This document shows, piece after piece, positions 1-64,000 of a DNA stretch of 64,000 bases. Source of the DNA: Buttiauxella sp. A111 (GTDB lineage: Bacteria; Pseudomonadota; Gammaproteobacteria; Enterobacterales; Enterobacteriaceae); contig NZ_BJFN01000007.1 in the NCBI RefSeq assembly GCF_014189855.1, positions 62,001 to 126,000 of the forward strand, written 5' to 3'. Below the pieces are notes generated by a model. It was not told the origin of the DNA, made no database searches, and worked only from the letters and a program-made list of their open reading frames with translations. The translations under genes and the position numbers were made by a program. The stretch's first letter is position 1; each line of letters opens with the position of its first letter.

Positions 1-342
1 TGCGGCCACTTCTTCAAAGGTTTCCGGGAATACGCCGTGGTGCTGGTTTGCCACCATTTGCGCAGCTTTGTGCAGGTTTCTGGCACGCGCGTAATAGCCA
101 AGGCCGGTCCACAAATGCAGAACTTCATCCAGTGGAGCGTTGGCAAGATCGGTTACCATTGGGAAGCGATCCATAAAGCGCTCAAAGTAAGGAATGACGG
201 TAGCAACTTGCGTTTGTTGCAACATCACCTCAGACAGCCATACTTTATAAGGCGTTTTTTCGAGTTGCCATGGCAGGGTTTTGCGCCCGTATTTTTGATA
301 CCAGTCAAGAACCTGGTTGGCGAATTGCGGCGCTTGTATCAT
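1..342 (-). CDS. mutY: Adenine DNA glycosylase MutY (N-terminal part, runs off window)
   Basis: MutY removes adenine mispaired with 8-oxoguanine or guanine in base-excision repair. The reverse strand reads an uninterrupted 114-codon N-terminus from an ATG at 342, beginning [10 protein letters not shown]. The stretch [11 protein letters not shown] carries the catalytic glutamate at residue 38, equivalent to E. coli Glu37. The helix-hairpin-helix, [4Fe-4S] and C-terminal domains lie outside the window. The gene is divergent from trmB with about 150 bp between them, as in E. coli, so the pair is conserved. Family identity is clear; completeness cannot be judged. Confidence 0.95.
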
Positions 343-494
343 TGTTGCCCAGCATCCGATAAATGTGTGATTTAGGGGGCTGATTCCAGCACAGACGGCT
401 CCGTGCTGTAAACCGGAACTTTCTGGTGCTTGCTTCTCATCATTAACTTTGGATAATGCCCGTTTCCCGAACACTAACTCAAAGCCTGAACACC

Positions 495-1214
495 ATGAAA
501 AATGACGTCATCTCACCGGAATTTAATGAAGAAGGCCGCGCAATGCGCCGGATTCGTAGTTTTGTGCGCCGCCAGGGCCGCCTGACTAAAGGTCAAGAGT
601 TCGCACTGGAAAACTATTGGCCGGTGATGGGCGTTGAATATGAAACCGCACCTGTTGATTTTGCAGCACTATTTGGTCGCGAAGCGCCAGTAACGCTGGA
701 AATTGGTTTTGGCATGGGGACGTCGCTTGTCGCAATGGCACAGGCAAATCCACAGCAGAATTTTTTGGGTATTGAAGTACACTCGCCAGGTGTCGGGGCT
801 TGTCTCGCGACAGCCCATGAAGAAGGCGTTGAGAACCTGCGTGTGATGTGTCACGACGCAGTAGAAGTGTTGCAAAAAATGATTCCTGACAATTCTTTAT
901 CTATGGTTCAGCTCTTTTTCCCTGATCCATGGCACAAAGCACGTCATAATAAACGCCGTATCGTTCAAGTGCCGTTTGCCGAGTTGGTGAAAAGCAAATT
1001 GAAACTGGGTGGTGTGTTCCATATGGCAACCGACTGGGAACCTTATGCGGAACACATGCTCGAAGTGATGTCCTCTATCGACGGTTATCAAAACCTGTCG
1101 CAGAGTAACGACTACGTACCGCGCCCGGATTCACGTCCGGTGACCAAATTTGAACAACGTGGCCATCGTCTTGGTCACGGCGTATGGGACTTAATGTTCG
1201 AGAGGATAAAGTAA
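495..1214 (+). CDS. trmB: tRNA (guanine46-N7)-methyltransferase TrmB
   Basis: TrmB uses S-adenosylmethionine to make m7G46 in the variable loop of tRNAs. The 239-residue length equals E. coli TrmB when the start is placed at the ATG giving [10 protein letters not shown]. The frame is open upstream to 456, but those 13 residues are not typical of the family. The SAM-binding glycine motif (LEIGFGMG, residues 69-75) and the [12 protein letters not shown] motif are present. The stop codon overlaps the yggL start (TAATG), which suggests translational coupling. Confidence 0.96.
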
Positions 1215-1540
1215 TGGCAAAAAATCGTAGCCGTCGTTTGCGTAAGAAAATGCACATCGACGAATTCCAGGAGTTGGGGTTCTCTGTTGCATGGCGTTTC
1301 CCGGAAGGCACCTCCGAAGAACAAATTGATAAAATCGTTGATGCATTTATTGACGATGTTATCGATAAAAATGGTCTGGCTTTTGATGGCGGCGGCCACC
1401 TCTCCTGGGAAGGCTTAATTTGTCTGCAGGAAATCGGTAAATGCACCGAGGAGCATCAGGCTCTGGTGCGCAAATGGCTCGAAGAACACAAAGCTGAAGA
1501 CATTCGCACCAGCGATCTGTTTGATGTTTGGTGGGATTGA
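1214..1540 (+). CDS. yggL: 50S ribosome-associated protein YggL (DUF469)
   Basis: This small protein of 108 residues is almost identical in layout to E. coli YggL, which has been reported to bind the 50S ribosomal subunit; its exact role is not settled. It has a basic N-terminus ([14 protein letters not shown]) and ends in FDVWWD, both family signatures. The start overlaps the last base of the trmB stop codon. The frame stays open upstream to 1184, inside trmB, but the coupled ATG fits the family length. An intrinsic terminator follows, so trmB-yggL is probably one transcript. Confidence 0.95.
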   Translation: MAKNRSRRLRKKMHIDEFQELGFSVAWRFPEGTSEEQIDKIVDAFIDDVIDKNGLAFDGGGHLSWEGLICLQEIGKCTEEHQALVRKWLEEHKAEDIRTSDLFDVWWD

Positions 1541-1556
1541 TATTTGCAGCATAAAC

Positions 1557-1582
1557 AGGTCGGTGAAAACCGGCCTTTTTTT
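1557..1582 (+). terminator. Intrinsic terminator after yggL
   Basis: An 8-bp stem (1557-1564 with 1569-1576, one G-T pair) closes a GAAA loop and is followed by seven T residues. It lies between yggL and yggN, so yggN would need read-through or its own promoter. Confidence 0.85.
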
Positions 1583-1594
1583 ATAGGAATGAAT

Positions 1595-2311
1595 ATGATT
1601 CGTAAGGCTCTGATGGGCGTCCTGCTGCTTACTGCGATGCAGGCGCAAGCCGACTATAAGTGCAGCGTCACGCCTCGCGATGACGTCGTGATCAGCCCGC
1701 AATCTGTTCAGGTTGTGGGTGAGAATGGCAATCTGGTTATTGCCCCGGATGGCAGCCTGCAATTTAACGGCAAGCCACATACTTTAAACGCAACGCAGCG
1801 CCAGTTGGCGGTGAGTTACCAGCAAGCGTTGCGCACTGACCTGCCGTGGATCAACAACGGTGCGCTGACTCGCGTGGAAAAAGGCCGTATTGCGCTGGAT
1901 AAAATCATCGCTCAGGAAGTCGGTGAGAGCAGCAATATGCGTGGCCGTCTGACTAAACTCGACGCGCAGCTTAAAGAGCAAATGAGCCGCATTATTGAAA
2001 CGCGTCAGGATGGCTTAACGTTCCACTATAAAGCGATTGATCAGGTTCGTGCCGATGGGCAACAACTGGTGAATCAGGCAATGGGTGGCATCTTGCAGGA
2101 CAGCATCAATGAAATGGGTGCTAAAGCCGTTCTGAAAGGTGGCGGTAATCCGTTACAAGGCGTGTTGGGTAGCCTCGGTGGGTTACAGACAGCTATCCAA
2201 AAAGAGTGGAAGAATCAGGAACAAGATTTCGAGCAGTTTGGCCGCGACGTATGCAGCAAAGTCGTGACGCTGGAAGGGCAGCGGAAAGGACTGGTTGAAA
2301 CATTAAAATAG
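1595..2311 (+). CDS. yggN: DUF2884 family envelope protein YggN
   Basis: The product has 238 residues and matches E. coli YggN (DUF2884), whose function is unknown. An N-terminal signal peptide (MIRKALMGVLLL, then cleavage near AQADYKC) indicates export to the periplasm. The middle is helical and charged, and the C-terminal third keeps the family stretch GQQLVNQAMGGIL. The ATG at 1595 is preferred because a GGA ribosome-binding sequence lies 7 nt upstream. An ATG at 1589 is the alternative, and the frame is open to 1544. The gene ends 3 bp before an ERIC element. Confidence 0.92.
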   Translation: MIRKALMGVLLLTAMQAQADYKCSVTPRDDVVISPQSVQVVGENGNLVIAPDGSLQFNGKPHTLNATQRQLAVSYQQALRTDLPWINNGALTRVEKGRIALDKIIAQEVGESSNMRGRLTKLDAQLKEQMSRIIETRQDGLTFHYKAIDQVRADGQQLVNQAMGGILQDSINEMGAKAVLKGGGNPLQGVLGSLGGLQTAIQKEWKNQEQDFEQFGRDVCSKVVTLEGQRKGLVETLK

Positions 2312-2313
2312 TT

Positions 2314-2434
2314 ACCCTTCATACTTCGAGCTGTGGGGGTGTTGGCTGCACTGGCTCACCCCAGTCACTTACTTTAGTAAGCTCCTGGGGATTCGTCAGT
2401 TTGCCGCCTACCCACAACTCGAATTATTTTGGGT
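2314..2434. repeat. ERIC element, copy 1
   Basis: This 121-bp imperfect palindrome begins ACCC and ends GGGT, with inverted termini rich in TTCGAG/CTCGAA. Its core contains the ERIC consensus (TCACCCCAGTCACTTACT ... AAGCTCCTGGGGATTC). It lies between the convergent genes yggN and leuD, exactly where gene order departs from E. coli. A second copy at 61743-61863 is in the opposite orientation. Confidence 0.95.
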
Positions 2435-2467
2435 ATAAACAGGCGAGTGGTATACCCGCCATACTAA

Positions 2468-3073
2468 TTAGCGCATAAACACCGGTTGTTTCTGCTCGTA
2501 AGCAGAAATTGAACCTTCGTGTTGCAGCGTCAAGCCGATGCTATCCAGCCCTTCCAACATGCAGTGGCGGCGGAAAGTATCGATGTTAAACGCGTAGTTT
2601 TTCTCACCCGCTTTCACCGTTTGCGCTTCCAGGTCGACAACGAACGTAATCCCCGGATTTGCCGCGACCAGTTTGAACAGTTCATCCACCTCTTCTTCGC
2701 TCAACGTCACCGGCAGCAGCTGGTTGTTGAATGAGTTGCCGTAGAAGATATCTGCAAAACTTGGTGCGATAACCACTTTAAAACCGTAATCGGTTAACGC
2801 CCACGGCGCGTGTTCGCGTGAAGATCCACAGCCAAAGTTTTCACGTGCCAGCAAAATAGAAGCACCTTTAAACTCCGGGAAGTTCAGGACAAATTCTGGA
2901 TTCGGCTTTTGGCCTGCATCGTCCAGAAAACGCCAGTCATTAAACAAATGTGCGCCAAAACCGGTGCGCGTCACCTTCTGCAAAAACTGCTTAGGGATGA
3001 TTGCGTCGGTATCAACGTTTGCGGCATCCAGCGGAACGACCAGGCCGGTATGTTGGATAAATTTCTCTGCCAT
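2468..3073 (-). CDS. leuD: 3-isopropylmalate dehydratase small subunit LeuD
   Basis: LeuD is the swivel-domain subunit that pairs with LeuC to isomerise 2-isopropylmalate to 3-isopropylmalate in leucine biosynthesis. It has 201 residues, the usual length. It keeps [11 protein letters not shown] near the N-terminus and [15 protein letters not shown], the substrate-binding segment of aconitase-type small subunits. It is the last gene of leuABCD, 11 bp after leuC. It converges on yggN across an ERIC element, whereas in E. coli its neighbour is the sgrR/setA side. Confidence 0.98.
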
Positions 3074-3084
3074 GGTGTTTTCCC

Positions 3085-4485
3085 TTATTTCAACGTGCGG
3101 ATGTCAGCAAAATGACCGGATACAGCAGCGGCAGCGGCCATTGCCGGGCTCACCAGATGTGTGCGTCCACCGCGGCCCTGACGGCCTTCAAAGTTACGGT
3201 TGCTGGTGGAGGCGCAACGCTCGCCTGGCTCCAGACGATCGTTGTTCATCGCAAGACACATAGAGCAGCCAGGCAAGCGCCATTCAAAACCCGCTTCGAT
3301 GAAAATCTTATCCAGGCCTTCAGCTTCAGCCTGCGCTTTCACCGGACCAGAGCCTGGAACGACTAATGCCTGCACGCCTGGTGCGACTTTACGACCTTTG
3401 GCGATTTCAGCCGCAGCACGCAAATCTTCAATACGTGAGTTAGTACACGAGCCGATAAATACTTTATCGATAGCCACTTCGGTCAGCGGGATCCCCGGTT
3501 TCAAACCCATGTACGCCAGCGCTTTTTCAGCAGACGCTCGTTCTACCGGGTCGGCGAAGGATTCAGGGTTCGGGATATTTTCAGTAACCGAAATGACCTG
3601 GCCTGGGTTTGTGCCCCAGGTGACTTGCGGTGCGATATCTGCGGCATCCAGGGTGACAACGGTATCAAATTTAGCACCTTCATCTGTGCTGAAGGTTTTC
3701 CAGTACGCAACCGCATCGTCCCAATCGGCAGCTTTCGGAGCGTGCAGACGCCCCTTCACATAGTTGAAGGTCGTGTCGTCTGGCGCAACGATACCGGCTT
3801 TAGCACCCATTTCGATTGCCATGTTGCACAACGTCATTCGTCCTTCCATCGACAGCGCCTGAATCGCGCTACCGCAGAATTCCACGACATGCCCGGTGCC
3901 GCCAGCGCTGCCGGTTTTGCCGATGATCGCCAACACAATATCTTTCGCCGTGATACCAGGTGCTGCATGGCCTGTGACTTCAATTTTCATGGTTTTGGCG
4001 CGGCCCTGCTTCAGGGTTTGCGTGGCCAGAACATGTTCAACTTCAGAAGTCCCGATACCAAACGCCAGTGCACCAAATGCGCCATGGGTTGCAGTGTGGG
4101 AATCGCCACAAACGATTGTCATGCCCGGCAAAGTTATGCCTTGCTCAGGGCCCATCACGTGGACGATCCCCTGGAATGGGTGGTTCAGGTCGTACAGCTC
4201 AACGCCGAATTCTTTGCAGTTTTTCATTAATTCCTGCATTTGAATGCGGGCCATCTCGCCGGAGGCGTTGATGTCTTTGGTCTGCGTAGAAACGTTGTGG
4301 TCCATAGTGGCAAATGTTTTGCCTGGCTGACGCACCGGGCGCTTATGCGCGCGCAGGCCATCGAATGCCTGCGGAGAGGTGACTTCATGCACCAGATGAC
4401 GGTCGATATACAGCAGAGGAGTTTCATCCACTGCTTCGTAGACGACATGGGCATCGTACAATTTCTGATATAACGTCTTCGCCAT
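3085..4485 (-). CDS. leuC: 3-isopropylmalate dehydratase large subunit LeuC
   Basis: LeuC carries the [4Fe-4S] cluster that catalyses isopropylmalate isomerisation with LeuD. It has 466 residues, identical in length to E. coli. Cluster-ligand cysteines are visible in IGSCTNSR and in [11 protein letters not shown]. The [23 protein letters not shown] stretch is typical of this family. The gene starts 2 bp after leuB ends, consistent with tight translational coupling in the leucine operon. Confidence 0.98.
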
Positions 4486-4487
4486 GA

Positions 4488-7152
<2,665 letters not shown>

Positions 7153-7190
7153 GTTGTGGTCCTTTCTTGTCTTGGGGGCCGTTGCTACGA

Positions 7191-7225
7191 GCAAAAAAAA
7201 ACCCGCGCAGTGGCGCGGGTTTTTT
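7191..7225 (-). terminator. leu operon attenuator terminator
   Basis: An 8-bp perfect GC-rich stem (7201-7208 with 7213-7220, loop of four) is followed on the minus strand by a run of nine U residues. It lies between leuL and leuA and is the terminator arm expected for leucine attenuation: rapid leader translation lets it form, and ribosome stalling at leucine codons prevents it. Confidence 0.93.
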
Positions 7226-7240
7226 GTCTGGAGGCTTGAA

Positions 7241-7324
7241 TCAACGCTTGATTTCGCCCACCAGTCTACCGCGCAATGAAGTTGCGTTTAGTAGTAGACC
7301 TAGTAGGCGAATGGTGCGAATCAT
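7241..7324 (-). CDS. leuL: leu operon leader peptide LeuL
   Basis: A 27-codon open frame reads [20 protein letters not shown] and then LVGEIKR. Leucines 7, 8, 10, 11 and 12 are all the rare CTA codon, the control codons at which ribosomes stall when charged leucine tRNA is scarce. E. coli LeuL has four consecutive CTA codons; here there are five, split by one glycine. The peptide is upstream of the attenuator hairpin and leuA in the same direction. It is too short for ordinary gene finding, but position and codon content make the call secure. Confidence 0.93.
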
Positions 7325-7358
7325 GTTTCAAGTCCCAAGTAAATTCGTTATGCATTTA

Positions 7359-7387
7359 TTGGTACTTGATCTGTCCTGCTGTGTCAA
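7359..7387 (-). promoter_or_regulatory. Candidate leu operon promoter
   Basis: On the minus strand a perfect TTGACA (7382-7387) is followed after 17 bp by TACCAA (7359-7364), a weak -10. It lies about 35 bp upstream of leuL, the expected place for the leuABCD promoter. The -10 assignment is uncertain. Confidence 0.5.
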
Positions 7388-7995
7388 TACTCGATTCTTT
7401 TAGATAGAGGTAATGCTGAGTCAGTCAGGGTTATGTCGTAGCAAATCATGCTGGTATACGGAGGATTCATAATATATATATATAAAGTATGAAAAAGGAT
7501 TGTTTACCCTTGCATGAAGAAATGAAATCATCAGAAACAATTATAAATATGATGTTTATTATATGTAGTATTCATCATGGTTATGATTTGGCAGGGTTAT
7601 TCATTATCTGGATTGTTTTTTAGGAATTTGGCCTCTTTTTTTATTGGTAATTTTTTAGTAAGCCGGCTGTTTCTGAATAGGATATGTTATCCATACTTAA
7701 TATATTATTCATTTGGCGAATCATTGTGTGTTAAGTCATTTTGTGATTTGATTAGCACGATCCAGAAGTCAACTGACGAAATAAAATCATATGAATTTTA
7801 TAGATTTATCAGACTTGTCAGTAGCTGAAGTCGTGTTGATACATTAGAAAACGTAAGTTTATTGATTTATATTCAAATTGTTTAAATAACGTTTTTAATT
7901 GCAGTAATCAGCATGTTCTGCATAGCAAATGATAATAGGGGAAGCTCGCAGAGTTAATCTGTGAAGAAGGAAATGCAATCTTAGTGGAGTCTGAC
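7388..7995. other. AT-rich leuL-leuO intergenic region
   Basis: About 600 bp of strongly AT-rich DNA separate the divergent leuL promoter and leuO, including an ATATATATATATA tract near 7474-7486. In E. coli and Salmonella the matching region is bound and silenced by H-NS and relieved by LeuO; here that is inferred from position and composition. An 83-codon open frame at 7577-7828 has no recognisable protein signature and is treated as chance. I see no RNA gene. Confidence 0.6.
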
Positions 7996-8940
7996 ATGTC
8001 TGAAGATTATGTAGAACAACCGGCAGTGCATGATGGGTTTAAACCTCAACTGCGTTCTGTTGACTTAAATTTATTAACTGTATTTGATGCGGTTATGCAA
8101 ATGCAGAATATTACCCGTGCTGCTCAATCTCTGGGAATGTCTCAACCCGCAGTGAGTAATGCTGTAGCCAGGCTGAAAGTGATGTTCAACGATGAGTTGT
8201 TTGTTCGCTACGGGCGGGGTATCCAGCCTACAGCGCGTGCGTTTCAGCTGTTTGGTGCAATTCGCCAGGCATTGCAACTGGTGCAGAATGAATTACCAGG
8301 AGCAGGCTTCGACCCAGGTAGCAGTGAAAGAGTATTTAACATCTGCGTCAGTAGCCCTTTAGATAATATGTTGACCTCTGTCATTTTCAATAATATGAAG
8401 CGCTTTGCTCCGGGCATTCAATTATTGTTTAAATCAGCTTTAAATAAAGACATTGAACATCAATTGCGTTATCAGGAGACCGATTTTGTTATTAGCTACA
8501 GTGAATTCCGTCGTCCAGAGTTCACTTGTATCCCATTGTTTGAAGATGAAATGGTGCTGGTGGCTAATCAGAAACACCCACGCTTAATTAAACCGATAAC
8601 GGAAGAAGACGTCTATAACGAAAAACATGCGGTCGTTTCTCTTGAGCGTTTTGCATCATTTAGTGCGCCGTGGTATCAAACTCCGGAAAAACAAGCCAGC
8701 ATTGCTTATCAGGGAATGGCATTGACCAGTGTTTTAAATGTCGTCTCACAAACCCACCTGGTCGCTATCGCGCCACGTTGGTTAGCTGAAGAGTTTGCTG
8801 ATTCACTTCATTTGCAAACCTTCGCATTACCACTAAAAGATAATATAGCGACCTGCTATTTATCATGGCACGAAGCTGCCGGACGGGATAAAGGGCATCA
8901 ATGGATGGAAAAACTTTTGACCACGGTATGTAGTAAATAG
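7996..8940 (+). CDS. leuO: LysR-type transcriptional regulator LeuO
   Basis: LeuO is a pleiotropic LysR-type regulator that antagonises H-NS silencing. From the ATG at 7996 the protein is 314 residues, the E. coli length. A GGAG sequence sits 6 nt upstream; an in-frame GTG at 7984 is the alternative. The winged helix-turn-helix lies at about residues 20-80 ([14 protein letters not shown], then [21 protein letters not shown]), followed by the effector-binding domain. N- and C-terminal segments match the family closely while the middle of the effector domain is more divergent. A hairpin terminator follows. Confidence 0.96.
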
Positions 8941-8965
8941 ATACAGACTGTTAGCCTTGATTCAT

Positions 8966-9007
8966 CCGGGTGGTGAAAACCATCCGGTTATTCTTCATTT
9001 TTTTCAT
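8966..9007 (+). terminator. Probable leuO terminator
   Basis: A 9-bp stem with one G-T pair (8966-8974 with 8979-8987) closes a GAAA-type loop and is followed by a T-rich stretch to 9007. It starts 26 bp after the leuO stop. Confidence 0.75.
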
Positions 9008-9354
9008 TTTGTAGTTTTTTCAGCTGTTATTGATTTGTCTCTTAATCACCGAGTGAATCAATGAACCCTCCCACGAATTAGATTTAACCTGCAAAACATC
9101 TTTTTATAACATTTCCAATCATACTATTTCCTTATGTTCAGAGTTTTACTTTGCCAGATTAGGCTTTTGTAGTGTTCGTCAGGAATCCGCGTATTGACGG
9201 TTGAAGATTGACAATTGATTGCCTGATTTTCAACGGTTATGTTAGGCGGACTATCAAAAATAAAAAGAGATATGCAGGGCGCAACAACCTGCCTCAACGA
9301 CTTAGCGGAAATGATTTCAGCGGTCGGTCAAACACGTAAGCCTGGAGGCAAACC
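9008..9354. promoter_or_regulatory. ilvIH upstream region
   Basis: This gap of about 350 bp upstream of ilvI is AT-rich in its first half. In E. coli the ilvIH promoter is activated by Lrp at several upstream sites, and the same is likely here, but I could not identify Lrp sites with confidence. A frame open from 9239 runs into ilvI and is not considered a gene. A GGAGG ribosome-binding site for ilvI lies near 9344. Confidence 0.5.
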
Positions 9355-11079
9355 ATGGAGATGTTGTCAGGAGCCGAGATGGTCGTCCGATCGCTTATCG
9401 ATCAGGGCGTTAAACATGTATTCGGTTACCCCGGAGGCGCGGTACTCGATATTTACGATGCGCTTCATACTATTGGCGGCATTGATCATGTGCTGGTGCG
9501 CCATGAACAAGCAGCAGTGCATATGGCCGACGGTCTGGCACGTGCGACTGGGGAAGTGGGTGTCGTACTGGTGACGTCAGGTCCTGGGGCCACAAACGCG
9601 ATCACCGGTATTGCTACAGCTTATATGGATTCAATTCCAATGGTGGTGCTGTCAGGCCAGGTCGCGACGTCCCTCATTGGTTACGATGCTTTCCAGGAAT
9701 GCGACATGGTGGGAATTTCTCGTCCGGTCGTGAAGCACAGCTTTTTAGTCAAGCAGGCGGAAGATATTCCGGCCATTATCAAAAAAGCTTTCTGGCTTGC
9801 TGCAAGTGGTCGACCAGGGCCAGTTGTGGTGGATTTACCGAAAGACATCATGAGCCCGGCTAACAAACTGCCGTATAGTTACCCTGAATCCGTTAGCATG
9901 CGCTCTTATAATCCCACCACTCAGGGTCACAAAGGGCAGATTAAACGCGCACTGCAAACTTTGCTGGCCGCGAAAAAACCCGTGATGTACGTTGGCGGTG
10001 GTGCGATTACATCTGCCTGCCATGACGAATTACGCGAGTTGGCGGAGAAACTCAATATTCCCGTTGTCTCTTCCTTAATGGGATTGGGGGCATTCCCTGG
10101 AACGCATCGCCAGGCATTAGGCATGCTGGGCATGCACGGCACTTACGAAGCCAATATGGTGATGCACAACTCTGACGTTATTTTCGGCGTCGGTGTGCGC
10201 TTTGATGACCGCACCACCAACAATCTGGCGAAGTACTGCCCGAACGCGACCGTGCTGCATATTGATATCGATCCGACTTCTATATCCAAAACCGTCGGTG
10301 CAGATATTCCAATTGTGGGCGATGCACGGCAGGTTCTGCAGCAGATGTTGGAATTGCTCGCACAGGAAGATACGCCGCAGTCTTGTGATGACATTCGTGA
10401 CTGGTGGCAGCAGATTGAGCAATGGCGTGCACGTCAGTGCCTCGAATTTGACCGAACCAGTGATAAAATTAAGCCACAGGCGGTTATTGAAACAATCTAT
10501 CGACTGACGAAAGGCGAAGCTTACGTCACTTCGGATGTCGGTCAGCATCAGATGTTTGCCGCACTCTATTACACCTTTGATAAACCACGGCGTTGGATTA
10601 ACTCCGGCGGTCTGGGCACCATGGGCTTTGGTTTGCCGGCGGCACTCGGTGTGAAATTGGCATTGCCGGACGAAACCGTCGTCTGTGTCACCGGCGATGG
10701 CAGTATTCAGATGAATATCCAGGAACTTTCCACCGCACTGCAATATGGATTGCCGGTGCTGGTGTTAAACCTCAACAACCGCTATCTCGGAATGGTTAAG
10801 CAGTGGCAGGACATGATCTATTCCGGGCGTCACTCCCAATCTTATATGGAATCGTTGCCTGACTTTGTGCGCGTCGCAGAAGCTTATGGGCACGTAGGGA
10901 TTGGTATCAGTAAACCTGAAGAGCTGGAAAGCAAACTGATTGAAGCACTGGAAGCGGTGCGCAATCAGCGTCTGGTTTTCGTTGATGTCACAGTTGATGG
11001 CACTGAACATGTGTACCCAATGCAGATCCGTGGCGGCGGTATGGATGAGATGTGGTTAAGTAAAACGGAGAGAACCTGA
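9355..11079 (+). CDS. ilvI: Acetolactate synthase III large subunit IlvI
   Basis: IlvI is the catalytic subunit of acetohydroxyacid synthase III, which makes acetolactate and acetohydroxybutyrate for valine, leucine and isoleucine synthesis. It has 574 residues, equal to E. coli. [12 protein letters not shown] and the [13 protein letters not shown] segment carry the thiamine-diphosphate-activating glutamate, and GDGSIQMN through to NLNN is the ThDP/Mg motif. A strong GGAGG precedes the ATG. The regulatory subunit gene ilvH follows after 2 bp. Confidence 0.98.
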
Positions 11080-11081
11080 TT

Positions 11082-11573
11082 ATGCGCCGGATATTATCTG
11101 TATTACTCGAAAATGAGTCCGGGGCGCTGTCCCGTGTTATTGGCTTGTTCTCCCAGCGTGGTTACAACATCGAAAGCCTGACTGTGGCGCCGACTGAAGA
11201 TCCAACGCTTTCACGTATGACTATCCAAACGGTAGGGGACGCGAAAGTCCTTGAGCAGATTGAGAAGCAACTGCATAAGTTGGTGGATGTGCTGCGGGTA
11301 AGCGAACTGGGGCAGGGAGCGCATGTTGAGCGTGAAATCATGCTCGTAAAAGTTCAGGCGAGTGGTTATGGGCGCGAAGAAGTGAAGCGCAACGCAGAAA
11401 TCTTCCGCGGGCAAATCATTGACGTGACTCCTACGCTCTACACGGTTCAGTTGGCAGGAACCAGTGATAAGCTGGACGCATTCCTGAATACTATTCGTGA
11501 AGTGGCAAAAATTGTCGAAGTGGCGCGCTCTGGGATCGTAGGCGTTTCACGCGGTGACAAGATTATGCGTTAG
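11082..11573 (+). CDS. ilvH: Acetolactate synthase III small (regulatory) subunit IlvH
   Basis: IlvH binds valine and confers feedback inhibition on IlvI. The 163-residue protein begins [19 protein letters not shown], the N-terminal ACT domain, with the valine-site sequence [15 protein letters not shown], and ends in the C-terminal ACT-like domain. It lies 2 bp after ilvI, and a strong terminator follows, closing the two-gene operon. Confidence 0.98.
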
Positions 11574-11596
11574 CCATGAAAGGTGGCTAAATAATA

Positions 11597-11627
11597 AACC
11601 CGGTAAACTCGTGCCGGGTTTTTTTTT
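11597..11627 (+). terminator. ilvIH terminator
   Basis: A 7-bp stem AACCCGG/CCGGGTT (11597-11603 with 11614-11620) is followed by nine T residues, 23 bp after the ilvH stop. Confidence 0.9.
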
Positions 11628-11749
11628 GCAAATCACACAACAACTGCCAGTAAAAGCGGTTGCCCGAGTTATTATTCTGCGCTTAGATGATAAAAATGAA
11701 ACCATGACCAGAGTATGGATATGGCAATCCTATAAATTAAGGGGCTACT

Positions 11750-12754
11750 GTGAAATTGGATGAAATCGCGCGCCTGGCTGGAGTTTCGCGCACCACGGCG
11801 AGCTACGTCATCAACGGCAAGGCAAAGCAGTATCGTGTCAGCGATAAAACCGTTGAGAAAGTCATGGCGGTTGTTCGCGAGCATAACTACCACCCGAATG
11901 CGGTGGCCGCGGGGTTGCGGGCCGGGCGTACGCGTTCTATCGGATTAGTTATTCCAGACCTTGAGAACACGAGTTATACCCGTATTGCTAACTATCTTGA
12001 GCGGCAGGCCCGTCAGCGTGGATACCAGCTGCTCATTGCCTGTTCTGAAGATCAGCCAGATAATGAAATGCGCTGCATTGAACATCTCTTGCAACGCCAG
12101 GTGGATGCCATCATTGTTTCCACTTCACTGCCGCCTGAGCATCCTTTCTACCAGCGTTGGGCGAACGACTCCTTCCCGATCATTGCGCTCGACCGTGCCT
12201 TAGACCGTGAAAACTTCATCAGCGTCGTCGGTGCGGATCAGGAAGACGCGGAAATGCTGGCCAGTGAGCTTCGTACTTTCCCCGCCGAAACCGTACTTTA
12301 CCTTGGTGCGTTGCCGGAGCTTTCCGTCAGCTATTTGCGTGAGCAAGGTTTCCGCAGTGCATGGAAAGACGACCCTCGTGAAGTGCATTTCCTTTATGCC
12401 AACAGCTACGAGCGCGAAGCCGCGGCGCAGTTGTTTGATAAATGGCTGGAAACCCATCCAATGCCGCAGGCTCTGTACACCACTTCATTTGCATTATTAC
12501 AAGGTGTTATGGATGTCACGTTGCGACGTGAAGGGCGATTACCGACTGAGCTGGCGATCGCCACCTTCGGGGACCATGAACTGCTCGATTTCCTGCAATG
12601 CCCAGTTCTGGCAGTCGCGCAGCGCCACCGTGACGTTGCGGAACGTGTGCTGGAACTCGTTCTTGCCAGCCTTGATGAGCCACGTAAGCCGAAAGCAGGC
12701 CTGACTCGTATTCGCCGTAATCTATACCGCCGCGGAAGTTTAAGTCGCCACTAA
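11750..12754 (+). CDS. cra: Catabolite repressor/activator Cra (FruR)
   Basis: Cra is a LacI-family regulator that senses fructose 1-phosphate or fructose 1,6-bisphosphate and balances glycolysis against gluconeogenesis. The protein has 334 residues, as in E. coli, and starts with GTG. The DNA-binding domain ([20 protein letters not shown], residues 1-20, with hinge helix near residue 50) and the periplasmic-binding-protein-like effector domain are intact. A weak hairpin follows. It is a single gene, with the mra promoter region downstream. Confidence 0.98.
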
Positions 12755-12760
12755 CAAGAG

Positions 12761-12780
12761 ATGGCAGTTACGGCTGCCAT
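12761..12780 (+). terminator. Hairpin after cra
   Basis: A 7-bp perfect stem ATGGCAG/CTGCCAT with a 6-nt loop begins 6 bp after the cra stop. It is followed by TCTTAATT, a poor U-tract, so termination may be partial. Confidence 0.55.
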
Positions 12781-13225
12781 TCTTAATTAAGAATATTCTC
12801 GCTTTATTTTTATTGGTTATTCAGGTAATTATTTTTCTTTGGTAAAAGATGAATCTTTAATTCCTTAATCGATATAAGACTACTTCAGAATTATTTTGTT
12901 ACATAGCATTGTGTAAAAATGCCGGATAATTAAACAATAGCTATCTGATAAGAATCAAACTTCCCTCCAGCCCGCGCTTCGCCTGCATCTGACGCTGTTA
13001 ACCTGTCGAGAAATACCTTAAAATGCCGACCGCGTCGCAAACTGAACACTTCATATTTTACCTGTCAGGTTTTCAGTCGATTTAACGATATTTATGCTTA
13101 TTGACCATTTTTCTTTCAAATATTCATAACGTTAATTTTGCATCGTGAATGTAGCGCCTTTTCACGCCAGTCATTTATCAATCGCTTATGAGATGAAAAT
13201 TATTTCCATCAGCGTTGTAGCTTGC
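12781..13225. other. cra-mraZ intergenic region
   Basis: About 450 bp of AT-rich noncoding DNA lie upstream of the Pmra promoter. I see no open frame with protein character and no clear hairpin-plus-U RNA gene. Similar-sized gaps occur here in E. coli. Confidence 0.6.
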
Positions 13226-13255
13226 TTGACAAGGTTTTCCTCCGCTCCGTAAACT
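13226..13255 (+). promoter_or_regulatory. Pmra promoter of the division/cell-wall cluster
   Basis: A perfect TTGACA (13226-13231) is followed after 18 bp by TAAACT (13250-13255). This matches the position and sequence character of E. coli Pmra, the main promoter driving mraZ and the downstream fts/mur genes. Confidence 0.82.
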
Positions 13256-13263
13256 CCTTTAGG

Positions 13264-13298
13264 TGGGATTTTGTGGGTGAAAGTGGTGGAAAGGGGAT
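13264..13298 (+). promoter_or_regulatory. MraZ-binding direct repeats
   Basis: Pentamers TGGGA (13264), TGGGT (13274) and TGGTG (13284), and a weaker GGGAT (13294), recur with an exact 10-bp period just downstream of Pmra. The MraZ family binds TGGGN boxes separated by 5 nt, so these are the likely autoregulatory operator. Confidence 0.8.
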
Positions 13299-13316
13299 TT
13301 TAAGGGTGAGGCTGGC

Positions 13317-13775
13317 ATGTTCCGTGGGGCAACATTAGTCAATCTCGACAGCAAAGGGCGGCTCGCCGTACCTACCCGTTACCGGGATGCGCTTGTCGAA
13401 ACCTCTGAAGGTCAGATGGTTTGTACCATCGACATCCATCACCCATGCCTGCTGCTTTATACCCTCCCCGAGTGGGAAATTATTGAACAAAAGCTAGCTC
13501 GTCTGTCGAGTATGAACCCTGTAGAACGTCGCGTGCAGCGACTGTTATTGGGCCATGCCAGTGAATGTCAGATGGATAGTGCCGGGCGTTTGTTATTGGC
13601 ACCTGTTTTGCGCCAACACGCCGGGCTAACCAAAGAAGTGATGCTGGTTGGGCAGTTCAATAAGTTTGAACTGTGGGATGAAACAACCTGGCATCAACAG
13701 GTCAAGGAAGACATCGACGCTGAGCAGGCCACGACGACTACGTTGTCGGATAGGCTGCAGGACTTGTCACTATAA
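13317..13775 (+). CDS. mraZ: Transcriptional regulator MraZ
   Basis: MraZ is an AbrB-fold DNA-binding protein that represses its own dcw operon. The 152-residue protein contains two copies of the swapped-hairpin DxxxR motif, DSKGR at residues 11-15 and DSAGR at 87-91. It is the first gene of the cluster, preceded by its presumed operator, and lies 3 bp from rsmH. Confidence 0.98.
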
Positions 13776-13778
13776 ATA

Positions 13779-14720
13779 ATGATGGAAAATTTTAAACATA
13801 CTTCGGTGCTGCTTGATGAGGCCGTGAATGGTCTCAACATTCGTCAGGATGGCATCTACATTGATGGCACGTTTGGTCGTGGCGGACATTCTCGATTGAT
13901 TCTTTCCCAACTGGGACCAGAAGGACGCCTGCTGGCTATCGACCGTGACCCGCAAGCCATTGCAGCAGCACAAGCAATTGATGACCCGCGCTTCTCCATC
14001 ATTCATGGACCTTTCTCTGAATTAGCTCAATACGCAAGCGAACGCGATTTGCTGGGCAAAATTGACGGTATTCTTTTGGATTTGGGTGTCTCCTCGCCTC
14101 AGCTTGATGATGCCGAACGTGGCTTCTCGTTTATGCGTGATGGCCCGTTGGATATGCGCATGGATCCGACTCGCGGCCAATCTGCGGCAGAATGGTTGCT
14201 TAGCGCTGATGAAGCGGATATCGCCTGGGTTATCAAAACCTTCGGTGAAGAAAAATTCGGCAAACGTATTGCGCGCGCCATTATTGAGCGTAACCGCGAA
14301 CAGCCAATGACGCGTACCAAAGAACTGGCAACGGTTGTGGCTGCGGCAATGCCGGTCAAAGACAAGTTCAAACACCCGGCGACGCGCACGTTCCAGGCTA
14401 TCCGAATCTGGATCAACAGTGAACTTGAAGAAATTGAACAGGCGCTCAAAGGTTCAATTCCAACACTGTCACCAGGTGGTCGTCTGTCGATCATCAGTTT
14501 CCACTCTTTGGAAGATCGAATTGTTAAGCGCTTTATGCGTGAAAACACCCGTGGGCCGCAAGTTCCTGCGGGGCTGCCAATGACTGAAGCACAACTGAAT
14601 AAGCTCGGCGGCAGATATTTAAAATCCATTGGCAAAATGATGCCGGGTGATGAAGAAGTGGCGGAAAACCCGCGCGCGCGTAGTTCGGTACTGCGCATCG
14701 CTGAAAGGACAAACGCATGA
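13779..14720 (+). CDS. rsmH: 16S rRNA (cytosine1402-N4)-methyltransferase RsmH
   Basis: RsmH adds the N4-methyl group to C1402 in the ribosomal P site using S-adenosylmethionine. The 313-residue length equals E. coli. The SAM-binding motif [13 protein letters not shown] is near residue 30, and [12 protein letters not shown] and the C-terminal [11 protein letters not shown] are family marks. Its end overlaps ftsL by 4 bp (ATGA). Confidence 0.98.
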
Positions 14721-15082
14721 TCAACAAAGTGGCAGAAGCCCTCACTAAAGTTACTGGCCAATTGAGCAGTGGCGAACGCCATGCACTACCAGCGGTGATT
14801 GGTGGTGACTTGCTGCGTAATGGGAAAATGCCACTGATTTTGTTTACCGCCATTATCGTAACAGCCATTTTCGTTGTAACGACCGCGCACCATACCCGTC
14901 TGCTCACCGCACAGCGTGAGCAAATGGTGGTGGAACGTGATGCGTTAGATATCGAGTGGCGTAACCTGATTCTGGAAGAAAACGCACTGGGCGATCATAG
15001 CCGGGTGGAGCGGGTCGCGACGGAAAAGCTGCAATTGCAGCATGTTGACCCATCGCAGGAAAACATCGTAGTTCAGCAATAA
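14717..15082 (+). CDS. ftsL: Cell division protein FtsL
   Basis: FtsL is a bitopic divisome protein that complexes with FtsQ and FtsB and activates FtsWI. The 121-residue product has a short cytoplasmic N-terminus, one membrane span at about residues 35-57 ([20 protein letters not shown]) and a periplasmic coiled coil. It overlaps rsmH by 4 bp and is followed 15 bp later by ftsI. Confidence 0.97.
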
Positions 15083-15097
15083 GGAATCGCGTGACAG

Positions 15098-16864
15098 ATG
15101 AGAGCAGCGGCAAAAACGCTTAAACCGAAACGCCAGGAAGAACAGGCCAACTTTGTAAGTTGGCGTTTTGCGTTGCTTTGCGGTTGCATTTTGCTGGCGC
15201 TGGTTTTCCTGTTGGGGCGCGTTGCCTGGCTGCAAATCATCGCGCCGGACATGTTGGTACGTCAGGGAGATATGCGTTCCTTACGTGTACAGGAAGTTTC
15301 GACTTCTCGAGGCATGATTAGTGACCGTGCGGGCCGACCATTGGCAGTTAGTGTGCCGGTTAAAGCCATTTGGGCCGATCCGAAAGAGCTGCATGACGCG
15401 GGGGGTATTACGCTGGATAACCGCTGGAAAGCGCTGGCCGATGCACTGAAAATCCCTCTTGATCAGCTCGCTTCCCGAGTGAACAGCAACCCTAAAGGCC
15501 GCTTTATTTATCTGGCTCGTCAGGTGAATCCAGATATTGGCGACTACATCAAAAAACTCAAACTCCCAGGGATTCATCTGCGCGAGGAATCTCGTCGCTA
15601 CTATCCTTCTGGCGAAGTCACCGCTCACCTTATTGGTTTCACGAACGTCGATAGTCAGGGGATTGAAGGTGTTGAAAAAAGCTTCGATAAATGGCTGACC
15701 GGCCAACCTGGCGAGCGAATCGTACGTAAAGACCGCTTTGGTCGCGTCATCGAAGATATCTCCTCAACCGACAGCCAGGCCGCTCATAACCTGGCTTTGA
15801 GCATTGATGAACGCCTGCAGGCACTGGTTTATCGTGAGCTAAACAACGCCGTGGCTTTCAACAAGGCCGAATCGGGCAGTGCAGTACTGGTAGATGTGAA
15901 TACCGGTGAAGTATTGGCGATGGCAAACAGCCCGTCCTATAACCCAAATAATTTAAGTGGAACCCCGAAAGACATCATGCGAAACCGTACCATTACGGAC
16001 GTTTTCGAACCGGGTTCAACAGTTAAGCCAATGGTGGTCATGACAGCGCTGCAACGTGGTGTCGTGCGTGAAAATACCGTCCTGAATACCGTGCCGTACC
16101 GCATCAATGGTCATGAGATCAAAGATGTGGCGCGCTACAGCGAATTGACCCTTACCGGGGTACTACAGAAGTCGAGTAACGTCGGGGTTTCCAAACTGGC
16201 GTTAGCGATGCCCTCCTCAGCGTTGGTAGATACTTACTCACGTTTTGGATTGGGAAAAGCGACCAATTTGGGGTTGGTCGGAGAACGCAGTGGCTTATAT
16301 CCGCAAAAACAACGGTGGTCTGACATAGAGAGGGCCACCTTCTCTTTCGGCTACGGGCTAATGGTAACGCCGTTACAGTTAGCGCGTGTCTACGCAACGA
16401 TAGGCAGCTACGGCGTGTATCGCCCGCTGTCGATTACGAAGGTTGATCCTCCGGTTCCAGGTGAGCGTATTTTCCCTGAACCGTTGGTTCGTACCGTCGT
16501 TCATATGATGGAAAGTGTGGCATTGCCTGGTGGTGGTGGCGTGAAAGCGGCTATCAAGGGTTACCGCATTGCAATTAAAACCGGTACTGCGAAAAAAGTC
16601 GGTCCGGATGGACGTTATGTTAACAAATACATTGCTTACACCGCAGGCGTAGCACCAGCCAGTAATCCGCGATTCGCATTGGTAGTGGTAATTAACGATC
16701 CTCAAGCAGGTAAATATTACGGTGGTGCCGTCTCTGCACCTGTGTTCGGTGCCATCATGGGCGGCGTTCTGCGCACCATGAATATCGAACCGGATGCTCT
16801 GGCGACAGGTGAAAAAAGTGAATTTGTAATTAATCAAAAAGAGGGATCAGGTGGCAGATCGTAA
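15098..16864 (+). CDS. ftsI: Septal peptidoglycan transpeptidase FtsI (PBP3)
   Basis: FtsI is the class B penicillin-binding protein that cross-links septal peptidoglycan with FtsW. The 588 residues match E. coli PBP3 in length. It has an N-terminal membrane anchor near residues 20-42, a pedestal domain, and a transpeptidase domain with SxxK in EPGSTVKP (active serine near 307), SSN in QKSSNVG and KTGT in IKTGTAKK. The C-terminus, including the processed tail, overlaps murE by 14 bp. Confidence 0.98.
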
Positions 16865-18338
16865 TTTGCGCGACCTTCTCGCTCCGTGGGTACCAGCGCT
16901 ACCTGCGAGAGCTCTGCGAGAAATGACACTCGATAGTCGCGTGGCGGCATCGGGCGACCTTTTTGTGGCTGTAGTCGGTCATCAGGCGGACGGGCGTCGA
17001 TATATCCCGCAGGCAATAGCGCAAGGCGTAGCCGCTGTCGTTGCTGAAGCTGAAGGCGAAGCAACGGATGGCGAAGTCCGTGAAATGCACGGTGTGCCGG
17101 TTATTTATCTGAGCCAATTGCATCAACGTCTTTCTGCTCTGGCAGGGCGTTTTTACAACGAGCCTTCAAGCGCATTACGTTTGGTTGGTGTGACCGGGAC
17201 TAACGGTAAAACCACGACCGCGCAACTGCTTGCTCAGTGGAGCCAGTTGTTAGGCGAAACCAGTGCGGTAATGGGTACTGTGGGTAATGGCCTGCTCGGC
17301 AACGTGAAACCAACTGAAAACACCACCGGTTCTGCCGTTGATGTACAGCAAGTGCTTGCTAACCTTGCAGATCAAGGGGCGAGCTTCGCCGCCATGGAAG
17401 TTTCCTCACATGGCCTGGTTCAGCATCGTGTTTCCGCTCTGAAATTTGCCGCCAGTGTGTTCACCAACTTAAGTCGTGACCACCTCGATTACCACGGGGA
17501 TATGGCAGGCTACGAAGCGGCCAAATGGCTGCTGTTCTCTGAACATGATTACGGCAATGCCATCATCAATGCTGATGATGAAGTCGGACGCAATTGGTTA
17601 ACGCGTTTACCTGACGCCGTTGCTGTCACGATGGAAGATAATTTACAGCCAGGCTGTCGTGGCCGTTGGTTGAAAGCAACCAATGTGCAGTATCACGATG
17701 GTGGGGCGACTGTTCGCTTCAGCTCTTCCTGGGGCGACGGTGAAATCGAAAGCCGCCTGATGGGCGCATTCAATGTCAGCAACTTGCTGTTAGCGTTGGC
17801 AACTCTGCTAGTGCTGGATTATCCCCTTGAAGAACTGCTGAAAACGGCACCGAGTCTGCAACCCGTTTGTGGACGTATGGAAGTTTTCAGCGCACCGGGT
17901 AAACCGACGGTAGTGGTGGATTATGCCCACACGCCGGATGCTCTGGAAAAAGCACTGCAAGCGGCGCGTTTACATTGCAGCGGTAAGCTGTGGTGTGTCT
18001 TTGGTTGTGGTGGTGACAGGGATAAAGGCAAGCGTCCAATCATGGGTGGTATTGCTGAACAGTATGCTGATGTTGTGGTTGTCACCGATGACAATCCGCG
18101 TACCGAAGAGCCGAATGCGATTGTGGCTGACATTTTGGTTGGCATGCTGGATGCAGGTCGTGCGCATGTGGTTGCGGGCCGTGCTGAAGCAGTAACCAAC
18201 GCGATTATGCAGGCGAAAGAAAATGATGTCGTTCTGCTGGCAGGCAAAGGCCACGAGGACTATCAGATTGTTGGGGTGCGCCGTCTGGACTACTCCGACC
18301 GCGTCACTGCCGCCCGCTTGTTGGGGGTTGTGGCATGA
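16851..18338 (+). CDS. murE: UDP-MurNAc-tripeptide synthetase MurE (meso-DAP adding)
   Basis: MurE ligates meso-diaminopimelate to UDP-MurNAc-L-Ala-D-Glu. The GTG start inside the end of ftsI gives 495 residues, as in E. coli. The ATP loop GTNGKTT is at residues 116-122. The DNPR signature near residue 414, in DDNPRTEEP, specifies meso-DAP rather than lysine, consistent with Gram-negative peptidoglycan. It overlaps murF by 4 bp. Confidence 0.98.
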
Positions 18339-19693
18339 TCCGCGTTTCATTAAGCCAACTCGCCACTGTTTTGCAGGGTGAATTGCACGGGGCCGATGCC
18401 GACATCATTGATGTCACCACTGACACGCGCAAATTAACCCCTGGCTGCCTGTTTGTTGCCTTAAAAGGCGAGCGCTTCGATGCCCACGATTTTGCGCAAG
18501 ATGCGGTCAGCGGTGGGGCAGGGGCGCTGCTGGTTTCCCGTAAGCTGGATGTTAATGTTCCACAGCTTGTGGTAGCGGATACACATCAAGCATTCGGCGA
18601 ACTGGCTGCCTGGGTTCGTCAGCAGGTTCCGACACGTATTGTTGCGTTGACCGGCTCTTCTGGAAAAACCTCCGTAAAAGAGATGACCGCCGCGATTTTG
18701 CGCGAATGCGGTAGTACTTTATATACAGCCGGAAACCTGAATAACGATATTGGCGTGCCAATGACGTTATTACGCCTCACACCAGAATATGAGTATGCGG
18801 TCATTGAGCTGGGTGCAAACCATCAGGGTGAAATCGCCTGGACGGTGGGCTTGACGCGCCCGGAAGCGGCATTGGTCAACAATTTGGCGGCTGCACACCT
18901 TGAAGGTTTTGGTTCGCTTGCGGGTGTTGCGAAAGCGAAAGGTGAGATTTTCGCTGGCTTGCCTGCAAACGGCATCGCTATTCTCAATGCCGATAATAAT
19001 GATTGGCTGAACTGGCAACAAACCATTGGCGAGCGCAAAACCTGGCGCTTCTCACCCAATGCAACCGGCAGCGATTTCACCGCGACCAATGTGCATATCA
19101 CTGCCCATGGCACTGAGTTCACAATCAAAACGCCAATTGGCGACGTTGATGTGAATTTGCCACTTCCTGGGCGCCATAACATTGCTAACGCACTGGCTGC
19201 AACGTCACTTGCAATGGCGGTAGGTGCCTCGCTGGAAGCGGTTAAAGCAGGTCTTGCCGACTTAAAAGCTGTTCCTGGACGTTTGTTCCCGATTCAACTT
19301 TCTGAAAACCAACTTCTGCTTGATGACAGTTACAACGCCAATGTGGGGTCGATGACCGCCGCAGCACAGGTGTTGTCAGAAATGCCGGGCTTCCGTGTGA
19401 TGGTTGTTGGGGATATGGCTGAGCTTGGTGATGAATCTGTAGAGTGCCATCGTCAGGTAGGCGAAGCTGCGAAAGCGTCCGGCATTGATTGCGTACTGAG
19501 CGTGGGCACACTGAGCGAAACAATCAGTCTGGCCTCTGAAGTGGGTGAACATTTTACCGATAAACCCTCTTTAATCGCACACCTGAAGGCGTTACTCGCC
19601 GAGCATTCGATGATGACTATTTTAGTGAAGGGTTCACGTAGTGCCGCCATGGAACAGGTAGTACGCGCATTACAGGAGAATGGAACATGTTAG
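18335..19693 (+). CDS. murF: UDP-MurNAc-tripeptide D-alanyl-D-alanine ligase MurF
   Basis: MurF adds the D-Ala-D-Ala dipeptide (made by Ddl) to complete UDP-MurNAc-pentapeptide. The 452-residue protein has the ATP-binding motif [12 protein letters not shown] near residue 107, the central ligase domain with [10 protein letters not shown], and the C-terminal domain with [12 protein letters not shown]. It overlaps murE by 4 bp and mraY by 7 bp. Confidence 0.98.
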
Positions 19694-20769
19694 TTTGGCT
19701 GGCCGAACACTTGGTCAAATATTATTCCGGCTTTAACGTCTTTTCCTATTTGACGTTTCGCGCCATCGTCAGCCTGCTGACTGCTCTGTTCATCTCGTTA
19801 TGGATGGGGCCGCGTATGATTGCCCGTTTGCAGCAACTTTCTTTCGGCCAGGTCGTGCGTAATGACGGTCCTGAATCCCATTTCAGTAAGCGCGGAACAC
19901 CAACGATGGGCGGGATTATGATCCTGACTTCTATCGTTATTTCCGTATTGATGTGGGCATACCCGTCTAACCCTTATGTCTGGTGCGTATTGTTCGTACT
20001 GGTCGGCTATGGTGCGATTGGCTTTGTCGATGATTACCGTAAAGTGGTGCGCAAAGATACTAAAGGCTTGATCGCCCGCTGGAAATATTTCTGGATGTCC
20101 GTCATCGCGTTGGCTGTGGCCTTCACGATGTACAGCGCAGGGAAAGGAACGCCAGCCACCGAGCTGGTTGTGCCGTTCTTTAAAGACGTGATGCCTCAGC
20201 TTGGCCTGTTTTATGTGCTGCTGGCGTATTTCGTTATTGTCGGCACCGGCAATGCGGTAAACCTGACCGATGGCCTCGATGGCCTGGCTATCATGCCTAC
20301 TGTGTTGGTGGCATCCGGTTTTGCGCTAGTCGCGTGGGCAACAGGTAACATTAAGTTCGCTGAATATCTGCATATTCCTTATCTGCGCCACTCCGGCGAA
20401 CTGGTTATCGTCTGTACGGCGATCGTGGGGGCTGGGCTTGGTTTCTTGTGGTTTAACACCTATCCAGCGCAAGTGTTTATGGGCGATGTTGGCTCTCTGG
20501 CACTGGGCGGTGCGCTCGGGACTATCGCCGTATTGCTGCGCCAGGAATTCCTGTTAGTGATTATGGGCGGGGTGTTTGTTGTTGAGACACTTTCGGTCAT
20601 CTTGCAGGTTGGCTCCTTCAAATTGCGCGGGCAGCGCATTTTCCGTATGGCCCCGATTCATCACCATTATGAATTGAAAGGTTGGCCGGAGCCGCGAGTC
20701 ATTGTGCGCTTCTGGATTATTTCGCTCATGCTGGTCCTGATTGGCCTGGCTACCCTGAAGGTGCGTTAA
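19687..20769 (+). CDS. mraY: Phospho-MurNAc-pentapeptide translocase MraY
   Basis: MraY transfers phospho-MurNAc-pentapeptide to undecaprenyl phosphate, forming lipid I at the inner membrane. The 360-residue protein has about ten membrane spans and the catalytic motifs [22 protein letters not shown] and [13 protein letters not shown], the HHH cluster typical of the family. It is followed 2 bp later by murD. Confidence 0.98.
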
Positions 20770-20771
20770 CC

Positions 20772-22088
20772 ATGGCTGATTACCAGGGTAAAAAAGTCGT
20801 TATTATCGGGTTGGGCCTCACCGGCCTTTCCTGCGTGGATTTCTTCCTTGCGCGTGGTGTGACGCCACGCGTGATGGACACCCGCATGACACCGCCTGGA
20901 CTTGAAAAACTACCAGAAGCAGTGGAACGACATACTGGCTCACTCAATGAAGATTGGTTGTTAACGGCTGACTTGATTATTGCCAGCCCTGGTATTGCTA
21001 TTGCCCATCCAGCGCTGAGTCGTGCTGCAGAAGCGGGCGTTGAGATAATCGGCGATATCGAACTCTTCTGCCGTGAAGCGACAGCACCGATTGTGGCGAT
21101 CACCGGTTCGAACGGTAAGAGCACTGTCACCACTTTGGTTGGTGAAATGGCCAAAATGGCGGGCGTAAATGTAGGTGTAGGCGGAAATATCGGCTTGCCT
21201 GCCTTGATGCTGCTAGATCAAAACCGCGAGCTATATGTACTGGAGCTTTCCAGCTTCCAACTGGAAACCACTCATAGCCTGAAAGCAGCGGCGGCAACCA
21301 TTCTCAACGTGACTGAAGATCATATGGACCGTTATCCGTTTGGTCTGCAGCAATACCGTGCGGCCAAATTGCGCGTTTATGAAAACGCCGCTGTGTGTGT
21401 AGTGAACGCGGATGACGCATTGACGATGCCTGTACGTGGTGCAGACGATCGTTGCGTTAGCTTCGGTGTAGACGTCGGTGACTATCATCTCAACCATCAG
21501 CAGGGCGATACCTGGCTGCGGGTGAAAGGTGAGAAAATCCTGAACACCAAAGAGATGAAAGTGGTGGGGCGCCATAACTACACCAACGCACTTGCTGCAT
21601 TGGCGTTAGCGGATGCGGTGAAACTACCACGCTCCAGCAGCCTGAAAGCCCTGACGACCTTCACCGGTCTTGCTCACCGCTTCCAGCTTGCATGGGAACG
21701 TAACGGCGTACGCTGGATTAACGATTCCAAAGCGACCAACGTTGGTAGCACTGAAGCGGCGCTGAACGGTTTGCAGGTCGAAGGGACACTGCACCTGCTG
21801 TTGGGCGGTGACGGTAAATCTGCTGATTTCTCCTCACTTGCTCAATACCTGCAAGGGCCAGCGATTCGGCTTTATTGTTTTGGTCGTGATGGTGCGGAAC
21901 TTGCTGCATTGCGTCCTGACGTTGCAGAGCAAACTGAAACGATGGCGCAGGCAATGAAATTAATTGCCGCTCGTGTACAACCTGGCGACATGGTTCTGCT
22001 CTCTCCGGCGTGCGCGAGCCTCGATCAGTTCAAAAACTTTGAGCAACGCGGTGACCAATTCACCTTACTTGCGAAGGAGCTTGGCTGA
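20772..22088 (+). CDS. murD: UDP-MurNAc-L-alanine D-glutamate ligase MurD
   Basis: MurD adds D-glutamate to UDP-MurNAc-L-Ala. The start is set at the ATG giving [15 protein letters not shown], for 438 residues as in E. coli. The frame is open 30 codons into mraY, but that part is out-of-frame mraY sequence. The ATP loop [11 protein letters not shown] is near residue 110, and the C-terminal [18 protein letters not shown] is typical. It overlaps ftsW by one base. Confidence 0.98.
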
Positions 22089-23332
22089 TGCGCTTCTCTC
22101 TGCCTCGCCTGCGTATGCCAAGACTGCCGGGATTTGCCGTCCTGAGTTGGCTTGCGTCAGCAATTAAAGGCTGGGTGATGGGCTCCCGCGAGGCCGACTC
22201 AAATAACATCGTAATGTATGACCGCACCATGCTATGGCTGACTTTCGGGCTAGCTGCGGTTGGTTTTATTATGGTGACATCCGCGTCAATGCCTGTCGGG
22301 CAACGCCTGGCGAATGACCCATTCTTGTTTGCTAAACGTGACGGTCTGTACATCATTCTGGCGTTTGTGCTGGCGTTGTTCACCCTGCGTTTGCCGATGG
22401 ATTTCTGGCAGCGTCACAGTACCGCGCTGCTGTTGTTATCTATTGCTATGTTGTTGATTGTGTTGGTTGTTGGTAGCTCGGTTAACGGTGCGTCACGTTG
22501 GATTGCTTTTGGTCCACTGCGTATTCAGCCCGCTGAGTTCACTAAGTTGTCGCTGTTCTGCTATCTCGCCAACTACCTGGTTCGTAAGGTTGATGAGGTG
22601 CGCAATAACCTGCGTGGCTTCCTCAAACCGATGGGGGTTATCCTGGTTCTGGCCGTGTTACTGCTGGCACAGCCCGATCTTGGTACGGTGGTTGTACTGT
22701 TTGTTACTACGCTGGCGATGTTGTTCCTGGCGGGTGCCAAACTCTGGCAGTTCCTCGCCATCATTGGTATGGGTATTTCCGCAGTTGTGCTGTTGATCCT
22801 TGCTGAGCCGTATCGTATTCGCCGCGTAACATCCTTCTGGAATCCGTGGGATGACCCGTTTGGTAGCGGCTACCAGCTAACACAATCTCTGATGGCATTT
22901 GGTCGCGGTGAATTGTGGGGGCAGGGGTTGGGCAATTCGGTACAAAAACTCGAATATTTACCGGAGGCTCACACCGACTTCATCTTCTCAATTATCGGAG
23001 AAGAGCTGGGATATATCGGTGTGGTGCTGGCATTATTGATGGTATTCTTCGTGGCTTTTCGTGCGATGTCCATCGGTAAGCGGGCGCTCGAAATGGACCA
23101 GCGCTTTGCTGGTTTCTTAGGCTGCTCCATCGGGGTCTGGTTTAGCTTCCAGGCGCTGGTAAACGTGGGTGCTGCGGCGGGGATGTTACCAACCAAAGGT
23201 CTGACATTACCCCTGATCAGTTACGGTGGTTCAAGCCTGTTAATTATGTCTACAGCAATCATGATGTTGCTGCGTATTGATTATGAAACACGTCTGGCTA
23301 AAGCGCAGGCGTTTACGAAAGGTGTGCGATGA
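22088..23332 (+). CDS. ftsW: Septal peptidoglycan polymerase FtsW
   Basis: FtsW is the SEDS-family glycosyltransferase that polymerises septal peptidoglycan from lipid II in complex with FtsI. The 414-residue protein is polytopic, with about ten predicted spans. It carries the SEDS stretches [26 protein letters not shown] and [15 protein letters not shown]. It overlaps murD by one base and murG by 4 bp. Confidence 0.98.
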
Positions 23333-24396
23333 GTAATCAAACCCGGCGGTTAATGGTGATGGCTGGTGGGACCGGTGGGCATGTATTCCCTGGTCTTGCC
23401 GTAGCGCATCACTTAATGGCTCAGGGCTGGCAAGTACGCTGGCTGGGAACCGCTGATCGTATGGAAGCAGATTTAGTTCCTAAGCATGGAATTGAGATCG
23501 ATTTTATTCGTATTTCAGGTTTGCGTGGGAAAGGCCTGAAAGCCATGTTGCTGGCACCCGTGCGGATTTTCAACGCCTGGCGCCAGGCTCGTGCAATCAT
23601 GAAGGCTTATCGCCCTGACGTTGTTCTGGGAATGGGCGGTTATGTCTCTGGTCCTGGCGGGCTGGCGGCCTGGTCGCTTGGCATTCCGGTCGTGCTGCAT
23701 GAGCAAAACGGGATTGCTGGGCTGACCAACAAATGGTTGTCAAAAATTGCCAAAAAAGTGATGCAGGCATTTCCAGGTGCATTCCCGAATGCTGATGTAG
23801 TGGGCAACCCGGTTCGTACCGATGTGTTGGCTCTGCCTTTGCCGCAAGAACGTTTAGCGGGGCGTGAAGGCCCGGTTCGGGTGTTGGTTGTCGGTGGTTC
23901 TCAGGGCGCACGCGTGCTGAACCAGACCATACCGCAAGTTGCTGGTCGCCTGGGCGACGCTGTCACTATTTGGCACCAGTGTGGCAAAGGTGGTCAGGAA
24001 GCGGTGCAGCAGGCTTACGTACAAGCCGCACAGCCACAGCATAAAGTCACTGAATTTATTGATGATATGGCCGCTGCTTACGCGTGGGCCGATGTCGTGG
24101 TATGTCGTTCCGGAGCGTTAACCGTAAGCGAAATCGCGGCGGCAGGATTACCTGCACTGTTTGTTCCCTTCCAACATAAAGACCGGCAGCAGTACTGGAA
24201 TGCACTGCCACTGGAAAAAGCTGGAGCGGCAAAAATACTGGAGCAACCGCAGTTTACCGTGGATGCCGTTACCCAAACGCTCGCCGGGTGGGACAGAGCA
24301 ACGTTATTGGCAATGGCCGAACGTGCGCGTGCTGTTTCCATTCCCGATGCCACAGAGCGGGTAGCAAAAGAAGTGAGCGCCGCAGCACTGGCGTAA
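23329..24396 (+). CDS. murG: Lipid II synthase MurG (GlcNAc transferase)
   Basis: MurG transfers GlcNAc from UDP-GlcNAc to lipid I, making lipid II at the cytoplasmic face. The 355-residue protein has the N-terminal glycine loop [20 protein letters not shown], a second loop [13 protein letters not shown], and the UDP-GlcNAc site [24 protein letters not shown] 67-bp gap then separates it from murC, the largest within this part of the cluster. Confidence 0.98.
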
Positions 24397-24463
24397 TCAT
24401 TGTGGGTGGCTGTTTTGCCCATGAATATTTGAAGTAATGGCGTTTGACGCTGCAGGTTAGAGA

Positions 24464-25939
24464 ATGAATACACAACAACTGGCGAAACTGCGTTCTATCG
24501 TGCCCGAGATGCGTCGCGTCCGGCACATTCACTTTGTTGGCATCGGCGGCGCCGGTATGGGCGGTATTGCCGAAGTTTTAGCTAACGAAGGTTACCAGAT
24601 CAGCGGGTCTGATTTGGCTCCGAACCCGGTTACTCAGCAGTTGTCGGCGCTGGGCGCCACGATTTATTTTAACCATCGCCCGGAAAACGTGCTTGATGCG
24701 AGTGTTGTGGTGGTTTCTACCGCAATCTCTATGGATAACCCAGAAATTGTCGCGGCTCATGAAGCGCGTATCCCTGTTATCCGTCGTGCTGAAATGCTGG
24801 CAGAGTTGATGCGTTTTCGTCATGGCATCGCGATTGCCGGGACACACGGTAAAACCACAACCACAGCGATGGTTTCTAGTATTTATGCAGAAGCAGGTCT
24901 TGATCCTACTTTTGTTAACGGTGGCCTGGTTAAAGCCGCAGGAACGCATGCCCGTTTAGGCAACAGCCGTTACCTGATTGCTGAAGCTGATGAGAGTGAC
25001 GCGTCATTCCTCCATTTGCAGCCAATGGTTTCCGTGGTGACGAATATCGAAGCCGATCATATGGATACCTACCAGGGCGACTTCGAAAATTTAAAACAGA
25101 CGTTTATTAACTTCCTGCACAACTTGCCGTTTTACGGTTTGGCGGTCATGTGTGTGGACGATCCGGTTATCCGCGAGCTACTGCCGCGTGTGGGACGCAA
25201 AACCACCACTTACGGTTTTAGCGAAGATGCTGACGTTCGTGTAGAAAATTATCACCAGAAAGGGCCGCAGGGTCATTTCACTATCGCGCGTCAGGGCAAG
25301 CCTGCATTGCAAGTCACGCTGAATGCGCCAGGTCGCCACAATGCATTAAACGCCGCTGCTGCGGTGTCAGTGGCGACAGAAGAAGGCATTGATGATGCTG
25401 ACATCCTGCGTGCGCTGGAGAGCTTCCAGGGTACAGGGCGTCGCTTCGATTTCCTCGGCGAGTATCCGCTTGCCGAAGTGAATGGCAAAGAAGGCACCGC
25501 CATGCTGGTTGATGACTATGGTCACCATCCAACTGAAGTGGATGCCACCATTAAAGCGGCACGTGCGGGCTGGCCGGATAAAAATCTGGTTATGATTTTC
25601 CAGCCACACCGTTTCACGCGTACTCGTGATTTGTACGATGATTTTGCTAACGTATTGTCACAAGTTGATTCTTTGCTGATGCTGGATGTTTATTCTGCTG
25701 GCGAAGCGGCGATTCCTGGTGCTGATAGCCGTTCACTGTGCCGCACGATTCGTGGGCGTGGAAAAGTTGACCCAATTCTGGTTCCTGATGCAAGTCAGGT
25801 TGCAGATGTTTTAGCACCCGTTTTGTCGGGAAATGACTTGATCCTGGTGCAAGGTGCAGGAAATGTTGGGAAAGTTGCCAGAAACCTGGCTGAATTTAGA
25901 TTGCAGTCCCACACTAAGGAAGGAGACCAACATGGCTGA
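24464..25939 (+). CDS. murC: UDP-N-acetylmuramate L-alanine ligase MurC
   Basis: MurC starts the stem peptide by adding L-alanine to UDP-MurNAc. It has 491 residues, as in E. coli. The UDP-binding N-terminus contains [17 protein letters not shown] and the ATP loop is [12 protein letters not shown] near residue 125. The C-terminal domain includes [10 protein letters not shown]. It overlaps ddlB by 8 bp. Confidence 0.98.
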
Positions 25940-26852
25940 TAAAATTGCAGTCCTGCTGGGCGGAACTTCCGCTGAACGTGAGGTGTCTTTGCAATCAGGT
26001 GCGGCGGTTCTTGCAGGCCTGAGAGAAGCAGGAATTGACGCGCATGAAGTCGACCCGAAAAATACGCCAGTTACTGAGCTAAAAGCGCAGGGTTTTGACA
26101 AAGTATTTATTGCCTTACATGGCCGTGGCGGCGAAGACGGAACCCTTCAAGGGCTGCTGGATTTCCTAAAACTGCCTTACACCGGTAGCGGCGTGATGGC
26201 TTCAGCTATCACCATGGATAAGCTGCGAACCAAATTGTTGTGGCAAGGTGCAAATTTACCGGTAGCTCCATCGGTCGCATTAACGCGACGTGATGTGGAA
26301 GCGGGCATTTGCGCAGGTACGGTAGAACGTATTGCAGGCCTGGGGATGCCAGTCATCGTTAAGCCTAGTCGCGAAGGCTCAAGCGTCGGTATGTCGAAGG
26401 TCGACAATGTTGCGGCACTGCCAGCAGCACTTGAACTGGCCTTCAAACATGACGAAGAAGTGTTGATCGAAAAATGGTTAAGCGGCCCTGAATACACGGT
26501 CGCTATCCTGGGCGAAGAAATTTTACCGTCTATTCGTATCCAACCCGCCGGAATTTTCTATGATTATGAGGCGAAGTATCTCTCTGATGAGACTCAGTAT
26601 TTTTGCCCAAGCGGTTTAATTGAGCAGCGCGAGCAAGAATTGCAGGCTTTAGTGCTGCAAGCCTGGCAAGTTTTGGGTTGCAGCGGTTGGGGACGTGTAG
26701 ATGTCATGTTAGATAGCGATGGACAGTTTTACCTGCTGGAGGTTAATACCTCTCCAGGCATGACCAGCCATAGCCTGGTGCCGATGGCAGCTCGTCAGGC
26801 TGGGATGACATTCTCTCAACTGGTCGTGCGTATTCTGGAGTTGGCAGACTGA
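25932..26852 (+). CDS. ddlB: D-alanine--D-alanine ligase DdlB
   Basis: DdlB is an ATP-grasp ligase that joins two D-alanines for MurF. The ATG giving [20 protein letters not shown] yields 306 residues, the DdlB length. The frame is open 26 codons earlier inside murC, which is rejected. ATP-grasp elements include [15 protein letters not shown] and the metal-binding [15 protein letters not shown] near the C-terminus. It lies 1 bp before ftsQ. Confidence 0.98.
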
Positions 26853-26853
26853 T

Positions 26854-27687
26854 ATGTCGCAAGCAGCTCTGAATACGCGTAATCGCCAGGAAGAAGAAGA
26901 AACCAGTTCTCGTCGCAGTAACGGTGGGCGACTGGCCGGGATAATTTTCCTGAGCGCAGTACTGTTTACGGTATTTATTGGCGGCTGGATTGTCGTGGGC
27001 TGGATGGAGGATGCGCAGCGCCTTCCACTGTCTAAGTTGGTGGTTACTGGTGAACGGCATTACACCCGTAACGATGATATTCGTCAGTCAATTCTGGCAC
27101 TGGGTCCGCCTGGCACCTTCATGACCCAGGATGTGAATATTATCCAACAGCAAATTGAACGTTTGCCATGGATTAAGCAGGCGAGTGTGAGAAAGCAGTG
27201 GCCTGATGAATTGAAGATTCATCTGGTTGAATATGTGCCCATCGCGCGCTGGAATGATCAGCATATGATTGATGCGCAAGGAAATGCGTTCAGTGTTCCA
27301 GCCGAACGTGCTGTAAAGCAGACTTTACCTATGTTATCTGGACCGGAAGGCAGTGAAGGTGAAGTATTGCAAGGCTTTCGCGCAATGGGCGATGTGCTGG
27401 CAAAGGATAAATTTACATTGAAAGAAGCGGCAATGACCGCTCGTCGTTCCTGGCAATTGACGTTGAATAATGGCATTAAGCTTAACTTGGGCCGGGGCGA
27501 TACGATGAAACGCTTGAGTCGCTTTGTGGAGCTTTACCCTGTTCTGCAGCAGCAAGAGCAAGCCGACAATAAAAGGATTAGCTATGTCGACTTGCGTTAT
27601 GACTCAGGCGCGGCAGTGGGATGGCAACCTGCTCCCGTAGAAGAACCTAATCCTAATCAGCAACAGAATCAGGCACAGGCAGAATAA
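26854..27687 (+). CDS. ftsQ: Cell division protein FtsQ
   Basis: FtsQ is the bitopic scaffold of the FtsQLB complex. The 277-residue protein has a basic cytoplasmic tail, one transmembrane helix at about residues 27-49 ([21 protein letters not shown]), a POTRA domain beginning near [14 protein letters not shown], and a beta domain. The Gln- and Asn-rich C-terminal tail ([12 protein letters not shown]) resembles E. coli. It is 2 bp from ftsA. Confidence 0.97.
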
Positions 27688-27689
27688 CA

Positions 27690-28946
27690 ATGATCAAGGC
27701 GACGGACAGAAAACTGGTAGTAGGACTGGAGATCGGTACCGCAAAGGTTGCCGCTTTAGTAGGGGAAGTTCTGCCTGACGGTATGGTCAATATTATTGGC
27801 GTGGGCAGTTGCCCATCGCGTGGTATGGACAAAGGTGGCGTAAACGATCTCGAATCAGTCGTGAAATGCGTTCAGCGCGCGATTGACCAGGCCGAATTAA
27901 TGGCTGATTGCCAGATTTCTTCGGTCTACCTTGCGCTGTCAGGTAAGCACATTAGCTGTCAAAACGAGATTGGCATGGTGCCAATTTCTGAAGAAGAAGT
28001 GACGCAGGAAGACGTTGAAAACGTCGTTCACACCGCGAAATCGGTGCGTGTACGTGACGAGCATCGTGTTTTACACGTTATCCCGCAAGAATATGCAATT
28101 GACTACCAGGAAGGCATCAAAAATCCTGTAGGTTTATCGGGTGTCCGCATGCAGGCTAAGGTGCACTTGATTACCTGCCATAACGACATGGCGAAAAACA
28201 TCGTTAAAGCCGTTGAACGCTGCGGCCTTAAAGTTGACCAACTGATCTTTGCAGGGCTTGCGGCAAGCTACGCAGTATTGACCGAAGATGAACGTGAGTT
28301 AGGTGTCTGCGTAGTCGATGTCGGTGGTGGTACTATGGACATCGCGGTCTACACCGGAGGTGCGTTGCGCCACACCAAAGTTATCCCATATGCAGGGAAC
28401 GTGGTAACCAGCGACATCGCTTATGCCTTCGGTACACCGCCAAGTGATGCCGAAGCCATTAAAGTACGCCATGGCTGCGCACTGGGTTCGATTGTTGGCA
28501 AAGATGAAAACGTTGAAGTGCCAAGCGTCGGTGGACGTCCACCACGTAGCCTGCAACGCCAGACGCTCGCTGAAGTTATCGAGCCTCGTTATACCGAATT
28601 GTTGAACCTGGTAAACGAAGAGATTTTGCAATTACAAGAGCAACTTCGCCAGCAAGGTGTGAAGCACCACCTGGCGGCGGGGATTGTGCTAACGGGGGGC
28701 GCGGCGCAAATTGAAGGCCTGGCAGCCTGTGCGCAACGTGTATTCCATACGCAAGTGCGTATAGGACAACCGTTAAATATTACCGGCCTGACTGATTATG
28801 CCCAGGAGTCTTATTACTCCACCGCAGTCGGCTTGCTGCACTACGGGAAAGAAACACATCTCAGTGGTGAGGCAGAAGTGGAAAAAAGGACCTCTGTCGG
28901 CTCATGGATTAAGCGAATCAACAGCTGGCTGAGAAAAGAGTTTTAA
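27690..28946 (+). CDS. ftsA: Cell division protein FtsA
   Basis: FtsA is the actin-like ATPase that tethers FtsZ to the membrane. It has 418 residues against 420 in E. coli; the difference is a two-residue deletion just before the C-terminal helix. The nucleotide-binding signatures GLEIGTAKVAALVGE and VVDVGGGTMDIAVY and the C-terminal amphipathic membrane helix SWIKRINSWLRKEF are intact. ftsZ follows after 63 bp. Confidence 0.98.
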   Translation: MIKATDRKLVVGLEIGTAKVAALVGEVLPDGMVNIIGVGSCPSRGMDKGGVNDLESVVKCVQRAIDQAELMADCQISSVYLALSGKHISCQNEIGMVPISEEEVTQEDVENVVHTAKSVRVRDEHRVLHVIPQEYAIDYQEGIKNPVGLSGVRMQAKVHLITCHNDMAKNIVKAVERCGLKVDQLIFAGLAASYAVLTEDERELGVCVVDVGGGTMDIAVYTGGALRHTKVIPYAGNVVTSDIAYAFGTPPSDAEAIKVRHGCALGSIVGKDENVEVPSVGGRPPRSLQRQTLAEVIEPRYTELLNLVNEEILQLQEQLRQQGVKHHLAAGIVLTGGAAQIEGLAACAQRVFHTQVRIGQPLNITGLTDYAQESYYSTAVGLLHYGKETHLSGEAEVEKRTSVGSWIKRINSWLRKEF

Positions 28947-29009
28947 ATTTTATAAGAGACCAGACAAAATTAGTGGTCTCAGGCGACAGGCACAAAACGG
29001 AGAGAAACT

Positions 29010-30161
29010 ATGTTTGAACCTATGGAACTGACCAACGACGCGGTGATTAAAGTCATCGGCGTCGGTGGTGGCGGCGGCAATGCCGTTGAGCACATGGTGC
29101 GCGAACGCATCGAAGGTGTTGAATTCTTTGCAGTGAATACTGACGCTCAAGCGTTACGTAAAACTGCGGTAGGCCAGACTATCCAGATTGGTAATGGTAT
29201 TACCAAAGGTCTGGGTGCTGGGGCTAACCCTGAAGTGGGCCGTACTGCTGCGGAAGAAGACCGTGATGCATTACGTGCTGCACTGGAAGGCGCAGACATG
29301 GTATTTATCGCCGCAGGTATGGGTGGCGGTACAGGTACAGGTGCAGCACCTGTAGTTGCAGAAGTCGCTAAAGATCTGGGCATCCTGACCGTAGCTGTTG
29401 TGACGAAGCCTTTCAACTTTGAAGGCAAGAAGCGCATGGCATTCGCGGAGCAGGGTATTGCCGAACTGTCTAAGCATGTTGACTCATTGATCACCATCCC
29501 GAATGATAAGCTGCTGAAAGTTCTGGGCCGCGGTATCTCTTTGCTTGACGCTTTTGGCGCAGCTAACGACGTACTGAAAGGCGCAGTGCAGGGTATCGCT
29601 GAACTGATTACCCGTCCGGGTCTGATGAACGTCGACTTTGCTGACGTGCGCACCGTAATGTCCGAAATGGGATATGCCATGATGGGTTCCGGTGTGGCAA
29701 GTGGCGAAGACCGTGCAGAAGAAGCGGCAGAAATGGCGATTTCCAGCCCACTGTTGGAAGATATCGACCTGTCTGGTGCGCGTGGCGTTCTTGTCAACAT
29801 CACCGCTGGCTTCGACCTGCGTCTGGATGAGTTCGAGACTGTGGGTAACACCATTCGTGCGTTTGCATCTGATAACGCCACGGTAGTTATCGGTACATCT
29901 CTGGATCCAGAGATGAACGACGAACTGCGTGTGACCGTTGTTGCAACCGGTATTGGTATGGACAAACGTCCAGAAATCACTCTGGTGACCAACAAGCAAA
30001 CTCAGCAACCTGTAATGGATCGCTACCAGCAGCACGGAATGGCTCCGCTTCAACAAGAGCAAAAGCCAGTTGCTAAAGTAGTGAATGACAATACGCCACA
30101 AACAACGAAAGAGCCTGATTATCTGGATATTCCAGCGTTTTTGCGCAAGCAAGCTGATTAA
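29010..30161 (+). CDS. ftsZ: Cell division GTPase FtsZ
   Basis: FtsZ is the tubulin homologue that forms the Z ring. It has 383 residues, equal to E. coli. The tubulin GTP-binding signature GGGTGTG is at residues 105-111, and [11 protein letters not shown] belongs to the catalytic T7-loop region. The conserved C-terminal peptide [14 protein letters not shown] binds FtsA, ZipA and ZapD, the last of which is encoded at 35666-36409 in this window. Confidence 0.99.
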
Positions 30162-30240
30162 GAATAAACCGGAAGTTGGGGATCTCCGCTCTTTGTGCTA
30201 AACTGGCCCACCGATTGTGATATACACTTCGGTTGGATAG

Positions 30241-31179
<939 letters not shown>

Positions 31180-31187
31180 CACCAGAA

Positions 31188-31706
31188 TTATTTATTGCGA
31201 CTGGTTTCATTGGTACTCTCTCCGGCCAATGATGCCAGTCGTTCTATTGCTGCCTTTAATTTCTCTGGGCTACGTTCAGCCACCATCCGTAATGCCTGAG
31301 CACTTTGCTGGCTCAATTCTCTGTTTACCCCCTCAGTTTTACCTTTCACCGTTTGAATGCTGTTTTCTTGTACTGATTCTTGCCCAATAGCAGCCAGTGA
31401 TGGATTAATCCTGATGTCGATTGATGTCAATGATGGTAATATTTGTGCGCGTAATGCACTCAGTAGCGTGGCTTGTTCATAGCGTAAGCGCATCAGCCAG
31501 CTAGCATTCGCGGTTTCAAGCACGAGAATGCCTTGTCGGAAATTAGCTACCCGGCACCAGGGATGCAGTTGAGCGGGTAATATCCCTTTCACTGCCCTGT
31601 TGAGCTTAAGTAGCGCAGTTGCGCGTTGTTGCACGTTTTGCAACACGCTTTCGGCACCAGCATCATCGAACAAATGATCTAAAGATTGTGGGCGACTATC
31701 ACGCAT
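31188..31706 (-). CDS. DUF721 (DciA-like) domain protein
   Basis: The 172-residue protein has a DUF721 core at about residues 25-105: a helix with [19 protein letters not shown], then the strand pattern [18 protein letters not shown], and [23 protein letters not shown]721 is the DciA domain, an ancestral operator/loader of the replicative helicase DnaB in many bacteria. The C-terminal third is helical and polar. The gene is convergent with lpxC (8 bp between stops) and divergent from secM (22 bp between starts). E. coli K-12 has no gene here. The domain call is by eye; function as a helicase operator in this host is not established. Confidence 0.8.
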
Positions 31707-31728
31707 ACATAATGCTCCGGCGGATAAA

Positions 31729-32235
31729 GTGATTGGTATTCTAAATCGTTGGCGACAGTTTGGCAGACGTTATTTCTGGCCGCATCTCCTGTTGGGGATG
31801 GTCGCGGCGAGTTTTGGCATGCCTGCTCTCAGCCAAAATACCGAGCCAACAGCCCCCGCAGAAACGTCTACCAGCAGTCATGACTACCTGAATAAGGTCA
31901 GCTTCAACAGTCTGGCATTATTGCAGGAAAGTACCCGGCGACCATCATTTAGTGTCGATTACTGGCATCAACATGCCATTCGCACAGTAATTCGCCATCT
32001 TTCATTTGCTATGGCACCCCAGACGTTGCCAGCTGCACAAGAAAGCTTGCCACTTCAGGCACACAAACTTGCTTTGCTGGATACGCTCACGGCGCTCCTC
32101 ACTCAGGAAAGCAAACCCCCTGTAATTGTGCGCCATACTGCACTTTGGCAATCCCCTGCGGTTGAGACTTTCAGTCCTGCCATTTGGATTAGCCAGGTTT
32201 ACGGTATCCGCGCCGGTCCGCAACGCCTCAGCTAA
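31729..32235 (+). CDS. secM: SecA regulator SecM (translation-arrest peptide)
   Basis: SecM is an exported protein whose nascent chain stalls the ribosome until pulled by the Sec machinery, exposing the secA ribosome-binding site. The 168-residue frame starts at GTG 31729. It has an export signal (residues 1-36, hydrophobic core [12 protein letters not shown]) and the arrest motif [17 protein letters not shown] at 148-164, in which F, WI and GIRAGP are all conserved. It is two residues shorter than E. coli, with a diverged segment just before the motif. secA begins 67 bp downstream. Confidence 0.96.
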
Positions 32236-32302
32236 AACCATTTCCTTAAATTATAACGTTATTTTTAGCTCTGCCCTGACGGCAGGCGTTTGAGAATTTA
32301 TT

Positions 32303-35008
32303 ATGCTAATCAAATTATTAACTAAAGTTTTCGGTAGCCGTAACGACCGCACCCTGCGTCGTATGCGTAAAGTTGTTACTCTGATCAACAGCATGGAACC
32401 GGAAATTGAAAAACTTTCCGATGACGAATTAAAAGCAAAAACCAATGAGTTTCGCGCACGTCTTGCGAAAGGTGAAGTGCTTGAAAATCTGATCCCTGAA
32501 GCTTTCGCCGTTGTTCGTGAAGCGAGTAAGCGTGTATTCGGCATGCGTCACTTCGACGTACAGTTGCTCGGCGGTATGGTTCTAAACGACCGCTGTATCG
32601 CAGAGATGCGTACAGGTGAAGGTAAAACGCTGACTGCAACGCTGCCTGCGTATCTGAACGCATTGAGCGGCCGCGGTGTTCACGTGGTTACCGTCAACGA
32701 CTACCTGGCCCAGCGTGATGCTGAAAACAACCGCCCTCTGTTCGAGTACCTGGGTTTGAGTGTGGGCATCAACTTGCCTAACATGCCAGCCGTTGCAAAA
32801 CGCGAAGCTTACGCTGCTGACATTACTTACGGCACCAACAACGAATATGGTTTTGACTACCTGCGCGACAACATGGCGTTCAGCCCTGAAGAACGTGTTC
32901 AGCGTAAACTGCACTACGCGTTGGTGGATGAGGTTGACTCAATTCTTATCGATGAAGCGCGTACGCCGCTTATCATCTCTGGCCCTGCTGAAGACAGCTC
33001 CGAGATGTATAAAAAAGTAAACAAAATCATCCCAAGCCTGATTCGTCAGGAAAAAGAAGATTCTGATACTTTCCAGGGTGAAGGTCACTTCTCAGTAGAC
33101 GAAAAATCTCGTCAGGTAAACATTACCGAACGTGGTCTGGTACTGGTTGAAGAGCTGCTGGTACGTGAAGGCATCATGGAGGAAGGTGAATCACTTTACT
33201 CTCCGACCAATATCATGCTGATGCACCACGTAACTGCTGCATTGCGTGCACATGTGCTGTTCACCCGTGACGTTGACTACATCGTGAAAGATGGCGAAGT
33301 CATCATCGTTGATGAACATACCGGCCGTACTATGCAAGGCCGCCGTTGGTCTGATGGCCTGCACCAGGCTGTTGAAGCCAAAGAAGGCGTCGACATTCAG
33401 AACGAAAACCAAACGCTGGCGTCTATCACCTTCCAGAACTACTTCCGCCTGTATGAAAAACTGGCTGGTATGACGGGTACAGCAGACACTGAAGCGTTTG
33501 AATTCAGCTCAATCTATAAACTCGATACCATCGTTGTGCCAACCAACCGCCCAATGATCCGTAAAGATATGCCTGATTTGGTCTATATGACCGAAGCGGA
33601 CAAGATTACTGCGATTATTGAAGATATTAAAGAGCGTACAGCGAACGGCCAGCCAGTGCTGGTGGGGACAATTTCTATCGAGAAATCCGAAGTGGTTTCT
33701 GCTGAATTGACCAAAGCTGGTATCAAGCACAATGTTCTTAACGCTAAGTTCCACGCGAATGAAGCAGGGATTGTTGCCCAGGCGGGTTATCCAGCCGCAG
33801 TGACCATCGCGACTAACATGGCTGGTCGTGGTACGGATATCGTATTGGGTGGTAGCTGGCAGGCAGAAGTCGCTGAGCTGGAAAATCCAACCCCAGAACA
33901 AATCGCGCAGATTAAAGCAGACTGGCAGGTTCGCCATGACGCGGTTCTGGCATCGGGTGGTCTGCACATCATCGGTACAGAGCGTCACGAATCTCGTCGT
34001 ATCGATAACCAGTTACGTGGTCGTTCTGGTCGTCAGGGGGATGCGGGTTCATCTCGTTTCTACCTCTCTATGGAAGATTCCCTGATGCGTATTTTTGCAT
34101 CAGATCGCGTTTCAGGCATGATGCGTAAGCTGGGGATGAAACCAGGCGAAGCCATTGAGCACCCATGGGTGACTAAGGCGATTGCTAACGCACAGCGTAA
34201 AGTTGAAAGCCGCAACTTTGATATCCGTAAACAGCTGCTTGAATACGATGATGTAGCTAACGATCAGCGTCGCGCTATCTACAGCCAGCGTAACGAATTG
34301 CTGGATGTGAGTGACGTCAGTGAAACCATCAACAGCATCCGTGAAGATGTCTTTAAAGTGACTATCGATACACACATTCCTCCGCAGTCACTGGAAGAAA
34401 TGTGGGATGTTGAAGGCCTGCAAGAGCGCCTGAAAAACGACTTCGACCTCGATCTGCCAATCAAAGAGTGGCTGGATAAAGAACCTGAGCTGCATGAAGA
34501 AACTCTGCGTGAGCGTATTCTGCAGAACGCGGCCGAAGTGTATAAGCGTAAGGAAGAAGTCGTTGGTGTTGAAATGATGCGTCATTTCGAAAAAGGCGTG
34601 ATGCTACAGACTCTGGATTCATTGTGGAAAGAGCACCTGGCGGCAATGGACTATTTGCGTCAGGGCATTCACTTGCGTGGCTATGCACAAAAAGATCCTA
34701 AGCAAGAATACAAGCGTGAATCTTTTGCCATGTTTGCTTCTATGCTCGAAGCTCTGAAATATGAAGTTATCAGTACGTTGAGCAAAGTTCAGGTGCGTAT
34801 GCCTGAAGAAGTCGAAGCGATGGAACAGCACCGTCGTGAAGAAGCTGAGCGTCTGGCACAGATGCAACAGTTGAGTCACCAGGATGACGACACGCTGGCT
34901 GCGGAGTCACTGGCAGCAGAAACGGGTGAGCGCAAAGTAGGTCGTAATGATCCTTGCCCATGCGGTTCTGGTAAAAAATACAAACAGTGTCATGGCCGTT
35001 TAAGCTAA
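32303..35008 (+). CDS. secA: Protein translocase ATPase SecA
   Basis: SecA drives preproteins through SecYEG. The 901 residues equal E. coli. Walker A is MRTGEGKT (residues 102-109), the DEAD-type Walker B is [13 protein letters not shown], and NBD2 contains [13 protein letters not shown]. The C-terminal linker ends in the zinc motif [13 protein letters not shown], which binds SecB and lipid. It is translated downstream of secM, whose arrest controls it. A terminator follows. Confidence 0.99.
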
Positions 35009-35027
35009 GAACGGTATTGTCGACGAA

Positions 35028-35051
35028 GGCGCAGCTTGCTGCGCCTTTTTT
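35028..35051 (+). terminator. secA terminator
   Basis: A perfect 7-bp stem GGCGCAG/CTGCGCC (35028-35034 with 35039-35045), CTTG loop, then six T residues, lies 20 bp after the secA stop and 22 bp before mutT. mutT expression may come from partial read-through. Confidence 0.88.
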
Positions 35052-35072
35052 CTATGGAGTACCTGCACAAAA

Positions 35073-35462
35073 ATGAAACAACTAGAAATTGCCGTCGGTA
35101 TCATTCGCAACTCTCGGCGGGAGATTTTTATCACGCAACGAGCTGCTGACGCTCATATGGCAAATAAACTGGAATTCCCGGGAGGAAAAATCGAAACCGG
35201 TGAAACCCCAGAACAAGCATTAGTTCGTGAACTGCAGGAAGAAACAGGCATTACAGCGAACCAGTATGGACTGTATGAAAAACTTTCTTATCAGTTCCCG
35301 GATCGGTTTATCACTTTGTGGTTTTTCATGGTGGAAAGCTGGGAAGGCGAGCCGTGGGGCAAAGAAGGGCAACCGGGTCAATGGATTGCGCAAAATTCGC
35401 TGGTGGCAGCAGATTTCCCACCAGCAAATGAACCGATTATCAGCAAATTACTGCAGAGTTAA
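35073..35462 (+). CDS. mutT: 8-oxo-dGTP diphosphatase MutT
   Basis: MutT hydrolyses 8-oxo-dGTP, preventing A:T to C:G transversions. The 129-residue protein holds a full Nudix box: Gly38, five residues, Glu44, seven residues, Arg52-Glu53, Glu56-Glu57 and Gly59. It functionally partners MutY, which happens to be at the left edge of this window. Its last bases overlap the stop of the convergent yacG by 4 bp. Confidence 0.97.
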
Positions 35463-35656
35463 CGCAGGTCTTCTTCACTCCAGTCATCACTCTCTGACAA
35501 ATCGCCGCTGCTAGGAATTCGTTTTTCCTCGGCGGCCCATTCACCTAAGTCAATGAGCTGGCAGCGTTTGCTGCAAAACGGGCGGTACGGGCTGGTTTCA
35601 TTCCAGATAACGACTTTGCCACAACCTGGGCAGTTTACTTTTGTTGGTTCAGACAT
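35459..35656 (-). CDS. yacG: DNA gyrase inhibitor YacG
   Basis: YacG is a small zinc protein that inhibits DNA gyrase by binding GyrB. The 65-residue product has zinc-binding cysteines Cys9, Cys12, Cys28 and Cys32 (CPGC and CSKRC) and an acidic tail ([12 protein letters not shown]). It is last in the coaE-zapD-yacG block, 9 bp after zapD. Confidence 0.96.
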
Positions 35657-35665
35657 ATGCGCTCC

Positions 35666-36409
35666 TTAACAGCATGCCAGCTCAAAATCGAGGCGCTCAG
35701 GGATAATTCCATTTTCGCTATCAAGTGGTAAGAAGCGGATCGCAAAACGGCTTTTATGCCCGGACACCTGAGGATAAAGCTGTGAAGAGAGAGAAAGCTG
35801 CAAACGCAGCAAATCAGCATCATCACCATTGTCCTGATAAAAACCGTTCAGACTGGTTTGCTTACGGAATGGCGCAGAATTACGAATAATATCCAGTAGC
35901 AGATCCAATGCCTGTTTCAACGGCTGCAAACTTGTCCGCCAGGCATTAATTTGTGCATTGCGCTGATCTTGTGGCGAATAAAGCCAGATATGCAAAGTCG
36001 GTAAATCAAAGCTACAGCAACCACCTGGAATACTTAGACGCTGACGAACAAGGGCAATCAGACGATCTTCACGCAAAGACTGCCCGAGGCGCGGTGCTGC
36101 CATTAAAACACTGCCGCGTTCTTTAAGTTGGCTACGCAGCGAATCGATAAGCTGCATATCTACACCAGGAACTTCGGCCCAGTTCAATAGTTTACGCTGC
36201 TGGCGCTCCAGCTCTTTGAGAATATCTGTGCGGATCTCGCCGCGCTCAAAGACGTCTAGCAGGTCACCGACATTACGGAAAAAATGAAGGGCTTTGGAAG
36301 TCTCATCTACCGGTAATGAACTTTCGAGCTGTTGGATTAAAAACTCGATACGCAACCAGGTGCGCATTTTTTCATTCAGTGGGTGCTCAAAAAGAATCTG
36401 GGTGCTCAT
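35666..36409 (-). CDS. zapD: Z-ring associated protein ZapD
   Basis: ZapD (formerly YacF) bundles FtsZ protofilaments by binding the FtsZ C-terminal peptide. The 247-residue protein begins [20 protein letters not shown], the helical N-terminal domain, and continues into the beta-strand domain with [14 protein letters not shown]. It lies 2 bp after coaE and 9 bp before yacG, as in E. coli. Confidence 0.97.
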
Positions 36410-36411
36410 TA

Positions 36412-37029
36412 TTAATTTTCCTGCTGTGCGGCCTGGGCCGCCAGTTCCAGATACTGGCGGTGCAGACGGTCAACATGTGCGGCCACCTGCTCGGCGGCAC
36501 CATCATTATTAATTACATCATCGGCAACGCTCAAGCGTGCCTCGCGTGTCACCTGTGCCGCAAGGATTTGTTGCACATGTTCACAACTGACTTTATCGCG
36601 CGCAATAGTACGTGCGATTTGCACCTCTGGCGAGACATCCACAACCAGCACGCGATCGGCCATCTGCTGAAGGTTATTCTCAATTAGCAACGGAACAACC
36701 CACAAAACGTAGGGAGAAACGGCTTGATTGATTTCAATTCGGGTTCGTTGATGGATAAGTGGATGTAACAGCGCATTGAGCCACTGTTTTTCCTCTGGGG
36801 AGGAGAAGATCTTTTCACGAAGAACCCGGCGGTTAAGAGAGCCGTCCTGAAGAAGAATTTCTTTACCAAAATGGTCAGAGATAATGGTGAGAGCAGGCTG
36901 CCCTGGCTCAACTACCTGACGAGCAATCACGTCAGCGTCTACAACGGTAATACCTAATCGGGAAAAGTTATCGGCGACAGTACTTTTACCACTGCCAATC
37001 CCGCCCGTTAATGCCACCGTATAAACCAT
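36412..37029 (-). CDS. coaE: Dephospho-CoA kinase CoaE
   Basis: CoaE phosphorylates dephospho-CoA in the last step of coenzyme A synthesis. The 205-residue protein (E. coli 206) has the P-loop GGIGSGKST at residues 9-17 and the lid/CoA region [16 protein letters not shown]. It heads the three-gene coaE-zapD-yacG transcript, divergent from guaC. Confidence 0.97.
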
Positions 37030-37199
37030 AAAAACCAGACCCTAAATCTACGTTTTATCAAGGATATAAAAAGTTAATTTATACCTGGTATGTTGCAGGA
37101 AGGCGCGGAGGCATTGGAAAAATGAACCCCATATAGCGATTTCCTGTTTCTCAGGTAAATTTTAACGATTGTAGCGCAAAAAAGAGTGTTTTCGCAGTC

Positions 37200-37227
37200 T
37201 TGCAGCGGCATTAATAGTGCGTATGAT
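37200..37227 (+). promoter_or_regulatory. Candidate guaC promoter
   Basis: TTGCAG (37200-37205), a 16-bp spacer and TATGAT (37222-37227) lie about 75 bp upstream of guaC. This is a reasonable sigma-70 promoter by sequence; I did not identify regulator sites. Confidence 0.5.
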
Positions 37228-37303
37228 AACGTCACTGGAATTGGTGCCTAAATAGCCAATTGCGTTCACGCGTCCTTCGCCATTCGACCCAGGAATCTGC
37301 AAC

Positions 37304-38347
37304 ATGCGTATTGAAGAAGATTTGAAGTTAGGTTTTAAAGACGTTCTTATTCGCCCAAAACGTTCCACTCTTAAAAGCCGCTCTGATGTAGAGCTTGAGC
37401 GCCAATTCACTTTCAAACACTCCGGTATTGCATGGTCAGGTATTCCGATCATTGCGGCTAACATGGACACCGTTGGTACATTCGGTATGGCTCAGGCGTT
37501 AGCCTCGTTTGATATCCTGACTGCGGTCCATAAACACTACTCTGTGGAAGAGTGGAGCAACTTCGTTAAGTCTGTGTCAGACGACATCCTGAGGTTCGTT
37601 ATGGTTTCAACCGGTACATCAGACGCTGATTTCCAGAAAACCAAGCAGATTCTTTCTCTTCATCCTGCACTGCAATTTATCTGCATCGACGTGGCTAACG
37701 GCTACTCTGAACACTTCACTCAGTTCTTGTCTAAAGCGCGTGAAGCATGGCCGGATAAAGTTATCTGTGCAGGCAACGTTGTGACTGGCGAAATGTGCGA
37801 AGAGCTAATCCTCTCTGGTGCTGACATTGTTAAAGTCGGTATCGGCCCTGGTTCCGTATGCACTACTCGCGTGAAAACAGGCGTAGGTTACCCGCAACTG
37901 TCTGCTGTGATTGAATGTGCTGATGCTGCTCATGGCCTTGGCGGTCAGATTGTTAGCGACGGCGGCTGTACTGTTCCGGGTGATGTTGCTAAAGCATTCG
38001 GCGGCGGTGCAGATTTCGTGATGCTCGGCGGTATGCTGGCTGGCCACGAAGAAAGCGGCGGTACAGTTGTTGAAGAAAACGGCGAGAAATTCATGCTGTT
38101 CTATGGCATGAGCTCTGAATCTGCAATGACTCGCCACGTTGGTGGTGTTGCACAATACCGTGCAGCGGAAGGCAAAACTGTAAAACTGCCATTACGTGGC
38201 CCTGTAGAAAACACTGCCCGTGATATCCTGGGCGGATTGCGTTCTGCATGTACTTACGTTGGTGCTTCTCGTTTGAAAGAGTTGACCAAGCGCACGACGT
38301 TTATTCGTGTTGCTGAGCAGGAAAACCGCGTTTTCAATAGCCTCTAA
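37304..38347 (+). CDS. guaC: GMP reductase GuaC
   Basis: GuaC reduces GMP to IMP with NADPH, letting guanine nucleotides be reconverted. The 347 residues match E. coli. [11 protein letters not shown] and the catalytic-cysteine loop [13 protein letters not shown] are typical of the IMPDH/GMPR family. There is no CBS domain, which favours GMPR over IMP dehydrogenase. It stands alone between divergent coaE and convergent hofC. Confidence 0.98.
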
Positions 38348-38360
38348 GCTATACACGCAT

Positions 38361-38384
38361 ACGGTGCGGCACTCGCTGCACCGT
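38361..38384 (+). terminator. Hairpin after guaC
   Basis: A 7-bp stem ACGGTGC/GCACCGT with a 10-nt loop begins 14 bp after guaC and runs into the hofC stop. There is no clear U-tract, so it is only a possible terminator. Confidence 0.4.
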
Positions 38385-39589
38385 CATCCAGCACTCATTG
38401 CGTCTCCTAGCTGGAAAATAGGTAGATACATCGCAATCACCAGCGTCCCAATAATGACTCCCACGATTAACATCATTAGCGGTTCCAGCGCAGCGGCCAG
38501 GTTATCAGCCCGTTCTTCCGTATTGTTGTGATGCCAACTCGCCAGTTTTTCTAGCATCAAATCCAAAGCACCTGACTCTTCACCCACTCGTATCAACTGG
38601 TAACACAACGGTGTAAATCGCTCACTCTCAGTGAGTGCAAGCCAAAACGGGACGCCTTGCATCACTTTGGTACTAATGCGTGAAATAACCTTCTTCCACA
38701 AAAGTGATGAGAGGGTTGTCTCCACTGCACTAAGCCCTTGCAGCAAAGGGATCCCTGCCTGTTGGGATAGCGAAAGAGTGGTGTAGATTTGGCTGAGAAC
38801 TTGTCCACGCCAAAGTGGGGCAACCAGAGGGATGCGGAGTAATAGATTTTGTTCATACTCTTGCCAGTGAGGTTTTCGCTGTCGAAGAAAATATCCGCAA
38901 GCAAAGAGGGTGGCAGACACCAGTAACCACCCCAACCCTTGTGTTGTTACCCAGTTTGAAATCGCCATTACTGCCAGTGTTATAGCAGGCAGAGGAGCGT
39001 TAAAAGACCGATAGATATTGGCAAACTCCGGCAATACAAATCCCATCATCCCGATAGTGACAAGCAGAGCGACAGCCATAATAAACAGTGGGTAACGTAA
39101 GGCTTTCATGACCTTTTTATGCAGTTGATATAGTTTTTCTTGTTGGTCAGCCAGCCTTTTGCAACATTCGTCTAGCTTCCCCGTTAACTCACCAATATGA
39201 ATCAGGGCAATAAACAATGCGGGGAAAATCTTCGGCCATTGGCTTAATGCGGCTGAAAATGGCGTACCACTCGAAACACGTTTTTCTATGTCTTTTAGTA
39301 ATGCAGACCATTCTTCAAAGGGATGCTGCTGCGCGATAAGCAACAGCCCATCAGATAAAGAAATTCCAGCCTGAAGTAAAGTGGCAAGCTGGCGAAATAC
39401 CTGAATTTTTTGCTGAATATGCCAGCAACCACGACGGGTTCGCGACGTTTTGCGTAGATGCAAAAGCTGAAGATCCGCATTGAACAATTGATCGGTAACA
39501 GATGCGGTATCTTCTGCAATTAACGTTCCCTTCTGGAGTTGCCCGAATTGATCGACCGCTTTCCAGTGCCAGAGCAAAAATTTAGCCAT
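38384..39589 (-). CDS. hofC: Type IV pilus inner-membrane platform protein HofC (PilC/GspF)
   Basis: HofC is the polytopic platform protein of the type IV pilus assembly machine. From the ATG giving MAKFLLWHWK it has 401 residues (E. coli 400). The frame is open 11 codons further. Two GspF domains are visible, each with a cytoplasmic helical part and membrane helices such as YPLFIMAVALLVTIGMMGFVLPEF and the final IVGVIIGTLVIAMYLPIFQLGDAM. It overlaps hofB by 8 bp. Confidence 0.95.
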   Translation of the reverse strand: MAKFLLWHWKAVDQFGQLQKGTLIAEDTASVTDQLFNADLQLLHLRKTSRTRRGCWHIQQKIQVFRQLATLLQAGISLSDGLLLIAQQHPFEEWSALLKDIEKRVSSGTPFSAALSQWPKIFPALFIALIHIGELTGKLDECCKRLADQQEKLYQLHKKVMKALRYPLFIMAVALLVTIGMMGFVLPEFANIYRSFNAPLPAITLAVMAISNWVTTQGLGWLLVSATLFACGYFLRQRKPHWQEYEQNLLLRIPLVAPLWRGQVLSQIYTTLSLSQQAGIPLLQGLSAVETTLSSLLWKKVISRISTKVMQGVPFWLALTESERFTPLCYQLIRVGEESGALDLMLEKLASWHHNNTEERADNLAAALEPLMMLIVGVIIGTLVIAMYLPIFQLGDAMSAG

Positions 39590-40961
39590 GAGGCACACCC
39601 AGCACACGATACAGTTCTTCAAGCGTAGTTAGACCCTGCTCAACAGCCTGACATCCCCTTTCGAATAGCGTCATCATGCCTTGTTGACGAGCGAGCGTTT
39701 CGAGCTCGTGAGCAGCCATCCCCTTGATAATGGCTGTTTGTAGTGCTGGCTCGATAAGCAGGATCTCAAACAATGCGCTTCGCCCATAAAAACCGCCGTA
39801 GCAACGTTCGCACCCCACAGCCTGCCAGTGTGGTAATGCTCGTTTCCAGAGTGTTGTCGGAAGGAGGATGTCATCGGGTTGCTGCTGCTTGCAGTGAGGG
39901 CAGAGTTTGCGAACCAGACGCTGTGCGACCACCATGTTCAACGCAGAAGCTAACATCCAGGGCTCTACTCCCATTTGTTGCAGGCGAACGACGCTCTCTG
40001 CCGTTGAGTTGGTATGCAGAGTTGAAAGAACAAGATGTCCGGTCTGTGCCGCCTTAATGGCAATTTCTGCAGTATCGCCGTCCCGAATCTCACCCACCAT
40101 AATGATATCGGGATCCTGGCGCAGTAAGGCGCGTAACACACTGTGGAAGCTCAGCCCTGCTTTGCTGTTTATTTGCGTTTGATTGAGCCCACGCATTGGG
40201 ATCTCTATAGGATCTTCTACGCTACAGAGGTTGCTGGAAACCTGGTTTAGTATTTTTAGTGCGCTGTAAAGCGTGATGGTTTTGCCGCTCCCGGTGGGGC
40301 CGGTGACCAGGATCATGCCTTGCGGGTTGGCTAAACAACGCTGAAAGCGGATGCAATCATCTGGTGACATGCCTAAATCCGAAAGCTCAAAAGTTTGTTC
40401 GGTCTGGGTCATTAAACGTAAAACAACTTTCTCACCGTGATACACCGGTAACGTAGCAATGCGAAATGAATATTTATGTTGTTCGACTTCAATCTCCATT
40501 TGTCCGTCCTGCGGCAGACGGCGCTCCGCAATATCCAGATTCCCCAGTACTTTTAGTCGTGCAGTTAACGGAGCGGCTACATGAGCCGGAAGGAGAGGTT
40601 GCAGTTGCAGTACTCCATCGACCCGAAAACGAATCTGGTAGCCTTGCTCTATCGGCTCAAAGTGAATGTCCGATGCGCGCAACTGAATCGCTTTGTGAAG
40701 CGTTTCCTGTAGCAGTTGAACCACGGGAGCTGTGTTTTCATGCTGTACATCTGTGTTTACCAAAACACCAGAATGCCGTGCTTTTTCTAACTGTTCAGCC
40801 GACCAGTATTCAACGTTTACCTCCGTATCGCAGATAAAACGCAATGCTTCAAAAAACTGAGCAGATGGATTCGGTGCAATAGCGATGTGCAGTATGGGAT
40901 CTTCAGAAAGTAATACCGCCTGATACTGGTTGCACAGAGCCAGGATTTGCCGATTTTCCAT
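39582..40961 (-). CDS. hofB: Type IV pilus assembly ATPase HofB (PilB/GspE)
   Basis: HofB is the hexameric ATPase powering pilus extension. The 459-residue protein has Walker A GPTGSGKT at residues 221-228, an Asp box and Walker B (DPDIIMVGEIRDGDTAEIAIKAAQTGH), and a zinc-binding tetracysteine (CPHC, later CERC). All catalytic elements look intact, so the gene is not decayed. It sits between ppdD and hofC as in E. coli. Confidence 0.96.
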   Translation of the reverse strand: MENRQILALCNQYQAVLLSEDPILHIAIAPNPSAQFFEALRFICDTEVNVEYWSAEQLEKARHSGVLVNTDVQHENTAPVVQLLQETLHKAIQLRASDIHFEPIEQGYQIRFRVDGVLQLQPLLPAHVAAPLTARLKVLGNLDIAERRLPQDGQMEIEVEQHKYSFRIATLPVYHGEKVVLRLMTQTEQTFELSDLGMSPDDCIRFQRCLANPQGMILVTGPTGSGKTITLYSALKILNQVSSNLCSVEDPIEIPMRGLNQTQINSKAGLSFHSVLRALLRQDPDIIMVGEIRDGDTAEIAIKAAQTGHLVLSTLHTNSTAESVVRLQQMGVEPWMLASALNMVVAQRLVRKLCPHCKQQQPDDILLPTTLWKRALPHWQAVGCERCYGGFYGRSALFEILLIEPALQTAIIKGMAAHELETLARQQGMMTLFERGCQAVEQGLTTLEELYRVLGVPHG

Positions 40962-40964
40962 GGC

Positions 40965-41414
40965 TTAGTGACTCGCAGAGTTATTATCAAAACGGAAAAC
41001 TTCTTCGCAGCTTTGCTTCAGCGAAGCGCCATCGGTAGTGGCACAGGCCCGACTCCAGCCTTCAACGCCCTCAGCGTCACTCCATCGTGGGGATAACGAA
41101 ACGGTAAGACCGTTCAGGCTTTCTTGCCCTGTCAGCGTGACAATGCCGTTTGCAACGCTCATATCGCTGATATAACGGGTCGTTTTAGGCGAAGGAATAC
41201 TGTTACTACCCGCATTGCACTGGCTAATCCCACCCCGTTCAATCGCGCAAAGTTCAATGGCGGTACGGTAGGGAACAAAGGTTTGTAACATGTCGGTAAG
41301 TGCTGCTTTTCGCAGGTAGTTCTGATAGGCGGGAATTCCAATGGCACTCAGTATCGCGATAATGCCGATAACCACCATCAGCTCGATAAGTGTAAATCCA
41401 CGTTGTTTGTTCAT
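40965..41414 (-). CDS. ppdD: Prepilin PpdD (type IV major pilin)
   Basis: PpdD is a type IV prepilin. The short basic leader MNKQRG is followed by FTLIELMVVIGIIAILSAIG, the classic prepilin-peptidase site after glycine with Phe+1 and Glu+5 and the hydrophobic stalk. Two cysteines near the C-terminus (ACATTD and QSCEEV) could form the D-region disulphide. At 149 residues it is slightly longer than the E. coli form. It is the first gene of ppdD-hofB-hofC; peptidase and secretin genes are outside the window. Confidence 0.95.
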   Translation of the reverse strand: MNKQRGFTLIELMVVIGIIAILSAIGIPAYQNYLRKAALTDMLQTFVPYRTAIELCAIERGGISQCNAGSNSIPSPKTTRYISDMSVANGIVTLTGQESLNGLTVSLSPRWSDAEGVEGWSRACATTDGASLKQSCEEVFRFDNNSASH

Positions 41415-41603
41415 ATGCCGCTCCTGATTGGGATGGCGGCACTTTGCGCTGTAAAAAACAGACAGGCGAGAGTGAGTTATAGCTTCAGGAAGGGGCTTTC
41501 CAGCATTTCTGTGAAGTTTGCACGGAGCAACAATGAAAATGCGAGCATTGACGCAAGGGAAAGAAAAAGGCAGATGAGTTTCACCCCATCTGCCTGGCAG
41601 AAA

Positions 41604-42533
<930 letters not shown>

Positions 42534-42576
42534 CTACATTGATGCGACGCCAAGTACCACTCAAAGGAGACCGCGG

Positions 42577-43140
42577 ATGCAGCTAAAAAACGGCTGGCTG
42601 GTGGGTGTTAAGCAAGTTCCTTCCCCACATTTTGATTGCCGACCGGAGGATGAGACACCTTCGCTACTGGTAGTGCATAACATCAGTTTGCCACCGGGAG
42701 AGTTTGGTGGCCCATGGATTGACGCGCTGTTTACCGGAACGCTCGATGCGCACGCCCATCCCTATTTTGAGGGAATTGCTCATTTGCGTGTTTCCGCACA
42801 TTGTTTGATTCGCCGTGACGGTGAAATCGTTCAGTATGTTCCTTTCGATAAACGCGCCTGGCATGCCGGAATCTCTTTATATCAGGGGCGTGAGCGTTGT
42901 AACGATTTTTCAATTGGTATTGAGTTGGAGGGGACAGATACGCTCCCCTATACTGATGCGCAATATCAACAACTTACTGTGATTACTGACACACTAATTC
43001 AGGCTTATCCGGCTATTGCAGACCATATGACAGGGCATTGCGATATAGCCCCGGGGCGCAAAACGGACCCAGGTCCTGTTTTTGACTGGCCGCGTTTTCG
43101 CCACTCGGTTGAGGTAACGTCAAATAAGGAGATGAAATGA
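42577..43140 (+). CDS. ampD: 1,6-anhydro-N-acetylmuramyl-L-alanine amidase AmpD
   Basis: AmpD is a cytosolic zinc amidase in peptidoglycan recycling that removes the peptide from anhydro-muropeptides; loss of function derepresses AmpR-controlled AmpC beta-lactamase in related genera. The ATG giving [13 protein letters not shown] yields 187 residues (E. coli 183). The frame is open 28 codons upstream, towards nadC, but that part is not family sequence. Zinc ligands are His34 (VVHNIS) and the His and Asp in [17 protein letters not shown]. It overlaps ampE by 4 bp. Confidence 0.97.
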
Positions 43141-43991
43141 CGCTGTTTACGTTGCTGCTGGTGATGATTTGGGAACGGTTGTTCAAACTGGGCGAGCACT
43201 GGCAGCTGGATCACCGCCTTGAAGTTCTCTTTCGGCGGGTAAAAAGTTTTTCTCTGCTTCGTACGATCTTGATGACTGCTCTGTGCATGCTGGTGGTTTT
43301 CCTGGGGATTCGTGCGCTACAAGGTTTGTTTTTTAATGTGCCGTTGTTGGTGTTCTGGATTGCCCTCGGCGTTTTGTGCATGGGCGCAGGCCAGGTTCGT
43401 TTGCATTATCACGCTTATTTAAAGGCCGCGAGCCACGACGACAGCCATGCTCGTGATGCAATGGCGAGTGAGCTAACGCTGATCCATGGGGTTCCGCCAG
43501 ATTGCGATGAACGTGAATATCTGAAAGAGCTGCAAAACGCGCTTTTGTGGATTAACTTTCGTTTTTACCTCGCACCGCTTTTTTGGTTTATCGTCGGTGG
43601 AGTTTGGGGGCCAGTAACGCTGGCAGGTTATGCGTTCCTGCGTGCATGGCAAACCTGGCTTGCTCGCCATCACTCACCGCAACAGCGTTTACATTCTGGT
43701 ATCGATGCGATTCTGCATGTTCTGGATTGGGTGCCGGTGCGTCTGGTTGGCGTGGTATATGCGCTGGTGGGTCACGGTGAGCGAGCTCTTCCTGCATGGT
43801 TTGCATCACTGGCTGACCGCCATACTTCGCAATATCAGGTGTTGACTCAACTGGCGCAGTTTTCGCTAGCACGCGAGCCGCATCTGGATAAAGTGAAAAC
43901 ACCAAAAGCTGCCGTAACGATGGCAAAGAAAACGTCTTTGGTGATTTTGGTTGTGGTTGCGTTACTGACGATTTACGGCACTCTGGTTTAA
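43137..43991 (+). CDS. ampE: Inner-membrane protein AmpE
   Basis: AmpE is a polytopic inner-membrane protein of unclear biochemical role, co-transcribed with ampD. It has 284 residues, as in E. coli. It starts [22 protein letters not shown], has about four membrane spans including the C-terminal [17 protein letters not shown], and contains acidic loops such as [12 protein letters not shown]. It overlaps ampD by 4 bp and converges on the GH43 gene. Confidence 0.96.
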
Positions 43992-44018
43992 GTAAAATAA
44001 CCAGAGCACCGCATTAGG

Positions 44019-44975
44019 TTAGTTGTTGTCAGCAGGCGGTATGCCAAACAGTGGCATACCGTTTTCGTCCCATTCGAGCGTTTTCAGGCGCGTATGACGA
44101 TTTGGGTCATACAGTGGATCGCCTTCAATTTCCGTGTAGTTCCGTGCGTGGTAGACCAGCACATCTTTCCCGTCTTTTGTTTTAGTAAAACTGTTATGCC
44201 CTGGCCCGAACTGCTTGTTTGGGTAACTCGTGGTAAACACGGGCTCAGAAGATTTATGCCAGTTTGCTGCGTGGGTTGGGTCAGCATTGAGATCGATCCA
44301 CAACAACCCGATACAGTAGTTTTCGTCGGTGGCGCTTGCGGAGTAACTGACAAACAGTTTGTCGCCGTGAACCAATACCGCGGGCCCTTCATTTACCAGA
44401 AAGCCCCGGCATTCCCAATCCAGTTCAGGTTTACTTAACAACACGGGTTTGCCTTTGATTGCCCATGGCGTTTCCAGCTCGGCGAGATACAGATTTGAGT
44501 TACCCGCAATATTGGGGTCTTTCTGCGCCCATAAATACCACTGTTTACCTTGATGGTGGAAAGTGGTGGCATCCAGACAGAAGCTGTCGAACTGCGTTTT
44601 TACCTGGCCTTTTTCTACCCATTTACCCGTTAAGGGATTTGCATCGGCACACTCCAGGGCAAACATCCGGTGCTGGAACATATTTAGCTCGTCCAGCTCC
44701 TGTGTGTGGGTTGCGGCAAAGTAGATGTACCATTTCCCGTCAATATGGTGCAGCTCTGGTGCCCAGATCAGTTCGCTCATCGGGCCGCAGCTCGGCTTGC
44801 GCCACACAACGGCGGGTTGGGCATTTGGCAGTTCGCTTATTGTTGCCGCTCGGCGGATTTCCAGCCTGTCATACTCGGGTACTGATGCAATAAAGTAGTA
44901 CTCATTTTCATGCAGCAAAATAAACGGATCGGCACGCTGCTCGATAAATGGATTAGGCCATTGCTCCTGATTCAT
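44019..44975 (-). CDS. GH43 family glycosidase (arabinofuranosidase/xylosidase type)
   Basis: The 318-residue protein is a single five-bladed beta-propeller glycoside hydrolase of family 43. The expected catalytic triad is visible: Asp16 (general base, RADPFI), Asp135 (SFCLDATTF) and Glu196 (general acid, VNEGPAV), with His260 (GPGHNSF) as the conserved pocket histidine. There is no signal peptide, so it acts in the cytoplasm on imported short sugars. It lies 10 bp after a GPH-type symporter gene, implying uptake then cleavage of an arabinoside or xyloside. The exact substrate cannot be read from the sequence. E. coli K-12 lacks these genes at this site. Confidence 0.85.
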   Translation of the reverse strand: MNQEQWPNPFIEQRADPFILLHENEYYFIASVPEYDRLEIRRAATISELPNAQPAVVWRKPSCGPMSELIWAPELHHIDGKWYIYFAATHTQELDELNMFQHRMFALECADANPLTGKWVEKGQVKTQFDSFCLDATTFHHQGKQWYLWAQKDPNIAGNSNLYLAELETPWAIKGKPVLLSKPELDWECRGFLVNEGPAVLVHGDKLFVSYSASATDENYCIGLLWIDLNADPTHAANWHKSSEPVFTTSYPNKQFGPGHNSFTKTKDGKDVLVYHARNYTEIEGDPLYDPNRHTRLKTLEWDENGMPLFGIPPADNN

Positions 44976-44985
44976 AAGGCTTTCC

Positions 44986-46386
44986 TTATAGTTTTGCTTC
45001 GACGGGTTTGCTGTCGTGATATTCGTTCAATTCGCGATAGTTAAGACGGCGCTTTTCAAGGTCTGCCTGAATGCGTTGCATCATTTCACGGTCAACTTTC
45101 AGCAGGCGTACGACCCCTGCGGTAATCAGGTATCCAACGCCGGGAATGATGGTAAACAGCATCACAATGCCGTTGATTGAATCCGCACTTTGTTGTTTCG
45201 CACCTGCATCGTAGCCGTACCAGGAAAGCAAGAAACCTACCATCGCGCCCGCAATCGCCAGACCCAATTTCAGGAAGAACAAGTTACCGGAGAAGCTAAT
45301 GCCGGTGATGCGTTTACCGGTTTTCCACTCGCCGTAATCATCAACGTCAGCCATCAACGACCAGTGTAGTGGAGAAGGAATCTGGTGCAGAATGTTCAGC
45401 AGGAAATACATCACCACAATGAGCGTGGTCGCGTGCGGGTCGAGGAAGTAGAAGCCGCATGAGAAAATTGCCAATACGATGTTGGTCCAGAAGAACACTT
45501 TCAGTTTGCAAATACGGTCAGTTAACACTTTAGCCAGCATACTGCCGCCCATCATGCCAACCACGCCAAGGCTGATAAAGAGAGTGGCGAAACTGGTGCT
45601 TTGGCCCATCACCCAGGTGACGTAATACATGGTTGCTGCCATGCGGATAAACCCTGGGCAAACGTTACACAGCGTCAGAAGTAAAATCCGCACCCACTGG
45701 TCATTTTTCCACACGTCTTTCAGGTCAGAATTTAAATCGTCATTGCTGGGTACTGCAGGGCGTACACGCTCTCTGACGGTCGAGAAGCAGAACAGGAACA
45801 TACACATGCCGAGCACTGCCAGAATGCCCATCGCCATTTGGTAGCCTTTCGCTTTATCACCGCCGCCAAACCAGTCAACCATTGGCAGCAAGGAGAGTGA
45901 AAGGATCAGCGTCGCGATACCAACCATGACAAAGCGATAGGACTGGCAGGCAACACGTTCTTTCGGGTCGTTTGTAATCACGCTTCCCAGGGAGCAATAG
46001 GGAATGTTGATCGCGGTATAGGTCAGCGAGAGCAGGAAGTAAGTGACGAAGGCATAGATAACTTTGCTGCTGTATCCCCAGTCAGGCGTGGTAAACATCA
46101 GGTAACTGAAGAAGGCAAATGGAGCCGCCATCCATAAAATCCATGGACGAAAACGCCCCCAGCGGCTTTGGGTTCTGTCGGCAATAGCGCCCATAATAGG
46201 GTCGGTAACTGCATCAATGACTCTAATTGAAAGCAGCATAACTCCAACAAGTGCCGGAGACAGGCCAAAGATGTCAGTGTAAAAATAGTTAACAAACAAC
46301 ATAATGGCGCCAAAGATAATGTTGCACCCGGCGTCGCCCATTCCATAGCCGATCTTTTCTTTAATTGATAGTTTGCTGTTTTCCAT
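44986..46386 (-). CDS. GPH-family glycoside:cation symporter
   Basis: The 466-residue polytopic protein (about 12 spans) belongs to the glycoside-pentoside-hexuronide:cation symporters, the MelB/XynT/YicJ group. Evidence is the N-terminal KIGYGMGDAGCNIIFG and the loop signature DPIMGAIADRTQSRWGRFRPW. The start is taken at the ATG giving MENSKLSIKEK, with an AGGAG box upstream; the frame is open 10 codons more. It is translated just before the GH43 gene and probably imports its substrate. No local regulator gene is present. Confidence 0.88.
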   Translation of the reverse strand: MENSKLSIKEKIGYGMGDAGCNIIFGAIMLFVNYFYTDIFGLSPALVGVMLLSIRVIDAVTDPIMGAIADRTQSRWGRFRPWILWMAAPFAFFSYLMFTTPDWGYSSKVIYAFVTYFLLSLTYTAINIPYCSLGSVITNDPKERVACQSYRFVMVGIATLILSLSLLPMVDWFGGGDKAKGYQMAMGILAVLGMCMFLFCFSTVRERVRPAVPSNDDLNSDLKDVWKNDQWVRILLLTLCNVCPGFIRMAATMYYVTWVMGQSTSFATLFISLGVVGMMGGSMLAKVLTDRICKLKVFFWTNIVLAIFSCGFYFLDPHATTLIVVMYFLLNILHQIPSPLHWSLMADVDDYGEWKTGKRITGISFSGNLFFLKLGLAIAGAMVGFLLSWYGYDAGAKQQSADSINGIVMLFTIIPGVGYLITAGVVRLLKVDREMMQRIQADLEKRRLNYRELNEYHDSKPVEAKL

Positions 46387-46494
46387 TGGAAATGCTCCTG
46401 GCCTGAATATGGACAAGAGTATTGGGCTATTGGAATAAATTTGCGTGTCAGGAAACCGTTGCAGAGATGGACAATACTGTCGTTGTAAAGGAAG

Positions 46495-46510
46495 TGTGAA
46501 GCAGATAACA
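46495..46510. promoter_or_regulatory. Candidate CRP site upstream of the sugar cassette
   Basis: TGTGA, six bases, TAACA differs from the CRP consensus (TGTGA-N6-TCACA) at one half-site base. It lies about 110 bp upstream of the symporter start codon. It is found by eye only, and catabolite control would fit a sugar-uptake operon. Confidence 0.4.
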
Positions 46511-46536
46511 AAGCGCCCCGGCGAACCGAGGCGCTT
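46511..46536 (-). terminator. Probable aroP terminator
   Basis: A strong hairpin (AAGCGCC/GGCGCTT outer stem, one C-A mismatch, then CGG/CCG, CGAA loop on the plus strand) begins 18 bp after the aroP stop. The downstream tract on the minus strand is TTTGTTAT, a modest U-run. Confidence 0.65.
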
Positions 46537-46553
46537 ATCAAAGCAGAAGATCG

Positions 46554-47921
46554 TTAAGCTTTAACGCTTTTCAGGTTCTGTTGTTTAATGAAGTAACCAA
46601 TACCCAGAATCACGATCCACACCGGAATCAGCCACACAGAGATGGCCATGCCCGGGGTGATTGCCATAATGACGAGAACAGCCGCCATAAACAGCAGGCA
46701 AACATAGTTACCCAACGGATAGAACAGGGCAGGGAACTTACTCTTAACACCTTGTTGTTGCTTAGCCTTGCGGAACTTAATGTGTGCCAGGCTAATCATC
46801 GCCCAGTTGATCACCAGAGCAGAAACCACCAATGCCATCAGCAGGCCAAAGGCTTCTGCCGGGGCAAAGTAGTTAATCAGTACACACAACGCGGTGAACA
46901 GTGCAGAAACCAGAATGGTATTTACCGGCACGCCGCGTTTATCCACTTTCTGGAACGCTTTTGGCGCGTTGCCTTGCTGGGCCAGACCAAACAGCATACG
47001 GCTGTTACAGTAAACACAGCTGTTATAAACAGACAGTGCAGCGGTCAGAACCACAACGTTAAGTGCGTTTGCTACGAAGGTGTCACCCAGTTCGTGGAAA
47101 ATCAGTACGAACGGGCTGGTATCAGCAGTCACGCGAGTCCATGGCATCAGAGACAGCAGAACAGCCAGTGAGCCCACATAGAAAATCAGAATACGATAGA
47201 TAACCTGGTTGGTCGCTTTAGGAATGCTGACTTCTGGGTTATCCGCTTCTGCAGCAGTAATACCGACCAGCTCAAGCCCGCCGAAGGAGAACATGATAAT
47301 CGCCATCATCATGACTAACCCGGTAAAGCCGTGTGGCAAGAATCCACCTTGCTCCCAAAGGTTACGAACAGTCGCTTGTGGGCCTGCATGGCCGCCAAAC
47401 AGCAACCAGGCGCCAAACACGATCATGGCAACGACGGCGATGACTTTAATGATAGCGAACCAAAACTCCATTTCACCGAACACTTTTACGTTAGTCAGGT
47501 TGATGGCATTGATCACGACAAAAAAGACGGCGGCAGAGGCCCAGGTTGGGATCTCGGGATACCAGAACTGGATGTACTTACCTACCGCAGTGAGCTCTGC
47601 CATCGCTACGAGTACATACAGCACCCAGTAGTTCCAGCCAGACGCAAAACCTGCAAATCCACCCCAGTATTTGTAAGCAAAGTGGCTAAAAGAACCCGCT
47701 ACAGGCTCCTCAACAACCATTTCACCCAACTGGCGCATGATCAGAAAGGCAATAAAACCTGCAATCGCGTAGCCAAGAATAATCCCCGGCCCGGCGGATT
47801 GGATGACAGACGCACTGCCCAAAAACAGCCCTGTTCCGATAGCTCCACCCAGCGCGATGAGCTGGATATGGCGGTTTTTAAGGCCGCGTTTCAGCGTGTC
47901 GCCTTGCTGTTGACCTTCCAT
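46554..47921 (-). CDS. aroP: Aromatic amino acid permease AroP
   Basis: AroP is the general proton symporter for phenylalanine, tyrosine and tryptophan, an APC-superfamily protein with 12 spans. The 455-residue protein (E. coli 457) starts MEGQQQGDTLKRGLKNRHIQ, followed by the first span with GGAIGTGLFLGSA, the substrate-backbone-binding glycine motif. In E. coli it is TyrR-repressed; I could not identify TyrR boxes with confidence upstream. PheP is a paralogue alternative, but the position next to pdhR favours AroP. Confidence 0.96.
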   Translation of the reverse strand: MEGQQQGDTLKRGLKNRHIQLIALGGAIGTGLFLGSASVIQSAGPGIILGYAIAGFIAFLIMRQLGEMVVEEPVAGSFSHFAYKYWGGFAGFASGWNYWVLYVLVAMAELTAVGKYIQFWYPEIPTWASAAVFFVVINAINLTNVKVFGEMEFWFAIIKVIAVVAMIVFGAWLLFGGHAGPQATVRNLWEQGGFLPHGFTGLVMMMAIIMFSFGGLELVGITAAEADNPEVSIPKATNQVIYRILIFYVGSLAVLLSLMPWTRVTADTSPFVLIFHELGDTFVANALNVVVLTAALSVYNSCVYCNSRMLFGLAQQGNAPKAFQKVDKRGVPVNTILVSALFTALCVLINYFAPAEAFGLLMALVVSALVINWAMISLAHIKFRKAKQQQGVKSKFPALFYPLGNYVCLLFMAAVLVIMAITPGMAISVWLIPVWIVILGIGYFIKQQNLKSVKA

Positions 47922-48424
47922 AATTTAACCTCGTGTGTGGTTATTTTCAGGGCGCTGACCGCGCCTCTGTAAGTTTGTAATTCCGCATTGTGTAGTAATT
48001 ATTTTACGGTTTTTAATTCCAGTATTTTGCGTAGTGGACTACCGCAGCGCAAAGAATAGTGGTAAGCGCAAATGTTTGCACCTGCTTTCTATTACTGGCG
48101 TGACCAGTTGAATAAAAAGAAAGCAGTTTGATTCCGTGCATCTCTTCTACTTCTGCAGTTATTTCTTCAGCCTAAGCGCAAACAGTGAATTAATATTCAT
48201 ATTTTAAACTGATGAATCGGTTCAATTTGCAAGAAAATCCATTTTTTACTGTTTCGTAAAAGTTAAATGCATCTGGGTGTGAGTAAATGTGACATTTGTG
48301 CAAAGTTACAACCTTGAAACATCATTTCTGTAATCTTGTTAAAATGTGCCGGGTTTAATGATTTCAATCAAAACCAATATGGACAGAAGGTGAATACTTT
48401 GTTACTTTAGCGTCAAGAATGTGA
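47922..48424. promoter_or_regulatory. aroP-pdhR divergent regulatory region
   Basis: About 580 bp separate the divergent aroP and pdhR starts. The sequence is AT-rich, with an inverted repeat TTTAC-N6-GTAAA near 48246-48261 of unknown meaning. No open frame of protein character is seen. The PdhR operator is at its right end. Confidence 0.5.
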
Positions 48425-48441
48425 AATTGGTCATACCAATT
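48425..48441. promoter_or_regulatory. PdhR operator
   Basis: AATTGGTCATACCAATT is a perfect palindrome around a single central base and matches the PdhR box ATTGGT-N3-ACCAAT. It lies about 65 bp upstream of pdhR, the autoregulatory site that controls the whole pdhR-aceEF-lpd operon in response to pyruvate. Confidence 0.95.
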
Positions 48442-48505
48442 GACTTTGCCCAGAATGATGTAATGTTTGAAGGGCATAAGCGCTAATGGCAGAGACAGGG
48501 AATAA

Positions 48506-49270
48506 ATGGCCTACAGCAAAATCCGCCAACCAAAACTATCCGATGTGATTGAGCAGCAGTTGGAGTTTCTCATCCTCGAGGGAACCTTGCGTCCCGGCGA
48601 AAAACTCCCACCAGAGCGTGAATTGGCAAAACAGTTCGACGTTTCTCGTCCTTCACTACGCGAGGCCATTCAGCGTCTCGAAGCGAAAGGGCTCCTGCTT
48701 CGTCGTCAGGGCGGCGGTACTTTTGTCCAAAACAGCCTTTGGCAAAGTTTAAGCGACCCGCTGGTCGAACTGTTGTCTGACCATCCTGAATCCCAGTTTG
48801 ATCTGCTTGAAACCCGCCATGCACTTGAAGGTATCGCTGCGTATTACGCTGCCTTGCGTGGTACGGACGAAGATCTCAAACGTATTGGCGACTGTCATTT
48901 AGCCATTCAAAAAGCACAAGAGTCCGGCGATCTGGATGCTGAATCCGATGCGGTCATGCAGTATCAAATTGCTGTAACCGAAGCCGCCCACAACGTGGTG
49001 CTACTACACTTGTTGCGCTGTATGTCACCGATGCTCGAACAAAACGTTCGTCAGAATTTTGAATTGCTCTATGCGCGCCGGGAAATGCTGGCGCAAGTGA
49101 GCAGCCATCGCGCCAGCATTTTTGCGGCGATTATGGCTCGCCAGCCGGAGCAGGCGCGCGAAGCGTCGCACCGTCACCTGGCATTTATTGAAGAAATATT
49201 GCTGGATCGCAGCCGCGAACAGAGTCGTCGAGAACGTTCTCTGCGGCGCTTACAGCAACGTAAGGAATGA
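48506..49270 (+). CDS. pdhR: Pyruvate-responsive repressor PdhR
   Basis: PdhR is a GntR/FadR-type repressor of the pyruvate dehydrogenase operon, released by pyruvate. It has 254 residues, as in E. coli. The winged helix at about residues 10-75 contains [20 protein letters not shown] and [17 protein letters not shown], followed by the all-helical FCD effector domain. The perfect PdhR box upstream supports autoregulation. A weak hairpin follows before aceE. Confidence 0.97.
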
Positions 49271-49294
49271 GAACCTGAAATTTCTGGTTCTTTT
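49270..49294 (+). terminator. Weak hairpin after pdhR
   Basis: AGAACC pairs with GGTTCT (about 6 bp), with an AT-rich interior and TTTT after. It may lower, not stop, transcription into aceE, as the genes form one regulated operon in relatives. Confidence 0.45.
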
Positions 49295-49420
49295 AAGCGC
49301 CACTAATTTAGAGCGCGGCAACTAAACGCAGAACCTGTCTTATTGTGTTTTTTCAAGGAAAGCACAATTAGACAGGTTCCAGATAATCAACGTATTAGAC
49401 ACAGATAAGGAATACCACCC

Positions 49421-52084
49421 ATGTCAGAACGTTTCCCAAATGACGTGGATCCGATCGAAACTCGCGACTGGCAACAGGCGATCGAATCGGTCATCCGTGA
49501 AGAAGGTGTTGAGCGCGCACAGTACCTGATTGATCAGTTACTGAGCGAAGCCCGTAAAGGTGGAGTAAAAGTTGCAGAAGGTTCTGCTGCCCGCCAGTAC
49601 GTAAACTCCATCGCCGTTGAAGATGAACCGGAATACCCGGGGAATCTGGAGCTGGAACGCCGTATTCGTTCTGCTATCCGTTGGAATGCCATCATGACTG
49701 TCCTGCGTGCGTCTAAAAAAGACCTCGATCTGGGCGGCCATATGTCCTCTTTCCAGTCTTCTGCAACCGTGTATGACGTGTGTTTCAACCACTTCTTCCG
49801 CGCTCGCAATGCAAAAGATGGCGGCGATCTGGTGTACTTCCAGGGCCACATCTCCCCAGGCGTTTACGCACGTGCTTTCCTTGAAGGCCGCCTGACTGAA
49901 GAGCAGATGAACAATTTCCGTCAGGAAGTTCACGGTAATGGTCTGTCCTCTTACCCGCACCCGAAATTGATGCCAGAATTCTGGCAGTTCCCGACCGTAT
50001 CTATGGGTCTGGGTCCAATCGGTGCAATCTATCAGGCTAAATTCCAGAAATACCTGGAACACCGTGGTCTGAAAGACACTTCCGCACAGCGCGTTTACGC
50101 GTTCCTGGGCGATGGTGAGATGGATGAGCCAGAATCCAAAGGTGCGATCACTATCGCAACCCGTGAAAAACTAGATAACCTGTGCTTCATCATCAACTGT
50201 AACCTCCAGCGTCTGGATGGCCCAGTAACCGGTAACGGCAAAATCATTAACGAACTGGAAGGTATCTTCGCGGGTGCTGGCTGGAACGTTATCAAAGTGA
50301 TTTGGGGCTCTCGTTGGGATGCTCTGCTGCGTAAAGATACCAGCGGTAAACTGTTGCAGTTGATGGGCGAAACCGTTGACGGTGACTACCAGACCTTCAA
50401 ATCCAAAAATGGCGCTTACGTTCGTGAGCACTTCTTCGGTCGTTATCCAGAAACTGCTGCACTGGTTAAAGATATGTCCGACGATGAGATTTGGGCTCTG
50501 AACCGTGGCGGCCACGATCCGAAGAAAATCTACGCTGCACTGAAAAATGCACAAGAAACCAAAGGCAAGGCAACTGTCATCCTGGCTCATACCGTTAAAG
50601 GTTATGGCATGGGTGAAACTGCCGAAGGTAAAAACATCGCTCACCAGGTTAAGAAAATGAACATGGACGGCGTACGCTATGTGCGTGACCGTTTCAATGT
50701 GCCGGTGACCGATGCTGAAATCGAAAAACTGCCATACATTAAGTTCGAAGAAGGCAGCGAAGAGTACAAATACCTGCATGGCCAGCGTGAAAAACTGAAC
50801 GGCTACCTGCCGAGCCGCCTGCCAAAATTCACCGAGAAACTGGATCTGCCTACCCTGGCTGACTTCAGCTCTCTGTTAGAAGAGCAGAACAAAGAGATCT
50901 CCACCACTATCGCTTTCGTTCGTGCCCTGAACGTGATGCTGAAGAACCCGTCTATCAAAGACCGTCTGGTTCCAATCATTGCCGATGAAGCGCGTACTTT
51001 CGGTATGGAAGGTCTGTTCCGTCAGATCGGTATTTACAGCCCGAACGGCCAGCAGTACACCCCGCAGGACCGTGAGCAGGTTGCATACTATAAAGAAGAC
51101 GAGAAAGGTCAGATCCTGCAAGAAGGTATCAACGAGCTGGGCGCAGGTTCATCCTGGCTGGCTGCTGCGACCTCTTACAGCACCAACGATCTGCCAATGA
51201 TCCCGTTCTACATCTACTACTCCATGTTCGGTTTCCAACGTATTGGCGACCTGTGCTGGGCAGCGGGTGACCAACAGGCGCGTGGCTTCCTGGTCGGCGG
51301 TACTTCCGGTCGTACCACACTGAACGGTGAAGGTCTGCAGCACGAAGATGGCCATAGCCATATTCAGTCTCTGACTATTCCTAACTGTATCTCTTATGAC
51401 CCGTCTTACGCGTACGAAGTGGCTGTCATCATGCATGACGGTCTGGTGCGTATGTACGGTGAAGCGCAAGAGAACATTTATTACTACATCACCACGCTGA
51501 ACGAAAACTACCACATGCCAGCCATGCCACAAGGCGCGGAAGAAGGCATCCGTAAAGGTATCTACAAACTGGAAACAGTTGCAGGTAGCAAAGGTAAAGT
51601 TCAACTGCTGGGCTCCGGTTCTATCCTGCGTCACGTCCGTGAAGCAGCGCAGATTCTGGCGAACGATTACGGTGTCGGTTCCGATGTGTACAGCGTGACT
51701 TCCTTCACTGAACTGGCGCGTGATGGCCAGGATTGTGAGCGTTGGAACATGCTGCACCCACTGGAAACTCCGCGCGTTCCTTACATCGCTCAGGTGATGA
51801 ACGACGCTCCTGCAGTGGCATCTACTGACTATATGAAACTGTTCGCCGAGCAGGTTCGTACTTATGTACCGGCTGATGATTACCGCGTACTGGGTACCGA
51901 CGGCTTCGGTCGCTCTGACAGCCGTGAAAACCTGCGTCACCACTTCGAAGTGGACGCATCTTACGTGGTTGTTGCAGCACTTGGCGAACTGGCTAAACGT
52001 GGCGAAATCGATAAGAAAGTGGTGGCTGACGCTATCACCAAATTCAACATCGATGCAGATAAAGTCAACCCGCGTCTGGCATAA
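49421..52084 (+). CDS. aceE: Pyruvate dehydrogenase E1 component AceE
   Basis: AceE is the thiamine-diphosphate homodimeric E1 that decarboxylates pyruvate and acetylates the AceF lipoyl groups. The 887 residues equal E. coli. The ThDP/Mg motif runs from GDGEMDEPESKGAI to FIINCNLQ near residues 230-262. The N-terminal SERFPNDVDPIETRDW stretch is the E2-binding region, and the C-terminal transketolase-like domain is intact. aceF follows after 15 bp. Confidence 0.99.
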   Translation: MSERFPNDVDPIETRDWQQAIESVIREEGVERAQYLIDQLLSEARKGGVKVAEGSAARQYVNSIAVEDEPEYPGNLELERRIRSAIRWNAIMTVLRASKKDLDLGGHMSSFQSSATVYDVCFNHFFRARNAKDGGDLVYFQGHISPGVYARAFLEGRLTEEQMNNFRQEVHGNGLSSYPHPKLMPEFWQFPTVSMGLGPIGAIYQAKFQKYLEHRGLKDTSAQRVYAFLGDGEMDEPESKGAITIATREKLDNLCFIINCNLQRLDGPVTGNGKIINELEGIFAGAGWNVIKVIWGSRWDALLRKDTSGKLLQLMGETVDGDYQTFKSKNGAYVREHFFGRYPETAALVKDMSDDEIWALNRGGHDPKKIYAALKNAQETKGKATVILAHTVKGYGMGETAEGKNIAHQVKKMNMDGVRYVRDRFNVPVTDAEIEKLPYIKFEEGSEEYKYLHGQREKLNGYLPSRLPKFTEKLDLPTLADFSSLLEEQNKEISTTIAFVRALNVMLKNPSIKDRLVPIIADEARTFGMEGLFRQIGIYSPNGQQYTPQDREQVAYYKEDEKGQILQEGINELGAGSSWLAAATSYSTNDLPMIPFYIYYSMFGFQRIGDLCWAAGDQQARGFLVGGTSGRTTLNGEGLQHEDGHSHIQSLTIPNCISYDPSYAYEVAVIMHDGLVRMYGEAQENIYYYITTLNENYHMPAMPQGAEEGIRKGIYKLETVAGSKGKVQLLGSGSILRHVREAAQILANDYGVGSDVYSVTSFTELARDGQDCERWNMLHPLETPRVPYIAQVMNDAPAVASTDYMKLFAEQVRTYVPADDYRVLGTDGFGRSDSRENLRHHFEVDASYVVVAALGELAKRGEIDKKVVADAITKFNIDADKVNPRLA

Positions 52085-52099
52085 GAGGTAAAGAATAAA

Positions 52100-53971
52100 A
52101 TGGCTATCGAAATCAACGTACCGGACATTGGTGCAGACGAAGTTGAAGTCACCGAAATCATGGTGAAAGTGGGCGATAAGGTTGAAGTTGACCAGTCCAT
52201 CATCTCCGTGGAAGGTGATAAGGCTTCAATGGAAGTTCCTTCTCCGCAAGCAGGTGTGGTCAAAGAGATCAAAGTTGCGGTAGGTGACAAAGTTGAAACC
52301 GGCAAACTGGTTATGATTTTCGAATCCGCCGAAGGTGCCGCGCAAGCGGCTCCTGTTCAGGCAGAAGAGAAGAAAGAAGCAGCGCCAGCGGCCGCTCCTG
52401 TGGCTGCCGCGGCCAAAGAAGTGAACGTACCAGACATCGGCGGTGACGAAGTTGAAGTGACCGAGATCATGGTTAAAGTGGGCGACACCGTTGCCGCTGA
52501 ACAATCCCTGATCACTGTAGAAGGCGATAAAGCTTCTATGGAAGTCCCGGCTCCGTTCGCGGGTGTGGTTAAAGAAATCAAAATCAATACTGGTGACAAA
52601 GTGTCTACCGGTTCCCTGATTATGGTCTTTGAAGTGGCGGGTGCTGCACCAGCTGCCGCTCCGGCACAGGCTTCGGCTCCAGCTGCACCAGCGGCATCAG
52701 CTGCTAAAGAAGTTAATGTTCCAGACATCGGCGGTGACGAAGTTGAAGTGACTGAAGTGATGGTTAAAGTGGGCGATAAAGTGGCCGCTGAACAATCACT
52801 GATCACCGTAGAAGGCGACAAAGCTTCTATGGAAGTCCCGGCTCCGTTCGCGGGTGTGGTTAAAGAAATCAAAATCAAAGCGGGCGACAAAGTGTCTACC
52901 GGTTCTCTGATTATGGTCTTTGAAGTGGAAGGTGCTGCACCAGCTCCTGCCGCTAAGCAAGAAGCAGCAGCTCCGGCTCCTGCAGCACAAAAACCAGCGG
53001 CAGCGCAAGCTCAGGCTTCTGGTAAAACTGAATTCGCTGAAAACGATGCTTACGTTCACGCAACTCCACTGATTCGCCGCCTGGCGCGTGAATTCGGTGT
53101 GAACCTGGCGAAAGTGAAAGGGACTGGCCGTAAAGGTCGTATCCTGCGCGAAGACGTTCAGGCTTACGTGAAAGACGCGGTTAAGCGTGCTGAATCTGCA
53201 CCTGCTGCTGCAACCGGCGGCGGTCTGCCTGGTATGCTGCCATGGCCGAAAGTGGACTTCAGCAAGTTTGGTGAAATCGAAGAAGTTGAACTGGGCCGCA
53301 TTCAGAAAATCTCTGGTGCTAACCTGAGCCGTAACTGGGTGATGATCCCGCACGTTACGCACTTCGACAAAACGGATATCACTGAGCTGGAAGCGTTCCG
53401 TAAACAGCAGAACGTAGAAGCTGAGAAGAAGAAACTGGGCGTTAAAATCACGCCAGTGGTCTTCATCATGAAGGCTGTTGCTGCCGCGCTTGAGCAAATG
53501 CCACGCTTCAACAGTTCTCTGTCCGAAGATGGTCAGAAGCTGACGCTGAAAAAATACATCAACATCGGTGTTGCGGTTGATACGCCAAACGGTCTGGTTG
53601 TTCCTGTCTTCAAAGACGTGAACAAGAAAGGCATCGTTGAGCTGTCTCACGAACTGATGGCTATCTCCAAGAAAGCTCGCGATGGCAAGCTGACTGCTGG
53701 CGAAATGCAGGGCGGTTGCTTCACTATCTCAAGCCTGGGTGGTATCGGGACGACTCACTTCGCGCCAATCGTTAACGCGCCAGAAGTGGCAATCCTGGGT
53801 GTCTCCAAGTCTTCTATGGAGCCAGTCTGGAATGGTAAAGAGTTCACGCCGCGTCTGATGATGCCAATGTCTCTTTCCTTCGACCACCGCGTGATTGACG
53901 GTGCTGATGGTGCGCGCTTTATCACCATCATCAACAACATGCTGGCCGACATTCGCCGCCTGGTGATGTAA
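52100..53971 (+). CDS. aceF: Pyruvate dehydrogenase E2 (dihydrolipoamide acetyltransferase) AceF
   Basis: AceF forms the core of the pyruvate dehydrogenase complex and transfers acetyl groups to CoA. The 623-residue protein (E. coli 630) has three N-terminal lipoyl domains, each with the lipoylated lysine in [10 protein letters not shown], separated by Ala/Pro-rich swinging linkers. They are followed by the peripheral subunit-binding domain ([20 protein letters not shown]) and the catalytic domain ending [15 protein letters not shown]. Lipoyl domains 2 and 3 share a 59-bp identical stretch, suggesting recent homogenisation. A terminator follows. Confidence 0.99.
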
Positions 53972-53978
53972 GTCAAAA

Positions 53979-54003
53979 AGCCGGCCAATCGGTCGGCTTT
54001 TTT
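53979..54003 (+). terminator. aceEF terminator
   Basis: A stem AGCCGGCC/GGTCGGCT (one G-T pair, AAT(C) loop) is followed by six T residues, 8 bp after the aceF stop. lpd can then be expressed from read-through and its own promoter. Confidence 0.88.
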
Positions 54004-54172
54004 CTGGTAATCTCATGATGCTGTTTGAGATTATCAGGTGCCAAATACAAATCGTTTGCCGTTTGTTGTTTCAAATTTGTTAACAATTTTGTAAACTGCG
54101 GGCGGATAGAACGTCCCGGTGGCAATGGGCGTTAAAGACCAGGGACCGCCGGAAATAAATTAAGAGGTCATG
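54004..54172 (+). promoter_or_regulatory. lpd upstream promoter region
   Basis: The aceF-lpd gap contains a perfect 10-bp palindrome TTGTTAACAA (54077-54086) within an AT-rich segment. The sequence matches the general form of the E. coli lpd promoter region, which lets lpd serve other 2-oxoacid dehydrogenases independently. Exact -35 and -10 elements were not assigned. Confidence 0.5.
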
Positions 54173-55597
54173 ATGAGTACTGAAATCAAAACTCAGGTCG
54201 TCGTACTTGGGGCAGGCCCGGCAGGTTACTCTGCTGCATTCCGTTGCGCTGATTTAGGTCTGGAGACCGTCATTGTAGAGCGTTACAGCACCCTTGGTGG
54301 TGTTTGTCTGAACGTTGGCTGTATCCCTTCTAAAGCCCTGCTGCACGTTGCTAAAGTTATCGAAGAAGCGAAAGCTTTAGCTGAGCATGGCATTGTTTTC
54401 GGCGAGCCGAAAACTGACATCGACAAAATCCGTACCTGGAAAGAAAAGGTTATCAACCAGTTGACTGGTGGCCTGGCGGGTATGGCGAAAGGTCGTAAAG
54501 TTAAAGTGGTGAACGGCCTGGGTAAATTTACCGGTGCTAACACCTTAGTTGTTGAAGGCGAAAATGGTCCAACGACCATCACCTTTGATAACGCCATTAT
54601 CGCAGCGGGTTCCCGTCCGATCGAACTTCCATTCATTCCGCATGAAGATCCACGCGTATGGGATTCTACCGACGCACTGGAACTGAAAACCGTTCCGAAA
54701 CGCCTGCTGGTCATGGGTGGCGGTATCATCGGTCTGGAAATGGGTACCGTGTACCATGCGCTGGGTTCAGATATTGACGTGGTTGAAATGTTTGACCAGG
54801 TTATCCCGGCTGCCGACAAAGACGTGGTGAAAGTGTTCACCAAACGTATCAGCAAGCAATTCAACCTGATGCTGGAAACCAAAGTGACTGCGGTTGAAGC
54901 CAAAGAAGATGGCATCTACGTCACTATGGAAGGCAAAAAAGCCCCAGCAGAACCACAGCGTTACGATGCGGTTCTGGTTGCAATCGGCCGTGTACCTAAC
55001 GGTAAACTGCTGGATGCAGGCGCTGCTGGCGTTGAAGTTGATGACCGTGGCTTCATCCGTACCGATAAGCAAATGCGCACTAACGTGCCGCACATCTATG
55101 CAATCGGCGACATCGTGGGCCAGCCAATGCTTGCGCACAAAGGTGTTCACGAAGGTCACGTTGCCGCTGAAGTTATCGCTGGCATGAAGCACTACTTCGA
55201 CCCGAAAGTGATTCCTTCAATCGCCTATACCGAACCAGAAGTTGCATGGGTGGGTCTGACCGAGAAAGAAGCGAAAGAAAAAGGCATCAGCTACGAAACC
55301 GCCACCTTCCCGTGGGCTGCTTCTGGCCGTGCTATCGCTTCAGATTGCGCAGACGGTATGACCAAGCTGATTTTCGACAAAGAAACTCACCGTGTTATCG
55401 GTGGTGCGATTGTCGGTACTAACGGCGGTGAGCTGTTGGGCGAAATCGGTCTGGCTATCGAAATGGGTTGTGACGCAGAAGATATCGCGCTCACTATCCA
55501 CGCGCACCCGACTCTGCACGAGTCAGTAGGTCTGGCTGCTGAGATCTTCGAAGGTAGCATCACCGACCTGCCAAACCCGAAAGCGAAAAAGAAGTAA
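54173..55597 (+). CDS. lpd: Dihydrolipoamide dehydrogenase Lpd
   Basis: Lpd is the FAD-dependent E3 shared by pyruvate and 2-oxoglutarate dehydrogenases and the glycine cleavage system. Starting at the second of two adjacent ATGs (MSTEIKTQVV) gives 474 residues. The FAD motif is GAGPAG (residues 13-18), the redox-active disulphide is Cys45/Cys50 in CLNVGC, the NAD motif is GGGIIGLEMG, and the C-terminal HAHPTLHESVG carries the catalytic His-Glu pair. Confidence 0.98.
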   Translation: MSTEIKTQVVVLGAGPAGYSAAFRCADLGLETVIVERYSTLGGVCLNVGCIPSKALLHVAKVIEEAKALAEHGIVFGEPKTDIDKIRTWKEKVINQLTGGLAGMAKGRKVKVVNGLGKFTGANTLVVEGENGPTTITFDNAIIAAGSRPIELPFIPHEDPRVWDSTDALELKTVPKRLLVMGGGIIGLEMGTVYHALGSDIDVVEMFDQVIPAADKDVVKVFTKRISKQFNLMLETKVTAVEAKEDGIYVTMEGKKAPAEPQRYDAVLVAIGRVPNGKLLDAGAAGVEVDDRGFIRTDKQMRTNVPHIYAIGDIVGQPMLAHKGVHEGHVAAEVIAGMKHYFDPKVIPSIAYTEPEVAWVGLTEKEAKEKGISYETATFPWAASGRAIASDCADGMTKLIFDKETHRVIGGAIVGTNGGELLGEIGLAIEMGCDAEDIALTIHAHPTLHESVGLAAEIFEGSITDLPNPKAKKK

Positions 55598-55612
55598 TCG
55601 CTTGATGGTAAT

Positions 55613-55640
55613 AAAAAAAGCGGCTTAGGCCGCTTTTTTT
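55613..55640. terminator. Bidirectional terminator between lpd and the DUF2950 gene
   Basis: AGCGGC/GCCGCT with a TTAG loop is flanked by seven A and seven T residues, so it works in both directions. It lies between the stops of lpd and the convergent DUF2950 gene. Confidence 0.92.
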
Positions 55641-55646
55641 ATTGGG

Positions 55647-56495
55647 TTATTGCTGCTCTTCTTCCCAGCTTTTATCTGGGTTGAAATGTTTTATCTCATT
55701 CACTTTTTCAGCCGTTTGCTCACCCAAATCCTTCTGATAAACCGCCCCCTGGTTATTTACCATAAAGGTAGTGACACCCGTTTCCCCATACTCGACAGGC
55801 CAGGCAATTAACGCAAAGCCGTCTACCATTTTCCCGTCTGAAATATAGTTTTTCTCACCACCCGGTGCGTCTGGGCCTTGAGCTGTAAGAATACGGAAGT
55901 GATAACCGTGATACCCCATGCCAGGTTGCGCAGGGCTGAAGCCTGGACCGAGCGGGCTGGGCGCTTCACCCGGAGTGACTGGCCAGTACAAACCGTCTTT
56001 CTTACCTTCGCTACTGACAAATTTTTGTGCGTATTGCTGATCGAGCTGATAGTAATCTTGCTGAGCCGCCACATAGGCATCTATCGCCTGAATCGCAGAC
56101 AGTTCGTTAAGGCCAATGGTGCGCGTGAGAATTTCATCCGCAGCCTTCTGCATATCGAAGTGCCAGCCCGCATCCGTTTTCACTATCGGGATAGGCAATT
56201 GCCAGTTTTCTTGCCCAACATTCAGATGCGCAGTTTCCTCTTTCTGCTCGATTTTATGACTCACTTTCCAGTCACGAATAAAACGCGCTACCGCTTCAGG
56301 ATCGGCTTTGTCATCAGGAAGATACTGCCGCCAGTTATCGCCAAGTACCTTGGTCAGTGCGGCTTCATCCTGGTTAATAACGGCATTCGCAAATGTGGTG
56401 GCTGCCAGTTCAGGTGTGGTGAACAGTTGCTGTGCCTGCACAAAGGCAGGCAGCATAAGCATTACTAATGCACTTAACTTCATACGATTTTTCAT
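55647..56495 (-). CDS. DUF2950 family exported protein
   Basis: The 282-residue protein has a signal peptide (MKNRMKLSALVMLMLPAFVQA) and the DUF2950 pattern, including SPLGPGFSPAQPGMGYHGYHFRIL in pieces and WPVEYGETGVTTFMVN near the C-terminus. The function of DUF2950 is unknown. It starts 11 bp after the yacH stop with a strong GGAGG, so it is translated from the same message. E. coli K-12 has yacH but not this partner here. Periplasmic location is inferred from the signal peptide. Confidence 0.85.
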   Translation of the reverse strand: MKNRMKLSALVMLMLPAFVQAQQLFTTPELAATTFANAVINQDEAALTKVLGDNWRQYLPDDKADPEAVARFIRDWKVSHKIEQKEETAHLNVGQENWQLPIPIVKTDAGWHFDMQKAADEILTRTIGLNELSAIQAIDAYVAAQQDYYQLDQQYAQKFVSSEGKKDGLYWPVTPGEAPSPLGPGFSPAQPGMGYHGYHFRILTAQGPDAPGGEKNYISDGKMVDGFALIAWPVEYGETGVTTFMVNNQGAVYQKDLGEQTAEKVNEIKHFNPDKSWEEEQQ

Positions 56496-56506
56496 GATGC
56501 CTCCTT

Positions 56507-58120
56507 TTAACGACGATTAAATTCACGACCCTGAGAGCCACGTTCTCTGCCACCACCGCGCTGTTCACGGTTTACCGATGAGCGATTAAGACTTTGTTGC
56601 CCACGTTGGTTTTGTGCCTGCCAGGAAGGGGAACGACTGTCGTTACCGCTTAATGCAGATCTGGATTGTTGTGGAGCGCGTTGCTGACGCTGCGCCACAT
56701 TGGTGCTGGCCCGATTCTGTTGTTCACGCGTCTGTGTTCTGGCCGCTTCCTGACGACGTTGGGTCTGCTGATTCGTTGAACGGTTGGCCTGCGTCTTCGC
56801 GGCGTTGCGGCGAGCATCCGTGTTTGGTGTGTCGTAACCCCTATAATTATTGCGCTGAGCAATTTTGTTCACTTGTTGGGAAGATGCCTTACGCTGAGCA
56901 TCGCGGGAAGAGAGCTGTGGTGCTGAGCCTCCCGTTTTCCGCTGAGTTTGCTGCATCTGGGTCTTGGCCGCTTGTCGCTGGGCATCACGGTTGGCTGATG
57001 CGGCGTTTGGCGTTGCGCTAAGCCCTGCGGCAGCATTCGTCCGGTTATAACGCTCAGAAACAGCATTGGACTGGTAGCCAACCCCATCCCTGTACGCAGG
57101 GTTATGCTGGAAGCGCATATTGTTGCTATTGGCCAGATGTTGCCCGGAAACGCGGTTGTAACGGTCAACGTCAATATTGATGTTGTTGTCTCCATTACGG
57201 TTATATCCGCCGCCGCCATTGTAATTATCATGGTGGTGGTAATCGTCATCATCCCAGTCGATGCTGCCAAATAAAGCCGCCGTGGTGACTATGCCGAGAC
57301 CAAATCCCAGCCCATCAACAAAGTTGTCACCGAATTGATCTTCCGGAGGGGGAAGATAAACGGGTGGATAAGCCGTGTTTGGCCAGGTGCCGTACACAGT
57401 CGATGGATTATAAGTCGGGACATAAACGACCTGCGGGTCAGTCGGTTCGATTTTTATGACCGTCGGAGCCGGGGCTGCGCTGGTGCCCGATGACTCTTTA
57501 ACCGTTGTGTTCTGATTTACTGTTACCGGGGCGGTGGTCACCGTTTGTTGCGGTGTCGTTTTCAGGGCACCGGTTTGTTCCGCCAGCAAACGCAATTTCT
57601 GCACGGAATCCATCACATCTTTAGGTTGTGCAAGGAAGGCATCACCCAGATTCTGCACCCACTGCGGGTTTTCCCCCATCAGCGCCGTTAATTGCGGGAA
57701 TGCGACCAGAGATTTCACACTCGGATCCCAAGGCTGATTAGAGACAGCCTGAACGGCGGCATCACCCTCGAGTTTAGGGTTGTCATGAGACCATTGCACT
57801 GCCTGAACCACGTTCGCCGGGTAGGTCGCCGCCATGAGCACTTGCGATAAAAGTGGGTCAGGGAATAGCGCAACAGGCGCAACCCATTGGTCGATTTGGG
57901 CAGACGTAAAGGTGGGGGCATTTGTGAGTGGTGCAGTCGTCCCTGCTACGGGTGTCGCGGGTGCGGCAGCAGGGGCAGGCGCTGCAGGTTGTGCGACTGG
58001 TTCAGGTACAGACGATGCTGCCTCTGTTGACTGGCTTTTCACTATTAGCATGCCTGACGCCGCTAAAATGACAGCACTCCCAACGAGGGCAAGAATATGA
58101 GGCTTGAATGGCAACTTCAT
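56507..58120 (-). CDS. yacH: DUF3300 family protein YacH
   Basis: The 537-residue product matches E. coli YacH in its N-terminal half: PFKPHILALVGSAVILAASG as membrane anchor or signal, a Pro/Ala-rich linker, then the DUF3300 domain with VAPVALFPDPLLSQVLMAATYP and PANVVQAVQWSHDNP. A Pro/Thr-rich segment, DWDDDDYHHHDN and an Asn/Gly-rich zone follow. The last 170 residues are a low-complexity Arg/Gln/Ala tail with repeated AAKTQ-type units, probably disordered. The tail differs from the E. coli repeats. Function is unknown; an envelope location is likely. Confidence 0.85.
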   Translation of the reverse strand: MKLPFKPHILALVGSAVILAASGMLIVKSQSTEAASSVPEPVAQPAAPAPAAAPATPVAGTTAPLTNAPTFTSAQIDQWVAPVALFPDPLLSQVLMAATYPANVVQAVQWSHDNPKLEGDAAVQAVSNQPWDPSVKSLVAFPQLTALMGENPQWVQNLGDAFLAQPKDVMDSVQKLRLLAEQTGALKTTPQQTVTTAPVTVNQNTTVKESSGTSAAPAPTVIKIEPTDPQVVYVPTYNPSTVYGTWPNTAYPPVYLPPPEDQFGDNFVDGLGFGLGIVTTAALFGSIDWDDDDYHHHDNYNGGGGYNRNGDNNINIDVDRYNRVSGQHLANSNNMRFQHNPAYRDGVGYQSNAVSERYNRTNAAAGLSATPNAASANRDAQRQAAKTQMQQTQRKTGGSAPQLSSRDAQRKASSQQVNKIAQRNNYRGYDTPNTDARRNAAKTQANRSTNQQTQRRQEAARTQTREQQNRASTNVAQRQQRAPQQSRSALSGNDSRSPSWQAQNQRGQQSLNRSSVNREQRGGGRERGSQGREFNRR

Positions 58121-58393
58121 TTAACGTCTCCTGGTATTCAGAAGTAGGGAGCTGTGCCGGGAAGCGGCAAATCGTGGCGAGTATAGAGAGCTGATAGTTT
58201 AATTTTTGTCTTAAACAGGGATTCTTGCCGTGAAAATAAGACAAAACCGTGAAATATTATTTCCGCCTATACAAATCTTGTACAAAACCTGGCATCCCAA
58301 TGCGGTTTTTTTGTGCCAGAAGCTCATATCTAAAAGTAATATTTTGTCCTTAACGATTCAGCAAGTATTTAATGTTGCTTTTTTGTAAACGGA

Positions 58394-58422
58394 TTAACAC
58401 CCCCTGAAAATCCTGCTATGCT
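58394..58422 (+). promoter_or_regulatory. acnB promoter
   Basis: TTAACA (58394-58399), a 17-bp spacer and TATGCT (58417-58422) form a good sigma-70 promoter about 100 bp before the acnB start. The rest of the 400-bp yacH-acnB gap is AT-rich without an open frame. Confidence 0.78.
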
Positions 58423-58524
58423 GCCCGTCGCGGAACCGGGCATTGACCCTACAAACTGCTGTCTCACAGGAGCGTGAAGAGAATAGCCGGAACCGAAATG
58501 ACAATGAGAGCGAGGAGAACCGTC

Positions 58525-61122
58525 GTGCTAGAAGAATACCGTAAGCACGTAGCCGAACGTGCTGCAGATGGGATTGTTCCAAAACCTTTAGAAGCATCCC
58601 AAATGGCCGCACTGGTCGAGCTGCTGAAAACCCCGCCAGCGGGTGAAGAAGAATTCCTTTTAGATCTTATTACCAATCGTGTTCCGCCAGGCGTTGATGA
58701 AGCCGCCTACGTTAAAGCCGGTTTCCTGGCTGCCATCTCCAAAGGTGAAGCCACTTCCCCGTTAATCTCCCCTGAGAAAGCTGTAGAACTGCTTGGCACC
58801 ATGCAAGGTGGCTACAACATTCACCCGTTGATTGACGCGCTGGATAACGAAAAATTGGCACCGATTGCAGCCAAAGCGTTGTCCCACACGTTGCTGATGT
58901 TTGATAACTTCTACGATGTAGAAGAGAAAGCAAAAGCCGGTAATCCCCACGCACAACAAGTGCTGAAAGCCTGGGCTGATGCCGAGTGGTTCCTGTCTCG
59001 CCCTAAACTGGCTGAGAAAATCACCGTTACCGTATTTAAAGTGACGGGTGAAACGAACACCGATGACCTGTCTCCTGCACCTGATGCCTGGTCACGCCCG
59101 GATATCCCTCTGCACGCGCTGGCGATGCTGAAAAACGCCCGTGAAGGTATTGTGCCGGATCAACCAGGCAGCGTTGGCCCGATCAAACAGATCGAAGAAT
59201 TAAATAAGAAAGGTTTCCCACTGGCATATGTGGGCGACGTTGTTGGTACCGGTTCTTCGCGTAAATCTGCGACCAACTCTGTACTGTGGTTTATGGGCGA
59301 CGATATCCCGAACGTGCCGAACAAGCGCGGCGGTGGTGTGGTGCTCGGCGGCAAAATCGCGCCAATCTTCTTTAACACCATGGAAGATGCCGGTGCACTG
59401 CCAATCGAAGTTGACGTAAACAATCTGAACATGGGCGATGTTATCGATATCTACCCATACAAAGGTGAAGTACGTAACCACGAAACTAACGAAGTCATCG
59501 CGAATTTCGAGCTGAAAACCGATGTGCTGCTGGACGAAGTGCGTGCTGGTGGTCGTATTCCGTTGATCATCGGTCGCGGTCTGACAACCAAAGCGCGTGA
59601 AGCGTTGAACTTGCCACGTAGCGAAGTGTTTGTGCAGGCGAAAGATGTTGCGCAAAGTACTCGTGGTTTCTCGCTGGCACAGAAAATGGTTGGCCGTGCG
59701 TGTGGCGTTGAAGGTATCCGCCCGAATCAGTATTGCGAACCAAAAATGACTTCAGTCGGTTCTCAAGACACCACCGGTCCAATGACCCGTGATGAACTGA
59801 AAGACCTGGCGTGCCTGGGCTTCTCTGCTGATTTGGTGATGCAGTCCTTCTGCCACACTGCCGCTTATCCTAAGCCGGTGGATGTGAATACTCACCACAC
59901 GCTGCCTGACTTCATCATGAACCGTGGCGGTGTGTCGCTGCGTCCGGGTGATGGTGTTATCCACTCCTGGCTGAACCGTATGCTGCTGCCTGATACCGTG
60001 GGTACCGGCGGTGACTCCCATACTCGTTTCCCAATTGGTATTTCCTTCCCTGCGGGTTCTGGTTTGGTGGCGTTTGCTGCGGCAACCGGCGTGATGCCAC
60101 TGGATATGCCTGAGTCAGTACTGGTGCGCTTCAAAGGCAAAATGCAGCCGGGGATCACCCTGCGTGATTTGGTTCATGCGATCCCGCTGTATGCCATTAA
60201 GCAAGGCCTGCTGACCGTTGAGAAGAAAGGTAAGAAAAACATCTTCTCTGGTCGCATCCTGGAAATCGAAGGTCTGCCAACGCTTAAAGTTGAGCAGGCA
60301 TTTGAACTGACCGATGCTTCCGCTGAGCGTTCAGCTGCTGGCTGTACCATCAAGCTTGATCGCGAACCGATCGAAGAGTATCTGAGCTCTAACATCGTGC
60401 TGCTGAAGTGGATGATCGCAGAAGGTTACGGCGATCGTCGTACGCTTGAGCGCCGTATCCAGGGCATGGAAAAATGGCTGGCCGATCCTCAGTTGATGGA
60501 AGCGGATGCCGATGCAGAATACGCAGAGATCATTGAAATCGATCTGAACGATATCAAAGAGCCTATTCTGTGTGCGCCAAACGATCCGGACGATGCACGT
60601 CTGCTGTCTGATGTTCAGGGCGAGAAAATTGATGAAGTGTTCATCGGTTCTTGCATGACCAACATCGGCCACTTCCGTGCGGCAGGTAAACTGCTCGATA
60701 GCCACAAAGGTCAGTTGCCGACTCGTCTGTGGGTTGCTCCGCCAACGCGTATGGATGCCGCTCAGTTGACTGAGGAAGGCTACTACAGCGTGTTTGGTAA
60801 GAGCGGTGCACGTATCGAAATCCCGGGCTGTTCACTGTGTATGGGTAACCAGGCGCGTGTGGCAGATGGCTCGACCGTGGTTTCAACGTCGACGCGTAAC
60901 TTCCCTAACCGTTTGGGTACTGGTGCTAACGTGTTCCTGGCTTCCGCAGAACTGGCCGCAGTGGCTTCACTGCTGGGCAAACTGCCAACGCCTGACGAAT
61001 ACCAGACCTTTATGGCGCAAGTTGATAAGACGGCTGTCGATACCTACCGTTATCTGAACTTTGACAAACTTTCTCAGTACACCGAGAAAGCAGACGGTGT
61101 GATTTTCCAGACCGCGGTGTAA
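58525..61122 (+). CDS. acnB: Aconitate hydratase B AcnB
   Basis: AcnB is the main exponential-phase aconitase, interconverting citrate and isocitrate, and in apo form binds mRNA. The GTG at 58525 is chosen because it follows GAGGAG by 7 nt and gives 865 residues, exactly the E. coli length. The frame is open 17 codons upstream. The N-terminal HEAT-like domain ([15 protein letters not shown]) precedes the swivel domain. The [4Fe-4S] cysteines lie in [10 protein letters not shown] and [11 protein letters not shown] near the C-terminus. Confidence 0.98.
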
Positions 61123-61130
61123 ATGATTTT

Positions 61131-61240
61131 CCCCTCACCCTAACCCTCTCCCAACGGGAGAGGGGACTGTCCGGTTTTCTCTCTCTCCTGGCAGAGCACG
61201 GTTTTCTCCCTCTCCCCGTGGGAGAGGGGCGGGGTGAGGG
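61131..61240. repeat. GC-rich palindromic interspersed repeat, pair
   Basis: Two hairpin units (61131-61165 and 61206-61240), each built on CCCTCTCCC/GGGAGAGGG, face each other, and the outer ends CCCCTCACCC and GGGTGAGGG also pair. The unit type is a common intergenic palindrome in enterobacteria. A third unit is at 63955-63991. It begins 8 bp after acnB and may end its transcript. Confidence 0.85.
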
Positions 61241-61367
61241 CATCAGACCACTCAATTTTATTTCCCTATCCTCTACTTACATCCTGTTTTTCGCCGGTTT
61301 TGCTGCGATAATTACCTTATACGCTAAGGGGTACTGTATTTCCCCAGGCCGGGTAGAGGAAAACACC

Positions 61368-61733
61368 ATGGAATATGAATTTTTGCGCGATGTCACCGGG
61401 TTGGTGAAAGTGCGTATGTCGATGGGTCACGAAGTGGTGGGTCATTGGTTTAATGAAGAAGTAAAAGATAATCTCGCCCTGCTCGATGAAGTTGAAGAGG
61501 CAGCAAACTCAGTAAAAGGTAGTGAACGCCAGTGGCAACGTACTGGGCACGAATACACGTTGTGGCTCGATGAAGAAGAGGTGATTATCCGTGCCAATCA
61601 GCTGGAAATAACCGGTGATGAAATGGAAGACGGGATGAATTACTACGACGAAGAGAGCTTGTCATTCTGCGGCGTTGAGGACTTTATGCAAGTGGTTAAC
61701 GCCTACCGGGAATTTATTGCGCAAAAGCGTTAA
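61368..61733 (+). CDS. yacL: UPF0231 family protein YacL
   Basis: The 121-residue acidic protein matches E. coli YacL (120 residues, UPF0231), of unknown function. The ATG giving [20 protein letters not shown] is preceded by AGAGGA. The frame is open 50 codons further, but that region crosses the palindromic repeat. Family features are [13 protein letters not shown] and [13 protein letters not shown]. In E. coli the next genes are speD and speE; here an ERIC element follows at once. Confidence 0.94.
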
Positions 61734-61742
61734 TTCACTAAA

Positions 61743-61863
61743 ACCCAAAATAATTCGAGTTGCAGAAAGACGGCAAGTGAGTAAATCCCCAGGAGCTTAC
61801 ATAAGTAAGTGACTGGGGTGAGCGAACGCAGCCAACGCAGCTGCAGCTTGAAGTATGACGGGT
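61743..61863. repeat. ERIC element, copy 2
   Basis: This 121-bp imperfect palindrome begins ACCC and ends GGGT and contains the ERIC core ATCCCCAGGAGCTTAC ... AAGTAAGTGACTGGGGTGAGCG. It is in the opposite orientation to the copy at 2314-2434. It lies between convergent yacL and yacC, touching the yacC stop codon, at the position of speDE in E. coli. Confidence 0.96.
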
Positions 61864-62210
61864 TATTTCACGTAGGCGAGCAGACTTAATGAATCCCGAG
61901 CCAGCGATTTACATTTGTTCGCTGTTGGGATGGCAATGCCACTAAGATCGCGATAGCTGTCTTCACCCAATGCTTTCATGTTGAAGGTATCGTAATTGCT
62001 CAAATCCCACTGGTTTTGTTGTGCAAAAAACACCAGTGCGCGACGAATTTGTCCGTTAGGCAGATTTTGGTAGCCGCAATCATTTTTCAGGAACACAAAA
62101 ACCGCAGTAAGATCGGCCATATCTTCTGCTTCAGACTCGCTAAGTGCCTGACTGCTGGTAGAAAAAGCCAGCAACAATCCCAGCATTAATGCCCTAACAC
62201 CCATCTTCAT
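61863..62210 (-). CDS. yacC: PulS/OutS-like exported protein YacC
   Basis: From the ATG at 62210 the product has 115 residues, the E. coli YacC length; an upstream in-frame GTG at 62222 is less likely. A signal peptide (MKMGVRALMLGLLLAFSTSSQA) precedes a mature part beginning LSESEAEDMADLTAVFVFLK, nearly identical to E. coli. The family resembles type II secretion pilotins of the PulS/OutS type. There is no lipobox cysteine, so it is probably soluble in the periplasm. Two cysteines remain (NDCGYQN and NKCKSLA). The function is not established. Confidence 0.92.
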   Translation of the reverse strand: MKMGVRALMLGLLLAFSTSSQALSESEAEDMADLTAVFVFLKNDCGYQNLPNGQIRRALVFFAQQNQWDLSNYDTFNMKALGEDSYRDLSGIAIPTANKCKSLARDSLSLLAYVK

Positions 62211-62302
62211 CACATCTACCACTTTTTATCAGATACGAAACGTTAGCACAGTTGAGCAAGACGCGACGAGAATTATTCACAGCTCTATTCTCTGGGTAAA
62301 AC

Positions 62303-62333
62303 TTGACCTTCCCCTTGGGTAAAGGTTTATGCT
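62303..62333 (+). promoter_or_regulatory. CueR-type cueO promoter
   Basis: TTGACC (62303-62308) and TATGCT (62328-62333) are separated by 19 bp, the over-long spacer typical of MerR-family control. The spacer holds an ACCTTCCC/GGGTAAAGGT dyad like the CueR sites of E. coli copA and cueO. Copper-induced activation by CueR is inferred. Confidence 0.88.
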
Positions 62334-62366
62334 CAACAGCACGCCTGCTAAAGAAAGGAATTGAAT

Positions 62367-63950
62367 ATGCATCGCCGTGATTTTCTAAAATATTCTGCTG
62401 CTATTGGTGCGTTTAGCGCTCTGCCGCTCTGGAGTAAAGCGGCACTGGCGGCCGACAGACCCGCATTGCCGATCCCCGGAATTCTCTCCCCTGATGCAAA
62501 GAATAGCATCCGTTTAACCGTACAAGGCGGCAAAAGCACATTCAATGGAAAAACGGCCACCACTTGGGGTTATAACGGCAATTTGCTTGGGCCTGCGTTA
62601 CAGCTTAGTCAGGGTGAAGAAGTCACCGTTGAGATAAATAACACCCTCGCGGAAGAGACGACGCTTCACTGGCATGGTTTAGAAATCCCCGGCGATGTCG
62701 ACGGCGGTCCACAAGGTGTCATTGCCGCAGGTGGCAAACGCACCGTGAAATTTACACCGCAGCAACGCGCGGCAACGTGCTGGTTCCACCCGCATCAGCA
62801 TGGAAAAACGGGTCATCAGGTCGCGATGGGCCTTGCGGGGCTGGTATTGATTGAGGATAGCGAAAGCCGTGCGCTGCGCTTACCGAAGCAGTGGGGCATC
62901 GATGATGTGCCGCTGATTATTCAGGACAAGCGTTTCAGTGCCGATGGGCAAATTGATTATCAACTGGATCTGATGAGTGCGGCTGTTGGTTGGTTTGGCG
63001 ACACGCTGTTGTGTAACGGAGCGGTGTACCCACAGCATGCTAACCCGCGTGGCTGGCTGCGTTTACGTTTGCTCAATGGCTGTAACGCTCGTTCATTAAA
63101 TATTGCTGCCAGCGATAACCGACCGTTGTACGTGATTGCCAGCGATGGTGGCCTGCTCGCGGAACCGGTTAAAGTCACCGAACTCTCCATGTTAATGGGG
63201 GAGCGCTTCGAAGTGCTGGTGGATACTCGTGACGGCAAAGCGTTTGATATCGTCACGCTGCCGGTTAAACAAATGGGTATGACGGTCGCGCCTTTTGACC
63301 AGCCAGTGCCTGTCGTGCGCATCCAACCGTTGATTATCGCCGCTTCTGCCGAACTGCCCGATAAGCTGGCTACTGTCCCGGCGATACCCAATCATGAAGG
63401 GGTTACCGAACGCTGGTTGCAACTGATGATGGATCCGATGCTGGATATGATGGGAATGCAGGCGCTGATGGATAAATACGGCCCTCAGGCGATGGGCGGC
63501 ATGGGCATGTCCGGGCATGGCAATATGGGCGGCATGGGGAATATGGACCATGGCAAGATGAATCATGGCGGCATGAATCACGGCAAACAGGGCGCTGGTT
63601 TCGATTTCCATAATGCGAATAAGATTAACGGCAAAGCGTTTGATATGAATACGCCAGCTTTCGCCGCCGAAAAGGGCAAATACGAGAAATGGACGATTTC
63701 CGGCGAAGGCGACATGATGCTGCATCCTTTCCATATTCATGGAACGCAATTCCGTATCCTCAGTGAGAATGGTCAACCGGTAGCGGCCCATCGTCAGGGC
63801 TGGAAAGATACCGTGCGTGTGGAAGGCGCGCGTAGCGAAGTGTTAGTGCGTTTTGATCATGTCGCTTCAAAGGAGCATGCGTATATGGCGCACTGCCATC
63901 TGCTCGAACATGAAGATACCGGCATGATGCTCGGATTTACGGTGGCGTAA
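62367..63950 (+). CDS. cueO: Multicopper oxidase CueO
   Basis: CueO is a periplasmic cuprous oxidase that protects against copper. The 527-residue protein (E. coli 516) has a Tat signal ([13 protein letters not shown]). The four copper-ligand motifs HWHG, HPHQH, HPFHIHG and [12 protein letters not shown] are intact. A methionine-rich insert near residues 355-410 (repeated GNMGG, HGKM and HGGMNHGK units) binds Cu(I). The ATG at 62367 follows AAGGA by 8 nt. A CueR-type promoter is upstream. Confidence 0.97.
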
Positions 63951-63954
63951 AATG

Positions 63955-63991
63955 GCCCTCACCCCGGCCCTCTCCCACGGGGAGAGGGGGA
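63955..63991. repeat. GC-rich palindromic interspersed repeat, third unit
   Basis: CCCTCACCCC, then CCCTCTCCC facing GGGGAGAGGGGG, starts 5 bp after the cueO stop. It is the same type of unit as at 61131-61240. The element may continue past the window edge. Confidence 0.8.
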
Positions 63992-64000
63992 ATACCGAAC

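Follow-up and report, generated by a model that had tools for sequence, protein, structure and literature searches.

The yggN-leuD junction of Buttiauxella as a probable end of a symmetric inter-replichore inversion around oriC

Genes and repeats at the yggN-leuD junction

The window, a 64,000-nucleotide stretch of the Buttiauxella sp. A111 genome, opens with mutY on the minus strand, trmB-yggL-yggN on the plus strand and leuDCBA on the minus strand, and this order, read from the sequence and its open reading frames, confirmed the arrangement described around positions 2312-2467 by the first-pass annotation. The mutY gene is represented by its start (1..342, minus strand, end coordinate set by eye), with the remainder upstream of the window, and was assigned by sequence reading, by the E. 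coli gene order and by comparison with relatives. Next come trmB (456..1214, plus strand, taken as the longest open reading frame and matching E. coli), yggL (1214..1540, plus strand, in the orthologue order of E. coli) and yggN (1592..2311, plus strand, supported by its open reading frame and by the loci of relatives), which in our reading is the last gene of a flipped block on the window side. The unflipped side would begin with leuD (2468..3073, minus strand, identified by its open reading frame and a DNA match), followed by leuC, leuB and leuA (3085..7194, minus strand), which were assigned from open reading frames, leuC also by DNA match, in the same order as in relatives. Between the 3' ends of yggN and leuD lies a spacer of 156 bp (2312..2467), which we interpret as the outer breakpoint of an inversion, and the same join is found in nine other Buttiauxella assemblies. 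In E. coli K-12, yggN is located at 3.1009-3.1016 Mb with ansB, yggM and hemW as neighbours, and leuD at 78.85-79.45 kb with setA as neighbour; the positions of about 3.1 Mb and 0.08 Mb given for them in the first-pass annotation agreed with the mapped orthologues (3.10 Mb and 0.08 Mb).

Most of the spacer is occupied by a TA-flanked imperfect palindrome (2313..2435, plus strand) with arms at 2313-2337 and 2411-2435, which, going by the consensus, we take to be an ERIC (IRU) element; the first-pass annotation had overlooked it. ERICs are TA-flanked imperfect palindromes of about 127 bp that occur in many copies, and TA flanks, an imperfect palindrome and many genomic copies were all found here. 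The whole yggN-leuD spacer folds better than shuffled sequences (z -5.5), and when 40 of the 188 first-look ERIC candidates in the Buttiauxella sp. A111 genome were scored, all 40 matched, the window copy included. Among the 39 other scored matches, the best is 97% identical and lies about 99 kb away, outside the window (C7:163733-163856), and the next best scored copies reach 90-91%; this pair possibly reflects recent ERIC movement or gene conversion. A second copy within the window is located at 61743-61863 on the minus strand (C7:123743-123863) and is 82% identical. The part of the ERIC/IRU literature available to us describes a small mobile unit of 127 bp, which the TA-flanked, multicopy palindrome of about 123 bp in this spacer resembles (PMC2759123). 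Downstream of the ERIC, a short inverted repeat read from the sequence (2442..2460) is a candidate terminator shared by the convergent yggN and leuD genes, and GC-rich hairpins resembling it were seen by eye in four other records (L054, L059, L060 and L066).

Reciprocal junction, symmetry and nested inversions

It had been predicted that, if the join arose by inversion, a reciprocal junction should place the ansB side of yggN next to the setA/sgrR side of leuD. The setA/sgrR side was indeed found in the same genome (37 contigs), where the setA-sgrR-thi block, running from setA to thiQ (C2:389901-396485), lies beside hemW (C2:388572-389709); the partner is thus hemW and not ansB, and E. coli DNA queries for ansB and yggM gave no match in the Buttiauxella sp. 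A111 genome. The ansB gene is also absent beside yggN in Dryocola, in Enterobacter R1(2018) and in L065. Ten further records named Buttiauxella were available, and nine of these (L054-L061 and L066) carry both the yggN/leuD and the setA/hemW junctions, so that the reciprocity expected of a symmetric inversion was observed in Buttiauxella sp. A111 and in nine other Buttiauxella records. The tenth, the metagenome-assembled genome L065, keeps yggN-hemW and setA-leuD and has neither inversion junction; it is likely misnamed, because the protein tree described below groups it with Dryocola and Enterobacter R1(2018). Two of the records, L054 and L061, are both titled B. agrestis ATCC 33320; their YggN proteins are 96% and 94% identical to the query, respectively, they carry a REP-like element and an ERIC, respectively, at yggN/leuD, and they occupy separate places in the tree. 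One of these labels is probably wrong (L054 is titled UNVERIFIED_ORG).

Comparisons with relatives further show which arrangement is derived. Across 80 YggN loci, yggN is followed by hemW, with or without ansB between them, in Dryocola, Cedecea, Kluyvera, Citrobacter, Salmonella, most Enterobacter and others, and in those outgroups that yielded both setA and leuD, the two are direct or close neighbours. In a midpoint-rooted tree of five concatenated proteins encoded in this same region (85 taxa, 1285 columns), Buttiauxella is monophyletic (10/10, support 1.0). Since the relatives retain intact yggN-hemW and setA-leuD neighbourhoods and Buttiauxella forms a single clade, the yggN-leuD state is derived and arose on the Buttiauxella stem. 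The ancestral arrangement, which the first-pass annotation had left undetermined, is therefore settled as yggN adjacent to hemW and setA adjacent to leuD.

The genome of the window is a draft, and symmetry was measured in one genome, G001, a record labelled B. agrestis DSM 4586 with a main contig of 5,141,063 bp. Its oriC lies near 1,009.5 kb, and the GC-skew minimum over the 1.6 Mb examined is at 1,010 kb. The hemW/setA junction at 231.8 kb and the yggN/leuD junction at 1,805.9 kb are located about 778 kb and about 796 kb from oriC, in agreement with the earlier proposal of ends at similar distances on opposite replichores, and they enclose 1,574 kb, or 31% of the main contig. With dif at 3,539.5 kb, the two arms measure about 2,530 and 2,611 kb if the contig represents the whole chromosome.

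To follow the interior of the interval, landmarks and blocks of open reading frames from E. coli were mapped on G001:220001-1820000. The block from setA to nrdG on the left and the block from dolP to yggN on the right are flipped. The block from yraR to tldE, which contains oriC (E. coli 3.298 to 4.460 Mb, about 1.1 Mb), is represented by 15 mapped pieces, 13 of them in the E. coli orientation; the two flipped inner pieces correspond to E. coli positions of about 3.56 and 3.81 Mb, and the order of the pieces is disturbed near oriC. Within the left block, the part at 382.9-415.3 kb is an exception, its five hits being to E. coli 3218-3236 kb. The inner joins, nrdG/yraR at 454.9 kb and tldE/dolP between 1,572.1 and 1,589.1 kb, are again near-symmetric, with radii of about 555 kb and 563-580 kb. 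The landmark map thus rules out the proposed one-step inversion relative to E. coli, from which the inner oriC block differs little in orientation, and calls for a minimum of two near-symmetric inversions, one nested within the other. What stands of the proposal is the Buttiauxella-specific step: relative to the inferred immediate ancestor, the whole interval is flipped in G001 (outer blocks flipped, inner block mostly E. coli-oriented), and this step is one inversion.

The nrdG/yraR junction, scored as present when both parts lay less than 7 kb apart on one contig, was found in 10 of the 26 genomes tested; the remaining 16 have the parts far apart or on separate contigs. Its carriers are all four Buttiauxella genomes tested (including sp. 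A111), Dryocola, Enterobacter R1(2018), C. sulfonylureivorans, C. neteri, the metagenome-assembled L065 and Klebsiella BIGb0407; these ten fall within a clade of 20 taxa, whose other ten members (six Buttiauxella and four others) were outside the test set. Because the junction extends to Cedecea and Dryocola, the inner inversion is older than the Buttiauxella one and common to these genera. Moreover, G093, an assembly of four contigs with the same genus label as C. sulfonylureivorans, has hemW and setA in the E. coli orientation and oriC flipped, which is the predicted intermediate. In G099, a one-contig genome of the Cedecea clade that has the genus label of G216 (by contig place Enterobacter Ag1, L074), oriC is in the E. 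coli orientation though neither hemW nor setA is flipped. In Leclercia and E. hormaechei, which are without the inner junction, oriC is flipped. Small oriC-proximal flips are frequent, which makes the orientation of oriC alone a weak marker, and events are best counted by named junctions.

A repeat of about 124 bp is located exactly at nrdG/yraR in G001 (C1:454838-454961). It matches at 25 further places in that genome, some of them forming tandem arrays with a spacing of about 100 or 155 bp. It gave no match in Buttiauxella sp. A111, G005 or G009, and it is therefore probably a later arrival.

Origin of the two junctions

All these observations make it very probable that about 1.57 Mb around oriC was flipped by a symmetric inter-replichore inversion, that the yggN/leuD junction marks one of its ends, and that it became fixed a single time, on the Buttiauxella stem and after the older inner inversion. 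The ancestor would already have carried the inner inversion, which exchanged dolP/yraR and tldE/nrdG. Cuts would then have fallen at two near-mirror positions, between the convergent hemW and yggN genes and between the convergent setA and leuD genes, and the ends would have been rejoined as convergent yggN and leuD in the window and as convergent setA and hemW on contig C2 of Buttiauxella sp. A111. Such a second flip would have restored the E. coli orientation of the oriC region, leaving as the net difference an exchange of the outer blocks between the replichores. We infer that joining took place by repeat-independent end joining or by template switching between sister forks equidistant from oriC; alternatively, less symmetric products may have been removed by selection. 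The ERIC arrived at yggN/leuD later. The spacers have diverged too far for breakpoints to be placed at base level.

Symmetric inter-replichore inversions were reportedly described by Eisen et al. in 2000. The premise that they are a known mode of genome change was borne out by published cases, as far as the accessible parts of these sources go (Darling et al. 2008, PMC2483231; PMC12863080); like them, the Buttiauxella event has ends equidistant from oriC, one on each replichore, and replichore balance and gene polarity are therefore kept. It differs from the cases in those parts in being genus-wide, fixed and nested on an older inversion, and in having one end that is common to four lineages with different mirror partners. 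It also differs in its junction spacers: at about 250 bp or less in ten genomes, they could not accommodate an rRNA operon or an entire IS. In the portion of the Yersinia study available to us, symmetric inversions have endpoints that are more frequent near the origin and breakpoints that are typically in repeats (PMC2483231), and the accessible text of PMC12863080 likewise describes rearrangements concentrated near Ori. A further published rearrangement, from the part of PMC12795559 that was accessible, is an inversion of about 40 kb in Shigella sonnei lineage 3 that contains ansB-yggN-yggL-trmB-mutY and has IS630 on one side. As its genes are listed, ansB and yggN come close to one end, and an end of this inversion may share the interval studied here; unlike the Buttiauxella event, it is only about 40 kb, IS630-flanked and not around oriC. 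In the open-licence literature, no description was found of the Buttiauxella inversion or of reuse of hemW/yggN, and searches on Buttiauxella returned only a paper on flagella.

The most credible of the rivals is that short palindromic repeats (REP/BIME-like or CCCTCTCC-type hairpins) present in both spacers recombined, and we consider it unlikely. By eye, such repeats occur in the yggN-hemW spacers of Dryocola, Enterobacter R1(2018) and C. neteri, a similar one occurs in the setA-leuD spacer of C. sulfonylureivorans, and REP-like palindromes lie at 7 of the 10 Buttiauxella setA/hemW junctions. At yggN/leuD, however, a REP-like element is found in L054 only, and the spacers of L060 and L066 are short and without REP, so that a repeat common to both sites is not demonstrable; none was seen in the ten Buttiauxella genomes. 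Short palindromic repeats are common in convergent spacers, which makes their presence alone a weak argument.

An inversion by homologous recombination between ERIC copies lying in opposite orientation at the two sites was attractive at first, because Buttiauxella sp. A111 carries an ERIC at both junctions (at setA/hemW, C2:389727-389850) in the relative orientation that recombination requires. The spacers of other species spoke against it. The yggN/leuD spacer is without ERIC in 3 of the 10 Buttiauxella genomes, being short in B. warmboldiae (L060) and Buttiauxella B2 (L066) and carrying the REP-like element instead in L054, and the remaining seven spacers hold one of two ERICs that look different by eye. 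Between setA and hemW, an ERIC is present in Buttiauxella sp. A111 alone among the ten. The outgroup spacers examined, 11 between setA and leuD and 8 between yggN and hemW, showed none, and the same inverted repeat was thus not found at both ancestral sites. Given the three ERIC-free spacers and the lone ERIC at setA/hemW, we rejected an ERIC-driven inversion, which, unless ERICs can be lost by precise excision, we regard as highly improbable. The ERIC was inserted into yggN/leuD after the inversion and is secondary and incidental to it, not its cause, and the presence of ERICs at both junctions of Buttiauxella sp. A111 is a coincidence, though their orientation suits recombination.

Two unrelated transpositions or translocations, for which the existence of small oriC-proximal shuffles could be cited, are if anything still less credible in view of the exact reciprocity in 10 of 10 genomes, the flipped blocks on both sides and the nearly equal radii. 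Misassembly at 2312-2467 can be dismissed as an explanation, for although misjoins are usual at repeats and an ERIC sits at the junction, the join lies inside a contig of 201.7 kb and is common to nine other assemblies, two of which have a short spacer that contains neither ERIC nor REP.

Reuse of the hemW-yggN boundary

When flanking genes were mapped to E. coli, the ancestral hemW/yggN boundary proved to have served as an end of inversions in three or more other lineages as well. In Atlantibacter, the joins hemW/secA and yggN/mutT, reciprocal to each other, were both seen (E. coli 111.0 kb). A clade of Enterobacter ENT03, kpr-6, G104 and G221 has hemW/djlA and yggN/rluA (E. coli 58-60 kb), and since yggN is still followed by a yggM-type gene in ENT03 and kpr-6, the cut in these two lay between hemW and yggM. 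In G074, hemW/acnB and yggN/yacL were both seen (E. coli 134.3 kb), and the Buttiauxella partner corresponds to E. coli 78.8 kb. The four partners (E. coli 59, 79, 111 and 134 kb) thus belong to four groups separated by lineages with the intact order, and each of the three multi-member groups is monophyletic in the five-protein tree. By arithmetic on the E. coli map, hemW/yggN lies about 826 kb from oriC and the partners about 775, 795, 827 and 850 kb, and in G104, a single contig of 4,258,836 bp, the two junctions lie at radii of about 649 and 700 kb. We conclude that hemW/yggN has been used as an end by four phylogenetically separate inversions whose partner pairs are near mirror positions. 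Regions repeatedly used as inversion ends are also described in the accessible part of the Yersinia study (PMC2483231); compared with what is given there, the reuse found here is at one gene boundary, across genera and about 0.8 Mb from oriC.

Counts over the 80 loci, which were drawn by YggN similarity with up to 10 kb per side and in which detectable joins are those to the E. coli 14-142 kb region, place the boundary among its neighbours. The hemW/yggN order is intact in 57 loci, joined to the other replichore in 15 (three clades) and neither in 8, the last comprising contig ends, insertions, split blocks or same-replichore breaks. All 15 joins to E. coli 14-142 kb fall at hemW/yggN and none at 14 other boundaries, most of which are within operons and each of which is intact in 48-80 loci. 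At nupG/speC and speC/yqgA, where the order is kept in 55 and 48 of the 80 loci, no join to that region was seen. If 15 boundaries were equally likely, three clades would share one boundary with a chance of about 1 in 225; because most of these boundaries lie inside operons, a fairer comparison uses perhaps five to seven permissive gaps, which gives about 1 in 25 to 1 in 49. The fourth case, G074, came from a search aimed at hemW/yggN. We regard these figures as suggestive.

A search of 197 genomes of the family for yggN-hemW returned any match in at least 142 and both genes in at least 38 (Buttiauxella sp. A111 included) among the matches listed. Of these at least 38, the genes are adjacent (less than 10 kb) in 24 and apart in 12, and in 2 (G177 and G183) yggN is at a contig end; several of the 12 genomes are also among the loci named above, and the counts do not amount to a family-wide rate. 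In G134 and G126, hemW and yggN lie 64 and 94 kb apart, respectively, on one contig; judged by contig place, G126 is the genome that holds L110, which with L101 makes up the two Franconibacter-type loci. The control boundary rpoD/mug gave one continuous match in at least 39 of the 197 genomes.

The hemW/yggN order is also broken in Franconibacter and relatives and in Shimwellia/Entomohabitans (L101, L216, L217, L218, L072 and L075). The block that follows yggN in Shimwellia and Entomohabitans corresponds to E. coli 3.047-3.057 Mb, which is on the same replichore, and these breaks were rejected as inter-replichore events. In Shimwellia the hemW side carries a plsC-type gene. Franconibacter (L216) has ftsP-, parC-, parE- and cpdA-type genes on the hemW side, its relatives also have hemW beside ftsP/parC/parE-type genes, and these breaks were likewise not counted. 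We take all five of these gene types to lie near 3.16 Mb in E. coli, and the breaks in all these groups seem to stay on one replichore.

Several further observations were made at these loci. In Atlantibacter (L067, L068 and L070), mutT, parted from secA, lies on the same strand as yggN and begins 16-17 bp behind it, and yggN-mutT is a possible new operon. L067, titled 'Citrobacter freundii M-21', groups with Atlantibacter and is likely misnamed. In L212-L214 (G022, Enterobacter ENT03), thiQ is followed by genes matching E. coli 3.045-3.090 Mb (cmtA, cmtB, tktA and others), a further join between the replichores.

We tentatively consider that hemW/yggN might be a fragile site, at which breaks are joined without repeats to the nearest intergenic gap at the mirror position, a reading to which we give less than even weight. 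If true, the sister fork, being equally far from oriC, and not homology would decide the partner, and the four lineages would provide a naturally occurring series of fork-coupled inversions in which one end stays the same.

As a rare genomic change, the inversion itself is a marker of the genus Buttiauxella, and it provides a polarised example of enterobacterial chromosomes rearranging by nested near-symmetric inversions, in which a comparison with E. coli alone miscounts the events. The kind of event is known and ordinary. What merits pursuit is that one end has been used repeatedly, as the reuse of hemW/yggN with a floating mirror partner serves as a natural experiment on replication-fork mechanics versus selection for balanced replichores.
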